From positions 1 through 52,571 of the forward strand of contig CALAMQ010000039.1 of the NCBI GenBank assembly GCA_937925815.1: DNA of 52,571 nucleotides, given 5' to 3'. The notes below the pieces were generated by a model. It was not told where the DNA came from. It did no database searches and saw nothing but the letters and a program-made list of their open reading frames with translations. The stretch is from an uncultured Granulosicoccaceae bacterium (GTDB lineage: Bacteria; Pseudomonadota; Gammaproteobacteria; CALCKW01). Below, one piece after another: positions 1 through 52,571 of this stretch. Made by a program: the position numbers and the translations under genes. Numbering within the stretch: the first letter of the stretch is position 1; every line of letters starts with the position of its first letter.

Positions 1-133
1 GCAGTGTCTCGTAGGGGCCGATGATGATTTGCTGGCACCCGCTTCGAACAGGCAGCGCGAGGCAAATATCTGGGCCAATGCCGGCGGGTTCACCGAGAGT
101 GATTGCAATGCGTTTTAGCGACAAGTCAGGCAC
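1..133 (-). CDS. pdxA: 4-hydroxythreonine-4-phosphate dehydrogenase, N-terminal part (cut by window edge)
   Basis: Only the first 44 codons are present; the gene runs off the left edge. The frame begins with GTG at 131-133 and reads VPDLSLKRIAITLGEPAGIG, then PDI. The TLGEPAGIGPD stretch is the N-terminal signature of PdxA, the NAD-dependent dehydrogenase of the DXP-dependent vitamin B6 pathway. It lies 17 bases downstream of the surA stop on the same strand. The order lptD-surA-pdxA is common in gammaproteobacteria, where rsmA and apaG usually follow. The GTG start is inferred, because no strong ribosome-binding site is visible. pdxH, another B6 gene, lies at 13.2-13.8 kb in a separate unit. 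Confidence 0.88.
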   Translation of the reverse strand, partial: MPDLSLKRIAITLGEPAGIGPDICLALPVRSGCQQIIIGPYETL

Positions 134-150
134 CTCGCACCGAGCGGCTT

Positions 151-1398
151 TTAGCTCGCATCGGGAAACTCGAGGAAGGCTTCGTCTCGCAGGCGTTGTA
201 AATACCGTTCGGTCTCGCGCAGCAGTTTTTCCTGCGCGATGCGCTCGCGGGTCTCGTTGCGCAAGCGCTCGTCGCTAACGTCTTCGCGCTTGCGTTCAAG
301 CACTTCGACGAGGTGCCAGCCAAAGGCGGTGCGAATGGGTGCACTGACGTTGCCCTCAGGCAATGTGCTGACGGCATTTTCAAATTCTGGTGCCATCTCG
401 CCGGGGCCAAACCACGGCAGCAAACCACCTACCAGTGCACTGCTGTAATCCTCAGAATGCCGCTCTGCGAGCTCGGCAAAAGAGCCGTTGCGCTGCAAGT
501 GTTCGCGAAACTCTAAGAGTTGAGCACGCGTGGCGTCGTCATCGCGTACTGGGTTTGAGCGCAACACGATGTGCCGAGCGCGCGTACGCGTGATTTCAGC
601 GCCGGTGTTGTCACGGGTGTCGGTCAGGCGAAAGAGGTGCACGCCCTCGGCGTCGGGCAGTGGGTCGCTGAACCCGCCGACCTCGAGCTCGGCGGTCACG
701 CTGCGAAGCGGAGGTGGCAATTGGTCGAGTGTGCGCCAACCGATCGCGCCGCCGCTGACGGCGACGGACTCCGCGCGCAGCACCGACAGAATTTGTTCAC
801 CAGTGCCGCCACTTTGCAGCGCACTGACAACGCGGCGCACTTGCCGTTCGAGCTCTGCGCGGTTGCGCGCGGTGTCTGAAGCGGGGAATGGCACGGAGAA
901 GCGCTCAAGCGCGTATTGCTTGGCAACCAGTTGTTCGCGATTGTTGTCGAGAAATTCGTTTATTTCATTGTCGTTGACGGTGATGGTGCGCAATATCGCG
1001 CTCTCGCGCAGGCGCTGTAGCGTGATTTCGTCGCGGACATTCTCGCGCAAGGTATCCCAGCGCATGCCCTCGGCTTCCGCCTGTTGACGAAAATCGCTGA
1101 TGCCGAGGTTGTTGCGCCGTGCGAGCTGCTCCATGCCTCGGTCGAGCGTGGCTTCGTCAACAGATATGCCGAGACGCTCGGCTTCTTGTTGCTGAAGTGC
1201 ACGCATTATCAGGCGTTCCAACGCCGCTTTGCGCAGCGGTTCCCCGGCGAGATTGGGGTTTTGCCGACGCAGCAGCTCGCTGGTCTGCGCGAGTTGAGAA
1301 TCGGTGATTGCGCCGTTGTTCACGAGTGCCACGATGCTGTCTAGCGTCGCGTGCGCGGTGCCGCACATCAAACAGGCGAGAAGGGCAAAAATTTTCAT
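151..1398 (-). CDS. surA: Periplasmic chaperone / peptidyl-prolyl isomerase SurA
   Basis: This 415-residue protein carries unfolded outer-membrane proteins across the periplasm to the BAM machinery. A signal peptide is followed by the SurA N-terminal chaperone domain (LDSIVALVNNGAITDSQLA, about residues 19-37). Two parvulin-type domains come next; the second, starting with ARHIVLRSNP, is the better conserved (GLLPWFGPGEM, AFGWHLVEV). The last ~40 residues form a charged C-terminal helix typical of SurA. An in-frame extension runs up to 1500, but ATG 1398 is preferred because it places the signal peptide (MKIFALLACLMCGTAHA) at the N-terminus. The gene sits 34 bases after lptD, whose product is a known SurA client, so the two are probably co-transcribed. 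Confidence 0.96.
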   Translation of the reverse strand: MKIFALLACLMCGTAHATLDSIVALVNNGAITDSQLAQTSELLRRQNPNLAGEPLRKAALERLIMRALQQQEAERLGISVDEATLDRGMEQLARRNNLGISDFRQQAEAEGMRWDTLRENVRDEITLQRLRESAILRTITVNDNEINEFLDNNREQLVAKQYALERFSVPFPASDTARNRAELERQVRRVVSALQSGGTGEQILSVLRAESVAVSGGAIGWRTLDQLPPPLRSVTAELEVGGFSDPLPDAEGVHLFRLTDTRDNTGAEITRTRARHIVLRSNPVRDDDATRAQLLEFREHLQRNGSFAELAERHSEDYSSALVGGLLPWFGPGEMAPEFENAVSTLPEGNVSAPIRTAFGWHLVEVLERKREDVSDERLRNETRERIAQEKLLRETERYLQRLRDEAFLEFPDAS

Positions 1399-1432
1399 GT
1401 TGATCAGCCGACGGCGGAGGATTGCCTGGCAC

Positions 1433-3607
1433 TCAGTAAGGGTCTTTGTAACCAAGAATAGCACGTTCAATTTCACGACCGACGCTGTTGCCAAGCCCAC
1501 CCAAGCCTTTGAAAATCATCTCGACAGAGAAGGCGTTTTGGTAAGTCTCACCATCGCTAAGATAGTGGCGGGCGCCGCCGCGCAGGGCCCAACAGCAGTT
1601 GTCCCACGAGAGGCCGACGAAGCGCTCGATGTTGCGGTCGTCATCGAGTGAGTACTGCCACCGCCCCAGTATGGTCAGATCGTGGCGCACTGCTCTGGCG
1701 AAGGAGATATCCAGCTGTTCAAATCGGCCGTCTTCGAGACGGTGGCCGAGATTGAACAGGTTGGCGCCGCGGCGGAATCGCAGATCTAAGCCACTGCGCT
1801 CCAATTCACCGGTGTCAGGGGAGAGTTGCACTGTCGCGCGTGTCTGCCAGTCTTTGAGCCCACTGTAGACGAGCTCGCCCACGATGTCGGAGCGCGAGCG
1901 CTCGCTGTCCTCAGCTTCAAGTCCGACCTTGCGGTTGTCAAAATAGAAACTGCTGCCGACGCCGTAACGCCAGACCTCGAGTCCCTCGGCATTCAGGTGG
2001 CGGCTGCGCACGGCCAGTGAAAGCTGGTTGGCATCGCCGATTCGGTCGCGCCCGGAAAAGCGGTTATCCCTGAAGAGCTGGTCGAAACTGAAATCGTACA
2101 GTCCGCTGTCAAAAACCGGCAGTGTGTCTTGGTCTTCATAGGGAACGAACAGGTAGAAGGCCCTGGGCTCTAGCGTGTCTGAGCTGCCGTCCGCGTTGTT
2201 GCGCCGCAATTTGAGGCCGGAGTCCAATGACAAGATTGGAACGGTTCGCGCGGGCCGTGTCGACTCCGAGTCATCGGCGTTTTCCAAGCGGTATTTGGTG
2301 TGCGCAAGCGTTGTCGCCGCGCTGAAAAATCCCCAGTGCCGATAATATTCGTAGCGCAAGCGGGGCCGCAAATCGAGGCGCACAGTTTCAACGGACTGGT
2401 CTCGCTCGAGCTTGACCAACTCGCTGTCCAGTGTCAGCGATACCGGGCCGGGTGGATTCCAGAGCGTGCCTCTGACCACGATCTGCGGCAGCCGTCGGTA
2501 GGGTTTGTCCTCTTCGTCAAGGCTGTCGTCGAGGGTCTGGTAGCTCTGCAGCCGAAACAGCGCGTTGATGCTGTTTCGGGTGTAACGAAAATCCACTCTG
2601 CGGTCGGCGTGTGTGACGTTTGCAATAACCGAATTTTCGCTTAGGTCCTCGAGATATTCGTTGTCAGAAATGTCTTCAGCTTGTATTTCCGTGCGCAAGT
2701 TTGGGGTGATTTTCGCGGCTTGCTCAAGCGACACATATTGTCGGATATCTCCGTACTCGCGGTCATTGACCACGTCGTAGTCGATTGTCCAAGACGAGGC
2801 TTTGCCAAGGTAGCGTAATTCGTTGCGAAGTTGCAGGCCGCGTTTACTCATCAAACGCGAGGTTATTGTCGCGTCGAGATTGGGCTTGATGTTCCAATAC
2901 CAAGGCAGATTCAGTTCCAATCCGCGGTTGTCAGAATTGGCAAATTGTGGATAGAGGAAGCCGGTCTTACGCGCGTCACTCAGTGGCCAGCTTATCCAGG
3001 GCAAATACAAGATCGGCACGCCGCCAACCTCAAAGCGCATGTCGGTGGCGGTGCCGACATCGTTCTCTGGGTCGATTTTTATGGTCGAGGCCCGCAGGTC
3101 CCACAGGTGTTCGCCCGGTGGACAGCTGGTCAGACTGGCGCCGCTTAGGTCTAGCCGCTGAGACTCCGAGTAGGCCAGTTGTTCCGCCTCGCCGCGCAGG
3201 TAATTCTCTGTGTTGGGGAGCTCGAACTGTGCACGCTCAACCAGCAGGGAATTGCTGTTTAGCGCGGCATCAAATTTTTCAGCTTGGACATTCAGTCCCG
3301 GCGTTTGGATTTCCGCGCGTCCAGCGCTGCTCACGCGCAGGCTTTGAGTGTCTAACTGGGCTCGGTCAGTCTGCAGCAGTGTGTCGCTGTGGCGCAGTTG
3401 AACGTTGCCCTCAAGCGTGAGCACGCCCTGCGGTTGACCAAAAAGTCTGTCTGCGCTCGCTTCAAAAGGCGCACTTGGGTCTGCTGACAGATTGAGGGCG
3501 GTGCCGAGTTGGTGTGAGCCGGGCACCAGGCATTCTGCTGCGGACACCGCGCCGGAGCTGGTGGCCAGCAAAAACAAACAGATCTGGCGATTCGCGGGCA
3601 GAGGCAT
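1433..3607 (-). CDS. lptD: LPS-assembly protein LptD
   Basis: LptD is the outer-membrane barrel that, with LptE, inserts lipopolysaccharide into the outer leaflet. With ATG 3607 the protein has 724 residues: signal peptide, periplasmic beta-jellyroll (about 45-150), then the barrel. The cysteines used for LptD disulfides are visible: Cys26 just after the signal peptide, Cys162 (SLTSCPPGEHLWDL), and the adjacent pair Cys671-Cys672 (WDNCCWALR) near the C-terminus. The match to the four-cysteine E. coli pattern is close. The start is uncertain. ATG 3637 is also possible, and the open frame reaches 3787, but that would overlap divergent ung. No good ribosome-binding site precedes either ATG. Confidence 0.96.
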   Translation of the reverse strand: MPLPANRQICLFLLATSSGAVSAAECLVPGSHQLGTALNLSADPSAPFEASADRLFGQPQGVLTLEGNVQLRHSDTLLQTDRAQLDTQSLRVSSAGRAEIQTPGLNVQAEKFDAALNSNSLLVERAQFELPNTENYLRGEAEQLAYSESQRLDLSGASLTSCPPGEHLWDLRASTIKIDPENDVGTATDMRFEVGGVPILYLPWISWPLSDARKTGFLYPQFANSDNRGLELNLPWYWNIKPNLDATITSRLMSKRGLQLRNELRYLGKASSWTIDYDVVNDREYGDIRQYVSLEQAAKITPNLRTEIQAEDISDNEYLEDLSENSVIANVTHADRRVDFRYTRNSINALFRLQSYQTLDDSLDEEDKPYRRLPQIVVRGTLWNPPGPVSLTLDSELVKLERDQSVETVRLDLRPRLRYEYYRHWGFFSAATTLAHTKYRLENADDSESTRPARTVPILSLDSGLKLRRNNADGSSDTLEPRAFYLFVPYEDQDTLPVFDSGLYDFSFDQLFRDNRFSGRDRIGDANQLSLAVRSRHLNAEGLEVWRYGVGSSFYFDNRKVGLEAEDSERSRSDIVGELVYSGLKDWQTRATVQLSPDTGELERSGLDLRFRRGANLFNLGHRLEDGRFEQLDISFARAVRHDLTILGRWQYSLDDDRNIERFVGLSWDNCCWALRGGARHYLSDGETYQNAFSVEMIFKGLGGLGNSVGREIERAILGYKDPY

Positions 3608-3756
3608 GGCGTATGATTGCGGTCTCAGCGTGCCCATTTCGAACAGGTCGAAGTTGGGCGGGTGATTGGCCTGAGGTGCGAGCGGTCTGAGCTCAATTGG
3701 GTCTGAGCAACGCCGTGCGGTTACCGTAAAATGTAGCACTTCGAGAGGGGAACCAC

Positions 3757-4452
3757 GTGCAAGCCAAGATGCGCCGCCCGGCGACATTGTGTGCGAGCTG
3801 GCAGCGTCACCTAGGCGGTGAATTTGAGCAGCCCTATATGCAATCGCTTTCAGTCTTTTTGCGCGAGCGAAAGCAAGCTGGCGGCGTGGTATTTCCGCGC
3901 GGCCGGGATCTGTTTAACGCGTTCAACGCTTGCCCGTTTGATGATGTGAAGGTTGTGGTGCTCGGCCAAGATCCCTATCACGGTCCCAACCAGGCACACG
4001 GCTTGAGCTTTTCTGTGCAACCCGGAGTGCCGGTGCCGCCGTCGCTCAAAAATATTTACGCGGAGCTTGAGAGCGATCTCGCGATTCCAGCGGCCAATCA
4101 CGGTCATTTGCAGGCATGGGCTGATCAAGGTGTCTGTCTTCTCAACAGTGTGCTGAGCGTCGAGCAAGGGCAGGCAGGGGCGCACCAGGGTCGGGGTTGG
4201 GAGCGATTCACCGACGCCGCTGTGCGCGCACTGGCTGAGCAACGCGAACAGCTGGTGTTCATGCTCTGGGGCAGCTACGCGCAGAAAAAAGGCCAGTTCA
4301 TCGACCGGCAACGCCACCTTGTGATCAAGAGCCCGCACCCCTCTCCGCTGTCCGCTTACCGGGGTTTTTTTGGTAGCAAACCTTTTTCACGTTGCAACGC
4401 CTATCGCGAGGCCAACGGCCTTGAACCCGTGACCTGGGCGTTGCCCGACTGA
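3757..4452 (+). CDS. ung: Uracil-DNA glycosylase (family 1)
   Basis: This enzyme removes uracil from DNA at the first step of base-excision repair. Its 231 residues match the usual length. The water-activating motif GQDPYHG is at 70-76, with catalytic Asp72. The uracil-binding loop LLNSVLSVEQGQAGAH is near 128-143, and the DNA-intercalation motif HPSPLSA with catalytic His194 is at 194-200. The start is GTG at 3757, supported by a GAGAGGGG ribosome-binding site about 6 bases upstream. The gene is divergent from lptD; the 149-base gap contains TAAAAT near 3726 as a possible -10, with no convincing -35. Confidence 0.97.
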   Translation: MQAKMRRPATLCASWQRHLGGEFEQPYMQSLSVFLRERKQAGGVVFPRGRDLFNAFNACPFDDVKVVVLGQDPYHGPNQAHGLSFSVQPGVPVPPSLKNIYAELESDLAIPAANHGHLQAWADQGVCLLNSVLSVEQGQAGAHQGRGWERFTDAAVRALAEQREQLVFMLWGSYAQKKGQFIDRQRHLVIKSPHPSPLSAYRGFFGSKPFSRCNAYREANGLEPVTWALPD

Positions 4453-4531
4453 GCACAACTGGGATCGGCGGGACGCGCTCAGTTCACTATGCTCTAGGGT
4501 CGTCACTCTTTATTTTGTCGGGGTTTGAAGC

Positions 4532-5512
4532 ATGTTCAGCGTCTCCCGTGCCCTGCGCGCGGTGCTTGTGATTGGGGTGGTAACGGGCTGCGGGGGCGCC
4601 CTCGCTGACTACAGCAAACACCCCGATGCGAGGGCTCTCGCTGATCGCGTGTTCGAAGCGCACGGCCTCCCGGTTGCCGACACCCTGGATCTGCTCAATG
4701 GTCTCTCGCGTTATGACGCCGTGATCGAGGCGATGTCCAAACCGGCTGAGAAAACATTGAACTGGGCGGGCTACCGACCCATCTTCCTCAAGCCAGAACG
4801 GGTAGAGCAAGGCGTGGCGTTCTACCGCGAGCACCGTGGCCTGCTTGAACAAGCGGGCGAGCGCTATGGCGTGCCGCCGGCAATCATTGCAGCCATTATT
4901 GGCGTTGAGAGCCGTTACGGACGGTTCAAAGGCAAGCACCCGGCACTGCGGTCACTTGCCACGCTCGCTTTTGATTACCCGCGCCGCAGCCCTTTTTTCA
5001 CCGCTGAACTCGAACACTTCCTGGTGCTGAGCCGCGAAGAAGGCCTCGATCCGCGAGCAGTCAAGGGTTCCTACGCCGCGGCGATGGGGATGCCACAATT
5101 CATATCGTCGAGCTACCGCGCCTACGCGGTCGATGGTGATGGCGATGGCAAACGAGACTTGTTCAATAATTTGCACGATGTCACGCACAGCGTTGCCAAC
5201 TATCTGGCGCGCCACGGCTGGCGCGACGGCGAGCCGGTTGCACGCGAAGTGACGCCCAGTGGGGATGTGATTTCGCTGGTTGAAAAAGGGTACAAGCCCT
5301 CGCTCAAGTCGGCCGAGCTGGCTGCGGTCGGTGTTGCGACAGAGCCTGTACACACCGGGGAATACGCGCTTTTGCGCCTCGAGGGTGATCGCGGCGCGGA
5401 GCACTGGGTTGCCTACCCCAATTTTTATGTGATTACCCGCTACAACCACAGTCCGTTGTACGCGATGGCGGTATTTCAGCTCTCACAAGCTATAAAGAGT
5501 GCACAGAATTAA
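4532..5512 (+). CDS. mltB: Membrane-bound lytic murein transglycosylase B
   Basis: MltB cleaves the MurNAc-GlcNAc bond of peptidoglycan with formation of 1,6-anhydroMurNAc. The 326-residue protein has a lipoprotein signal ending in VVTG-Cys20, so it should be anchored in the outer membrane. The catalytic Glu is Glu126 in IIGVESRYGRFKG. AAAMGMPQFISSSYRAYA and the EF-hand-like DGDGDGKRDLFN (about 201-212) are both typical of the Slt35/MltB family. It is followed by rlpA and dacA, forming a murein-processing group in the order often seen downstream of the rod-shape genes in gammaproteobacteria. Confidence 0.95.
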   Translation: MFSVSRALRAVLVIGVVTGCGGALADYSKHPDARALADRVFEAHGLPVADTLDLLNGLSRYDAVIEAMSKPAEKTLNWAGYRPIFLKPERVEQGVAFYREHRGLLEQAGERYGVPPAIIAAIIGVESRYGRFKGKHPALRSLATLAFDYPRRSPFFTAELEHFLVLSREEGLDPRAVKGSYAAAMGMPQFISSSYRAYAVDGDGDGKRDLFNNLHDVTHSVANYLARHGWRDGEPVAREVTPSGDVISLVEKGYKPSLKSAELAAVGVATEPVHTGEYALLRLEGDRGAEHWVAYPNFYVITRYNHSPLYAMAVFQLSQAIKSAQN

Positions 5513-5585
5513 AAGTGCATGCGTTGCAACGGCCGAGCTCGGCCGGGCGTGTGTACGGGCTTCAACTCAACTTTGGTACAGTTTC

Positions 5586-6659
5586 ATGCGCAATGTGAAA
5601 TCGGTCTCCTCCGTCTTTGTGATGGCAACCATGTTTCTCACGGGCTGCTCTCTGCTGGCGAACGAGAAGGGATTCGACGAACTCGCCGACGGTGCTGGCC
5701 GCATCCTTCAGCCGGCGGATGTGTCCGAGGCGGCACTGTCAAAAGAACCACTTGCCGATTTGGGCAACAAGAGCCCCTATTCGGTCAATGGGCGTTTTTA
5801 CTACGTGATGGAAGACCCAACGCACTACCGAGCGCGCGGTGTTGCCTCCTGGTATGGCAAGCAGTTTCACGGCAACGCTACCTCTAGCGGTGAAGTTTTT
5901 GACATGCATGCACTGACCGCTGCACACCGCAACTTGCCGTTGCCGACCTACCTCGAAGTGACAAACCTCGACAACGGCAAAGTGGCCTACGTCCGCACCA
6001 ACGACCGCGGTCCCTACGTCGATGACCGACTGATTGACCTCTCATACGGTGCAGCCGTGGCGCTTGGCATGGCAGATACCGGCACCGCAAACGTCGAAGT
6101 GCGTGCGGTCACTGGCGATGAAATCGAGCAGGCTAAAGAAGCGGCCTTGGCGAGTGCGGAAGCGGTGCGTGTGGCGGATGGTGTTGTCACTGAAGACACC
6201 GGTGAGAACGGTGATGAGGGTGACACGCTCGCAACTGTGATGGTGGCTGCGACTGGCGAGTCAGCCGAGGATGCAACCGGTGCCGACAACAGCGCCGATG
6301 GCGAGTCCGACAGCGCGTCAGCTGAAACGCCTCAAACTGAAACTGCTGCTCAATCCTCCGCGACGCCGAGCGCGCCCGCGGCAAGCAGCGGGTCTCGGAT
6401 GATTCAAATTGGCGCCTTTGGTCGACGTGCCGCGGCGGACTCAGTGCGTGACACCGCACTCGGTGCGGTGCCGAACGCTGGTGTTCAGGTGCTACAAGCC
6501 AATCGCAACGGCGCATCCTTGTACCGCGTTCGAGTTGGGCCGGTTGAGACTGCCAACATTGACGCGACGCGGGCATCGCTTGCGACGGCGGGATTCAATC
6601 AAGTGGTGGTTCTGCCGGTCAGCGCCGACGGCGGAGATTGTGTGGCGGGCTGCCAGTAA
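5586..6659 (+). CDS. rlpA: Septal-ring lytic transglycosylase RlpA (lipoprotein with SPOR domain)
   Basis: RlpA acts on denuded glycan strands (glycans stripped of stem peptides) at division sites. From ATG 5586 the product has 357 residues. A lipobox, FLTG-Cys21, is followed by a double-psi beta-barrel domain (GVASWYGKQFHGNATSSGE, TNDRGPYVDDRLIDLS), an Ala/Glu/Thr-rich acidic linker of about 100 residues, and a C-terminal SPOR domain (MIQIGAFGRRAAADS to the end) that binds denuded glycan. An open-frame extension upstream to 5499 overlaps mltB and lacks a signal peptide, so it was rejected. Gene order mltB-rlpA-dacA supports the assignment. Confidence 0.94.
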   Translation: MRNVKSVSSVFVMATMFLTGCSLLANEKGFDELADGAGRILQPADVSEAALSKEPLADLGNKSPYSVNGRFYYVMEDPTHYRARGVASWYGKQFHGNATSSGEVFDMHALTAAHRNLPLPTYLEVTNLDNGKVAYVRTNDRGPYVDDRLIDLSYGAAVALGMADTGTANVEVRAVTGDEIEQAKEAALASAEAVRVADGVVTEDTGENGDEGDTLATVMVAATGESAEDATGADNSADGESDSASAETPQTETAAQSSATPSAPAASSGSRMIQIGAFGRRAAADSVRDTALGAVPNAGVQVLQANRNGASLYRVRVGPVETANIDATRASLATAGFNQVVVLPVSADGGDCVAGCQ

Positions 6660-6689
6660 AGTTGTGACAATAGGCAGGCGATTCTGCTT

Positions 6690-6716
6690 CGCGACACCCC
6701 GCGCTGGGGTGTCGCG
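6690..6716 (+). other. Strong stem-loop between rlpA and dacA
   Basis: A perfect inverted repeat has 11-bp arms at 6690-6700 and 6706-6716 around a GCGCT loop. There is no following T-run, so it is not a classic terminator. It may act as an RNA processing or stability element that separates rlpA from dacA within the transcript. Confidence 0.6.
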
Positions 6717-6743
6717 CGATTCTTCAGCACACAGACTGACAAC

Positions 6744-7901
6744 ATGACCAGATCTCTCTTTTTTGGCGCCGCGTTCGCGGCGTTTGGCGGGCTGTTGTTT
6801 GCCCCGATGTCTCATTCGGCAGAGGTGCTCAAGCCCTTGCCTGCAGCGCCCGCATTGTCGGCAAAAGCCTATGTGCTCATGGAATATGAGTCGGGTCGGT
6901 TGTTGGTGGCGCACAATGAAATTCAGCAGTACGAGCCGGCCAGTCTGACCAAGGTCATGACGCACTACATCGTCAGTGATGAAATTCAGAAAGGCTTGTT
7001 GTCTCCCGAACTCGAAGTCACAGTTTCAGAAAAAGCGTGGCGGATGCAGGGCTCAAAAATGTTCATCGAAGTGGGCGACGCTGTGCGCGTCGACCAGCTG
7101 ATCAAAGGCATGGTGATCCAGTCAGGCAACGACGCGACCGTACAACTGGCCGAAGTCATCGCCGGCAGCGAAGACACATTTGCCGATCTAATGAACCAAT
7201 ACGCCACGCATTTGGGCATGCGTGACACGTCGTTTCGCAACGCCACCGGCATGCCCAACGGCGAGCATCTCACCACTGCTCGTGACTTGGCCACGCTCTC
7301 GCAAGCCCTGATACGCGACTTCCCCGAGGCCTACAAGCTGCACTCCGAGCGCGAATTTGAATACAACAACATCAAACAGAAAAACCGCAATGAACTGCTG
7401 TGGCGCGATGAGTCGGTAGACGGTTTGAAAACCGGTCACACCAATGCCGCGGGCTACGGTTTGATCGCGTCGGCTGAACGCGATGGCATGCGGTTGATCT
7501 CGGTAGTTATGGGCGCCGACAGTGCCCAGAGCCGTATCAGTGAAACCGCCAAATTGTTGAACTACGGCTTTCGCTTTTTTGAGACCAAGCGCTTGTTCAA
7601 AGCCGAAGAGGCGATGGACGAAGTGCGGGTGTGGAAGGGCGCGGCGCGCACTGTGCCGGTCGGCATGCTTGAGGAGCTGACCGTCGCCATCCCGCGTGGC
7701 CACGGCGACCAACTGGAAAGCAATCTCGAGCTGCGACGTGCGCTCGAAGCCCCGGTTGCCAAAGGTGACGAGCTCGGCGTGCTGGTGGTGCTCTCCGGAG
7801 GCGAGGTGCTGGTGGAACAGCCGGTTGTCGCGCTGGAAGATGTCGAGCGCGGCGGTGTTGTCGACATCGCGCGAGACAGTATTTTGCAGGTGTTTGAATA
7901 G
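6744..7901 (+). CDS. dacA: D-alanyl-D-alanine carboxypeptidase (PBP5/6 type)
   Basis: This low-molecular-weight penicillin-binding protein trims the terminal D-Ala from peptidoglycan pentapeptides. Its 385 residues carry a signal peptide (cleavage near SHSA-EV) and the three transpeptidase-fold motifs: S67-L-T-K70, S127-G-N129 and K229-T-G231. The C-terminal domain after about residue 280 and the end of the chain fit PBP5-type anchoring to the inner membrane. It is followed after 11 bases by ybeD and then lipB-lipA, a classical gammaproteobacterial arrangement. The D-Ala it releases is a possible substrate for the D-amino-acid operon at 28-31 kb (inference). Confidence 0.95.
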   Translation: MTRSLFFGAAFAAFGGLLFAPMSHSAEVLKPLPAAPALSAKAYVLMEYESGRLLVAHNEIQQYEPASLTKVMTHYIVSDEIQKGLLSPELEVTVSEKAWRMQGSKMFIEVGDAVRVDQLIKGMVIQSGNDATVQLAEVIAGSEDTFADLMNQYATHLGMRDTSFRNATGMPNGEHLTTARDLATLSQALIRDFPEAYKLHSEREFEYNNIKQKNRNELLWRDESVDGLKTGHTNAAGYGLIASAERDGMRLISVVMGADSAQSRISETAKLLNYGFRFFETKRLFKAEEAMDEVRVWKGAARTVPVGMLEELTVAIPRGHGDQLESNLELRRALEAPVAKGDELGVLVVLSGGEVLVEQPVVALEDVERGGVVDIARDSILQVFE

Positions 7902-7912
7902 CGAGCTCAACG

Positions 7913-8179
7913 ATGCGCCCTGATGACACACTGCTCGAATTTCCGTGTGCCTTTGACGTCAAGGCGATGGGCAAACCCGACGGCGACTTCCGCGCTTTGG
8001 TCGCGTCGTTGGTGGGCGCGCATGTTCCTGAGCTCGGTGACAAAGACGTCTCTGAAAACGCGAGTTCGGGTGGTAAATACGTCGCTGTGACGGTGCGCGT
8101 GCAGGCGCAGAGCCGGGCACAACTCGATGCCATCTACCAGAGCCTGACCGACGAACCGCGCGTGCTGGTGGCGCTCTGA
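7913..8179 (+). CDS. ybeD: YbeD family protein (DUF493)
   Basis: This 88-residue protein matches the DUF493/UPF0250 family: TLLEFPCAFDVKAMG near the start, then SENASSGGKYVAVTVRVQA and LDAIYQSLTDEPRVLVAL at the end. The fold is ACT-like. The family nearly always sits between dacA and lipB, as here, and has been linked by context to lipoate metabolism, but no enzymatic activity is established. It is 4 bases upstream of lipB and almost certainly co-transcribed and translationally coupled with it. Confidence 0.9.
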   Translation: MRPDDTLLEFPCAFDVKAMGKPDGDFRALVASLVGAHVPELGDKDVSENASSGGKYVAVTVRVQAQSRAQLDAIYQSLTDEPRVLVAL

Positions 8180-8183
8180 TACG

Positions 8184-8846
8184 GTGGCCGATGCCACGCA
8201 TTTGATCGTGCGGCAGTTGGGAGAGCTCGATTACACCGTGGCGCAGCGGGCGCAGCGCGCGTTCACCGATGCGCGTCTGCCGGACTCACCCGATGAAGTG
8301 TGGGTGTTGTCGCACCCAGCTGTATTCACGCTCGGGCAAGCGGGTAAACCTGAGCACATCCTCGACGCCGGTGACATCCCCATCGTGCACAGTGATCGAG
8401 GCGGGCAAGTGACTTACCACGGTCCTGGGCAATTGGTTGTTTACACACTGCTTGATCTCAGACGTCATGGATGGGGCGTGCGCGCCTTGGTGACGCGACT
8501 GGAGTCGGCTGTGATAGCCGTGCTGGCTGAGGCCGGCGTGGAGGCCCAGGCGGACCCGAGCGCGCCCGGTGTGTACGTTGACAGCGCTAAAATTGCGGCC
8601 TTGGGGTTGCGGATTCGACGTGGCTGCAGTTACCACGGTCTGGCGTTGAATGTGTCACTTGATTTGCAAGTTTATGAACGCATCAATCCCTGTGGGTACG
8701 CAGGACTCGCCGTGACACGCACCAGTGACCACGGTATGTTGGCTGATGAGCAAGACCTCGCAGAGGCTTTGGTCACCGAGTTGGCGCGAGACCTCGGCGT
8801 CGCCCAGATCGAACGGCGGGATGTCCTGCCGCCGCTGACAAACTGA
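8184..8846 (+). CDS. lipB: Octanoyl-[acyl-carrier-protein]:protein N-octanoyltransferase
   Basis: LipB moves an octanoyl group from acyl-ACP to the lipoyl domains of 2-oxoacid dehydrogenases and the glycine cleavage H protein. The 220-residue sequence shows the family motifs RGGQVTYHGPGQLV (72-85), the catalytic lysine in AKIAALGLRI (Lys136), and the catalytic cysteine in NPCGYAGL (Cys170). The start is GTG at 8184, four bases past the ybeD stop. lipA follows and completes the de novo lipoate route. Confidence 0.96.
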   Translation: MADATHLIVRQLGELDYTVAQRAQRAFTDARLPDSPDEVWVLSHPAVFTLGQAGKPEHILDAGDIPIVHSDRGGQVTYHGPGQLVVYTLLDLRRHGWGVRALVTRLESAVIAVLAEAGVEAQADPSAPGVYVDSAKIAALGLRIRRGCSYHGLALNVSLDLQVYERINPCGYAGLAVTRTSDHGMLADEQDLAEALVTELARDLGVAQIERRDVLPPLTN

Positions 8847-8858
8847 TTGGAACTCGCC

Positions 8859-9890
8859 ATGACAGACGCTAAGCACCGATTTCGCGGTATTCCCATTGTG
8901 CAGGGTGAAACGGTGCGTTCGGGTGAGAAGTACGCAACTGACATCGGCTTCACCGCGATCAAAGACGGCGTCAAACGCGTCGCGGTCGCAGCGCCCACCG
9001 ACGACACCACGCCGCTGCGTAAACCGTCTTGGCTGCGCGCGCGGGTGCCGGGCGGTGGAAAATACAGCGCGGTCAAAGACACCGTGCGCGATCACCGGCT
9101 CGCAACGGTGTGCGAGGAATCCAAATGCCCAAATATCGGCGAGTGCTGGAGCGCGGGCACCGCGACGCTCATGGTCATGGGGGCTGTGTGCACGCGAGCC
9201 TGCCGGTTTTGCAGTGTGGATACCGGCAACCCGCGCGGCTGGCTGGACCCAGAAGAGCCCGCCAACACCGCGCGTTCAGTGCAGCTTATGGGTCTCAAAT
9301 ACGTGGTGATCACGTCGGTTGACCGCGATGACCTCGACGACGGCGGCGCGGGTCACTACGCCGCGTGCGTACAGGCGATCAAAGCCTTGTGTCCGGACAC
9401 GGCAGTCGAAGCATTGACCCCAGACTTCGACGGGCGCACGGAGCTGGTAGAGCAGGTGGTCGACTCAGGTTTGGAGGTCTTCGCGCAAAACGTTGAAACC
9501 GTCGAGCGTCTGACCCACCCGGTGCGCGACCCACGCGCCGGTTACACCCAGACGCTTGATGTGCTCGCCCACGCCAAAGGCTACCGTCCGGACGTGCTGA
9601 CCAAGACCAGCCTGATGCTCGGCCTCGGTGAGACTGATGCTGAGGTACTTGAAACAATGGATGATTTGCGAGAGCGCGCGGTCGATGTGCTCACGCTCGG
9701 TCAGTATTTACGGCCGACTGCCAATCACCTCCCGGTTGAGCGCTATGTCCACCCGGATGAATTCGCCGCCTTGCGTGAGGCCGGTCTGGAGCGCGGTTTC
9801 CGGGAGGTGGTGGCCGGTCCCCTGGTGCGCTCGAGCTACCGCGCTGAGCGGGTTCTAGACGGCAACAATGTTGGCTTGACGACACCCTGA
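8859..9890 (+). CDS. lipA: Lipoyl synthase (radical SAM)
   Basis: LipA inserts two sulfurs into the protein-bound octanoyl chain. With ATG 8859 the protein has 343 residues. The radical-SAM cluster motif CTRACRFC gives Cys111, Cys115 and Cys118. The auxiliary cluster that donates sulfur is the [12 protein letters not shown] motif (Cys85, Cys90, Cys96), with its serine ligand in the C-terminal RSSY. A TTG at 8847 is in frame, but ATG 8859 has a GGA ribosome-binding site at proper spacing. Downstream of lipB in the same operon. Confidence 0.97.
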
Positions 9891-9909
9891 TTCACCTGAG
9901 AGTGCTCGC

Positions 9910-12240
9910 TTGAACCCGATGCCCCCCCTCAACACCGAGCGCCGTGATCGGCCGCCGCGGCACAAGCCGTGGTGGCGCCGTCGGCGCCACTGGCTGCTCG
10001 CATTGGTGTCGGTGTCGGCCATCGGCTTGCTGGTGTTGACCGTGGTCGCGCTCGAGGCGCTGACCGAGATGGACGCACGCATCGTCAAGGTCATGAACGG
10101 CCCGCGCTGGGCCATTCCGGCCCGTGTCTATGGCCGTCCACTGGAACTCTACGTTGGCGCCAAGGTGACACCAACGCTGCTCAAAGAGGAGTTGGGGCGG
10201 CTCGGTTACCGCCTCGACGATGCGATTGGTTCAGGCCGTTTTGATGTTCTCGGTGAACGTTGGATCGTGCAGACGCGTGGTTTTGCTTTTCCGGACGGCG
10301 CCGAGTCGCCGCGCAGGCTGCAACTCGATTGGGACGGCGAGCAACTGCTCGGCATGCAAAACGGCAACGGCGAAGCACTGGATTTGGTGCGACTCGAACC
10401 GCCGCTGATCGGGCGTATTTCACCTGATGAAGCCGAGGACAGGTTGTTGGTCAACTTGGACCAATTACCAGAGGGCTTGATTGAGACCTTGCTCGCAGTG
10501 GAAGACTCGCGTTTTTACGATCACCCGGGTCTCTCAGCGCGGGGGATTGCGCGTGCCATGCTTGCTAATATCAAAGCTGGGCGCTTTGTCGCCGGTGGCA
10601 GCACAATCACTCAGCAGTTGATCAAGAATTTCTTTCTCAGCAGTGAGCGCACACTCAAGCGCAAACTGACTGAGTGGCCGATGGCGCTGTTACTTGAACG
10701 TCGCTACAACAAGGACGAAATTCTTAACGCCTTTGTCAACGAAGTGTACTTTGCACAAGACCGAAGCCGCGCTGTGCACGGATTTGGCCTCGCGAGTTTG
10801 TATTTTTTTGGCATTCCTGTGCAGGAGTTGCAAATACACCAAACGGCTCTGCTGGTCGGATTGCTCAAGGGGCCGAGTTATTTCGACCCCATCCGCAGGC
10901 CTGAGCGCGCCCGCGCCCGTCGCGATGTGGTGCTGAGTGTGATGCTGCGCGACGGCATTATTGATCAACGAAGTTTTGATCGTGCAATCGCGTTACCCGT
11001 GACCGCAGGCTCGCACCGCGACGCTGTCGGTCAGCCGGCCTTTGTCGATCTTGTGCGCAAGCAACTCGCAGAGAATTACGATTTGGCGGATTTGCAACAA
11101 GATGGGTTGAGTGTCTTCACAGGCTTTGATCCGGCTGTGCAGAGTGCACTGGAGACGGCGGCGGAGGCGCGTTTGGCGGTCTTTGACGCAGCGGACCAGG
11201 CGGCGGGCAACGCTGGTGAATCGCTGGAACTGGCGTCGGTGATCACATCGGTTGCCAACGGCGAAGTGCTCGCGTTGCTCGGTGGGCGGGCTGCGCGTTT
11301 TGCCGGCTATAACCGCGCACTGGACGCAACCCGTCAGGTTGGGTCCTTGGTCAAGCCCGCGGTTTACCTCAGCGCTTTGTCTCAACCCGCGCGCTGGCAA
11401 CTGTCGACTCAAATTGAGGATGCGCCAACCGATGTTCTGTTGGCAGATGGATCCGTCTGGTCTCCCGATAATATCAACGGTCAGAGTGCGGGCGACGTCA
11501 GTTTGCTCGAAGCCCTCACGCGTTCCTTGAACCAGGCCACGGTCGCGCTCGGTATGGAGGTTGGGGTCGAAGAGGTTGTGCAAACGCTGCGTCGTCTCGG
11601 GCTCGACCGCGAGGTGCCGCCCTTGCCATCTTTGTTGCTCGGCGCCGTCGAACTCACACCGCTGGAAGTCGCTCAGCTCTATCAAACAGTTGCCTCAGAC
11701 GGTTTCAGTACGCCACTGCGAGCGATACGCTCGGTGGTGTCGCGCTCGGGTGAGGTGTTGCAGCGCTACCCCTTTCGCGTCAAACGCGAGGTGCCCGCAG
11801 AGACCTTGCACTTGCTGCAATACGCGCTCGTCAATGTCATGCGCGAGGGCTCTGGGCGGCGCGCCTACTGGCGTCTGCCGGAGTCTTTGGATTTTGCAGG
11901 GAAAACCGGCACCAGCAACGACTTGCGCGACAGTTGGTTTGCCGGTTTTGGTGGCGACTACCTCGGTGTGGTGTGGCTCGGACGAGATGACAACCTCAGC
12001 ACCGGTTTGACCGGCAGCCGTGGCGCCTTGAGTGTGTGGCGAGACACCTTTGCCGCACTCGGTGATCGAGGATTGCAGTTGACCACCCCGAATTCAGTTG
12101 AGTACCACTGGACAGATCTCAGCAACGGGCGTGCGATCGATGCACAATGCGACGGTGCGCGGTATATTCCCTACGTGCGAGGCAGTGAGCCGCTGCCCGC
12201 CGAGAACACCCGATTCTTTGCCCGGTGCCCGAATCAGTGA
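9910..12240 (+). CDS. mrcB: Bifunctional penicillin-binding protein 1B
   Basis: This class A PBP polymerises glycan strands and cross-links their peptides. Of 776 residues, the first ~27 are basic and cytoplasmic, with a membrane helix near 28-50. A UB2H-like region (about 55-150) is the docking site for activating lipoproteins in E. coli. The GT51 domain follows, with catalytic Glu198 (LLAVEDSRFYDHPG) and GGSTITQQLIKN. The transpeptidase domain has S479-L-V-K, S539-L-N and K665-T-G-T. The TTG start at 9910 has a GAGAG ribosome-binding site 7 bases upstream; ATG 9919 is an alternative. The next gene encodes a TPR lipoprotein likely to be a partner. Confidence 0.95.
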   Translation: MNPMPPLNTERRDRPPRHKPWWRRRRHWLLALVSVSAIGLLVLTVVALEALTEMDARIVKVMNGPRWAIPARVYGRPLELYVGAKVTPTLLKEELGRLGYRLDDAIGSGRFDVLGERWIVQTRGFAFPDGAESPRRLQLDWDGEQLLGMQNGNGEALDLVRLEPPLIGRISPDEAEDRLLVNLDQLPEGLIETLLAVEDSRFYDHPGLSARGIARAMLANIKAGRFVAGGSTITQQLIKNFFLSSERTLKRKLTEWPMALLLERRYNKDEILNAFVNEVYFAQDRSRAVHGFGLASLYFFGIPVQELQIHQTALLVGLLKGPSYFDPIRRPERARARRDVVLSVMLRDGIIDQRSFDRAIALPVTAGSHRDAVGQPAFVDLVRKQLAENYDLADLQQDGLSVFTGFDPAVQSALETAAEARLAVFDAADQAAGNAGESLELASVITSVANGEVLALLGGRAARFAGYNRALDATRQVGSLVKPAVYLSALSQPARWQLSTQIEDAPTDVLLADGSVWSPDNINGQSAGDVSLLEALTRSLNQATVALGMEVGVEEVVQTLRRLGLDREVPPLPSLLLGAVELTPLEVAQLYQTVASDGFSTPLRAIRSVVSRSGEVLQRYPFRVKREVPAETLHLLQYALVNVMREGSGRRAYWRLPESLDFAGKTGTSNDLRDSWFAGFGGDYLGVVWLGRDDNLSTGLTGSRGALSVWRDTFAALGDRGLQLTTPNSVEYHWTDLSNGRAIDAQCDGARYIPYVRGSEPLPAENTRFFARCPNQ

Positions 12241-12275
12241 ATTGCGACAGTCGAGAAACCCAAGTTCGAGTTGTG

Positions 12276-12689
12276 ATGCGGTGCCTGTCAGGTTCCGCAC
12301 TGGTCTTATTGCTGCAAAGCTGCACGCTGCCCTTGGAGTTGCCGAGCCCGCCGCCGTTCCCCGCGCCTGAGACTGTTGTTTTGCCCGAAACTGAAACCCT
12401 GCCTGCACGGCCAGCCACACCCGTTGCCAAGCCTGTAACTGCGGCGGAGTCACTGCGTGCCAGAGCCGTGGTCGCCCAGGAAAACGGGGATTTTGCGCAA
12501 GCCTTGGCGCTGCTTGAACGGGCGCAGCGCATCGCGCCACGCGACGGCGCGATTTACCGTGATATGGCGAGTGCTCACCGCGCCGCCGGTCGTGAAGACC
12601 TCGCTTGCCAATTTGCGCGCAAGGGCTTGTCGGTGCCGGTTGATGCGGACGTCGGCGACGCGCTACTGGCCCAGCTCGACAACTGCTGA
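12276..12689 (+). CDS. TPR lipoprotein, LpoP-like candidate activator of PBP1B
   Basis: This 137-residue protein starts at ATG 12276. It has a signal peptide ending in LLLQS-Cys, an acceptable lipobox with Gln at -2. A Pro/Glu/Thr-rich linker of about 45 residues follows, then a tetratricopeptide-repeat region (ARAVVAQENGDFAQALALLE, RAQRIAPRDGAIYRDMASAH). It lies 35 bases after mrcB on the same strand. In Pseudomonas the PBP1b activator LpoP is a TPR lipoprotein encoded next to the PBP1b gene. Architecture and context match, so an LpoP-like role is inferred; sequence alone does not prove it. An open frame from GTG 12225 would overlap mrcB and push the signal peptide inwards. Confidence 0.8.
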   Translation: MRCLSGSALVLLLQSCTLPLELPSPPPFPAPETVVLPETETLPARPATPVAKPVTAAESLRARAVVAQENGDFAQALALLERAQRIAPRDGAIYRDMASAHRAAGREDLACQFARKGLSVPVDADVGDALLAQLDNC

Positions 12690-12717
12690 TCCAAGCGTGG
12701 CTTGAGACGCTCTTGTT

Positions 12718-13182
12718 CTAGCCTTTTTGCTGCAATTGCAGTGCGAGTAGCTTCCTGACCATCTCAATGCGTTGCGCGTTGGCTCCGAGGTCTTTCAGTC
12801 CGAAGCGCGAAGCGCTGCGAATGGCAATTTCATCGGCTTCCCGGCGCCACAACAGCTCGAGGTCATCGCGGTAGTTCATCAAAGGCGTGCGCGCTTCGAA
12901 GTGGACGTGGTCGCCTTCGCGCTTTAGGACCTTGTAGCCCGGCAGTGAGGCTACAGTATCGATAAATTGCTGCCACTGCGTCTCGCTTGCGGCGGGGAAC
13001 GCCAGTGGTTGCACGTCTGCCGCCGCTGAACTCTGGCAGTTGTCTGCGCTGGTGCAGCGAGCGAGATCACCGTCAACAACACCGCCAGCTGCTGAGCGGG
13101 TTGTGAGCAAAGGCACCACCAGCGCGCGCATCAGCGACCAGATAAGCAAAGGTGTGATGAGGAGGATCAGTGCCGTTTTCAT
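12718..13182 (-). CDS. DUF1499 membrane-anchored protein
   Basis: This 154-residue protein has one N-terminal hydrophobic segment (ALILLITPLLIWSLMRALVV), followed by a DUF1499-like domain (QFIDTVASLPGYKVLKREGD, TPLMNYRDDLELLWR, SASRFGLKDLGANAQRIEMV). The function of the family is unknown. The domain should face the periplasm if the N-terminus acts as a signal anchor. Its ATG overlaps the pdxH stop codon (ATGA), so the two are translationally coupled. The pairing with pdxH does not suggest a clear role. Confidence 0.75.
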   Translation of the reverse strand: MKTALILLITPLLIWSLMRALVVPLLTTRSAAGGVVDGDLARCTSADNCQSSAAADVQPLAFPAASETQWQQFIDTVASLPGYKVLKREGDHVHFEARTPLMNYRDDLELLWRREADEIAIRSASRFGLKDLGANAQRIEMVRKLLALQLQQKG

Positions 13183-13826
13183 GGGCTGAGGCGTTCCGTT
13201 GACCAACGCTCTACATCTAGGCTAAATCGAATGCGGTCGTGCAGGCGGCTGGTGCGGCCCTGCCAGAATTCGAACTCACGGGCCTGCAACCTGTAACCAC
13301 CCCAGCGCGCAGGGCGCGCAATGGGGTTATCGGCGTGTTCTGTGGCGAGTGCGTCGACGGCGTCTTCGAGTACCGCTCTGTTGGCGATCACGCGGCTCTG
13401 GTGTGATGCCGCAGCCGAGTGTTGGCTACCGGCTGGCCGCGATGCGAAGTAGGCGTCAGCGTCAGCGTCTGGCAGGCGTTCTACGTTGCCTGCAATACGA
13501 ATTTGGCGGTGCAGCGTCGGCCAGTAAAATAACAGCGCCGCGCGCGGATTGGCCGCAAGTTCCTGGCCCTTTTGGCTCTCGGTGTCGGTGTACCAGCAAA
13601 AGCCGTGGTCGTCGAAATGTTTGAGCAACACCACGCGTGCAGACGGCACACCCTCGGCATCGGCGGTGGCGAGGGTCATGGCGGTGAAATCGTATTGGCC
13701 GTGCGCGTTGGCGTCGTCCAGCCAACGTTCAAACAGCGCGAGCGGTGTACCGGGCAAGTCCACTTCATCCAAACCTACGTTGCCGTAGTCGTTGCGGGTG
13801 TCTCGCTGGTCGCGCAAGTCACTCAT
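13179..13826 (-). CDS. pdxH: Pyridoxamine/pyridoxine 5'-phosphate oxidase
   Basis: PdxH oxidises PNP and PMP to the active cofactor PLP using FMN. The 215-residue sequence from ATG 13826 has the FMN- and substrate-binding motifs RVVLLKHFDDHGFCWYTD, SQKGQELAANPRAALLFYW, the SRPAGSQHSAAASHQS loop, and the C-terminal WGGYRLQAREFEFWQG and RLHDRI. The family ends with a W-x3-RLxP-type motif, seen here as WSTERLSP. An upstream open-frame extension to 13943 lacks homology and would run into the yajQ promoter region. Divergent from yajQ, coupled to the DUF1499 gene. Confidence 0.96.
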   Translation of the reverse strand: MSDLRDQRDTRNDYGNVGLDEVDLPGTPLALFERWLDDANAHGQYDFTAMTLATADAEGVPSARVVLLKHFDDHGFCWYTDTESQKGQELAANPRAALLFYWPTLHRQIRIAGNVERLPDADADAYFASRPAGSQHSAAASHQSRVIANRAVLEDAVDALATEHADNPIARPARWGGYRLQAREFEFWQGRTSRLHDRIRFSLDVERWSTERLSP

Positions 13827-13954
13827 CGGGGCGTACCCATCGTGTTGTGGTTCCAAGCACGTCAGTGTACACCCGCGCGCGGTCGTTGAATCTGCGGCGT
13901 GCGTGTAAAATGGGGTAAATACCACGCCACGTATGAGCTGCACTGGAGAATCGC

Positions 13955-14437
13955 ATGCCGTCGTTTGATGTTGTCTCAGAGGTCGATGCCCACGAATTGC
14001 AAAATGCGATCGATCAAGTCAACCGTGAAATCGGAACCCGTTTTGACTTCAAAGGCGCTGATGCGCGCGTGGATTTAAGTGCGCCGGTGCTGACCCTGTC
14101 TGCGCAGAGTGATTTTCAGGTTAAGCAGATTCGCCCCATGCTCTATGAAAGGCTCGCCAAGCGCGGCATTGACGTGCAATGCCTGGACGAGGGCGCAGTC
14201 GAACCCACGGGCCAACGCGCACGCCAGCTGATCACGGTGCGAGAGGGTGTCGACAAGGACCTCGCGCGGGTGATCGTCAAGCGCATCAAAGAGAGCAAGC
14301 TCAAAGTGCAGGCGGCGGTCCAGGGTGAACAGGTGCGCGTGACCGGCAAAAAGCGCGACGATCTGCAAGCGGTAATGCAATTGCTGCGCAATGCTGAGCT
14401 CAAACAACCGTTGCAGTTCACAAACTTTCGCGATTGA
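13955..14437 (+). CDS. yajQ: YajQ family nucleotide-binding protein (DUF520)
   Basis: This 160-residue protein fits the YajQ/DUF520 family: MPSFDVVSEVDAHELQNAID at the N-terminus, the RFDFKGADARV strand, and the C-terminal QLLRNAELKQPLQFTNFRD. Members have two ferredoxin-like domains. Some bind cyclic di-GMP and act as effectors, for example in Xanthomonas. No direct activity can be read from this sequence. A GGAG ribosome-binding site precedes the ATG. A TAAAAT box near 13907 in the 128-base gap to pdxH could be its promoter. Confidence 0.92.
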   Translation: MPSFDVVSEVDAHELQNAIDQVNREIGTRFDFKGADARVDLSAPVLTLSAQSDFQVKQIRPMLYERLAKRGIDVQCLDEGAVEPTGQRARQLITVREGVDKDLARVIVKRIKESKLKVQAAVQGEQVRVTGKKRDDLQAVMQLLRNAELKQPLQFTNFRD

Positions 14438-14473
14438 GTTGCCCCACACTCTGCTTGACGCTACTCTGGCGCG

Positions 14474-14670
14474 GTTCTCGGGGCGGGGTGGAATTCCCCA
14501 CCGGCGGTAACAGGGAGCTCTCCAGTGAGACTGGTGGCACTCTCTGAAAGCCCGCGAGCGCTCGAACGATCTGTTCGAGGTCAGCAGATCCAGTGCGATT
14601 CTGGAGCCGACGGTGAGACGCTGGTGCAGCAAAGCAGCATAGGTGTCCGACAGTCCGGAAGTGAGAGAAC
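14474..14670 (+). promoter_or_regulatory. FMN riboswitch (RFN element) upstream of ribH
   Basis: Conserved RFN blocks appear in order. The closing stem is GTTCTC (14474-14479) with GAGAAC (14665-14670). Between them come GGGGCGGGGTGGAATTCCCC with ACCGGCGGTAAC, then GCCCGCGAGC, GTGCGATTCTGG with AGCCGACGGTGA, and AGTCCGGAAGTGAGAG. The spacing and sequence match the FMN aptamer. It lies directly before the lumazine synthase gene, as expected for feedback control of riboflavin synthesis. Confidence 0.95.
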
Positions 14671-14767
14671 ACGCCGACACCGTGTTGTCAGCGCGCATTG
14701 GCTGCGCGTGCAGTGCGTTGTAACGGCTGTTGTCGCCCCGAATTTTTGAATTGAATCGGGGATGTCC
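14671..14767 (+). promoter_or_regulatory. Riboswitch expression platform with RBS-sequestering hairpin
   Basis: After the aptamer comes a GCGCGCA/TGCGCG hairpin (about 14690-14710). A second stem pairs CCCCGA (14736-14741) with TCGGGG (14756-14761). The GGGG of the right arm is the ribosome-binding site for ATG 14768, six bases away. There is no U-run after the stem, so control of translation initiation is more likely than transcription termination. Confidence 0.7.
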
Positions 14768-15217
14768 ATGTCACTCAAAACCACTCGTATCGCGTTCATC
14801 CGGGCCCGATGGCACGCTGAAATAGTCGATCAATCTCTGGTGGGATTTCGCGCGCGCGCCGCCCACGTTGGCTTGGATGCTGAAAAGATGGGCGTCTTCG
14901 ATGTGCCGGGCGCCTTTGAAATGCCGCTGTTGGCCAAGCGCCTGGCCAAATCGGGTGAGTGGGACGCGATTGTCGCGGCGGCGCTGGTCGTCGACGGTGG
15001 CATCTACCGCCACGACTTCGTCGCCCAAGCGGTGGTTGAGGGGTTGATGCGGGTGCAGTTGGACACCGATGTACCGGTGTTCTCGGTGTCATTGACCCCG
15101 CACCATTTTCACGAAGGCGAGTACCACCACGAGCAATTTCACAGGCATTTCGTGCTCAAAGGCGAAGAGGCGGCCAATGCCGTTTCGGCGCAGCTCACAG
15201 CACTTGCTGGGGTCTAG
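14768..15217 (+). CDS. ribH: 6,7-dimethyl-8-ribityllumazine synthase, type II (RibH2-like)
   Basis: Lumazine synthase condenses 5-amino-6-ribitylaminouracil with dihydroxybutanone phosphate, the step before riboflavin. The 149-residue sequence contains IAFIRARWHAEIVDQSL, FDVPGAFEMPLLAK, ALVVDGGIYRHDFVAQAVV, and SLTPHHFHEG. The RARWHAEIVD and DGGIYRHDFVA forms resemble the decameric RibH2 class known from Brucella and Mesorhizobium, and differ from the icosahedral or pentameric class that typifies gammaproteobacteria. ATG 14768 is chosen over 14762 because the GGGG ribosome-binding site abuts 14762. It stands alone, apart from other rib genes, under an FMN riboswitch. Its stop abuts the convergent DUF188 gene with no gap. 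Confidence 0.92.
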   Translation: MSLKTTRIAFIRARWHAEIVDQSLVGFRARAAHVGLDAEKMGVFDVPGAFEMPLLAKRLAKSGEWDAIVAAALVVDGGIYRHDFVAQAVVEGLMRVQLDTDVPVFSVSLTPHHFHEGEYHHEQFHRHFVLKGEEAANAVSAQLTALAGV

Positions 15218-15694
15218 TCAGCGCTTTTTGCTGTGCGTTGCCTGAAGCCAGCGGTCGAGCTGGTTGGCAAATTGTTGGCGGTCTGATTGGTTCAGTGGCG
15301 GTGCGCCGCCGGTGTCGACACCGCTCGAGCGCAGGGTGTCCATGAAGTCGCGCATTTGCAAGCGTGCGCGCACGTTCGCTTCAGTGTAGCGCTCGCCCCT
15401 GGGGTTTAAACCAGTGGCACCGCGCGCCACAACGTCCGCGGCGAGCGGGATATCGGATGTGATCACCAAGTCACCGGGTTCACAGCGCCGCGCGATTTCG
15501 TGGTCGGCAACGTCAAAACCACTTTCCACCTGGCGCATGTGCACATGTGGAGAGCGCGGCAAGGGCAGGCTGTGGTTCGCGATGAACACAGTTCTGGTCG
15601 CGGTGCGCTCGGCCGCGCGGCAGAGGATCTCGCGAATGACCACTGGGCAGGCGTCGGCGTCGACCCAAATGGTTGGGCTCGGTTGATCTGTCAT
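15218..15694 (-). CDS. yaiI: YaiI/YqxD family protein (DUF188)
   Basis: This 158-residue protein belongs to the DUF188 (UPF0178) family: [20 protein letters not shown] at the start, [38 protein letters not shown] and [19 protein letters not shown]. The conserved aspartates resemble PIN-like nuclease folds, but no biochemical role is established. Its ATG overlaps the rsmJ stop (ATGA), so it is translationally coupled to rsmJ. The stop abuts the convergent ribH stop. Confidence 0.9.
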
Positions 15695-16413
15695 GTTGCG
15701 TTGGCCGCGAGTAGGGCGCCACCGTAGATGTCGTAGCGTGTGTTGGTGCTTTGCACGGTGCCGCTCGGCGCCGGCCCGTCGATGCGCGGCGCTTTGAGCG
15801 GGCGTTTGACCACCACGCGCTTCGTCGCGAGCGCGCAGGCTGCGTGCAAGAGCTGGTCGCTGTCGGTGTCTGGGCCTGCGAGATATTGCAAGCGTGCCAG
15901 CGCTTTGCTGTTGGCGGCTTTTTTGGCGCGGTGTGGGTACATGGGGTCGAGGTAGATCACCTCCGGTGGAGTCTTGCGCCAGCGCCCGAGCAGGGTGATG
16001 GCATCGCCCTCAAGCAGGGTCATGCGAGCGGCGATCTCGGCGGTATCAAAGTGGATTTCAGCCGCTTGTATGGCGCGTTTGAGCGCGTTGAAGGCTTCGG
16101 GGACACGCTCGATCAGCGTCACATGACAACCGAGGGTTGCCAGCACAAAAGCGTCAGTGCCCGCGCCTGCGGTGGCGTCGACAACGCGCAAAGCCGTCTC
16201 GCTCTTGATGCCCACGGCGCGCGCCAAGGCCTGGCCAAGGCCGCCGCCGAAGCGCCGGCGGTGCGCCATGCGGCCACCGACGAAATCAATCGCGAGTGGC
16301 GTTGTGTCGTTGGCCTTATTCAGAGCGGCTTTGCGTGTGGCGAATGTCTTTGCCGTGCACGAGGTAGACGACGTATTCGCAGATGTTGTTGGCGTGGTCA
16401 CCGATGCGCTCAA
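15691..16413 (-). CDS. rsmJ: 16S rRNA (guanine1516-N2)-methyltransferase RsmJ, short N-terminus
   Basis: RsmJ methylates G1516 of 16S rRNA using SAM. The core is clear: [19 protein letters not shown], the SAM motif [29 protein letters not shown] and [10 protein letters not shown]. The usual ~50-residue N-terminal region before DFVGG is missing. The frame as given starts at ATG 16413, inside phoU (98-base overlap), and its first ~30 residues are Thr/Ser-rich without family similarity. The next ATG (16269) would cut into the conserved motif, so a non-AUG start just after the phoU stop at 16316 is possible. The start is therefore unresolved. Confidence 0.88.
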
Positions 16414-17026
16414 GCGCGCGCGCGCACCAGCTCACTTCGAGGATGTTCCGCACCTCGCGCGGGTCTTCCATCATGTGCGAAATCAGCAAGCGCGAGAGCG
16501 TGTCGTATTCGCGGTCGATGTCACCGTCTTGCTTGGCGGTTTTCAACGCCGCGTTCACGTCCATGCGGGCGAAGGCGTCGAGGGTGTCGCGCAGCACCGC
16601 TTTGACGTGCTCACCGAGGTGGCGCAGCTCGGCGTAGTAGGCGGGCCGGCGCGACTGTGATGACAATGAGATAGCAACCCGACCGAGCTTTTCGGCCTCG
16701 TCGCCGATGCGCTCGAGATCGGTGATGGTCTTGATCACCATGACCACCAATCGCAGGTCGGAAGCGGCCGGTTGACGGCGCGCGAGCACTTGCGTGCAGA
16801 GCTCGTCAATCTCGACTTCCATTGCGTTGATCTGGTGGTCTTTGTTGACCACTTGTTCACCGAGTTCGCTGTCAAATTCGAGCAGCGCTTTGAGGCCGTT
16901 GTTCACTTGCTGTTCGACCAGTCCACCCATTTGCAACACACGGTTGCGCACGTCTTCGAGTTCTTCGTTGAACCGGTGTGAGGTGTGTTGGGTCAGGTTG
17001 AGGTTGTCCATGCCATGTCCATCCAT
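16316..17026 (-). CDS. phoU: Phosphate signalling regulator PhoU
   Basis: PhoU links the Pst transporter to the PhoR kinase and keeps the Pho regulon off when phosphate is plentiful. The 236-residue all-helical protein has the duplicated PhoU motif: VNKDHQINAMEVEIDELC with LRLVVMVIKTITDLERIGDE in the first half, and DTLSRLLISHMMEDPREV with [20 protein letters not shown] in the second. ATG 17026 overlaps the pstB stop (TAATG). ATG 17011 has a better placed GGATGGA ribosome-binding site. Last gene of the pst unit, overlapping the rsmJ open frame. Confidence 0.96.
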   Translation of the reverse strand: MDGHGMDNLNLTQHTSHRFNEELEDVRNRVLQMGGLVEQQVNNGLKALLEFDSELGEQVVNKDHQINAMEVEIDELCTQVLARRQPAASDLRLVVMVIKTITDLERIGDEAEKLGRVAISLSSQSRRPAYYAELRHLGEHVKAVLRDTLDAFARMDVNAALKTAKQDGDIDREYDTLSRLLISHMMEDPREVRNILEVSWCARALERIGDHANNICEYVVYLVHGKDIRHTQSRSE

Positions 17027-17904
17027 TATCCGAACCGTCCAGTGATGTAATTTTCAGTCAATTGGTGCGTTGGGTTGGTGAAGATGTCGTTGGTGACACC
17101 CACTTCAACCAAGCGCCCAAGGTGAAAATAAGCGGTGCGGTCGGACACGCGCGCCGCTTGCTGCATCGAGTGGGTGACGATGGCAATTGTGTAGTTCTTG
17201 CCAAGTTCATCGATGAGCTCTTCGATTTTTGCTGTTGCGATGGGATCGAGCGCTGAGCATGGCTCGTCCATGAGGATGACTTCTGGGCTGACCGCGATGG
17301 TGCGCGCAATGCACAGCCGCTGCTGTTGGCCACCTGACAAGCCGGTGCCGGGCTTGTCAAGTCGATCCTTAACTTCTTCCCACAGGCTCGCCCGTCGCAA
17401 GCTCTGTTCAACGATATCGTCAAGCGTAGATTTGCTCGACGCCAAGCCGTGAATGCGCGGGCCGTAGGCAACGTTGTCGTAGATAGTCTTGGGGAAGGGG
17501 TTGGGTTTTTGGAACACAATGCCAACCCGCGCGCGAAGCAACACCACGTCTTGACTGCGGTCGTAGATGTCCTCGCCGTCGAGCGTGAGCGAGCCTGACA
17601 CATTGCAGATTTCTATGGTGTCGTTCATGCGGTTTAAGCACCGCAAGAAGGTGGACTTGCCGCAACCCGAGGGCCCAATCATGGCCATGACTTCGTTCTT
17701 GCCAAGGTCCAGACTCACGCCGTGGATCGCTTGTGCCGTGCCGTAGTGCACGTCGACGTCGGTCATGCTCATTTTGGCATCGGCGACGCGAACGTCACCG
17801 ACGGTGCCGGTGAAGCTCGCCAGTTGCGCGTCGAGGTCTGGCGCTTCGGCTGTGGTCGCGGCGCTTTCGGTGCTCGGCGTCGGTGGGGCAGTGTAAGTAC
17901 TCAT
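17026..17904 (-). CDS. pstB: Phosphate ABC transporter ATP-binding protein PstB
   Basis: PstB powers high-affinity phosphate uptake by PstSCAB. The 292-residue protein has Walker [10 protein letters not shown] (77-85), Q-loop region [18 protein letters not shown], signature [13 protein letters not shown], and Walker [14 protein letters not shown]. About 45 residues precede the usual start of the family ([11 protein letters not shown]). They are rich in Thr, Ala, Pro and Glu and are probably disordered; an internal ATG at residue 45 could be an alternative start. Order pstC-pstA-pstB-phoU is canonical. Confidence 0.97.
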
Positions 17905-17932
17905 CTTGACTGTCTCATGCGTGTGTCAGCGC

Positions 17933-19210
17933 TCACCAGCTGCGCTCGAAACGCTTGCGCAGGTACACCGCAAACGCGTTCATCAAAACCAAGAAAACCA
18001 ACAACACCACGATGGCGGCCGAGGTGCGCTCGGTGAAGGCGCGCTCGGGGCTGTCAGACCAGAGATAGACCTGCACCGGCAATACCGTCGCGGGGTCTGT
18101 GATGCCTTGCGGCACATCGACAATGAAGGCCACCATCCCGATCATCAGCAAGGGCGCAGTCTCACCCAGCGCTTGTGCCATACCGATGATGGTGCCGGTC
18201 AGGATGCCGGGCATCGCCAGTGGCAGGACGTGGTGCGTGATCGCTTGCATGCGGGATGCGCCGAGGCCGAGCGCGGCGTCTGCAATCGACGGCGGCACCG
18301 ATTTGATCGCGGCGCGGCTCGCGATGATGATTGTCGGCAAGGTCATCAGCGAGAGCACAATGCCGCCAACCAGCGGTGCTGAGCGCGGCAAGTGCAGAAA
18401 ATTGATAAACACCGCGACGCCGAGCAGACCGAACACGATAGAGGGCACGGCAGCGAGGTTGTTGATATTGACCTCGATCAGATCGGTGAACCGGTTGCGC
18501 GTGGCGAAACTCTCGAGGTAGATCGCGGCGGCAACCCCGATCGGGAACGAGAGCGCAAGGGTCACAATCAAGGTGTAGAAACTGCCGACTAGGGCGCCGC
18601 GAACACCGGCGAGTTCCGGTTCGCGTGAATCACCGTTCTGGAATAGTACCCAGTTGAAGGTGGTCTTGATGCGCTCTTGTGCCTTGAGTTCATCGAGCCA
18701 TGCCACCTGAAAGTCCTTAAAGCGGCGGTCAGACTCGGGCACGGCTTGCAGTTTTTTGGATTTGCGGTAAGTGTCGAGGTCGTCGTCCGCGAGCACCCAC
18801 AGGCTGTGGCGTGTGCCAATCAGCTCGGGGTCGCCCGCGACTGCTTCAGCCACGGTGAATTCTGCCTCGGCACTGACCAACTGGTAGAGCGCGCGTTTCT
18901 CGCTGCGGCTGCTGACCTCTGGGAAGAGGTCGAGCAAGCCCTGGCGCACCGCTCGGTTGTAGCGGGCTTTGGCAATGGCGTCGGCGTCAGGGTTGTCATC
19001 GAGGCGCAACACGTCCGGCATCAAGGGCACGTCGAGCTTCACATAGGTGGTGGTGAAAGCGGGCAAGGCCTTGGTCACGATGTTGCCGAGCAGGAGAACC
19101 AGGAACGCGCCGGATGCCATCACGGAAAGCAGGCCCATCATGTGAAAGCGTCGCTCGCGCGCGTAGCGCTTGGCGAGACTCGCGCGGACGGTTTCTGTGG
19201 TCTGAGTCAT
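17933..19210 (-). CDS. pstA: Phosphate ABC transporter permease PstA
   Basis: This inner-membrane permease pairs with PstC. At 425 residues it is much longer than E. coli PstA (about 300). One N-terminal membrane segment (LLSVMASGAFLVLLLGNIV) is followed by a ~160-residue hydrophilic, presumably periplasmic insert (DUF3333-type, seen in pseudomonads and vibrios). The conserved permease core then begins (RGALVGSFYTLIVTLALSFPIG) with the EAA-loop region DAALGLGASRMQAITHHVLP. ATG 19210 is preferred over an open frame reaching 19261, which overlaps pstC. Seven bases separate it from pstC. Confidence 0.95.
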   Translation of the reverse strand: MTQTTETVRASLAKRYARERRFHMMGLLSVMASGAFLVLLLGNIVTKALPAFTTTYVKLDVPLMPDVLRLDDNPDADAIAKARYNRAVRQGLLDLFPEVSSRSEKRALYQLVSAEAEFTVAEAVAGDPELIGTRHSLWVLADDDLDTYRKSKKLQAVPESDRRFKDFQVAWLDELKAQERIKTTFNWVLFQNGDSREPELAGVRGALVGSFYTLIVTLALSFPIGVAAAIYLESFATRNRFTDLIEVNINNLAAVPSIVFGLLGVAVFINFLHLPRSAPLVGGIVLSLMTLPTIIIASRAAIKSVPPSIADAALGLGASRMQAITHHVLPLAMPGILTGTIIGMAQALGETAPLLMIGMVAFIVDVPQGITDPATVLPVQVYLWSDSPERAFTERTSAAIVVLLVFLVLMNAFAVYLRKRFERSW

Positions 19211-19217
19211 TGCGGCG

Positions 19218-20600
19218 TTACTCGTACTGTTCGCGGTATTTGCGCACAACATGAAGCGCAATCACATTGAGCACCAGCGTGGTGCAGAACAACATTAAGC
19301 CCAGCGCGAAGGCCGCCAGGGTTTTGGCTGAATCAAATTCTTGGTCGCCGGTGAGCAGGGTCACGATTTGCACGGTGACGGTGGTGACCGCCTCGAGCGG
19401 GTTGATCGTGAGGTTGGCGGACAATCCCGCCGCCATGACCACGATCATGGTCTCGCCGATGGCGCGCGAGGCCGCGAGCAAAATCGAACCGACAATGCCC
19501 GGCAGTGCCGCTGGAATCACAACGTGCCGGATGGTCTCGGACTTGGTGGCACCCAGACCGAAGGAGCCGTCGCGCAGTGCCTGAGGCACGGCTTTGATCA
19601 CATCATCTGACAGTGACGAGACAAAGGGGATGATCATGATGCCCATCACCAGGCCCGCGGCGAGTGCACTTTCGGAGGCGACGCTCAAGCCGATCGATTC
19701 TCCGAATCGGCGCAGGGCCGGCGCCACGGTGAGCACCGCGAAAAAGCCGTAGACAACCGTTGGGATACCGGCCAGCACTTCCATCACAGGTTTAGCGACC
19801 GAACGCACATTGGCGTGCGCGTACTCGGACAGGTAGATCGCCGACATCAGGCCAATGGGCACCGCGACGGTCAGCGCGATGGCGGAGATCAGCAAGGTGC
19901 CAACAAATAGGGGGATTGCGCCAAAAGAACCGGTCGCGCCAACTTGGTCTGCACGGATGGCGGTTTGCGGGCTCCACACCGTGCCAAAGAGGAAATCGGT
20001 CGGCGGAATCTCGCGAAAGAACTGCAGCGCCTCGAACAACACCGACAGCACGATGCCAAGGGTGGTCAAGATTGCAACCGAGGCGCTGGTGGCGAGGACA
20101 CCGAGCATGAATCGCTCAACCCGAACACGGGCGCGCAGCGTCTTGGTGATGCGCGAGCAAGCGTAGGCGGTTCCGATCACCGCGAGTGCAATGGCCAAGA
20201 GGCTGCGCAGGGAGGTCGACTGCGCTTGGAGTTGTTGATATTGCGAAGCGAGCCCTTGCAAGACGGGATCGGTCTCGCTCTCTATCCGGCCGCTCTGTAC
20301 GAGATTCTGTGCCTGGTTGAGGATCAGGTTGATGTTTGCGCCTTCAACCGCGGCGGGGTCGAGTTGGGCCGCCACATGGCGGTCGATCAGCGGCCCCTCG
20401 AGCACGCCCCAGAGCACCAACAGCACGAGGGCTGGCACCACACACCAAATGGCCGCGAGCGCGCCGTAGTGGGCGGGCAATGAGTGCAACTGGCTGACGT
20501 TGCGCCAACCGCCGACGGTTTGCAGCGACCGGCGCCTGGCGTAGAGGTAGGCCGCAACGGTGAGCACCAGCAGCAGCAGAATCAGGGTGGATAGGGCCAT
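19218..20600 (-). CDS. pstC: Phosphate ABC transporter permease PstC
   Basis: PstC is the second membrane subunit of the phosphate importer. The 460-residue protein is longer than the E. coli form. The first ~180 residues contain extra membrane segments (STLILLLLVLTVAAYLYARR, IWCVVPALVLLVLWGVL) and a periplasmic loop. The permease core follows (IPLFVGTLLISAIALTVAVP, EYAHANVRSVAKPVMEVLAG) with the EAA-like stretch DGSFGLGATKSETIRHVVIP. It lies 142 bases downstream of pstS, past a strong terminator. Confidence 0.95.
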   Translation of the reverse strand: MALSTLILLLLVLTVAAYLYARRRSLQTVGGWRNVSQLHSLPAHYGALAAIWCVVPALVLLVLWGVLEGPLIDRHVAAQLDPAAVEGANINLILNQAQNLVQSGRIESETDPVLQGLASQYQQLQAQSTSLRSLLAIALAVIGTAYACSRITKTLRARVRVERFMLGVLATSASVAILTTLGIVLSVLFEALQFFREIPPTDFLFGTVWSPQTAIRADQVGATGSFGAIPLFVGTLLISAIALTVAVPIGLMSAIYLSEYAHANVRSVAKPVMEVLAGIPTVVYGFFAVLTVAPALRRFGESIGLSVASESALAAGLVMGIMIIPFVSSLSDDVIKAVPQALRDGSFGLGATKSETIRHVVIPAALPGIVGSILLAASRAIGETMIVVMAAGLSANLTINPLEAVTTVTVQIVTLLTGDQEFDSAKTLAAFALGLMLFCTTLVLNVIALHVVRKYREQYE

Positions 20601-20687
20601 GGTGGTATTGATGCGTTAACTGACGGGGAAACAGCGGGTCCAGTGTACCAATCAGGCGGCCCAATGTCGGGCAAATGATCGGGACAC

Positions 20688-20716
20688 AAAAAAGACTCGC
20701 CGGTGTGGCGAGTCTT
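20688..20716 (-). terminator. Rho-independent terminator after pstS
   Basis: Read on the minus strand, AAGACTCGCC (20716-20707), loop ACACC, and GGCGAGTCTT (20701-20692) form a 10-bp stem, followed by a run of Ts at 20693-20688. It sits between pstS and pstC. Partial read-through would give more binding protein than permease. Confidence 0.88.
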
Positions 20717-20742
20717 CAGTCTTGGACGTCACCCGATTGCCG

Positions 20743-21777
20743 TTAGAGCGATTCCAGCGGCGTGCCTTCGTTCGCGCGCGTAGTCACGTCTTCGTAGGCG
20801 TCATCGTCGAGCGGGATCAGGCCGCGGTCAGTGAGGTAGCCCTCGGGGCCCATGGTGTCGATGTCAGTGAATTCAGCCACGAATTCCGCGACGCCTGGAA
20901 TCTGGCCCATGTGCGCTTTCTTGACGTAGAAGTAGAGCGGGCGAGAGACGGGGTAGTCGCCGTCGGCAATGGAGTCAAACGTTGGCTCCACGCCGTCAAC
21001 GAGTGAACCCTGGACTTTGTCCGCGTTCTGCTCGAGGAAGGAGTAACCGAAGACGCCGAGCGCCGCTGGGTTGGCTTCGAGCTTCTGCACGATTAGGTTG
21101 TCGTTTTCGCCAGCTTCAATGTACACGCCGTCTTCACGCACGCCGTGGCAATACGCTTTGAAGGTGTCTTTATCCATTGCTTTGACGAAATCGAAGGATT
21201 CACAGCCGGCTTCCATGACCAGTTCAACGAACGCGTCGCGGGTGCCAGATGTTGGTGGCGGCCCGATCACTTCGATGGCTTTGGCAGGCAGCTCTGGGTT
21301 GACGTCTGACCACAGGGTGTAGGGGTTGTCGACCATGGTCTCTGAGCCGTCGGGGTTGGGCACCTGCTTGGCGAGCGCGAGGTAGATGTCTTTGCGGCTC
21401 AGTGAATAGTTTTCTGCCGACTTGGCGTTGGCGATGGCGATGCCGTCGTATCCAATCAACACTTCGATCACTTCGGTGACGCCATTTGCCATGCAGCTGT
21501 CGAGCTCGGATTGCTTGATGCGGCGTGATGCGTTGGTGATGTCCGGGGTGCCAACACCCAGTCCGGTGCAAAACAGCTTCATACCACCGCCGGAGCCTGT
21601 TGACTCAATCTTGGGGGTTTTGAAGTCGCTGTTGCGGCCGAAGCGCTCGGCGACCACGGTCGCAAACGGGAACACTGTTGAAGAACCGACTACTTCGATG
21701 TAATCACGGCTGGCGGCGGCGGATTGGCTGGTCAGGGCTATCGCGGCCGCAACCAAGCTGATTGACAGTGTCTTCAC
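20743..21777 (-). CDS. pstS: Phosphate-binding periplasmic protein PstS
   Basis: PstS captures phosphate in the periplasm for the PstCAB importer. The 344-residue protein has a signal peptide (MKTLSISLVAAAIALTSQSA, then AA) and the phosphate-binding segments EVVGSSTVFPFATVV, STGSGGGMKLFCTGLG, NASRRIKQSEL and PPPTSGTRDAFVELVM. A PhoB box and -10 sequence lie within 80 bases upstream, and a terminator follows the gene. It is the first gene of the pst unit and directly downstream of phoR. Confidence 0.96.
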   Translation of the reverse strand: MKTLSISLVAAAIALTSQSAAASRDYIEVVGSSTVFPFATVVAERFGRNSDFKTPKIESTGSGGGMKLFCTGLGVGTPDITNASRRIKQSELDSCMANGVTEVIEVLIGYDGIAIANAKSAENYSLSRKDIYLALAKQVPNPDGSETMVDNPYTLWSDVNPELPAKAIEVIGPPPTSGTRDAFVELVMEAGCESFDFVKAMDKDTFKAYCHGVREDGVYIEAGENDNLIVQKLEANPAALGVFGYSFLEQNADKVQGSLVDGVEPTFDSIADGDYPVSRPLYFYVKKAHMGQIPGVAEFVAEFTDIDTMGPEGYLTDRGLIPLDDDAYEDVTTRANEGTPLESL

Positions 21778-21822
21778 AGTTATCTCCAGTGAAAGTTAGC
21801 GTTAAATGAGATGACGGGATGC

Positions 21823-21856
21823 AGAGTAGGCTGTCTTCATGACAGCAATATGACAA
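21823..21856 (-). promoter_or_regulatory. PhoB box and -10 element of the pstS promoter
   Basis: On the minus strand, TTGTCATATTGCTGTCAT (21856-21839) matches two 7-base PhoB half-sites of the CTGTCAT type separated by 4 bases. Ten bases further, TACTCT (21828-21823) is at the usual position of the -10 in PhoB-activated promoters, where the Pho box replaces the -35. Confidence 0.85.
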
Positions 21857-21872
21857 CAGTCATCGCAGTGTC

Positions 21873-23159
21873 TCAGCGCGCGCGCTCGGCTGGGAAATGG
21901 GCGGTGAAGGTGCTGCCCTGTCCGACGGTGCTGGCAATGTGGAGGTCGCCGTCGTGGCGGTTGAGCGTGTGTTTGACGATCGACAATCCGAGCCCCGTGC
22001 CGCCAAACTCCCGCGAACGGCCGGCGTCCACACGGTAAAACCGCTCTGTCAGATGGTGTAAGTGTTCCGGCGCGATGCCTTCGCCGTTGTCTTGGATGCT
22101 CAGAGTCAGCTCGCCGAGTGAATTGCGTCCCCAGGTCACCGTGATTTCGCTGTCCGGGTCGCTGTGTCGCAAGGCGTTGTCGAGCAGATTTTGCACAATG
22201 CTCATGATTTCGGTGGTGCGCCCGCGCAGTTTCAGCGCTGGGTCCATCGCGAGCGTGATGCGTCGGTTGCTTGCCTTGGGCGAGCGCGCGAGGGCGTCGA
22301 CCAAGGACGCGGTTTCGGCGGCGACGTCGATGTCGTCGCACTGCTTGTCTTGCAGCTGCGTGTTCTCGAGGCTGGTCAAGGTGAGCAAGTCTTCGACAAT
22401 CGCCAGCATGCGGCTGGATTCGCGCGACACACTGCGCAGCGATCGCTCGGACTCGGGGTCGAGATCGGGGTTGTCGAGCAGCAGTTCTAAGTGCCCTGTC
22501 ACTGTGGTCAACGGCGTGCGCAATTCGTGCGAGGCATTGGCGACGAAGGACTGGCGCATCTCTTGGGCGGCGAGAATGGTGGAGATGTCATGCGCCACCA
22601 AGAGTGCGCCCTTGCCAAAGCGTGACAAGCGCAGCGTCAAACGCACCGTCTCGTCTTGGGGTGAGCGAATCTGAGTCTTTCTGACCGGGTCATCTTGCTC
22701 AAAGAGCTGTTGTACGCCGGGGTCTCTGAGTAGGTTGTCGACACGCTGGCCCCGATCCAATACACCGTCGATGCCAAGCAGCTCACGCGCTTTTCGATTG
22801 GCCCACTGAATCTGCCGTTGATTGTCGATCAATACCGCAGCGTCGGGCAGGGCCTCGGCGGAGTCCCGGTAGCGTTTGAGCAGTTGGTTGAAATCTTTGC
22901 GGGTCTTGCGGTTCTGCTGGCGTTCGCGGTGAATTTGGCTGACTAAAAAAGACCACAGCCCCTCGTAGACCGCGGGCTCAGAACGCAGCCCAGACAGCCA
23001 GCGCGCCACTTGCGTGCCGCGCCAGACGTTGTACCCCGCCAACCCAATACCACTGACCGCGTAGCACAGTGCCCAATGGCCACTGATCGCGCCGAGTACG
23101 GTTGCACCAATCGCCACGCTAGCGAGTCGGCTGCGTTCGAAACTGATCGCTTGTTGCAT
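21873..23159 (-). CDS. phoR: Phosphate regulon sensor histidine kinase PhoR
   Basis: PhoR autophosphorylates under phosphate limitation and activates PhoB. The 428-residue protein has membrane segments at about 12-45, a linker, and a PAS-like domain (PDAAVLIDNQRQIQWANRKA, about 105-195). The HisKA motif with phospho-acceptor His211 (FVANASHELRTPLTTV) is followed by the ATPase boxes N (QNLLDNALRHS), G1 (DNGEGI) and G2 (GGTGLGLSIVKH). It lies downstream of phoB with a 123-base gap. Confidence 0.95.
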   Translation of the reverse strand: MQQAISFERSRLASVAIGATVLGAISGHWALCYAVSGIGLAGYNVWRGTQVARWLSGLRSEPAVYEGLWSFLVSQIHRERQQNRKTRKDFNQLLKRYRDSAEALPDAAVLIDNQRQIQWANRKARELLGIDGVLDRGQRVDNLLRDPGVQQLFEQDDPVRKTQIRSPQDETVRLTLRLSRFGKGALLVAHDISTILAAQEMRQSFVANASHELRTPLTTVTGHLELLLDNPDLDPESERSLRSVSRESSRMLAIVEDLLTLTSLENTQLQDKQCDDIDVAAETASLVDALARSPKASNRRITLAMDPALKLRGRTTEIMSIVQNLLDNALRHSDPDSEITVTWGRNSLGELTLSIQDNGEGIAPEHLHHLTERFYRVDAGRSREFGGTGLGLSIVKHTLNRHDGDLHIASTVGQGSTFTAHFPAERAR

Positions 23160-23282
23160 GGGTTCGGGGCTCTGGGGACAGCCCGGCAGGTGCCAGGCGA
23201 GGAAGGCGTTCGCGGTGCTCGCACGCGATTGTCGTGCAAAGCCGCTTTGTCCGCAAAGACTCGGTCAAATTCGCCTGGGGCG

Positions 23283-23966
23283 TCAGCTCAAGCCGAGGCG
23301 GTAGCCCGCGCCGCGGACGGTCTGGATCAAGTCGTCAGCGCCGGCAGGCTTGAGTGCCTTGCGCAGCCTGAGGATGTGCACATCCACCGTGCGCTCCTCT
23401 ATGTCTGTGGCGCGGCCCCAGATGTGGTCGAGCAATTGCCCGCGGCTGTAGACGCGCTCAGGGTTGGCGGCGAGAAAGCTCAGCAACTGGAAATCGCGCT
23501 GTCCGAGGGAGAGCGGCTCGCCGTCGACGTAGGCGCGCAGCGCGTCGAAATCGAGGGTCAGGTTGGCGACTTGCAAAACGCCTTTGTCTCCGCCGCCGCT
23601 GCGCCGCAACAGCGCGTTGATGCGCGACATCAGTTCGCGCGGCGAGAAAGGTTTGTTGATGTAGTCGTCGGCGCCGGCGTCGAGGCCGCTGATGATGTCG
23701 GATTCTTGGGTGCGAGCGGTCAGCATGATCACGGGCAGGGCGCTGGTGGCGTCGTCGCGGCGCAGCCGACGGATCAATTCGAGGCCGCTCATACCCGGCA
23801 ACATCCAGTCGACCAGCGCGAGGTCAACGGTCTGATTGGCGAGCAGGCGCTCTGCGGCGGCGGCGTCGGTCGCCAACAGCGGTGTGTGGTTGCTTCGCGA
23901 GACCGTGATCGCGAGCACTTCGGCGATGCCGGGTTCGTCCTCGACGATTAAAATGCGCGCAGACAT
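23283..23966 (-). CDS. phoB: Phosphate regulon response regulator PhoB
   Basis: PhoB is an OmpR-type activator that binds Pho boxes once phosphorylated by PhoR. The 227-residue protein has a receiver domain with acidic pocket Asp10/Glu11, phospho-acceptor Asp53 (ALVDWMLPG), and Lys105 (NKPFSPRE). A winged-helix DNA-binding domain follows (LGQRDFQLLSFLAANPERVY, IEERTVDVHILRLRKAL, VRGAGYRLG). A Pho box lies 47 bases upstream of its ATG, implying autoregulation. Confidence 0.97.
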   Translation of the reverse strand: MSARILIVEDEPGIAEVLAITVSRSNHTPLLATDAAAAERLLANQTVDLALVDWMLPGMSGLELIRRLRRDDATSALPVIMLTARTQESDIISGLDAGADDYINKPFSPRELMSRINALLRRSGGGDKGVLQVANLTLDFDALRAYVDGEPLSLGQRDFQLLSFLAANPERVYSRGQLLDHIWGRATDIEERTVDVHILRLRKALKPAGADDLIQTVRGAGYRLGLS

Positions 23967-24012
23967 GAGGGCCTTTCCGTCCTAGTGACAACGCTATTGT
24001 GTCGCGGCAACT

Positions 24013-24030
24013 GTGACACGGGTGTGACAA
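24013..24030 (-). promoter_or_regulatory. PhoB box upstream of phoB
   Basis: On the minus strand TTGTCACACCCGTGTCAC forms two 7-base half-sites with a 4-base spacer. A further single half-site TTGTCAC lies at 23991-23985. The arrangement predicts PhoB autoactivation of the phoB promoter. Confidence 0.8.
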
Positions 24031-24053
24031 GCATACGATAGCGCAGAGTGTGC

Positions 24054-24082
24054 TTGCTGAGCGTGCCCAGATACACGACAAT
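24054..24082 (+). promoter_or_regulatory. Sigma-70 promoter of the 4.5S RNA gene
   Basis: TTGCTG (24054-24059) and GACAAT (24077-24082) are separated by 17 bases. The predicted transcription start near 24089-24091 coincides with the start of the 4.5S RNA stem. The promoter is back-to-back with the phoB promoter. Confidence 0.65.
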
Positions 24083-24092
24083 AGATGGTTCG

Positions 24093-24214
<122 letters not shown>

Positions 24215-24266
24215 TTACCGCCGGCGCCCATCCCGAGCGCCAGGGCAGAAGGTGGCTGCATCCCCC

Positions 24267-26057
24267 ATGAGTTATCAGGTCCTCGCGCGCAAATGGCGTC
24301 CCCGGTCGTTCGCTGAGGTCGCAGGTCAAGAGCACGTTCTGCGCGCCCTGATCAACGCCCTCGACACCGGCCGTCTGCATCACGCCTACCTCTTCACCGG
24401 CACCCGCGGCGTCGGCAAGACCACGCTCGCGCGCATTTTGGCCAAGTGCCTGAACTGCGAGACCGGCGTGACCTCGAGTCCCTGTGGCAGCTGTCGCGCG
24501 TGCACCGAGATCGACGAGGGCCGGTTCCTCGACCTGATCGAAATCGACGCGGCCTCGCGCACCGGCGTGGACGACACCCGAGATCTGCTCGACAACGTTG
24601 CCTACGCGCCGAGTATGGGCCGGTTTAAGGTGTACCTGATCGATGAGGTGCACATGTTCTCGCGCAGCAGTTTTAACGCGCTGCTCAAGACGCTCGAGGA
24701 GCCGCCAGAGCACGTCAAATTTGTGCTCGCAACCACTGACCCACAAAAAGTGCCGGTTACGGTGTTGTCTCGCTGTCTGCAGTTCAACCTCAAACGCTTC
24801 CCGGTTGTCACCATTGCCAACCAACTGCAGCGCGTGCTCGAAGCGGAATCTGTGCCGGCGGAACGCACCGCGCTTGAGACCCTGGCGCAGGCGGGCGAGG
24901 GCTCGATGCGCGACGCGATGAGCCTGCTCGACCAAGCGCTCGCATTCGGCGCGGGCGCCGTGACGGCCACCGACGTGCAGCGCATGCTCGGCGCGGTGGA
25001 TGAACCCGCGCGCTTTGACCTGCTCGAGGCCGTGGCCAGTGGTGATGCTTCGGCTGTGCTTGCGAAGGTCGCGTCGCTCGATGAATTCGCACCCGACTAT
25101 GAAGCGTTGCTCGGCGATATCGTCTCGATGCTACACGCCATCGCCATTCACCAAAGCGTGCCGGAGGTGGCTGAACACCCGGTCAATGACACCGCGCGAT
25201 TGCAGGCGTTGGCAGAGACCATTCCGCCTGAAGACGTGCAGCTCTTTTACCAAATTGGCCTGGTCGGCCGACGCGATCAACCGCTTGTGCCCGTTGCGCG
25301 GCACGGCTTTGAAATGACGCTGTTGCGCATGATGGCGTTTCGACCGGCTGAACGCGGCGCCCTCGACAGCGCGCCGGCGGCGGCCGTCGCACCCACACCT
25401 GCTCCGGCACCGGCGACAACCGGTCCCGCTGCGCGGCCAGCTGATCAGTTGCGCGCCGCTGTCGCCGGGTCACAAGCGCCGAAAGCTGCGCGCGTTGACA
25501 CCAGCCGTGCGGCGCCTGAAACGCGTGGCGCGGTTGAGATGGAGCACGCGCCGCCACAGACGGCACAGCCAGTTGTGTCCGCGCCAGCAGTGACCCCGGT
25601 TCAGTCAAGTGCAGCGCCGCCCGCGCCCATAGCGCCTGCGGCGGCTCTCGAGCTGAACGCGGACAATTGGACTGAGATTGTTGCGGCGCTACCGGTCAAG
25701 GGCATGCCGTTACAGCTTGCCATGCACAGTGTGCCGCAGAGCCGTGGTGCCAACGCGGTGACCTTGCAGTTGCCCCAAGCGCACCAGCATTTGGCGGCGC
25801 CGGCTTTTTGCGAGCGCTTGCAGGCCTCACTTGAAAGCTACCTTGGCCGCAGTGTGTCTCTCGACGTGCAATTGGCCACCTCTGAGCTCGCCTCGCCCGC
25901 GCAACAAAAGGCGCTGGACGTCGAGGCGCGCCAGCGTCAAGCGGAGCAGGCAATCTACAATGACCCAGTGGTGCAGCAACTGCAAAATCGTTTTGATGGC
26001 GAAGTGCAAGCCGACAGCATTCGGCCTGTTGATGACGGCGCCGATCACACCCCGTGA
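24267..26057 (+). CDS. dnaX: DNA polymerase III subunits gamma and tau
   Basis: DnaX is the clamp-loader ATPase of the replicative polymerase. From ATG 24267 the protein has 596 residues. It has the AAA+ core with Walker A GTRGVGKTT, the zinc-binding cysteines CLNCETG and PCGSCRAC, Walker B VYLIDEVHMFS, and sensor LATTDPQKVPVTVLSRC. A Pro/Ala-rich linker (about 365-460) precedes the tau-specific C-terminal domains that bind DnaB and the alpha subunit. I saw no canonical A-AAA-AAG slippery site for making gamma. An open frame from 24048 overlaps the 4.5S RNA and was rejected. Confidence 0.96.
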   Translation: MSYQVLARKWRPRSFAEVAGQEHVLRALINALDTGRLHHAYLFTGTRGVGKTTLARILAKCLNCETGVTSSPCGSCRACTEIDEGRFLDLIEIDAASRTGVDDTRDLLDNVAYAPSMGRFKVYLIDEVHMFSRSSFNALLKTLEEPPEHVKFVLATTDPQKVPVTVLSRCLQFNLKRFPVVTIANQLQRVLEAESVPAERTALETLAQAGEGSMRDAMSLLDQALAFGAGAVTATDVQRMLGAVDEPARFDLLEAVASGDASAVLAKVASLDEFAPDYEALLGDIVSMLHAIAIHQSVPEVAEHPVNDTARLQALAETIPPEDVQLFYQIGLVGRRDQPLVPVARHGFEMTLLRMMAFRPAERGALDSAPAAAVAPTPAPAPATTGPAARPADQLRAAVAGSQAPKAARVDTSRAAPETRGAVEMEHAPPQTAQPVVSAPAVTPVQSSAAPPAPIAPAAALELNADNWTEIVAALPVKGMPLQLAMHSVPQSRGANAVTLQLPQAHQHLAAPAFCERLQASLESYLGRSVSLDVQLATSELASPAQQKALDVEARQRQAEQAIYNDPVVQQLQNRFDGEVQADSIRPVDDGADHTP

Positions 26058-26072
26058 ATTGAGGACTCAGAT

Positions 26073-26393
26073 ATGAAAGGCGGAATGGCTGGCTTGATGA
26101 AACAAGCCCAGAAAATGCAAGCTGACATGCAGAAGGCGCAGGAAGAAATCGCCTCGATGGAAGTGGAAGGTCAAGCGGGCGGTGGTCTTGTGAAAGTGGT
26201 CATGACCGGGCGGCACGAGTTGCGCCGTGTGATGATTGACGACAGCCTCATGGGCGATGACAAGGAAATGCTCGAAGATCTCGTCGCCGCAGCCGTGAAC
26301 GACGCGGCGCAACGCGTTGACAGCGAAACCCAGAGCCGCATGGGTGGCATCACGCAGGGCATGAATATTCCCGGCCTTAAGATGCCCTTTTAA
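26073..26393 (+). CDS. ybaB: Nucleoid-associated protein YbaB/EbfC
   Basis: This 106-residue protein starts [20 protein letters not shown], has [20 protein letters not shown] and ends in [15 protein letters not shown], all typical of YbaB/EbfC. These small homodimers bind DNA with long tweezer-like helices. The order dnaX-ybaB-recR, with gaps of 15 and 8 bases, is strongly conserved and indicates one operon. Confidence 0.95.
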
Positions 26394-26401
26394 GAGCCCC
26401 C

Positions 26402-26998
26402 ATGGCAGATACCCTCATCACTGAATTGACCGAGCACTTGTGCTGCTTGCCCGGTGTAGGACCGAAGTCGGCGCAACGCATGGCGTTACACTTGCTCGAG
26501 CGCGACCGTGGTGGTGGTGAACGCCTCGCCGCAACGCTCGCCAGTGCGATGCGGGACATTGGCAATTGCTCGCGCTGCCGCACGTTCACTGAAGCGGATG
26601 TCTGCGCACGTTGCCTCGATCCCGAGCGCGATGCACGCGTGCTGTGTGTGGCGGAAACGCCGGCAGACGTGATGGCGTTTGAACGCAGCACCGATTTCGG
26701 TGGTCACTACTTCGTGTTGCTTGGCAATTTGTCGCCCCTTGATGGCATTGGACCGAAACAAATCGGTTTGGACCTGTTGCAGCAACGTTTGCAGAATGAA
26801 GCGCTAGACGAGCTTATTCTCGCCACCAGTGCCACAGTGGAAGGTGATACCACCGCGCAATACATTGCTGAGATGGCACGTGTGGCCGGCGTGCGCATCA
26901 GTCGTCTGGCGCAAGGTGTGCCGCTCGGTGGAGAGCTTGAGTACCTCGATGGTGGAACCTTGCAGCATGCTTTCCAAAGCCGCCAATCACTCGGTTGA
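26402..26998 (+). CDS. recR: Recombination mediator RecR
   Basis: RecR works with RecO (and RecF) to load RecA on gapped DNA. Of 198 residues, the N-terminal helix-hairpin-helix is [20 protein letters not shown], the C4 zinc finger [16 protein letters not shown], and the Toprim domain starts at [16 protein letters not shown]. The C-terminal [20 protein letters not shown] is the usual Walker-B-like end. recO lies elsewhere in this window (40.7 kb). Confidence 0.97.
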
Positions 26999-27049
26999 GT
27001 CGCTGCTGAACCGAATAACATTTCTTAATACAGCTTTTCGAGAGACCTT

Positions 27050-27367
27050 ATGAACGCAACTTGGATTCTGGCTGACGGCAACCGTATCACTGTCCCTGTC
27101 GACGCGGGACTCAACCTCATGGACGCGGCGGTGCAAGCCGATGTGCCAGGCATAGACGGTGATTGCGGTGGGTGTTTATCGTGCGCAACCTGTCATGTCT
27201 ATGTGGACGAGGCTTGGGTTGAAGCGGCAGGCGTTGCTGACGTGATGGAAGAGGGGATGCTCGAAGTGGTTGAAGCGGAACGCAAGCCGAGCAGCCGACT
27301 GTCCTGCCAGTTGACGATGGATGACAGCCTTGACGGTATTGTGCTGCATGTTCCGTCGGTTGATTAA
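27050..27367 (+). CDS. 2Fe-2S ferredoxin (adrenodoxin/putidaredoxin type)
   Basis: This 105-residue protein has the plant/adrenodoxin-type cluster ligands C-x5-C-x2-C...C: Cys39, Cys45, Cys48 and Cys86 (GDCGGCLSCATC, RLSCQL), with one extra Cys42 between the first two. Members transfer single electrons to cytochromes P450, aromatic-ring oxygenases or Fe-S assembly systems; the partner cannot be told from context. It lies 51 bases after recR with its own TCGAGAGACC leader, and a strong terminator follows. Confidence 0.9.
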   Translation: MNATWILADGNRITVPVDAGLNLMDAAVQADVPGIDGDCGGCLSCATCHVYVDEAWVEAAGVADVMEEGMLEVVEAERKPSSRLSCQLTMDDSLDGIVLHVPSVD

Positions 27368-27415
27368 TACTGGCGCGGCCGTCATTCGCCGCACAGTGAA
27401 CTGATTGGGCAAGAC

Positions 27416-27446
27416 AGAGCCGGTATAAATTACCGGCTCTTTTTTT
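27416..27446 (+). terminator. Rho-independent terminator after the ferredoxin gene
   Basis: AGAGCCGGTA (27416-27425), loop TAAAT, and TACCGGCTCT (27431-27440) form a perfect 10-bp stem followed by seven Ts. It ends the dnaX-ybaB-recR-ferredoxin unit. On the opposite strand it has no T-run, so it serves the convergent fasciclin gene poorly. Confidence 0.93.
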
Positions 27447-27454
27447 GCCCGAGG

Positions 27455-27964
27455 TTATGGCAGCAAGACGCCGTCAATGACATGGATCACGCCGTTGCTC
27501 GCGGCGACGTCGGCGCTGATAACAGTGGCACCGTTGATCATGACGCCATCTGTGGCGTTGATGCTCAGCATGGCGCCGTTGACTGACTCAGCGTCAAGGG
27601 TCTGACCTGCAATGTCAGATGACATCACTTTGCCGGGCAGTACGTGGTAGGTCAGTAACGCCACAAGCTGATCTTTGTTCTCTGGAAGCAACAGGTTTTC
27701 TACAGTGCCTTCTGGCAGTGCTGCAAAAGCCTCATCTGTCGGTGCAAACACAGTCAGCGGGCCATCGCCCTGCAGCGTGTCGACCAAGCCAGCGGCTTTG
27801 GCGGCAGCGATCAATGTGTTGAAGGAGCCCGCATTGATTGCTGTTTCAACGATGTCAGCAGATGCTGCCTCAGAGTAAGTACTGCCTGCGACGGTGACGC
27901 CTGTGGTCAGACCGGTCAGTACCAGACCTGCAGCGAGTGCGGTCATTCGACGAGAGAGATTCAT
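27455..27964 (-). CDS. Secreted fasciclin (FAS1) domain protein
   Basis: This 169-residue protein has a signal peptide ([20 protein letters not shown]) and a single FAS1 domain from about residue 35. The two conserved blocks are present: H1 ([20 protein letters not shown]) and H2 ([15 protein letters not shown]), with the YH motif as [11 protein letters not shown]. Such proteins are exported and thought to mediate adhesion or surface binding. An AAGGAAA ribosome-binding site precedes the ATG. It stands alone between the ferredoxin terminator and the D-amino-acid operon, with a 258-base gap upstream. Confidence 0.9.
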
Positions 27965-28222
27965 GGCTTTTCCTTGGTATCAACTGTTTGGAGAAGCTGA
28001 GTAGTTAGCGGCTCAATGAGCTGCTTCACTCAGTGGTTGTAACCTTAGCGATTCCAAAGGCGCGGAAAATCAAGATCCTGTGAAGATGTTGTACGGGCCG
28101 TGTGAAGATTGCATCACATAGCTGTCAAAACGCTCAAATTGTCAGAATTTTCCTGTTTTGTTGAAGAGCGGAAGTTGGGATTGACGCGAATGCGCAACGC
28201 TGGCGACGGGTTTGGCCGGCGG
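27965..28222. other. Intergenic region between fasciclin and aminotransferase genes
   Basis: No gene is visible in these 258 bases. The segment includes two in-phase direct copies of TGTGAAGAT (28079-28087 and 28101-28109, 22 bases apart). It also has a weak promoter-like TTGATT at about 28076 on the minus strand, which could serve the fasciclin gene. Confidence 0.4.
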
Positions 28223-29080
28223 CTATTCGGCGTTGTCTCGGGCGTCTTGAATGTATATTTCCCGCAGGCGGTTAGTGATGGGGCCAGGTTTGCCATGTCC
28301 GATAGTGTGCCCATCTATCTCCACCACAGGCATCACAAAGCCCGTGGCTGAAGTGAAGAAGGCTTCTGTGGCCGACCGTGCTTCATCTAATGAAAATGCA
28401 CGTTCCTCTAAGGTCAGTTGCATATCGTTGACACAACGCAAAACCGAGCGGCGCGTGATGCCGGGCAGGATGTCGTGGCTGAGTTGGCGAGTGATGATTC
28501 GACCGTCAGCAAGCACGATGTAGGCGTTGTTTGAGGTGCCTTCCGTGATGCCTTGCTCGTCGACCATCCAGGCGTCGTCTGCTCCCGCGCGTTTGGCTTC
28601 CATTTTGGCAAGAGAGGGGTAGAGCAATTGCACTGTTTTTATGTCGCGGCGACCCCAACGCTTGTCTGGCACAGTGATGACGCGAATGCCAGTGCGTGCG
28701 GCTGGCGTGTCAGCTACCGCGCGCACCTGCGTGAACAGCACCAGGGTGGGTTCGGTGTCTTCGTCTGGGAAGGCGAAATCACGGTCTGCCGCGCCGCGTG
28801 AAATTTGCAGGTAAATCAATCCTTCATCGACATCATTTCGCGCAATGAGTTCGTGGTGGATGGCGCGCAACTCGTCTGTTGAGACGGGTTGCGCCATTGC
28901 CAGCTCGGACAGTGACCGGTCGAGACGTTCCATGTGTTGCGTGAAATCGACCAATTTACGGTTTAAGACGGCTGTGACTTCGTACACCGCGTCAGCAAAT
29001 AGAAAGCCGCGGTCAAAAACCGAGATGTGTGCTTGTTCTTCGGCCACGTACTCACCGTTAACGAAGACGGTTCTACTCAT
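28223..29080 (-). CDS. dat: D-amino-acid aminotransferase (class IV PLP enzyme)
   Basis: This enzyme should transfer the amino group of D-amino acids such as D-Ala to 2-oxoglutarate, giving D-Glu and an oxoacid. The 285-residue sequence aligns with bacterial DAAT. FADAVYEVTAV holds the Tyr equivalent to Bacillus Tyr31 (Tyr33), Lys148 in RRDIKTVQLL is the PLP lysine, and Glu180 in QGITEGTSNN is the pyridine-nitrogen ligand. The substrate-carboxylate motif R-x-H of the Bacillus enzyme reads R-x-F here (ADRDFAFP, Arg100 and Phe102). Last gene of the dgcN-dgcA-dat unit, 3 bases after dgcA. A branched-chain aminotransferase is less likely. Confidence 0.85.
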   Translation of the reverse strand: MSRTVFVNGEYVAEEQAHISVFDRGFLFADAVYEVTAVLNRKLVDFTQHMERLDRSLSELAMAQPVSTDELRAIHHELIARNDVDEGLIYLQISRGAADRDFAFPDEDTEPTLVLFTQVRAVADTPAARTGIRVITVPDKRWGRRDIKTVQLLYPSLAKMEAKRAGADDAWMVDEQGITEGTSNNAYIVLADGRIITRQLSHDILPGITRRSVLRCVNDMQLTLEERAFSLDEARSATEAFFTSATGFVMPVVEIDGHTIGHGKPGPITNRLREIYIQDARDNAE

Positions 29081-29083
29081 TGC

Positions 29084-30064
29084 TTATCCCCAAAGTTCTG
29101 GTGTGGCGGGCTGCATCACTGAGCCATCGAACGCAATTGCGTGTTGGCAGTCTTCGGCGAGCAACAAAGGCCCGTCTAAGTCGACAAACTTTGCCCCTTG
29201 GGCCACAAGTTGTGCTGGTGCCATGGCCAGAGAGCTCCCGACCATGCAGCCGACCATGATGTCCAAGCCTTGCGCCTGGGCTTCGTGCTTGAGTGCCAAC
29301 GCCTCGGTGAGCCCGCCGGTTTTATCGAGTTTGATATTGATCATGTCGTAGCGCCCACCGAGCTGCCGCAGAGACTGCCTGTCGTGGCAGGATTCATCGG
29401 CGCACACCGCGATGGGTCTTGGCAAGTCGCTGAGTGCAGCGTCCTTGTCTGCGTGGAAGGGTTGTTCAATCAATTCGACGGCGAGCCCTTCGAGTGAGGG
29501 CAAGAGTGCGAGGTAGTCGTCGCGCGTCCAAGCTTCATTCGCGTCGATGATCAGCCGCGCCTTGGGCGCGCCCTGGCGTACCGCGCGCAATAGCTCGAGG
29601 TCTGACGGTGTGCCAAGCTTGATTTTTAAAATTGGCCGGTCGGCGTGTGACGCCGCCAGCGTTTTCATGGTGGCCCGGTCGGCGATGCCGATGGTGTAGG
29701 CGGTAGTCAGGTTCGTAAGTTTCGGTAGACCGGCGAGCGCGTGCACCCGCCGTCCTTGTTGTTTGGCGTCGAGGTCCCACAAGGCACAGTCCATGGCATT
29801 GCGCGCAGCGCCCGATGGCATGTCGGCTTGCAGCGCGTCGCGCGTCGACCCGCTTGCAACTTTCTCAGCGACCGCATCGAGTTGGGCGCGCACGCTGTCG
29901 AGCGACTCACCGTAGCGAGCGTAAGGCACGCACTCGGCGTGGCCAGAAAAACCGTTCTCAGTCACCGTGACTTGCAACACCTCGGCAACATCGCGGCTGC
30001 CGCGCGAAATGGTGAACGTGTGGCGAAGGCGGAACTGTACGCTGGCAACTGTGGTGGACCTCAA
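29084..30064 (-). CDS. dgcA: N-acetyl-D-glutamate racemase / dipeptide epimerase (enolase superfamily), DgcA-like
   Basis: This 326-residue protein is a muconate-lactonizing-subgroup member of the enolase superfamily. The catalytic lysine pair is in LKIKLG and INIKLDKTGG. The metal ligands are in IIDANEAW, ELIEQP and ADES. Such enzymes are annotated as L-Ala-D/L-Glu epimerases. Next to a DUF1611 protein, however, the pair matches DgcA/DgcN of the D-glutamate catabolic route known from marine Pseudoalteromonas, in which DgcA racemises N-acetyl-D-Glu. The start is TTG 30064, overlapping the upstream stop (TTGA), with an AGAGG ribosome-binding site 7 bases before it. Murein-dipeptide epimerisation remains an alternative. 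Confidence 0.85.
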   Translation of the reverse strand: MRSTTVASVQFRLRHTFTISRGSRDVAEVLQVTVTENGFSGHAECVPYARYGESLDSVRAQLDAVAEKVASGSTRDALQADMPSGAARNAMDCALWDLDAKQQGRRVHALAGLPKLTNLTTAYTIGIADRATMKTLAASHADRPILKIKLGTPSDLELLRAVRQGAPKARLIIDANEAWTRDDYLALLPSLEGLAVELIEQPFHADKDAALSDLPRPIAVCADESCHDRQSLRQLGGRYDMINIKLDKTGGLTEALALKHEAQAQGLDIMVGCMVGSSLAMAPAQLVAQGAKFVDLDGPLLLAEDCQHAIAFDGSVMQPATPELWG

Positions 30065-31056
30065 GGCAGCGCCTCTAGCAAGGCGTCGCAACCCTGTTTC
30101 ATTGGGTCAACTGCCGGCAGGGAGAGCGCATCTGCACAGGCTTTTAGGCAAACTGCGGTGACCGCGTCGTCGAGGCCGGCTGTGTTAACGGCGGTGCCGA
30201 TCACTTTGCAATTTGGGTTGACGCGGCGTGCGAACAGCAAGCTCGTGTCGTGTACGGCTTGTAAATCGGGTAAGGCGTAGTGTGGCAGCCCACGCATGTG
30301 TGTGCGTGTGGGTTCGTGGCAAATCACCAAGGCGTCGGGGGCGCTGCCGTGAATCAACGCCAAGGTCACGCCAGAGAAAGAGGGGTGGAACAAGCTGCCT
30401 TGGCCCTCGACCAGGTCCCAGTGATCAGCATCTGCCGCGGGTGTGAGTGTCTCTATTGAACCGGCCATGAAATCGGCGACAACCGCATCCAGCGGCACAC
30501 CTTGTCCAGTGATCAAAATGCCAGTTTGCCCGGTCGCGCGAAAATCGGCGTTGATGCCGCGCGCGCGCATGTCGCGCTCAAGCGCGAGCGTTGTGTACAT
30601 TTTGCCAACCGAACAATCTGTTCCCACTGCGAGCAGGCGCTTGCCGGAGCGGGGTTTTCCGTCGCCTATGGGGTACGCCTGTTGTGGCACACGCACGTCC
30701 ACAAGCGCGCGCCCGAGTCGCTCCGCTGTGGCGACCAGCACCGGGTCGTCCCGCAGCAAATTGTGCAAGCCACTGGCGATGTCGAGTCCCGCTTCGAGCG
30801 CTTCGACCAGCACACTGCGCCATGTGTCGCTGATCACACCACCGCGATTGGCAACGCCGATAACGAGCGTCTTCGCACCGGCGGCGACAGCGGCCTCAAG
30901 CGAGAGTTCTTCGAGTCCGACATCGGCTCGGCAGCCCTCTAAGGTGTGTTGACCGACGCATTGCTCTGGGCGCCAGTCGCGAATGCCGCGCGCCACTTTG
31001 GCGGCCAGTTGATCGGGTGCGTCGCCGAGGAATAGTAGGTAGGGGGCTTTGATCAC
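30061..31056 (-). CDS. dgcN: DUF1611 protein, DgcN-like D-glutamate N-acetyltransferase
   Basis: This 331-residue protein is of the DUF1611 family: APYLLFLGDAPDQLAAKVAR at the start, a P-loop-like LAVGTDCSVGKMYTTLALE, ADFRATGQTGILITGQGVPL, EGQGSLFHPSFSGVTLALI and HEPTRTHMRGL. DgcN homologues acetylate D-glutamate before racemisation by DgcA. GTG 31056 is chosen because AGGA lies 7 bases upstream; the frame stays open to 31119. It overlaps dgcA by 4 bases, implying coupled translation. No DgcR-type regulator gene is adjacent; rsgA is upstream. Confidence 0.83.
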   Translation of the reverse strand: MIKAPYLLFLGDAPDQLAAKVARGIRDWRPEQCVGQHTLEGCRADVGLEELSLEAAVAAGAKTLVIGVANRGGVISDTWRSVLVEALEAGLDIASGLHNLLRDDPVLVATAERLGRALVDVRVPQQAYPIGDGKPRSGKRLLAVGTDCSVGKMYTTLALERDMRARGINADFRATGQTGILITGQGVPLDAVVADFMAGSIETLTPAADADHWDLVEGQGSLFHPSFSGVTLALIHGSAPDALVICHEPTRTHMRGLPHYALPDLQAVHDTSLLFARRVNPNCKVIGTAVNTAGLDDAVTAVCLKACADALSLPAVDPMKQGCDALLEALP

Positions 31057-31183
31057 AATCACGTCCTGCCAAGCGGAATGCCGACAGTGTAATAGAGTCT
31101 TTCGGGCAACCCCAATCACCCAGGGTTTGCCTCCTGAGACGGGATGGGGGTTCGGTCTGTCCAGGTGGCTGGGCGGCGAGTAT

Positions 31184-32089
31184 TCAGCGTTTTTGTGTCA
31201 TTGCGGTGGATTCAGCAATCAACGAGCAGAAGTTGGCGTATCGGCGCTGCGAGATACTGTCTGATGCAAGGGCGCCTTTGACCGCGCAATCGGGTTCATG
31301 CTGATGGGTGCAGTCGTTGAAACGGCAGTTCCGCGCGTGCGCGGCGATTTCCAGAAAGCCCGCAGCGATTTGCTCGGGTGGGAGAAAGTCGACACGAAAC
31401 TCGCGCACACCCGGTGAATCGATCACCGCACCGCCGCTTTCAGTGACATACCAGTAGGCGGCGATGGTTGTGTGGCTGCCAAATCCCGCTCGAGACAGCG
31501 CGCCGACTGCGATCTCCTGATCTGGTGCGAAGTGGCGGATGAGCGACGACTTTCCAACGCCGGATTGGCCGACAAAGACGCAAGCCTGACCATCAATTGC
31601 GGCATTGAGCGTGGCAAGTGACTGCGGCTCCATCGCCGAACAAACCAGAAGGTCGTAGCCGCACTGTGCGTAACAGGCCAGTGATTCCTCCTTCTGGCGA
31701 CGTTGATCCTGCGACAGCAGATCGCTTTTGTTGATGACCAACAAGGGGCGCACTCGGGCGCTGTGAGCTGCGACTAGATACTGATCGATCATCAGGTAGT
31801 CGATGCCGGGCGTCGGGGCACTGACGATGATCATGCGGTCAAAATTGCTGGCGAGTATGCGACTTCGACCGCGTCTGTCCAAGCGCTCCAGCGCGCTGCT
31901 GCGTGGTTCCACAGACTCGATGCACACGGTGTCTGCGTCAGCTTCACTGCACTGCACGCGATCACCGACCACGGCTGATTGGGCCTTGCTGCGTGCTGTG
32001 GCAGGGTGCATGTTGCCGTCGTCTGACCGGACAACGCGGTGGGCTCTGTGGTGTGCGATCACGCGGCCTGAGAGCGGAAATTGAGTCAC
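31184..32089 (-). CDS. rsgA: Ribosome small-subunit-dependent GTPase RsgA
   Basis: RsgA is a late 30S assembly factor. The 301-residue protein has an OB-fold N-terminus and a circularly permuted GTPase domain: G4 INKSD comes first, then G1 GQSGVGKSS and G3 DSPGV. A C-terminal zinc-binding segment follows (NCRFNDCTHQHEPDC). It is shorter at the N-terminus than E. coli RsgA (350 residues). The start is GTG 32089 without a clear ribosome-binding site. It is divergent from orn, as in many gammaproteobacteria. Confidence 0.94.
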   Translation of the reverse strand: MTQFPLSGRVIAHHRAHRVVRSDDGNMHPATARSKAQSAVVGDRVQCSEADADTVCIESVEPRSSALERLDRRGRSRILASNFDRMIIVSAPTPGIDYLMIDQYLVAAHSARVRPLLVINKSDLLSQDQRRQKEESLACYAQCGYDLLVCSAMEPQSLATLNAAIDGQACVFVGQSGVGKSSLIRHFAPDQEIAVGALSRAGFGSHTTIAAYWYVTESGGAVIDSPGVREFRVDFLPPEQIAAGFLEIAAHARNCRFNDCTHQHEPDCAVKGALASDSISQRRYANFCSLIAESTAMTQKR

Positions 32090-32135
32090 GTGTTGGGTTT
32101 CACACCGATTGGCACTGGGGAGTTGGTCACTGCAC

Positions 32136-32141
32136 TATACT
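32136..32141 (+). promoter_or_regulatory. Candidate -10 element for orn
   Basis: TATACT lies 47 bases before the orn ATG in the rsgA-orn divergent gap. No good -35 is found at 16-18 bases, so the promoter is only a candidate. Confidence 0.4.
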
Positions 32142-32187
32142 AGGGCAAGTACGCCTCGCTCTGTAATCAGTCGCTGTGCCCCGCCTC

Positions 32188-32736
32188 ATGCCTGAAGCCA
32201 ATTCCGCAAATTTGATCTGGATTGATCTCGAAATGACAGGTCTCGACCCCGCGCGAGATCAAATCATCGAGGTGGCAACCATTGTCACAGATGGGGCGCT
32301 CAATACCCTCGCCGAAGGGCCTGTGTTGGCAATCCACCAGCCGGCGTCTGTCCTCGATGCGATGGATGACTGGAATCAGCACCATCACGGGGTGTCGGGC
32401 TTGGTTGACAGGGTGCGCCAGAGCAGCCTGACCGCCGCTGCCGCCGAACGCGAAACCTTGGATTTTCTCGCCCAGTGGGTGCCCAGCGGGGTTTCGCCCA
32501 TGTGCGGCAACAGTATTTGCCAAGATCGCCGATTTTTGGCCCGGCTCATGCCCGAGTTGGAAGACTGGTTTCACTACCGCAATCTCGATGTATCGACGTT
32601 GAAAGAATTGGTACAGCGGTGGTCGCCCTCAACACTCTCCCAGTTTAAAAAGCGCGGGACACACCAAGCGCTCGAAGACATCCGGGAGTCGATTGCCGAA
32701 CTGCAGTTCTACCGCCGAACTGTGCTGACTATTTGA
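32188..32736 (+). CDS. orn: Oligoribonuclease
   Basis: Orn degrades 2-5 nucleotide RNAs, including pGpG from c-di-GMP turnover. The 182-residue protein has the DEDDh exonuclease motifs: [11 protein letters not shown] (Asp and Glu), the central Asp in [10 protein letters not shown], and the C-terminal H-x4-D in [11 protein letters not shown]. The ATG at 32188 gives the family length; an in-frame GTG at 32176 is the alternative. Neither has a good ribosome-binding site. Confidence 0.95.
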
Positions 32737-32825
32737 CAGTCACGCTGCCGCCGCAGGCCGTTTCCAACGTATACTCACGGCAGTAAAAGCGCTGATATCG
32801 CGGCCTCGGTCGCCGTCAGATCGAA

Positions 32826-32853
32826 GAACTTTTGGCCGGCAAATGGGTCGTTA
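32826..32853 (+). promoter_or_regulatory. Candidate sigma-E (ECF) promoter of rpoE
   Basis: GAACTT (32826-32831) is a perfect AlgU/RpoE-type -35. After 16 bases comes TCGTTA (32848-32853), which keeps the leading TC of the TCTGA-type -10. It lies just before rpoE and would give autoactivation. A TATACT at 32770-32775 could be part of a second, housekeeping promoter. Confidence 0.55.
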
Positions 32854-32871
32854 AGAGGACAAATTGCCCAC

Positions 32872-33462
32872 GTGAGTGAAAAAGCCTCAGATAAAGAGTT
32901 AGTGCTGCGGGTACAAGCCGGGGATAAGTCGGCTTTCGATCTGCTGGTGCTCAAATACCAGAATAAAGTTGCGAGCCTCGTCGGTCGGTACCTGAGGGAA
33001 CCTGCTGACGTTGCCGATGTCTGCCAAGAGGCGTTCATTAAGGCGTATCGCGGTCTGGGGAACTTTCGCGGTGATAGCGCGTTCTATACATGGCTGTACA
33101 GAATTGCGGTCAACGCTGCGGTCAACCACATCGCGACTCGTGGGCGGCGGCCTCAGGGCACTTCGCTGGACGCGGACGATAACGGGCTCTCGCAGACGGT
33201 GGAACGGCTGCACGAACTCGCCAGTCCCGAACGGCAGGCGTCAACTGATGAGCTGGCGCAAGCGATAAGGGATGCGGTGGCGGGGTTGCCGGAGGACTTG
33301 CGCACGGCAATCACCTTGCGTGAGTACGAAGGGCTCGCATATGAGGAGATTGCAACGGTGATGGATTGTCCAATAGGAACAGTGCGTTCACGGATTTTCA
33401 GGGCCCGTGAAGCTATCGAAGCGAAAATAGAACCTGTGCTTTTTGCCAGCGCGGAGGACTGA
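32872..33462 (+). CDS. rpoE: RNA polymerase sigma factor RpoE (AlgU type)
   Basis: This envelope-stress sigma factor of 196 residues aligns throughout with E. coli RpoE. Region 2 includes LLVLKYQNKVASLVGRYLRE, DVCQEAFIKAYRGLGNFRGD and FYTWLYRIAVNAAVNHI. Region 4 includes LPEDLRTAITLREYEGLAYE and IATVMDCPIGTVRSRIFRAR. The start is GTG 32872, which gives the family's MSE N-terminus. The anti-sigma gene rseA follows with overlapping codons, and the periplasmic protease gene mucD lies 0.8 kb downstream. Confidence 0.96.
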   Translation: MSEKASDKELVLRVQAGDKSAFDLLVLKYQNKVASLVGRYLREPADVADVCQEAFIKAYRGLGNFRGDSAFYTWLYRIAVNAAVNHIATRGRRPQGTSLDADDNGLSQTVERLHELASPERQASTDELAQAIRDAVAGLPEDLRTAITLREYEGLAYEEIATVMDCPIGTVRSRIFRAREAIEAKIEPVLFASAED

Positions 33463-33464
33463 TG

Positions 33465-33998
33465 ATGAACGAACAAGATCAAGCCGAACTGTCTGCATTC
33501 TTGGATGACGAGGCGGCCGACGTGGCGCGTGTGTGTGCGCTGCTCAAATCAGAGCAAGGGCGTGCAGTATGGGCGCGCCAGTGTCAGATCAGGGACGCCC
33601 TGCGCGGTGAATCCACGGTGGCATCGGACCACGGTGTGGCTGACAAGGTGCGTCTGGCGCTCGCTGATGAACCCGTGGTCTTCGCGCCCCGCAAAGCGGC
33701 CAAGCAGGCGTCTGTTGGCAGCCCGGTGCCAAGACACCGTCAGTTCGCGGGCCTCGCGCTCGCGGCCACAGTGGCCGGTGTGGCATTCCTCGGACTCACC
33801 CAGGTGGACCAAGGACCACCGGGTCAGGTCGCCGATGCGCAAGGTTCGACGGCAACCATGACCTTTCCGCCGGTCAATGGCATTGGCGGCGCGGTGATTG
33901 AGTCAGACGTGCGGCCAGTGACTCGGCTCGTCACTGACGAACCTGAATCACTCGACAGCGCGGTCGATACCGACCCCGTCGCACCAGCTCAGCCCTGA
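33465..33998 (+). CDS. rseA: Anti-sigma-E factor RseA/MucA-like
   Basis: This 177-residue protein has an N-terminal RseA/MucA domain (AELSAFLDDEAADVARVCAL, WARQCQIRDALRGE). One membrane helix (QFAGLALAATVAGVAFLGL, about 94-112) and a ~65-residue periplasmic tail follow. It should hold RpoE at the membrane until cut by stress proteases. ATG 33465 is 6 bases after a GGAGGA ribosome-binding site; ATG 33462 overlaps the rpoE stop and is too close. The periplasmic tail is short, and no rseB gene follows. Confidence 0.88.
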   Translation: MNEQDQAELSAFLDDEAADVARVCALLKSEQGRAVWARQCQIRDALRGESTVASDHGVADKVRLALADEPVVFAPRKAAKQASVGSPVPRHRQFAGLALAATVAGVAFLGLTQVDQGPPGQVADAQGSTATMTFPPVNGIGGAVIESDVRPVTRLVTDEPESLDSAVDTDPVAPAQP

Positions 33999-34279
33999 CG
34001 CTGGCCCCTGGATGGCCTGACAAGATAAGACCGGCATCCTGTTCGGATACGGTCGTCAAACATCCCACAACACGCCAGCCGGTCCGCGTCGGCGCAGCAC
34101 TTGCAGCAATTGCACTGTATTGATGCGCTCGCAAATTTGGCGCGAACGCGCACAACAGCCTCGTGTACCCGCGAGGCGGTAAAACTTTTGGCCCGGCGGG
34201 CTGGCTCAGGGCTACCAGCCAGCTGTTTGGGCCCACAGCCACAATCTTCACCGTGGCTTCATCAGACAGGAAACCGCCG
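33999..34279 (+). promoter_or_regulatory. rseA-mucD intergenic region with sigma-E-like promoter motif
   Basis: There is no rseB/mucB gene here and no convincing open frame. At 34182-34196 the sequence AAACTTTTGGCCCGG nearly repeats the sigma-E -35 region found before rpoE. A TC-containing -10 candidate (CTCAGG) lies at 34205-34210, at a spacing of 17-18 bases. GGCTGG/CCAGCC (about 34199-34223) can form a small hairpin. Confidence 0.4.
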
Positions 34280-35716
34280 ATGATTCGTTTTTGCATTGCC
34301 ACCTTGCTCTTGAGCTTGTCACTGATAGGTCCGCTGCACGCCCGTGCGCTTGGGTTGCCAGACTTCACCGAGTTGGTGGAAACCAATCACCCTGTGGTGG
34401 TCAATATCAGCACGACGCGCGCGCGCGGCAACGGCGGACCGGAGCTGCCACCTGGCATCGAGTGGCCAGATATTGAGGGCACGCCCTTTGGCGAGCTCTT
34501 TCGCAAATTCTTCGAAGAGCAAGAGCGCGGCGGCGACAACCCGGGTAGCCGGCGCGAAGAGCCGTCGTCCCTTGGGTCTGGGTTCATTATTTCCAAAGAC
34601 GGCTACATCCTGACCAATAATCATGTCGTTGAGGGCGCGGATAAAGTTTTTGTCCGCCTGCACGACCGCCGTCAGATGCCCGCTACAGTCGTTGGCACAG
34701 ACGAGCGCAGCGATGTCGCGGTGTTGAAAATTGAGGGCGAGGACCTGCCGGTTGCGAAAATCGGTGCCTCTAAAACACTGAAAGTGGGTGAGTGGGTACT
34801 GGCCATCGGTTCGCCGTTTGGTTTTGACCACTCGGTGACAGCCGGCATCGTCAGTGCCAAGGGACGCTCCTTGCCACGCGAAAATTACACGCCCTTTATC
34901 CAGACAGATGTTGCAATCAACCCTGGTAATTCAGGCGGTCCGCTGTTTGACCTCGAAGGCAATGTAGTGGGTGTCAATTCCCAGATTTACAGCCGCAGCG
35001 GCGGTTTTATGGGCCTGTCTTTCGCGATTCCTATTGAAGTGGCCATGAACGTGGCAAATCAACTGCGTGAAAACGGCCGTGTGTCGCGCGGCTGGCTGGG
35101 CGTCGTGATCCAAGAAGTCACGCGTGAGCTTGCCGAGAGCTTCGGCATGGAGCGCGCAACCGGGGCCTTGGTCTCGCAAATCGTCGCCGACAGCCCAGCC
35201 TCTAATTCTGAGATCCAAGTTGGCGATGTGATCATCGAGTTCAACGGCGACCCAGTGCCTACCTCCAGCAGTTTGCCGCCACTTGTTGGTTTGGTTGTGG
35301 CCGGCACTGACGCTGAGCTGCTGGTGCTGCGCAATGGTGAGCGTAAGACCTTGATCGTCAACATTGGCGAATTGCCCGGGCAAGAAGAATTGGCCGAGGC
35401 GACCGGTCGTAGCAACACCGTACAGCCGGCAGCGTCGCGCATCGGCGCGGTGGTGGCATCACCTGATGAGGCTCAGCGCGAGGCTGCGGGTGTGCCAGAA
35501 GGCGGTGTGATCGTGACCGAAATCAAGCAAGATGGGCTGGCCGATCAAGCGGGCGTCATGCCTGGCGATATGGTCCTGATGATAGGAAGCGATAAGGTCG
35601 ACACCGTTGATGACTTTCAGCGCTTGGTCGAGGACTTGCCTGCTGGTACCTCGGTTGCGATGTTGGTGCACCGTGGCTCAAGCCCGATCTTCTTGCCCTT
35701 GCGCTTGCCGGAATAG
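34280..35716 (+). CDS. mucD: Periplasmic serine protease MucD/DegP (HtrA family)
   Basis: This envelope protease-chaperone degrades misfolded periplasmic proteins. From ATG 34280 it has 478 residues with a signal peptide (MIRFCIATLLLSLSLIGPLH, then A). The trypsin-like domain has triad His115 (LTNNHVVEG), Asp145 (RSDVAVLK) and Ser218 (NPGNSGGPL), and two PDZ domains follow (about 250-340 and 385-478). AGGA lies 8 bases upstream of the ATG. An open frame from GTG 34163 covers the promoter region and was rejected. Its position after rpoE-rseA corresponds to algU-mucA...mucD. Confidence 0.95.
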   Translation: MIRFCIATLLLSLSLIGPLHARALGLPDFTELVETNHPVVVNISTTRARGNGGPELPPGIEWPDIEGTPFGELFRKFFEEQERGGDNPGSRREEPSSLGSGFIISKDGYILTNNHVVEGADKVFVRLHDRRQMPATVVGTDERSDVAVLKIEGEDLPVAKIGASKTLKVGEWVLAIGSPFGFDHSVTAGIVSAKGRSLPRENYTPFIQTDVAINPGNSGGPLFDLEGNVVGVNSQIYSRSGGFMGLSFAIPIEVAMNVANQLRENGRVSRGWLGVVIQEVTRELAESFGMERATGALVSQIVADSPASNSEIQVGDVIIEFNGDPVPTSSSLPPLVGLVVAGTDAELLVLRNGERKTLIVNIGELPGQEELAEATGRSNTVQPAASRIGAVVASPDEAQREAAGVPEGGVIVTEIKQDGLADQAGVMPGDMVLMIGSDKVDTVDDFQRLVEDLPAGTSVAMLVHRGSSPIFLPLRLPE

Positions 35717-35760
35717 GCGGATTCAGCCACACTGAACGGTTTGATCTGTGAGTCAGTGGA

Positions 35761-36090
35761 TTGAGCCAGCGTCGGGTACTGAAGCTCGAACCGCATCGAC
35801 CGGCCAGTGGGCCGGCGATCGGCGCGACGGTGCCTGAAGGCGGGCGCACGGTCATTACCTTGTATGGTCGTCGCGGTTGTCACTTGTGTGACGACGCGGC
35901 GGCTGTTCTCGCCGAACTCGCTGACACGCTACACATTGCCATTGGTTCGGTTGACGTCGACGACAATGACGCGCTGCGTCGCCGCTACGACCACCACGTG
36001 CCAGTGGTGTGCCACGGCGATGACGAAATCTGCCGTCACCACCTCGACCTGCCAGCACTCGAGCGCACCTTAGCTCGGGTGCGTTCCTGA
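35761..36090 (+). CDS. Glutaredoxin-like thioredoxin-fold protein (DUF836)
   Basis: This small protein has the thioredoxin-fold start [20 protein letters not shown] with a C-x2-C (CHLC) redox motif, and the cis-Pro strand [12 protein letters not shown]. It fits the DUF836 glutaredoxin-like family, which is often found near lepA in gammaproteobacteria. The 109-residue version begins at TTG 35761. A GTG at 35830 would give about 86 residues, closer to the family length, and may be the true start. Neither has a clear ribosome-binding site. Eight bases separate it from lepA. Confidence 0.8.
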
Positions 36091-36098
36091 GACACTCC

Positions 36099-37889
36099 AT
36101 GCAGCACCTGATCCGCAACTTTTCCATCATTGCCCACATTGACCACGGCAAGTCGACCCTGGCGGACAGATTGATTCAGCTCTGTGGCGGGCTCACTGAA
36201 CGTGAAATGGCCTCTCAAGTGCTCGATTCGATGGACCTCGAACGCGAGCGTGGCATCACCATCAAGGCCCAGGCGGTGTCCTTGAATTTTGAGGCTGCAG
36301 ACGGCAAAACCTACCAATTCAATATCATTGACACGCCCGGACACGTAGATTTTGCCTACGAAGTCTCGCGCTCGCTGTCAGCTTGTGAGGGCGCCATGCT
36401 GGTGGTGGACGCATCCCAAGGTGTTGAAGCGCAAAGTGTTGCCAACTGCTATACCGCGGTAGAGCTCGACCTCGAAGTGCTGCCGGTGTTGAACAAGATC
36501 GACTTGCCGGCTGCAGACCCAGACCGCGTCGCGGAAGAAGTTGAAGAAATCATTGGCATCGACGCCACAGGCGCGCTCGGTATCAGCGCCAAAACAGGGG
36601 AGAACGTGCCCGCGTTGCTCGAACAAATTGTCGAGCACATCCCAGCGCCCACTGGCGACCCCGACGCGCCGCTCAAAGCGTTGGTGGTCGATTCATGGTT
36701 TGATTCTTACGTCGGGGTGGTGACCTTGGTGCGCGTCATCGACGGTTCGATCAAGCGCCGCGACAAATTCACCTTCATGTCGACAGGGCGCAGTTACAAC
36801 GCCGACCAAGTGGGATTTTTCACGCCCAAGCGCACGCCTCAGGACAGCCTTGAGTGTGGCCAGGTCGGCTACGTCATTGCGGGGATCAAAGAAATTGATT
36901 CAGCGCGTGTCGGCGACACCATCACGCTCGCAAGCAACCCTGCTGTCGATGTGCTGCCCGGGTTTCGCGAGGTTACGCCAAAAGTGTTTGCCGGGTTGTT
37001 CCCGGTCAGCTCTGAAGACTACGAGGGCTTTCGCGACGCCCTTGAAAAGCTCCGTTTGAACGATTCCTCGCTCGCCTATGAGCCCGAGTCGTCTGCCGCA
37101 TTGGGCTTTGGTTTTCGCATTGGCTTTCTCGGCATGTTGCACATGGAAATTGTGCAAGAGCGCCTCGAGCGAGAATACGATCTCGATTTGATCACCACAG
37201 CGCCAACAGTGGTGTACGAACTTGTGGATTCGAAGGGCGCTGTGCGCTCGATTCACAGTCCAGCGGAATTGCCACCGCCCAATGAAATCGACGAGCTGCG
37301 CGAGCCGATCATTGAGGCGAGCATACTCGTACCGCAAGAGTACGTTGGCGAAGTCATAAAGCTTTGCGTCGAAAAGCGCGGTGTGCAAAAACGCATGCAA
37401 TACGTGGGGCGGCAAATTTCACTCGGATACGAATTGCCGTTGTCAGAAGTTGTGCTGGACTTCTACGATCGTCTCAAGAGTTGCAGCCGCGGTTACGCGT
37501 CTTTTGAATACAGTTTTCTGCGTTTTGAAGCGGCGGATCTTGTGAAGGTGGATATCCTCATCAACGGCGACAAGGTGGATGCGCTCGCGATCATCTTGCA
37601 CCGCGCAAAAGCGCAGACACGCGGTCGAGATTTGGTTGAGAAAATGAAAGAGATCATTCCACGGCAGATGTTTGAAGTTGCGGTTCAAGCGGCGATTGGC
37701 ACGCATATCATTGCGCGGTCAAACGTCAAAGCGTTGCGCAAGAATGTCTTGGCCAAGTGCTATGGTGGAGATGTCTCACGCAAGCGCAAACTCTTGGAAA
37801 AACAAAAAGCCGGTAAAAAACGCATGAAGCAGATAGGCAGCGTTGAAATTCCGCAAGAAGCCTTCTTGGCCGTCCTAAAGGTTGATTGA
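36099..37889 (+). CDS. lepA: Elongation factor 4 (LepA)
   Basis: LepA is a ribosome-associated GTPase involved in initiation and back-translocation. The 596-residue protein shows G1 [14 protein letters not shown], switch [22 protein letters not shown]3 DTPGHVDF and G4 [10 protein letters not shown]. The LepA-specific C-terminal domain contains [20 protein letters not shown], and the usual [13 protein letters not shown] is at the end. The lepA-lepB pair is conserved. Confidence 0.97.
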
Positions 37890-37894
37890 ATACC

Positions 37895-38647
37895 ATGGCA
37901 TTTGATTTTGAAATCCTGCTCGTTGGACTGACAGCCCTGTCTGGATTGCTCTGGCTGCTCAATGCCCTGATTTTCAGAAGCGACGGCGCACTGGCAGAGT
38001 ACGGTCGGTCTTTTTTCCCGGTATTGCTCTTTGTTGTGCTGCTTCGGTCCTTCGTTGTTGAACCGTTTCGCATACCATCGGGTTCGATGATCCCGACTTT
38101 GCAAATCGGTGATTTCATTTTGGTCAATAAATTCTCCTACGGTATCCGCTTGCCAATTGTGCACACCAAAGTGTTGGACCTCGGTGGGCCGGAGCGCGGT
38201 GATGTCGTGGTTTTCCGTTACCCGGCGGAGCCGCAAATTGACTACATCAAGCGTGTCGTCGGACTGCCAGGGGACGAGGTCAGCTATATTGATAAACGCG
38301 TGTTCATCAATGGTGAGCCGGTGCCTGTCAGCATGGTGGGTCCGGTGGACGATCCCTCCGGTCGTGGGCTGCAGACGCTGGAAGTGGAGGAGACGCTTGG
38401 CGAGAACACGCACCGAATCCACCTGCAGAACACCTCGTTTACCCGGCAGACACGTCACGTGGTTCCAGAGGGGCACTTTTTTGTCATGGGGGATAACCGT
38501 GACAACAGCTCAGACAGCCGCCGTTGGGGCACTGTGCCCGAGGCCAACTTGGCGGGACGTGCTTTTTTCATTTGGATGAACTTCAGCAAACAACCTGGAA
38601 TGGATTTTGCGCTTGATTGGAAACGCATAGGTTCCCAAATCCAATAG
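37895..38647 (+). CDS. lepB: Signal peptidase I
   Basis: LepB removes signal peptides from exported proteins. The 250-residue protein has two N-terminal membrane segments (FEILLVGLTALSGLLWLLNA, FFPVLLFVVLLRSF). The catalytic serine lies in PSGSMIPTL (Ser64), the general-base lysine in DYIKRVVGLPGD (Lys119), and box E in GDNRDNSSDSR. ATG 37895 is used. A TTG at 37886 overlaps the lepA stop and has an AAAGG 4 bases before it, so it is a real alternative. Confidence 0.95.
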   Translation: MAFDFEILLVGLTALSGLLWLLNALIFRSDGALAEYGRSFFPVLLFVVLLRSFVVEPFRIPSGSMIPTLQIGDFILVNKFSYGIRLPIVHTKVLDLGGPERGDVVVFRYPAEPQIDYIKRVVGLPGDEVSYIDKRVFINGEPVPVSMVGPVDDPSGRGLQTLEVEETLGENTHRIHLQNTSFTRQTRHVVPEGHFFVMGDNRDNSSDSRRWGTVPEANLAGRAFFIWMNFSKQPGMDFALDWKRIGSQIQ

Positions 38648-38662
38648 AAAACTGAGGTCAGC

Positions 38663-39025
38663 GTGAATAAGCAAAACGGACGTGTGCCATTCTTAGCACT
38701 TTGTGGTGTTGTAGCTCTTGGGTTCGCGCTTGTTATTTTATTCAAGGCTGGCCCAGCGTACATGGATTACTGGTATGTCAAGACCGCGGTTGACGAGCTC
38801 CAATCCAATCCGCCGCGTGCCAGCGAGACAAATGACGACGTCTATCGCCAAATAAAGAAACACTTACAGAACAACGCCATTTACGACCTCGATCCGAAAG
38901 AGCTTGTGTCGATAACCGGTCGTGGAGATCGCCGTCAGTACGCCGTCGATTACGACGTGCGGGTGCCGTTTTTCTTCAACGCTGACATTCTGCTGTCATT
39001 CCGGCCAGAAGGCGCCGCAGGGTGA
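38663..39025 (+). CDS. DUF4845 membrane protein
   Basis: This 120-residue protein has one N-terminal membrane helix (FLALCGVVALGFALVILFKA) followed by AGPAYMDYWYVKTAVDELQ and a C-terminal strand region (QYAVDYDVRVPFFFNADILL). This is the DUF4845 family that typically sits between lepB and rnc in gamma- and betaproteobacteria. The function is unknown. GTG 38663 has GAGG 5 bases upstream. Confidence 0.85.
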   Translation: MNKQNGRVPFLALCGVVALGFALVILFKAGPAYMDYWYVKTAVDELQSNPPRASETNDDVYRQIKKHLQNNAIYDLDPKELVSITGRGDRRQYAVDYDVRVPFFFNADILLSFRPEGAAG

Positions 39026-39171
39026 CAGACACTGGGCGCCAGCGAGACTGACTCCTGGCGCCACTGATTCTTGGCATGTGAACCCGGTTCAGAGCCAGGC
39101 ATGCGCGCCAACGCAACAACGTGCATGACAGCAAGCGCACTTCGCAGGCGGTGAGCCGGTACAATCGCCGG
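39026..39171 (+). other. Structured leader upstream of rnc
   Basis: GGCGCCAG (39035-39042) and CTGGCGCC (39055-39062) form a perfect 8-bp stem with a 12-base loop. Further downstream are GAACC-C-GGTTC and a TTGGC...GCCAA pairing (about 39071-39113). There is no T-run. Such leaders are cut by RNase III in E. coli rnc autoregulation. TACAAT at 39160-39165 could be a -10 but has no -35. Confidence 0.5.
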
Positions 39172-39867
39172 ATGACATCCCCCCTCGACGCACTCCAATC
39201 TCGGCTGGGCCATCGCTTTGCAGACGCTGATCTGCTCACAGCGGCACTCACGCACCGCAGTGTTGGCACACAGAACAATGAGCGCCTGGAATTCCTAGGC
39301 GACAGCTTGCTCAACTGCATCATCGCGGCCGAATTGTTCCACCTGCGGCCAAACTTGCCGGAAGGTGACCTCAGTCGGCTGCGTGCAACCTTGGTGCGTG
39401 GCACAACGCTCGCCCAAGTGGCCGGCGAACTCGAGCTCTCGGCACTTTTAATCATGGGTCCGGGTGAACTGCGTAGCGGGGGGTTCCAGCGCGAGTCCAT
39501 CCAAGCCGATGCAGTTGAGGCTGTGCTCGGCGCAGTCTTTCTGGATGCGGGTTTCGATGCCTGCCGCAAGGCGGTGTTGCAATTGTTCGCCGATCGACTG
39601 GGCGACTTGCCCGAGGTGGCGTCGCTCAAGGACCCCAAGACGCGCTTACAGGAATGGCTGCAACGTCGTGGCCAGCCCCTGCCTGTCTACGAGCTGGTTT
39701 CAAGCGCCGGCAAATCGCACGATCGTACCTTCACGGTTTGTTGTACTGTCGCAAGCTTTGACGTTGTTGAGGAAGCGCTTGGTGGCAGCCGCAAGAAAGC
39801 AGAGCAGAGCGCCGCGCAAGCCGTGCTTGAGGCGCTTGAATCCACATCCGGCGAGCCACGCACATGA
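39172..39867 (+). CDS. rnc: Ribonuclease III
   Basis: RNase III cuts double-stranded RNA in rRNA maturation and regulation. The 231-residue protein has the signature NERLEFLGDSLL, the second catalytic acidic region ESIQADAVEAVLGAVFLDAG, and a C-terminal dsRNA-binding domain (DPKTRLQEWLQRRGQPLPVY, GGSRKKAEQSAAQAVLEAL). ATG 39172 fits the family start; the frame is open from GTG 39121. Its stop overlaps the era ATG. Confidence 0.96.
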   Translation: MTSPLDALQSRLGHRFADADLLTAALTHRSVGTQNNERLEFLGDSLLNCIIAAELFHLRPNLPEGDLSRLRATLVRGTTLAQVAGELELSALLIMGPGELRSGGFQRESIQADAVEAVLGAVFLDAGFDACRKAVLQLFADRLGDLPEVASLKDPKTRLQEWLQRRGQPLPVYELVSSAGKSHDRTFTVCCTVASFDVVEEALGGSRKKAEQSAAQAVLEALESTSGEPRT

Positions 39868-40763
39868 CAACTGAGAACACGCAGAAATACGGCGCTGTCG
39901 CGCTTGTTGGCCGGCCCAACGTCGGCAAATCAACGTTGCTCAATCACTTAGTTGGCGAGCGCATCAGCATCACGGCGCACCGACCACAGACCACACGTCA
40001 CGCGGTGCGTGGCATCGCCACCTGGGGTGATGTGCAAGCGGTTTTTGTGGACACCCCCGGCATTCACGGTGGCGGCAAACGCGCCCTCAATCGGGTGCTC
40101 AATCGCACCGCGCGTGGCTCGCTGACAGACGTTGATGTGGTGGTGTTGCTGGTGCAAGCGCCGCAATTCACCGCCGATGATCAGCTCGCCCTGGCGGCTG
40201 CAGTGCGCAGTGAGCGGCCGGTGATCCTGGCTGTCAATAAGATTGATCGGATCAACGACAAAGCCGCGCTTTTGCCCTATCTGCAGCAGTTGCCGGAGGT
40301 TGAGAAAATGGCGCACGTGGTGCCCTTGTCGGCGCTCAAGGGGGACGGTGTGGACACGCTCAAATCTTGCCTGATTGAGCTCCTGCCCGAGGCCGAACAC
40401 GTCTACGCCGCCGACGAACTCACAGACAAAAGCGAACGTTTTCTCGCCGCCGAGATGATTCGCGAGCAGCTCACACGCCAACTCAACGAAGAACTTCCCT
40501 ACGCCATTACGGTGGAAATTGAGCAGTTTGACGTCAGCCCAACGGGGTACCGGATCATGGCTGCGATCTGGGTTGAGCGGGACAGTCAGAAAGGCATAGT
40601 CATTGGCCAGCGTGGCAGCAAACTCAAGGCAGTGGGCTCGCGTGCGCGCGAACGTATGTCCGAACTCTTCGGCGTGCCAGTTCACTTGGAGCAGCGGGTG
40701 TTGGTGAGGCGCGATTGGTCGGACGACCGAGACGCCTTGCACTCGCTTGGCATCGGTGACTGA
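39864..40763 (+). CDS. era: GTPase Era
   Basis: Era binds the 3' end of 16S rRNA during 30S assembly. The 299-residue protein has G1 GRPNVGKSTLLN, G2 region ISITAHRPQTTRHAVRGI, G3 DTPGIH and G4 NKIDRIN. The KH domain follows (GQRGSKLKAVGSRARERMSE). It overlaps rnc by 4 bases (ATGA) and recO by 8 bases, so translation of the three is coupled. Confidence 0.97.
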   Translation: MTTENTQKYGAVALVGRPNVGKSTLLNHLVGERISITAHRPQTTRHAVRGIATWGDVQAVFVDTPGIHGGGKRALNRVLNRTARGSLTDVDVVVLLVQAPQFTADDQLALAAAVRSERPVILAVNKIDRINDKAALLPYLQQLPEVEKMAHVVPLSALKGDGVDTLKSCLIELLPEAEHVYAADELTDKSERFLAAEMIREQLTRQLNEELPYAITVEIEQFDVSPTGYRIMAAIWVERDSQKGIVIGQRGSKLKAVGSRARERMSELFGVPVHLEQRVLVRRDWSDDRDALHSLGIGD

Positions 40764-41532
40764 CCTCGATCCCAGCTGGGTTCTGCACACGCGCAATTAC
40801 CGCGAGACCAGCCTGTTGGTGGATGTATTTGGGCTCCACGGTGGGCGCTACCGGCTGATTGCCAAGGGTGCGCGCCGTGGCAAGCGCAACCAGCGCGCGT
40901 TGCTGCAGCCCTTTCGCGGGTTGTTGATGACAACTCGGGGACGCGGGGAGTTGCGCACCTTGGCTGCGGTTGAAGACAGCGGTGCATCGCACGAGCTGCA
41001 ACAGGAGCGGCTCGCCTGTGGTCTGTATTTGAACGAGTTGCTGCTGGCGCTCTTGCCGCGGTTTGAGCCTGCGCCAGACGTGTTTGCGCTCTACGGTCAT
41101 GTGGTTGCGGGATTGGCGGCGCAAACGCCACCGGCGCCGTCGTTGCGTGCCTTTGAATTAACGTTACTTGAGACGCTAGGCCTGGCTCCGGACTTCACCG
41201 TCGTGACGCGCACCGGGGAGGCGATCCACGAGGACGGTTGCTATGCATTCGACGCCGGTGGAATTGGCGTCGCCCCGCAAGGCGTTAACTGTTTGAGCGT
41301 GCCGGGGAGTGCGCTGTTAGCGCTGGCTGAGCGGGACTTTGACACCGAGCCGCGTGCGCAGCGACAGGTGTTGGCCGCCTTGCTGCAGGGGCCGCTTGGT
41401 TCGCGCGAGCTGCGCAGCCGACAGTTGCTCGCACAGTTTCGAGAATTGGCGTCACGCACCGGCCCGAGAATGGCCGCGCCGGAGCAAACCTACAACCACG
41501 AGCCGGATACCAGTGAAGAACGCGATCAATGA
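40756..41532 (+). CDS. recO: DNA repair protein RecO
   Basis: RecO anneals ssDNA and, with RecR, loads RecA. The 258-residue protein has the N-terminal OB-fold WVLHTRNYRETSLLVDVFGL, HGGRYRLIAKGARRGKRNQR and LLQPFRGLLMTTRGRGELRT, then the helical domain LACGLYLNELLLALLPRFEP. GTG 40756 lies within the last codons of era; a TTG at 40747 is also open. pdxJ, the usual next gene in E. coli, is replaced here by a DUF455 gene. Confidence 0.93.
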   Translation: MTDLDPSWVLHTRNYRETSLLVDVFGLHGGRYRLIAKGARRGKRNQRALLQPFRGLLMTTRGRGELRTLAAVEDSGASHELQQERLACGLYLNELLLALLPRFEPAPDVFALYGHVVAGLAAQTPPAPSLRAFELTLLETLGLAPDFTVVTRTGEAIHEDGCYAFDAGGIGVAPQGVNCLSVPGSALLALAERDFDTEPRAQRQVLAALLQGPLGSRELRSRQLLAQFRELASRTGPRMAAPEQTYNHEPDTSEERDQ

Positions 41533-41533
41533 C

Positions 41534-42367
41534 ATGAGTTTGCAGGCGGCAGCTGGGCGCTGTCTTATGATTGACGATCCGATTGAGAAATGTGACGCGG
41601 CTGAGCAATTGGCGCGCTCGGTTTCCGCGGGGGAATGGCGTGACAAGCTCGGCACAGACAGCGTTTCCTCAACCCCAATTCCGGGTCGCCCGGCGCGACC
41701 GGAATTGGTAGAGCCTCGGGCGGTACGCAAGCGTGGCCCTGGCTCTGTAGAGGGCCGGGCTGGGCTCTACCACGCGCTGGCGCACATTGAGTTCAACGCG
41801 ATAAACCTCGCACTCGATGCTGTCTACCGATTTGTTGGATTACCACACGACTTTGCCGCTGACTGGATGCGAGTTGCCGAGGACGAGGCAAGGCACTTTC
41901 GCATGCTGGTCGCGCATCTTGAGCTGTTGGGTTACGGCTATGGCGATATGCCTGCGCACAACAATCTCTGGGAGATGGCAGTGCGCACAGACTTTGATCC
42001 GATGGTGCGCATGGCGTTGGTGCCGCGCGTGCTCGAGGCGCGTGGCCTCGATGTCGCTCCAGGCATGATTGACAAGCTTGACGCTGTCGGCGACTCGCGT
42101 GGCGCCGATATCTTGCGCATCATTCTCGAAGAAGAAGTCGAGCATGTGCGCATCGGTAACCGGTGGTTTCTCTATCACTGCGAACAACGTGGATTGGAAC
42201 CGCGCAGCACGTTCCGCGAATTGCTGCGCGCGCACACGCGCGGCTTTCTGACCGGGCCGTTTAACGATGCCTACCGCAAGCAGGCCGGTTTCACCGACGC
42301 CGAACTCGATGACCTGCGCGAGATTGAGCGCGAATTTGTCGAGCAAGTGGATGCGGGTTTGCGCTAA
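41534..42367 (+). CDS. DUF455 ferritin-like protein
   Basis: This 277-residue protein belongs to DUF455, a family with a ferritin-like four-helix core. Candidate metal ligands are in HALAHIEFNAINLALD, AEDEARHFRML and LEEEVEHVRIG (E-x2-H pattern). The conserved PGRPARPELVEP leads into them. The substrate is unknown; oxidative or hydroxylase activity is only a fold-based guess. ATG 41534 follows the recO stop by one base. The stop overlaps the convergent lpxH stop by 4 bases. Confidence 0.83.
   Translation: MSLQAAAGRCLMIDDPIEKCDAAEQLARSVSAGEWRDKLGTDSVSSTPIPGRPARPELVEPRAVRKRGPGSVEGRAGLYHALAHIEFNAINLALDAVYRFVGLPHDFAADWMRVAEDEARHFRMLVAHLELLGYGYGDMPAHNNLWEMAVRTDFDPMVRMALVPRVLEARGLDVAPGMIDKLDAVGDSRGADILRIILEEEVEHVRIGNRWFLYHCEQRGLEPRSTFRELLRAHTRGFLTGPFNDAYRKQAGFTDAELDDLREIEREFVEQVDAGLR
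41675..41771. repeat. Nested inverted repeats inside the DUF455 gene
   Basis: A near-perfect inverted repeat has arms at 41675-41689 (15 bases) and 41695-41708 (14 bases, one base missing), with a 5-base loop. A second pair, GGTAGAGCC (41707-41715) and GGCTCTACC (41763-41771), starts within the end of the first. The DNA encodes the conserved PGRPARPELVEPRA region, so coding constraint may explain it in part. Confidence 0.6.
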
Positions 42368-43092
42368 GGGCGTTGTGGTGGTGGCCAGTGTGTGAGCGTC
42401 GCGCCGCGCTCGGTGATCAGCGCGTATTGACCACCGTCGGGAAGCCACTCACCGAGCACTATACGTTCGCCGTGCCCGCACGGGTGCGTGGCCGGGCGGT
42501 GTGTGTGGCCGTGAATCAACAGCGCAGCGCCGCTCTCCGTTAGTGCGCGTTCGCAACTGGCGCTGTTGGCGTCGGTCAGGCTGAGATCGATAGCGGCGTT
42601 CGCGGCGCGACTCTCGTCGCGCATGCCAGCGGCGCGGTGTTGCCGTTCTGCGAGCGGCAATTGCAGGAAGTCGCGCTGCCAAGTTGCGCCGCGCACGCGG
42701 CTGCGCACGGATTGGTAGCGGGTGTCATCGGTGCACAAGGTGTCGCCGTGCATGATCAACGCACGGGTGCCCGCGACCTCGATGATCAATTGATCTTCCG
42801 TGTGCAGCGTCGCGCCGATGCGTGCCGCGAACGTCTCGCCGAGCAAGAAGTCGCGATTGCCGTGCATCAGGTGAACCGCTGTGCCGCGATGTGATGCCGC
42901 GCTCAGCGCTGCAAGGAAGGGCTGCGCCCAGTCGACGGGGTCGTCATCGCCGACCCAGACATCGAATAAGTCCCCGAGGATGTAGAGGCTTGTTGTGCCG
43001 TTGCACACCGCTTCTAGAAAATCCACAGCGCGCTGCTGTGTCTCGGGCTGCTCCGCATGCAAGTGGAGGTCGGATATGAAAACCGCCTGCAT
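42364..43092 (-). CDS. lpxH: UDP-2,3-diacylglucosamine hydrolase
   Basis: LpxH makes lipid X in lipid A synthesis. The 242-residue metallophosphoesterase has the motifs SDLHL, GDLFDVWVGDDD, HGNRDFLLG, MHGDTLCTDD and HGHTHRPATH, which supply the two-metal site. It lies 17 bases downstream of ppiB, an arrangement known from E. coli (ppiB-lpxH), and converges with the DUF455 gene. Confidence 0.96.
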   Translation of the reverse strand: MQAVFISDLHLHAEQPETQQRAVDFLEAVCNGTTSLYILGDLFDVWVGDDDPVDWAQPFLAALSAASHRGTAVHLMHGNRDFLLGETFAARIGATLHTEDQLIIEVAGTRALIMHGDTLCTDDTRYQSVRSRVRGATWQRDFLQLPLAERQHRAAGMRDESRAANAAIDLSLTDANSASCERALTESGAALLIHGHTHRPATHPCGHGERIVLGEWLPDGGQYALITERGATLTHWPPPQRP

Positions 43093-43109
43093 GCGGGCGT
43101 CTGCTGCTG

Positions 43110-43604
43110 TCAGTCTTCGAGCGTGGCTTGCTCGATGACCACTTCCTCGAGCGGCACGTCACCGTGGTGACCAACGCTGCCGGTGGCAACTGCCACGATT
43201 TGATCGGCCACGTCCATGCCCTCGACCACTTCGGCGAACACCGCGTAGCCCCAACCGTTGGGGTTTGGCGCGCTGAAGTCGAGAAAGGCGTTGTCGACGA
43301 CATTGAGGAAAAATTGCGAGGTCGCTGAGTGCGGGTCAGAGGTGCGCGCCATCGACAGGCTGCCACGCACGTTTTTCAGGCCGTTGTCCGCTTCATTTTT
43401 GATCGGATCACGCGTGGGCTTTTGCTGCATGCCACTGGCGAAACCGCCGCCCTGAATCATGAAACCGGGGATCACGCGGTGGAAGAGCGTACCGTCGAAG
43501 TGACCGTCTGTGACGTACTGCTTGAAATTCTCACAGGTCACTGGGGCCTTGTCTTCGTGGAGCTTGATGGTGATGTCACCGAGGCTCGTCTTGAATTTGA
43601 TCAT
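43110..43604 (-). CDS. ppiB: Peptidyl-prolyl cis-trans isomerase B (cyclophilin)
   Basis: This cytoplasmic cyclophilin of 164 residues from ATG 43604 has [15 protein letters not shown] with the catalytic Arg, [20 protein letters not shown], and [16 protein letters not shown]. There is no signal peptide. The upstream leader is A-rich (AAAAAAAAGACG). An extended frame to 43667 adds a basic segment without family similarity. Divergent from cysS. Confidence 0.96.
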
Positions 43605-43795
43605 GTGTCGTCGTCTTTTTTTTAAGGGAATTCGGTTCGCGGCGTGGTCGCTCGGGCAGCGGCTCACCAGCGGGGTGGGAGGCTTGCCTTGGCGTCGACA
43701 CGGTGTGGGCCAGTTCGCGTGTTGCGCGGCCAGCGTCGCAGTCTACCAGAGCATCCGCTACCATTTCGCGCACTGAATCCAAGCAAGCGCCACCG

Positions 43796-45178
43796 ATGTT
43801 CACTGTCTACAACACTCTGTCACGCGAAAAAGTGCCTTTTGAACCGCTGGAAGCGGGCAAGGTCAAGTTGTACGCATGCGGCATTACGATCTACGACCAG
43901 TGCCACATTGGCCACGCCCGCGCGCTGATCACCTACGACACCATCTGCCGTCACCTGCGTGCAACTGGCTGGGATGTGACTTACGTTCGCAATATCACCG
44001 ACGTCGACGACAAGATCATCGCCCGCGCCGAACAAAACGGCGAGGCGATCGCGGATCTGACCGAGCGTTACATCGCGGCAATGGACGCGGATGCCGCCGA
44101 ATTGAATGTGCTGCCGCCGGATGTACAGCCGCGTGCCACACAGTGGATCGACGAGATGATCGCGTTGATTCAGACGTTGATCGAAAAAGATCACGCCTAC
44201 CCCGGTGACAACGGCGATGTCTATTACGCGGTGGAGTCGTTTGAGGGCTATGGCAAGCTCTCTGGCCGTTCGCTCGAAGACCAGCGCGCCGGTGAGCGCA
44301 TCGCGGTCGATGAACACAAGCGCCACCCCTTGGATTTTGTACTGTGGAAGGCGGCCAAGCCCGACGAGCCGCAGTGGGAGAGTCCGTGGGGGCCAGGGCG
44401 CCCAGGCTGGCACATTGAATGTTCTGCGATGGCGCGTCACACGCTCGGAGAGCATTTCGATATCCATGGCGGCGGTTCTGATCTGATTTTCCCGCATCAC
44501 GAGAATGAAATCGCGCAGTCAGAGGCGGCCAACGGTTGCACGCTTGCAAATTACTGGGTGCATAACGGCATGATCACCCGCGACGGTGAGAAGATGTCGA
44601 AGTCACTCGGCAACTTCGACACCGTGCGCGACTTGCTCGCGCTCTACCACGGCGAAGAAATCCGGTTTTTTGTGGTCTCGGCGCAATACCGCTCGCCGCT
44701 GGCGTTTGGCGCCGGGTCACTTGACCAGGCGCGCGCGGGGCTGACGCGGCTCTACAACGCGCTGCGTGACCAGCCACTGGACGCAGCACATGACGCGGCT
44801 GCAGTGGCGCGTTTTGACGCCGCCATGAACGACGACTTCAACACCCCGGTGGCCCTGTCGGTGTTGTTCGATCTGGCAGGGGACGCCAACCGCGCCCGTG
44901 ATCAGGCTGACGCCGGGGCTGCGGCCACGGCCGCCTCGACGCTGGCGGCGCTCGGTCAGCGTCTCGGCGTGCTCTACCTGCCGGCCGAGGACTACCTCAA
45001 ACGCGACGCCGGTGAGGGCGCCCTCAGTGCTGAGGAGGTCGATGCGCTGGTCGCCGAGCGCATTCAGGCCCGCGCCGACAAAGACTTCGCGCGGGCCGAC
45101 GCCATCCGCGTTCAGCTCACTGAATCAGGCATTACACTTGAGGATGCGGGCGGCACAACGCAGTGGCGCCGTCACTGA
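43796..45178 (+). CDS. cysS: Cysteinyl-tRNA synthetase
   Basis: CysS charges tRNA-Cys. The 461-residue protein matches the family length. It has the HIGH signature in CGITIYDQCHIGHARALITY, the zinc-site residues GWHIECSAMARHTLGE and IHGGGSDLIFPHHENEIAQS, and the KMSKS loop (GEKMSKSLGNF). The start at ATG 43796 matches the family (MFTVYNTLSREKVPFEPL). The upstream 191-base gap shows no T-box or obvious leader peptide. A tRNA cluster follows. Confidence 0.97.
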   Translation: MFTVYNTLSREKVPFEPLEAGKVKLYACGITIYDQCHIGHARALITYDTICRHLRATGWDVTYVRNITDVDDKIIARAEQNGEAIADLTERYIAAMDADAAELNVLPPDVQPRATQWIDEMIALIQTLIEKDHAYPGDNGDVYYAVESFEGYGKLSGRSLEDQRAGERIAVDEHKRHPLDFVLWKAAKPDEPQWESPWGPGRPGWHIECSAMARHTLGEHFDIHGGGSDLIFPHHENEIAQSEAANGCTLANYWVHNGMITRDGEKMSKSLGNFDTVRDLLALYHGEEIRFFVVSAQYRSPLAFGAGSLDQARAGLTRLYNALRDQPLDAAHDAAAVARFDAAMNDDFNTPVALSVLFDLAGDANRARDQADAGAAATAASTLAALGQRLGVLYLPAEDYLKRDAGEGALSAEEVDALVAERIQARADKDFARADAIRVQLTESGITLEDAGGTTQWRRH

Positions 45179-45213
45179 TTGAAGGGCGTAGGAACAGTTT
45201 CAGGGCTAAGAGA

Positions 45214-45242
45214 TTGAACACAGCCCTAACGCGACGTATACT
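45214..45242 (+). promoter_or_regulatory. Strong sigma-70 promoter of the tRNA cluster
   Basis: TTGAAC (45214-45219) and TATACT (45237-45242) are 17 bases apart. The -35 is flanked by an inverted repeat, AGGGCT (45202-45207) and AGCCCT (45222-45227), which could also act as the end of the cysS transcript. Confidence 0.85.
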
Positions 45243-45274
45243 TCTGCAGCTTGGCGACGCAGTTTTCGTCTGAT

Positions 45275-45351
<77 letters not shown>

Positions 45352-45433
45352 CCCCCCTCTCTGAACAGCTTTCAGGGGGCGGCTTGGGTACAGATCGAAG
45401 GCGAGTCCTCAGGAAGGTCTGGTGAGTGCCAAT

Positions 45434-45510
45434 GCGCCCGTAGCTCATCTGGATAGAGCATCGGCCTTCTAAGCCGAGGGTAGCAGGTTCGAGTCCTGCC
45501 GGGCGTGCCA
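45434..45510 (+). tRNA. tRNA-Arg (TCT)
   Basis: 77 nt: acceptor GCGCCCG with CGGGCGT (one G-U pair), anticodon stem CGGCC/GGCCG-type around loop TTCTAA with anticodon TCT, T loop GGTTCGAGTCC, and encoded CCA. The spacer from tRNA-Pro holds a CCCCCT/AGGGGG hairpin that may guide processing. Confidence 0.96.
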
Positions 45511-45518
45511 GTTTCAGT

Positions 45519-45595
45519 GGTGGGCGTAGCTCAGTTGGTAGAGCACAGGGTTGTGATCCCTGTTGTCGTGGGTTCGATCCCCATCGTCCACCCCA
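45519..45595 (+). tRNA. tRNA-His (GTG)
   Basis: 77 nt including the extra G at -1 (45519) facing C at 45592, a hallmark of tRNA-His. Acceptor GTGGGCG pairs with CGTCCAC, the anticodon loop is TTGTGAT, and CCA is encoded. Eight bases separate it from tRNA-Arg. Confidence 0.96.
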
Positions 45596-45602
45596 TTTTT
45601 TC

Positions 45603-45628
45603 AGCCCGGCTTCGGTCGGGCTTGTTTG
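45603..45628 (+). terminator. Rho-independent terminator with TTCG tetraloop after tRNA-His
   Basis: AGCCCGGC (45603-45610), loop TTCG, and GTCGGGCT (45615-45622) form an 8-bp stem followed by TGTTT. It splits the tRNA cluster: Pro-Arg-His are upstream and Leu is downstream. Confidence 0.8.
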
Positions 45629-45683
45629 TGTCCGGCGGACAAACCAGTTTGCCGGGAAGGGTGTGGTAAGGCGAGCCGCTAGC

Positions 45684-45698
45684 TCTCACATAGTGAGA
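45684..45698. promoter_or_regulatory. Palindrome upstream of tRNA-Leu
   Basis: TCTCAC-ATA-GTGAGA is a perfect 6-bp-arm inverted repeat, followed by a very GC-rich stretch before tRNA-Leu. It lies where the promoter of the tRNA-Leu/tig unit would be expected and could be an operator. No clean -35/-10 pair was found. Confidence 0.35.
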
Positions 45699-45725
45699 AT
45701 GGCGCCGCCGCGCTGAGCCCCATGG

Positions 45726-45812
<87 letters not shown>

Positions 45813-45879
45813 ACTATCCACTGCCGGGCGGCTGCTGCCCTTCGGCGTTCAAATACACTGTTTTATTGCGAGGAAGACC

Positions 45880-47217
45880 ATGCAAGTCACCGTTGAATCG
45901 AGCGAGGGCCTGCAGCGCACGATCTCCGTTTCCGTCCCGGCTGAAAGGGTTGATTCCGCTGTTGATCAGCGGCTGCAAAACATGCGGAAGACCGCGAAAA
46001 TCAACGGCTTTCGCCCAGGCAAGGTGCCTATGGCGGTGGTTCGGAAGCGGTTTTCCGGGCAAGTTCGCCAGGAAGTGATCGGCGAGCTCATCCAAACCAC
46101 TTACCAGGAGGCGATTCAGCAAGTGGATCTGCGTCCTGCGGGTTGGCCGAGTGTGCAGCCAGTTGCGAGCGAAGGCGATGACGACGGTCAGTTCTCGTAC
46201 AAAGCGTCCTTTGAGGTGTACCCAGAATTCACCGTGTCCCCCTTGGCTGATGTCGAAATTGAGCGCCCCACGGCCGCTGTTGAAGACAGTGACGTCAGTG
46301 ACATGATCGACACCTTGCAAAAGCAGCGTACTACCTACGAGCCAGTTGAGCGCGCGTCCGCTGACGGTGATCAAGTCATGATTGATTTCACCGGCTATAT
46401 CGACGGTGAAGCCTTTGAAGGCGGCACGGCTGAGAACGCGCCACTGGTGCTCGGTTCGGGCACCATGATCGAGGGCTTTGAAGCCAACATCCTCGGCATG
46501 TCCGCAGCGGAAGAGAAGCGCATCAGCGTCGCTTTTCCAGACGAATACCACAATGCCGATCTTGCCGGTAAGCCGGCAGAATTTGACATCAAAGTGGGCG
46601 AAGTCCGAGAGGCTATCGTGCCAGAGCTCGACGATGAGTTCGTCAAGGCTTTTGGTGTGGAAGAGGGCGGTCTCGAGGCGCTCAAGACTGACATCCGCAC
46701 CAACATGGAAAGAGAGCTTCGCGGGTCCGTCGAGCAGCTTGTCAAACAGAACGTGATGGATGCGTTAGTCGACAGCAACGACGTCGAAGTGCCCAAAGCG
46801 CTGGTGACCGAAGAGGTGGGACGCCTGCGCGATCAGTTGGTTAACCGCATGTCCGAGCACATGGGTGGACAGAAACCGCCCGAGGGCACGGCCTTTCCAG
46901 ACGAGATGTTTACAGAAGAAGCTGGGCGACGGGTTAAGTTAGGCTTGGTTATTGCCGAAATTGTCAAGACGGCAGAACTTAAAGCTGACCCGGACGCAGT
47001 GCGCGCACGAGTTGATGAGCTGGCTTCGGCTTACGAAGACCCCAAGCAAGTCGTTGACTACTATTACGGTAACCCCGAGTTGTTGCAGAGTGTCGAAGGC
47101 GTCGTGCTGGAGCAGGTTGTAACGGATTGGGTTCTCGATCAAGCCAAGGTGACCGACGAGACACTGGCATTCAAAGATGTCATGGAACGTCGGCAACAGT
47201 CGCGCGGTGGCGCTTAG
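45880..47217 (+). CDS. tig: Trigger factor
   Basis: This ribosome-bound chaperone and prolyl isomerase meets nascent chains at the tunnel exit. The 445-residue protein has the ribosome-docking signature GFRPGKVPMAVVRKRF, and a central FKBP-type domain (QVMIDFTGYIDGEAFEGGTA, GFEANILGMSAAEEKRISVA). The C-terminal helical arms end before a hydrophilic tail. An AGGAAG ribosome-binding site precedes the ATG. The tig-clpP-clpX-lon-hupB order is conserved in gammaproteobacteria. Confidence 0.97.
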   Translation: MQVTVESSEGLQRTISVSVPAERVDSAVDQRLQNMRKTAKINGFRPGKVPMAVVRKRFSGQVRQEVIGELIQTTYQEAIQQVDLRPAGWPSVQPVASEGDDDGQFSYKASFEVYPEFTVSPLADVEIERPTAAVEDSDVSDMIDTLQKQRTTYEPVERASADGDQVMIDFTGYIDGEAFEGGTAENAPLVLGSGTMIEGFEANILGMSAAEEKRISVAFPDEYHNADLAGKPAEFDIKVGEVREAIVPELDDEFVKAFGVEEGGLEALKTDIRTNMERELRGSVEQLVKQNVMDALVDSNDVEVPKALVTEEVGRLRDQLVNRMSEHMGGQKPPEGTAFPDEMFTEEAGRRVKLGLVIAEIVKTAELKADPDAVRARVDELASAYEDPKQVVDYYYGNPELLQSVEGVVLEQVVTDWVLDQAKVTDETLAFKDVMERRQQSRGGA

Positions 47218-47232
47218 GAGATAGGTAAATTG

Positions 47233-47877
47233 ATGTCTGTGGACTCCCGGTCAGAGCAAGGTGCATTGGACGCGCGTAGCGCACTTGTCCCCATCGTGGT
47301 GGAGCAAACACCACGTGGCGAGCGATCGTATGATATTTACTCGCGGCTGCTCAAAGAGCGCGTGATTTTTGTTGTGGGTCAGGTTGAAGACCACATGGCA
47401 AACCTCATCGTCGCTCAGTTGCTCTTCCTCGAATCGGAAAACCCGGATAAAGAGATATACCTCTATATCAATTCACCGGGTGGCTCGGTCACCGCCGGGA
47501 TGTCGATCTACGACACCATGCAGTTCATCAAGCCCGATGTGAGCACGATGTGCATTGGCCAAGCGGCGAGCATGGGTGCTGTGCTGCTGGCCGCCGGCGC
47601 CAAAGGCAAGCGTTTTGCGCTGCCCAATTCGCGCGTGATGGTGCATCAGCCAATGGGTGGATTTCAGGGGCAAGCGTCGGATATCGATATCCACGCGCGC
47701 GAGATTCTCGGTATCCGCCAGCGGCTCAACGAGATCTTGGCTGAGCACACCGGGCAATCGCTTGAAAAGGTTGAAGAAGACACGGATCGTGATTACTTTC
47801 TCAACGCTGAAGCAGCGTTGGAGTACGGCTTGGTAGACAAGGTTGTGACAAGTCGGGCTGGGCAGTCAGAAGGCTGA
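47233..47877 (+). CDS. clpP: ATP-dependent Clp protease proteolytic subunit
   Basis: ClpP forms the double-ring serine protease used by ClpX (and ClpA). The 214-residue protein has the nucleophile region [16 protein letters not shown] (Ser113), the His region [11 protein letters not shown] (His138), and [17 protein letters not shown] for the acidic member. [12 protein letters not shown] forms the oxyanion region. ATG 47233 has AGG at 7 bases; a TTG just upstream (47230) is less likely. Fifteen bases after tig. Confidence 0.97.
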
Positions 47878-47907
47878 TCGGCGAAAAGGACTCAGTTGTA
47901 TGTATCC

Positions 47908-47926
47908 ACGGGGTGTTTCACCCCGT
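47908..47926 (+). other. Hairpin between clpP and clpX
   Basis: ACGGGGTG (47908-47915), loop TTT, and CACCCCGT (47919-47926) form a perfect 8-bp stem. There is no T-run, so it is more likely an RNA stability or attenuation element than a full terminator. Confidence 0.6.
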
Positions 47927-47993
47927 CTAGGTGAAGCTGGGACATGGATCGCAGGTTGGTCAAGGCCAGCTTGCATTGGTCTTTTAAAGGCGG

Positions 47994-48012
47994 CATTGTG
48001 AATTTCACAATG
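47994..48012. promoter_or_regulatory. Perfect 19-bp palindrome directly upstream of clpX
   Basis: CATTGTGAA-T-TTCACAATG (9-base arms, one central base) lies 15 bases before the clpX ATG and next to its CGGAG ribosome-binding site. A one-base centre favours a protein-binding DNA operator over an RNA hairpin. No matching site was noticed elsewhere in the window. Confidence 0.6.
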
Positions 48013-48027
48013 GCTCGGAGATGACAG

Positions 48028-49329
<1,302 letters not shown>

Positions 49330-49344
49330 ACAATGCCAGTGTAC

Positions 49345-49376
49345 GGCGAGTGATTCACATCGAGTCACTCTCCGCC
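49345..49376 (+). terminator. Possible clpX terminator or attenuator
   Basis: GAGTGA (49348-49353) and TCACTC (49365-49370) form a stem that can extend through GGC/GCC with a small bulge. Only a short ATTT follows, so termination may be weak. Confidence 0.4.
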
Positions 49377-49432
49377 ATTTGATCGCACTGCCGCCCCCCG
49401 GCAATCCGTGCGTTTGGTAACATGACCAATTC

Positions 49433-49468
49433 GGTGAGGTGACCCTGCGACACAGCAGGGTGCTCGCC
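49433..49468 (+). other. Long hairpin in the lon leader
   Basis: Outer GGTGAG (49433-49438)/CTCGCC (49463-49468) and inner ACCCTGC (49442-49448)/GCAGGGT (49455-49461) stack around a GACACA loop, 30 bases before the lon ATG. TAACAT at 49418-49423 could be a -10, which would place the mRNA 5' end at the hairpin. Confidence 0.5.
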
Positions 49469-49497
49469 TCCATTGCCCCCGTTTTAGGAGTTTCTGC

Positions 49498-51912
49498 ATG
49501 CCGTCTGAATCCGACACGCAGTTTTTGCCGGTTTTGCCGCTGCGAAATGTGGTGATCTACCCGCACATGGTGACGCCGTTGTTTGTCGGGCGCGAGAAGT
49601 CTATCGCTGCACTCGACGCGGCAATGGCCGATGACAAGCGCGTATTTCTAGTTGCGCAGTGCAGCTCAGATGTTGATGATCCGACCATTGACGATGTATT
49701 CGCCAAGGGCACCGTCGCCAATGTTCTGCAATTGCTTAAATTGCCAGATGACACGGTCAAGGTTTTGGTTGAAGGCGAGAGCCGAGCCGCGGTGAAACGC
49801 TTGGACGTCTCAGAAGACGGCTACCTGCTTGGGCAGGTTGAGCTCCTCGAAGAGCCCGAAGAAGACAACGACAAAGAAATCTCGGTCATGACCAAGTCTG
49901 TCCGAGAACTGTTTGAGCAGTACGTCAAGGTGCATAAAAAAGTGCCCTCAGAAGTGCTGCCAACCTTGGACGGTATCGACAACCCGTCGCGGCTCGTCGA
50001 CACCATCGCCGTCCACATGTCGCTCCAGCTCGAACAAAAGCAAGCTGTGCTTGAGACGCTTGGAGTCAGTGCGCGCTTTGAAAAGGTCATGGGCCTGATC
50101 GAAGGCGAGCTCGATGTCATGCAAGTCGAGAAGCGCATCCGTGGGCGGGTGAAGCAGCAGATGGAGAAGAGTCAGCGCGAGTATTATTTGAATGAGCAAA
50201 TGAAGGCCATTCAAAAAGAGCTCGGCGACATGGAGGACACCCCTAACGAGCTCGAAGATCTCAGCCGGCGTGTTCAAGAAGCGGGGATGCCACAAGAGGC
50301 TTTCGATAAAGCGCAATCAGAACTTGGCAAATTGCGGCAGATGTCGCCGATGTCGGCTGAAGCCACCGTTGTGCGCAACTACATTGATACCCTGCTTGGT
50401 GTGCCCTGGGTCAAGCGCAGCCGTGTCAAAGCCGATTTGTCCGCCGCGCAAAAAATTCTTGACCGCGATCACTTCGGCCTTGAAAAGGTGAAAGAGCGGA
50501 TTCTCGAGTACCTCGCGGTGCAAAAGCGCGTGCGCAAACTCAAAGGGCCGATTCTGTGTTTGGTCGGACCTCCAGGCGTGGGTAAGACCTCGCTTGGTCG
50601 GTCGCTCGCCGCATCCACTGGCCGTAAATTCGTCCGAATGTCGCTTGGCGGCTTGCGCGACGAGGCTGAGATTCGCGGTCACCGCCGCACATACATCGGT
50701 TCGATGCCCGGTAAAATTGTCCAAAATTTGAGTAAAGTTGGAACGCGCAATCCGCTGATGCTGCTCGATGAAATCGACAAAATGTCGATGGATTTTCGTG
50801 GAGATCCGTCGTCGGCCATGCTCGAAGTACTCGACCCGGAACAGAACAGCAGCTTTGCCGATCACTACCTCGAAGTTGATGTCGATTTGTCCGATGTGAT
50901 GTTTGTGGCCACGGCAAACTCATTGAACATTCCAGCGCCCTTGCTTGATCGCATGGAAGTGATTCGGATCGCGGGTTACACCGAAAACGAAAAGCTCAAT
51001 ATCGCTAGACGCTACTTGCTGCCAAAAGCGATCAAGGAGACTGGCCTGAAAGCCGACGAGCTCTCTGTCTCCGATGACGAAATGCTGAGCACGATTCGCT
51101 ATTACACCCGCGAGGCCGGCGTTCGTGGTCTAGAACGTGAACTCAATAAGCTCTGTCGAAAAGCGGTTAAAGACATTTTGACCGGTGAGCAGACTGCGCC
51201 AATCGAGGTGGATGCGAGCTTGCTTGAAAGCTATTTAGGCGTTCAGAAGTACCGCTACGGATTGGCCGAGCAGAATGATCAGATTGGTCAAGTGACTGGA
51301 TTGGCTTGGACTGAAGTGGGTGGTGAATTACTGACCATTGAGGCTGGAGTGGTCAGCGGCAAGGGCAAGTTGCATATCACAGGGCAGCTTGGCGACGTCA
51401 TGCAGGAGTCTATCCAAGCGGCTCATACAGTGGTGCGCTCGCGAGCTCAGAGCCTGGGCCTGACAGCAAACTTCTACGAGAAATTGGACATTCACATTCA
51501 CGTCCCTGAAGGTGCCACGCCCAAAGACGGTCCCAGTGCGGGTATCGGCATGTGCACCGCGATGGTCTCTGCATTGACCAGCATTCCTGTACGTTGTGAT
51601 GTCGCCATGACTGGGGAGATCACCTTGCGAGGTGAAGTGTTGCCAATTGGTGGTCTCAAAGAGAAGCTGCTTGCGGCCAACCGAGGTGGTATCACACAAG
51701 TGATCATCCCGTTCGAAAACGAGAAAGATCTGGCCGAAGTGCCAAAGGACATTCTCGATGGGTTGAACGTGGTTGCCGTGCGCTGGATTGATGAGGTGCT
51801 CGCCTTGGCATTGACAGATCATCCCAAGCCACTTGATGCCGAGACGCTCGACGTTGTCGATGTCGACGCGGTTGCTAAGGAAACCGATAAGACTCAGTTG
51901 CCCAAGCACTGA
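49498..51912 (+). CDS. lon: ATP-dependent protease La (Lon)
   Basis: Lon degrades damaged and regulatory proteins. The 804-residue protein has the LAN domain (FLPVLPLRNVVIYPHMVTPL), a coiled-coil region (about 185-250), and AAA+ Walker A GPPGVGKTSLGRSL and Walker B LLDEIDKMS. In the protease domain the catalytic Ser is in PKDGPSAGIGMCTAMV and the Lys in PIGGLKEKLLAANRGG. A TTAGGAG ribosome-binding site precedes the ATG. Its own 168-base leader and hairpin suggest independent expression within the clp-lon cluster. Confidence 0.98.
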   Translation: MPSESDTQFLPVLPLRNVVIYPHMVTPLFVGREKSIAALDAAMADDKRVFLVAQCSSDVDDPTIDDVFAKGTVANVLQLLKLPDDTVKVLVEGESRAAVKRLDVSEDGYLLGQVELLEEPEEDNDKEISVMTKSVRELFEQYVKVHKKVPSEVLPTLDGIDNPSRLVDTIAVHMSLQLEQKQAVLETLGVSARFEKVMGLIEGELDVMQVEKRIRGRVKQQMEKSQREYYLNEQMKAIQKELGDMEDTPNELEDLSRRVQEAGMPQEAFDKAQSELGKLRQMSPMSAEATVVRNYIDTLLGVPWVKRSRVKADLSAAQKILDRDHFGLEKVKERILEYLAVQKRVRKLKGPILCLVGPPGVGKTSLGRSLAASTGRKFVRMSLGGLRDEAEIRGHRRTYIGSMPGKIVQNLSKVGTRNPLMLLDEIDKMSMDFRGDPSSAMLEVLDPEQNSSFADHYLEVDVDLSDVMFVATANSLNIPAPLLDRMEVIRIAGYTENEKLNIARRYLLPKAIKETGLKADELSVSDDEMLSTIRYYTREAGVRGLERELNKLCRKAVKDILTGEQTAPIEVDASLLESYLGVQKYRYGLAEQNDQIGQVTGLAWTEVGGELLTIEAGVVSGKGKLHITGQLGDVMQESIQAAHTVVRSRAQSLGLTANFYEKLDIHIHVPEGATPKDGPSAGIGMCTAMVSALTSIPVRCDVAMTGEITLRGEVLPIGGLKEKLLAANRGGITQVIIPFENEKDLAEVPKDILDGLNVVAVRWIDEVLALALTDHPKPLDAETLDVVDVDAVAKETDKTQLPKH

Positions 51913-52172
51913 GTTGGCATACGTGGCGCGACCGTGGGTGAATTTCTCACTCTGTAATTTGCGAGTTTTCGCATAATTCTGGGAGAGTCGCGTATAATTC
52001 AGGCATTGGTGAAGGTCGTATGATCTGTTACCTGTGGTGAGTTGCGAGATGTAACAACCCCAGTGGCCAGCGGCTTCCTTGTCCTGTCACGTGGCAAACG
52101 CGTGACCTCGCCCGTGCCGGATGATGTCCTGCCGGTGTGGGCACTTCCACAATATTTAACGAGGGTACTTAA
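51913..52172 (+). promoter_or_regulatory. hupB promoter region with tandem -10 boxes
   Basis: CGCATAATTC (51970-51979) and CGTATAATTC (51991-52000) are near-identical copies 21 bases apart. The second contains a perfect TATAAT (51993-51998). The -35 boxes are poor. The rest of the 260-base leader contains a GTCACG/CGTGAC hairpin (about 52087-52113) and no gene. A long leader before hupB is common. Confidence 0.55.
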
Positions 52173-52445
52173 GTGAACAAATCTGAATTGGTCGATGCGA
52201 TCGCCGACAAATCTGAGCTTTCTCGCGCTGACGCTGGTCGTGCGTTGGACGCGCTTACATCAGTTGTTTCTGACGCGTTGAAAGGCGGTGATCAGGTGGC
52301 ATTGACTGGCTTTGGCACCTTCCTCAGCCGCCGTCGTGAAGCCCGCGAAGGCCGTAACCCTAAGACCGGTGAGACCATCCAAATCGCTGCAGCAAATGTT
52401 CCTGCATTCAAAGCTGGTAAAGCGTTAAAAGATGCCGTAAACTAG
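52173..52445 (+). CDS. hupB: DNA-binding protein HU-beta
   Basis: HU is a small histone-like protein that bends DNA. The 90-residue sequence is standard: [20 protein letters not shown], then [20 protein letters not shown] and the DNA-binding arm [23 protein letters not shown] 52173 has GAGGG 8 bases upstream. Its stop codon is only 7 bases before tRNA-Val, so at least part of the transcript should be a mixed mRNA-tRNA precursor. Confidence 0.97.
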
Positions 52446-52452
52446 TCGGCTT

Positions 52453-52528
52453 GGGTGCTTAGCTCAGTTGGGAGAGCATCGCCCTTACAAGGCGAGGGTC
52501 GGGGGTTCAAGTCCCTCAGCACCCACCA
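52453..52528 (+). tRNA. tRNA-Val (TAC)
   Basis: 76 nt: acceptor GGGTGCT with AGCACCC, anticodon arm CGCCC-TTACAAG-GGCG type with anticodon TAC, T loop GGTTCAAGTCC, and encoded CCA. Seven bases after hupB. Confidence 0.97.
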
Positions 52529-52537
52529 AAGCATTCT

Positions 52538-52571
52538 GGAGCGGTAGTTCAGTTGGTTAGAATACCGGCCT
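52538..52571 (+). tRNA. tRNA-Asp, 5' part (cut by window edge)
   Basis: GGAGCGGTAGTTCAGTTGGT starts the piece and it ends TAGAATACCGGCCT, which is the 5' half of a bacterial tRNA-Asp up to the anticodon stem. The anticodon (expected GTC) is outside the window. Nine bases after tRNA-Val. Confidence 0.9.

Follow-up and report, generated by a model that had tools for sequence, protein, structure and literature searches.

A compact LpoP-type lipoprotein gene adjoining the PBP1B gene of an uncultured Granulosicoccaceae bacterium

The gene at positions 12276-12689 (+) of the window, i.e., the whole stretch of 52,571 nucleotides analyzed here, belongs to the known LpoP family as a new, compact member and does not represent a new system. 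It most likely (with a probability of about 0.88) encodes the LpoP of this organism, an outer-membrane lipoprotein activating the adjacent PBP1B via the UB2H domain. The sequence of the gene, its gene order, its family membership and its predicted fold are established. By analogy with the LpoP proteins of Pseudomonas aeruginosa and Acinetobacter baumannii, on which the proposed localization, binding site and activation are modeled, the protein would leave the cytoplasm, receive its lipid on Cys16 and be delivered to the outer membrane. The disordered linker, rich in proline, would thread through the peptidoglycan mesh, and the five-helix TPR domain would dock by its helix 2-helix 3 edge on the UB2H domain of PBP1B, the product of the preceding gene, and stimulate both glycan polymerization and cross-linking. 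Features at odds with this assignment are the absence of helix 6, a tyrosine (Tyr94) in place of a tryptophan, and the presence of an LpoB-like gene in the genome. PBP1B activators are of interest as they show outer-membrane control over wall synthesis.

The gene, its partner and its family

The open reading frame runs from ATG to TGA and encodes 137 aa. Its length by itself is weak evidence, as 82 out of 2000 shuffles of its bases also gave an uninterrupted frame. Two findings show that the frame is a real gene rather than a product of chance: the protein is also encoded in two further genomes of the same genus (66% and 55% identity), and 59 of the 95 codons that differ from one same-genus relative, over 130 aligned, differ synonymously; dS is saturated, so no dN/dS-type ratio is given. 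Two upstream GTG starts (12225 and 12237) were dropped, as the ATG at 12276 aligns with the start used in the closest relative and yields a lipoprotein signal of the usual kind.

The putative partner is encoded by mrcB at 9910-12240 (+). This PBP1B of 776 aa scores 795.7 bits with TIGR02071, against an NCBI curated cut-off of 717.75, and contains the Pfam domains UB2H, Transgly and Transpeptidase. The UB2H domain (PF14814, 60.5 bits), the presumed docking site, lies at 10147-10395 (+). The last base of the PBP1B stop codon is 12240, which leaves a gap of 35 bases (12241-12275) between both genes. A prior reading of this DNA from its sequence alone (hereafter the sequence-only reading) had described a 137-residue TPR protein 35 bases after the PBP1B gene; the coordinates agree, as does Pfam, with TPR_2 (27.2 bits, cut-off 27) and TPR_14 (24.8 bits, cut-off 23.5) both passing their gathering scores.

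Both genes close a series of co-oriented wall genes (4532-12689), in the order SLT_2 lytic transglycosylase (mltB-like), RlpA-like protein, D,D-carboxypeptidase (dacA), DUF493, LipB-like protein, LipA, mrcB and lpoP. A DUF1499 protein gene (12718-13206, minus strand) is convergent with the lpoP-type gene. The genome also encodes LpoA. A second UB2H Pfam match in the genome is located in a helicase-like ORF of 1191 aa (L198, G000 C8:42000-50000), which was read by eye as the transcription-repair helicase Mfd and dropped as another PBP1B; one PBP1B was therefore found. The match of the Pfam UB2H model to an Mfd-like helicase is a trap when PBP1B proteins are counted by UB2H.

LpoP was reportedly first described by Greene et al. 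in 2018. When the single sequence was compared to the PDB, the best natural chain was P. aeruginosa LpoP (6w5q, E 1.3e-5), outranked by four engineered TPR arrays by virtue of their summed repeats. A family profile built from nine members (alignment A1) matched 6w5q along the entire domain in a single stretch (positions 74-174, E 8.6e-30, 107.4 bits); designed TPR arrays outrank 6w5q in this search too, yet their stretches, as far as shown, each score about 32 bits or less. PF13036 (LpoB) has no match in the protein at E-values up to 1. A family search of named public genomes returned four loci, two of which are family members. By profile, structure and gene neighborhood, membership of the LpoP family is well supported, and the LpoP-like architecture proposed from the sequence alone is borne out by the whole-domain match to 6w5q, the lipobox, the disordered linker and the TPR fold. 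Judged by titles and abstract openings, none of the LpoP papers listed concerns this organism.

Gene order across the class and the LpoB-like gene

Granulosicoccaceae are a gammaproteobacterial family. Of an initial 37 genomes, including that of the window, 14 contained a match at a threshold of E 0.001. Ten matching loci other than the window are situated directly after a PBP1B gene (L005-L010, L012, L013, L015, and L017). Locus L011 encodes an LpoP-like lipoprotein (1450-2040, minus strand); the flanks fetched around it contain no PBP1B gene.

A class-wide draw comprised 276 genomes that are at least 90% complete, with matches to the LpoP profile in 186 genomes, to PBP1B in 164 and to PF13036 (LpoB) in 59. 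Adjacency was counted by joining the 150 LpoP-profile places and the 150 PBP1B places that were listed. At 124 of these 150 PBP1B places, a family match lies immediately 3' in the same orientation, no more than 1 kb away and in most cases no more than 300 bases. In eleven genomes, PBP1B and a family match are on the lists without being neighbors, and 15 listed PBP1B places lack a listed family match, ten of these genomes containing a weaker one. We fetched 125 loci, i.e., the 124 adjacent pairs and the locus of the same-genus genome G001, and refound both genes on one strand in all of them, a pairing that in 124 loci results from their selection. As a control, the other neighbors in the window were sought within about 1.5 kb of PBP1B: LipA was found in 3/125 loci and LipB, DUF1499, PdxH, and YajQ in 2/125 each. 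The other neighbor genes of the window do not travel with PBP1B, and the gene-neighbor check that the sequence-only reading had called for turned out in favor of the pairing. This class-wide gene order, in which most PBP1B genes of the sample adjoin a family member, is the most useful addition of this study.

A different activator could be at work in this genome. An LpoB-like protein (G000 C25:90770-91192) matches PF13036 with an E-value of 1.7e-30 and might activate PBP1B, either as the sole activator or jointly with the TPR lipoprotein, the latter then having a lesser or different role. Of the 124 genomes with an adjacent LpoP, 33 contain PF13036 as well. We nevertheless consider this improbable. 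The LpoB-like protein remains just under the NCBI LpoB cut-off (104 vs 110.55 bits) and has only 24 residues between its cysteine and the Pfam match, compared to an unstructured part of 54 residues reported for Escherichia coli LpoB (PMC9593243). Its gene is located beside a gene for a 399-aa lipoprotein (L184, G000 C25:86000-96000), and in 10/10 loci examined the LpoB-like gene adjoins another lipoprotein gene similar to this neighbor. In addition, 15 of the 59 genomes with PF13036 in the class-wide draw have no PBP1B match. The short tether and the other partner make the LpoB-like protein a weaker candidate than the TPR lipoprotein, and we judge its gene, without proof, to be a separate module.

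Predicted fold, lipobox and linker

The TPR domain (residues 56-137, 12441-12686, +) was modeled with AlphaFold from a three-sequence alignment. The model contains five helices with a pLDDT of about 97 (residues 56-69, 73-86, 91-103, 107-118, and 124-135). LpoP 6w5q ranks first both in Foldseek (37% identity, all E-values being above 0.001) and in VIA-align (Z 15.2, rmsd 1.2 Å over 84 residues, 32% identity), with other TPR folds within 1 Z of it in the latter. The fold scores of the model are not enough to tell LpoP from other TPR families, and since TPR folds crowd the structural match lists, the fold is taken as supporting evidence only. This likeness among TPR folds would also suit a generic periplasmic TPR adaptor, similar to NlpI, CpoB or PilF/PilW, that follows mrcB by chance. 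Such an adaptor is very unlikely given that the family profile scores the pilus TPR protein 2vq2 at 29.4 bits, far below LpoP, and that adjacency to PBP1B is kept across the class and that to the other neighbors is not.

Over the 125 loci, the domain is most strongly conserved where helix 2 ends and the chain turns into helix 3; here the window protein has the signature ERAQRIAPRD (residues 81-90, 12516-12545, +), aligned to 6w5q. R82 is present in 125/125 loci, E81 in 122/125 and P88 in 117/125. The window protein keeps E81, R82, R85, I86, and P88 of this surface, and has Tyr at position 94 compared to Trp in 115/125. In P. aeruginosa LpoP, the NMR chemical shifts that accompany binding of UB2H cluster in the segment from the end of helix 2 to that of helix 3, a region described as also the most conserved part of that protein (PMC7267771). 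Two coupling tests count against docking on UB2H, with too few sequences (125) to weigh: in paired-sequence coupling, UB2H appears in one of the top 20 pairs vs 3.5 expected, and the partial correlation of tree distances is 0.10 for UB2H, below the values of the glycosyltransferase domain (0.31) and the transpeptidase domain (0.27).

A short C-terminal tail occurs in 27/125 family members, that of the window protein being among the shortest. Domain cysteines are absent in 116/125 members. C111 and C137 occur together in the window, in G001 and in G002 (the latter outside the 125 loci), and G003 from the same genus has only one cysteine, so that the pair is present in three out of four same-genus genomes. 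From this cysteine pattern we would guess that C111 and C137 perhaps form a disulfide. A wider and rather doubtful extrapolation is that LpoP is the usual PBP1B activator of Gammaproteobacteria instead of that of a small subset, that in the genus of the window it has been reduced to a five-helix domain closed by the C111-C137 disulfide, so that activation of PBP1B would depend on disulfide formation in the periplasm, and that the separate LpoB-like module of the genome has lost or never had a role in activation. The short LpoP form could serve as a minimal activator for structural work.

The predicted signal peptide (residues 1-15, 12276-12320, +) ends with LLQS and is followed by Cys16 (12321-12323, +), the predicted lipidation site, forming the lipobox LQSC. 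This cysteine is aligned in 9/9 members of alignment A1, and a crude rule recognized a lipobox in 119/125 family loci, in agreement with the lipoprotein assignment of the sequence-only reading. Four of the six failures look lipobox-like by eye; the other two, L071 and L128, are LpoP-type genes that adjoin PBP1B without a recognizable lipobox, which may reflect an error in sequencing, the use of a different start or a soluble form. Non-lipidated LpoP-type forms may thus exist. The lipobox had been called slightly unusual, but it is not odd for the family, as Gln at position -2 recurs in 8 of the 119 recognized lipoboxes, including that of the window. The residue at +2 is Thr and not Asp. Under the Lol rule, a non-Asp residue at this position fits outer-membrane sorting, and none of the 119 family lipoboxes has Asp at +2. 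The short signal peptide and the Gln at -2 might still hint at cleavage by signal peptidase I and a soluble protein in the periplasm, which is hardly credible considering the aligned cysteine and the widespread lipobox.

The linker (residues 17-55, 12324-12440, +) contains 12 Pro and four Glu in 39 residues; of the Pro/Glu linker proposed earlier, the richness in proline holds, and that in glutamate is only mild. It is predicted to be disordered, with pLDDT block means between 50 and 64 for residues 11-50. The median family linker is 47 residues long (119/125 loci with a recognized lipobox), whereby the automatically obtained extremes of 13 and 228 residues are unreliable. Fully stretched, the window linker would span about 130 Å (39 aa, 3.4 Å per residue), plus the domain. 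It is shorter than the 54-residue unstructured part of E. coli LpoB, a protein that spans about 145 Å (PMC9593243), and than the linker of P. aeruginosa LpoP, given as residues 20-146 (PMC7267771). With a length near the family median, a reach to the UB2H domain of PBP1B, as suggested from the sequence alone, appears plausible. The spread of linker lengths across the family lends itself to an examination of the molecular-ruler idea.

Comparison with known systems

The closest known counterpart is P. aeruginosa LpoP (6w5q), which stimulates its PBP1B and binds the UB2H domain (PMC7267771). Common to both proteins are the lipoprotein nature, a disordered linker, a TPR domain, the motif ERAQRIAPR and a partner PBP1B bearing UB2H. 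The window protein differs in its length (137 vs 259 aa), its linker (39 vs about 127 residues), its helices (five predicted vs six) and the two cysteines in its domain. In A. baumannii, compared here by description, a two-TPR lipoprotein gene likewise adjoins PBP1B; its product was found by this position and 30% identity to LpoP, and stimulates its PBP1B in vitro (PMC7943195). E. coli LpoB works in a similar way, as an outer-membrane lipoprotein docking on UB2H by means of a flexible tether (PMC9593243), but it has a globular fold described as unrelated to the TPR fold of LpoP (PMC7267771), and its domain PF13036 is absent from the window protein.

Follow-up and report, generated by a model that had tools for sequence, protein, structure and literature searches.

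The DgcN-DgcA D-glutamate (D-Glu) pathway was reportedly first described in marine Pseudoalteromonas. It is treated in PMC12363236 and PMC10845958, and a Rhodobacteraceae strain annotated with the enzymes DgcN, DgcA and Dat can use D-Ala, D-Glu, D-Ser, D-Phe and D-Lys for growth (PMC11747546). D-amino acid aminotransferases are, in addition, an accepted alternative to MurI for supplying peptidoglycan D-Glu (PMC8788868). Here we analyse a dgcN-dgcA-dat triad within a stretch of 52,571 nucleotides (hereafter the window) from an uncultured Granulosicoccaceae bacterium, comparing the genome that holds the window (G000) with three congeners (G001, G002 and G003) and with wider genome samples.

The window locus encodes both enzymes of the DgcN-DgcA pathway with unchanged gene order, each scoring over its curated cut-off, but it adds dat and has no adjacent regulator gene; also, its DgcN falls into another clade than that of most lineages lacking dat, and the genome is without detectable MurI. 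With the Rhodobacteraceae-type triad it shares gene order, strand and one supported DgcN clade, whereas those genomes, unlike that of the window, have MurI (a MurI-like match of at least 99 bits in 38 of 39 tested genomes, drawn from several taxa, that carry a DgcN of this clade, the exception being a MAG labelled Spirochaeta). As for Dat as an alternative source of peptidoglycan D-Glu (PMC8788868), Alr is present, MurI is not detected and Dat scores over its curated cut-off; however, the window dat shares its operon with enzymes that would consume D-Glu.

The dgcN-dgcA-dat locus and its predicted products

Three minus-strand genes at 28223-31056 form a compact cluster (Table 1), as an earlier note on this DNA had described: dgcN and dgcA overlap by 4 nt (TTGA), and 3 nt separate dgcA from dat. 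As the congeners G001 and G003 share this order with dozens of further genomes, it is not due to chance. A search of the interval 27900-31400 of the window, around the genes, gave no sigma-70-like promoter; we call the triad an operon because of its spacing and conservation, and it would be co-transcribed as one transcription unit. Upstream of dgcN lies rsgA on the same strand, at a distance of 127 nt, and downstream of the operon a fasciclin-domain gene, so that neither flank holds a regulator gene, in agreement with the earlier note. The same note had named dacA and mltB as possible suppliers of substrate at 6.7 and 4.5 kb. Both genes are indeed present (Pfam), but these values are window coordinates, and the distance from either gene to the operon exceeds 20 kb. 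Elsewhere in the window we found an FMN riboswitch (81.5 bits) and a bacterial small SRP RNA; the latter overlaps the 5' end of a long ORF call, the true start of which is therefore probably further downstream.

Table 1. Positions of the features discussed in the text (window coordinates unless a contig is given)
Feature	Position	Strand	Details
dgcN	30061..31056	minus	331 aa; GTG start at 31056, stop ends 30061; predicted D-glutamate N-acetyltransferase
dgcA	29084..30064	minus	326 aa; TTG start at 30064 overlaps dgcN stop, stop ends 29084; predicted N-acetyl-D-glutamate racemase, enolase superfamily
dat	28223..29080	minus	285 aa; ATG start at 29080, stop ends 28223; predicted D-amino-acid transaminase
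mltB	4532-5512		Pfam
dacA	6744-7901		Pfam
FMN riboswitch	14470-14674		
Bacterial small SRP RNA	24104-24200		
Long ORF call	24048-26057		
YgeA-like racemase (L136)	G000:C16:2985-3680		TIGR00035, 229 bits

The identities proposed in the earlier note were confirmed for all three proteins by scores over NCBIfam cut-offs. DgcN passed the equivalog model NF041892 (523.8 bits; cut-off 480) and consists of PF07755 and PF17396, i.e. the C- and N-terminal DUF1611 domains (Pfam); its closest solved chain is 7xrj (residues 1-330, E 1.4e-143), and it is 49% identical to the DgcN of one other gammaproteobacterial lineage. DgcA passed the equivalog model NF042940 (474 bits; cut-off 400), carries the N- and C-terminal MR_MLE domains (Pfam) and has 4gfi and 1jpd as its closest solved chains. 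It keeps K147 and K149, which we take to be the KxK motif, the presumed three metal-ligand acids D174, E200 and D223, and K248, presumably the second catalytic lysine, with conservation of 97% or more for each of these residues across 113 sequences. We considered whether the window DgcA is decaying, as 13 of 133 near-invariant positions are changed (8 in G001), and rejected this because the catalytic residues are intact.

Dat belongs to PLP fold type IV (Aminotran_4, Pfam), with 9pxs and 3daa as the closest solved chains and a DIK motif where the catalytic lysine is expected. It passed the NCBIfam subfamily model NF005209 (PRK06680 D-amino-acid transaminase; 383 bits, cut-off 320) but stayed below the cut-off of TIGR01121, the model for the canonical B. 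subtilis-type DAAT (230 versus 277.45). The difference can also be seen in the carboxylate trap, which is Y31-R98-H100 in the B. subtilis-type enzyme (PMC10003956): the window Dat keeps the Tyr and the Arg, whereas the His is replaced by Phe, as in all 73 aligned Dats.

Distribution of the triad and phylogeny of DgcN

Among the congeners, G001 carries the triad in the same context, adjoining rsgA, and G003 carries it in a different one; in G002 the locus is cut off by a contig end right after dgcN. The earlier note had called for a search for the three-gene arrangement across genomes, and such a search shows it to be recurrent. In a scan of named genomes, dat lies downstream of dgcN in 67 of the 80 nearest DgcN loci, and contig ends truncate several of the remaining 13. 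These 80 loci are mostly Rhodobacteraceae-type, with additional ones from Vreelandella, Salinicola and MAGs labelled Desulfovibrio and Spirochaeta. Both MAGs (L014 and L079) carry the triad, and for the Spirochaeta MAG a protein search gave no MurI match. We also examined 397 evenly sampled Pseudomonadota genomes and found a DgcN over the cut-off in 80 of them. Within one family of this sample (f112), 32 of the 33 DgcN carriers have a co-directional dat downstream, at distances of 991-2650 bases after dgcN (22 of the 32 within 1.3 kb). We infer that this family is Rhodobacteraceae-type, since one of its members (G253) and Amylibacter kogurei have identical DgcN proteins. By comparison, dat is nearby in only 4 of 40 further DgcN loci, mostly from other families, and two of these 4 again belong to f112. 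In the majority of the other DgcN lineages, dgcN-dgcA occurs without dat; dgcA and dgcN form a pair in most of the genomes that we examined. One gammaproteobacterium (G020) has two dgcN-dgcA pairs (L012 and L013) beside genes for TonB receptors, peptidases and beta-lactamase-family proteins, a neighbourhood that suggests uptake of D-amino-acid peptides.

In the DgcN tree, the dat-linked proteins fall into one clade (SH-aLRT 98) that also includes a few members without a neighbouring dat. The window protein, which the earlier note had proposed to place by phylogeny, lies inside this supported clade in addition to scoring over the equivalog cut-off. The proteins of G000, G001 and G002 are grouped with a support of 100, whereas the DgcN of G003 is placed with those of Granulosicoccaceae and Halomonadaceae, suggesting that G003 acquired dgcN separately from the other three; for a joint transfer of all three genes into G003, the Dat and DgcA trees are too weakly supported there to confirm it. 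Thus dgcN-dgcA-dat is the ordinary arrangement of one large clade, a fact that escaped the earlier note, as did the lack of a detectable MurI in the genome.

Possible sources of D-glutamate in the window lineage

With the MurI model, the best match in the window genome reached 20.8 bits (cut-off 146.65) and G001 gave no match at all; when the MurI protein of G003, the congener that does have MurI, was used as the query, no match was found in G000, G001 and G002, which are draft genomes of 99% (G000), 96% and 79% completeness. The 20.8-bit match is in fact an amino-acid racemase of the YgeA-like type (TIGR00035, cut-off 93.1). Its gene is flanked by carnitine-dehydrogenase-like and BKACE-like genes in a cluster resembling carnitine degradation, and a similar cluster with a YgeA-like racemase occurs in G003 (L143). 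Alr is present in all four congeners. Among the class IV aminotransferases of G000, the operon Dat alone scores over a DAT cut-off, the others being three BCAT-type enzymes and one fragment at a contig end. Two ArgE-type deacetylases over the cut-off are encoded in G000, both unlinked to the operon.

G000 has a single MurD over the cut-off, which is of the canonical type, and there is no sign of MurD2 in this genome, as its other matches to the MurD model sit where MurC, MurE, MurF and Mpl are expected. Of the residues diagnostic for a D-Glu-type MurD, which include an Asp and a Lys (PMC8788868), both of these are kept; the third and fourth diagnostic positions are Ser and Phe, in G000 as well as in G001 and G002. 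We therefore consider a MurD2/MurL route to D-Glu unlikely: MurD keeps two of the four D-Glu-type residues, and no second MurD-like gene was detected beyond the MurC/E/F/Mpl-like matches.

We compared the occurrence of Dat and MurI in the 171 gammaproteobacteria of the 397-genome sample, counting genomes with no MurI match or an E-value above 1e-20 as MurI-less and Dat matches with E<1e-60 as strong (best E-values and MurI calls were transcribed by hand). A strong Dat was found in 18 of 31 MurI-less and 36 of 140 MurI-positive genomes (Fisher p=0.001); counted by family, the numbers are 10 of 13 and 13 of 37 (p=0.02). Of the 13 MurI-less genomes without a strong Dat, 12 belong to two families (f13 and f69), and a post hoc exclusion of these families raises the proportion to 18 of 19 MurI-less gammaproteobacteria. 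Neither MurI nor a strong Dat was seen in any of the 12 gammaproteobacteria sampled from f13 and f69, so that routes to D-Glu other than MurI and Dat exist; MurD2/MurL could explain these two families. Two of the f69 genomes have DgcN without an adjacent DgcA. The scope of the association is the gammaproteobacteria; in alphaproteobacteria, Dat is common with or without MurI. MurI loss and the occurrence of dgcN itself showed no association (p=0.14). Given this value and the 38 of 39 clade carriers that have MurI, we discarded the idea that the triad and MurI loss form a general pair.

Possible roles of the operon

Judging from the enzyme families, Dat would form D-Glu by transamination of 2-oxoglutarate, with D-Ala and other D-amino acids as amino donors, and DgcN would acetylate this D-Glu with acetyl-CoA; DgcA would then convert N-acetyl-D-Glu to N-acetyl-L-Glu, from which an unlinked ArgE-type deacetylase would release L-Glu. 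Salvage chemistry of this kind, leading from several D-amino acids via D-Glu towards L-Glu, is likely for the operon, and the outline given in the earlier note is plausible. Its description as a 'complete' route within about 2.8 kb does not hold, since the operon has no gene for deacetylating N-acetyl-L-Glu and the ArgE-type enzymes are unlinked to it. In MurI-bearing bacteria of the Rhodobacteraceae type, the triad would serve the catabolism of D-amino acids. Our data suggest that catabolism was the original role, dgcN and dgcA preceding dat.

In the window lineage, MurI seems to have been lost or never to have been there, and MurD would most likely receive its D-Glu from Alr together with Dat. 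Because MurI is not detectable and Alr and Dat are left as the likeliest source, the operon may serve both to produce D-Glu for the cell wall and, through DgcN and DgcA, to remove what is in excess. We infer this double role, along with the enzyme activities, the co-transcription and the direction of flux that it implies, with moderate confidence. Some cell-wall D-Glu, and perhaps most of it, probably comes from Dat here. More tentative is a stricter form of the proposal, for which we would claim possibility rather than probability: the sole D-Glu-forming enzyme would share its operon with D-Glu-destroying enzymes, and one transcript would balance the cell-wall D-Glu pool after MurI loss. The YgeA-like racemase of G000, which could make D-Glu, is a point against the double role. 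Further such points are the draft state of the genomes in which MurI was not detected, the MurI-less families f13 and f69 with their lack of a strong Dat, the missing association of dgcN with MurI loss, the missing sigma-70-like promoter and the catabolic origin suggested above. Nor would this be the general function of the triad, since nearly all carriers of the clade have MurI.

The strongest competing explanation is catabolism alone, in which external or recycled D-amino acids would be converted via D-Glu to L-Glu while cell-wall D-Glu would come from another enzyme such as the YgeA-like racemase. It draws on the occurrence of the same triad in MurI-positive genomes, on the TIGR00035 racemase encoded in G000 and on the growth on D-amino acids of the Rhodobacteraceae strain with DgcN, DgcA and Dat enzymes (PMC11747546). 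However, MurI is not detected in three congeners, and the YgeA-like gene, lying in a carnitine-type cluster and having a homologue in the MurI-bearing G003, is not an evident substitute. Pure salvage is unlikely, as dat probably also feeds peptidoglycan D-Glu in a genome without detectable MurI.

Recycling of murein peptides, with the epimerase acting on L-Ala-D-Glu dipeptides instead of, or besides, N-acetyl-D-Glu, appears improbable. DgcA is close to the E. coli L-Ala-D/L-Glu epimerase (1jpd, E 6.8e-78), and it keeps, near its C terminus, the Asp-Leu-Asp motif (D295 and D297) that in dipeptide epimerases presumably binds the ammonium group of the dipeptide; as this motif stands alongside the enolase-superfamily residues, the sequence is also compatible with a dipeptide epimerase. 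Yet DgcA passed its own equivalog model and stayed below the cut-off of the L-Ala-D/L-Glu epimerase model (NF011708, NCBIfam; 309 versus 343), and its gene is usually paired with dgcN. A reversed DgcA, turning N-acetyl-L-Glu from arginine synthesis into N-acetyl-D-Glu for deacetylation to D-Glu in place of MurI, would agree with the undetected MurI, the ArgE-type paralogues and the reversibility of racemases of the enolase-superfamily fold, but is highly improbable, as DgcN consumes D-Glu irreversibly and Dat offers a simpler route.

With regard to the double role, dgcN-dgcA-dat should not be read as salvage before murI has been checked. If dat is the main source of D-Glu in this lineage, a catabolic cassette spread between marine-type proteobacteria could have permitted the loss of MurI, which is essential in most bacteria, and the operon would provide a clear test of how an essential D-amino acid is kept alongside the enzymes that degrade it.
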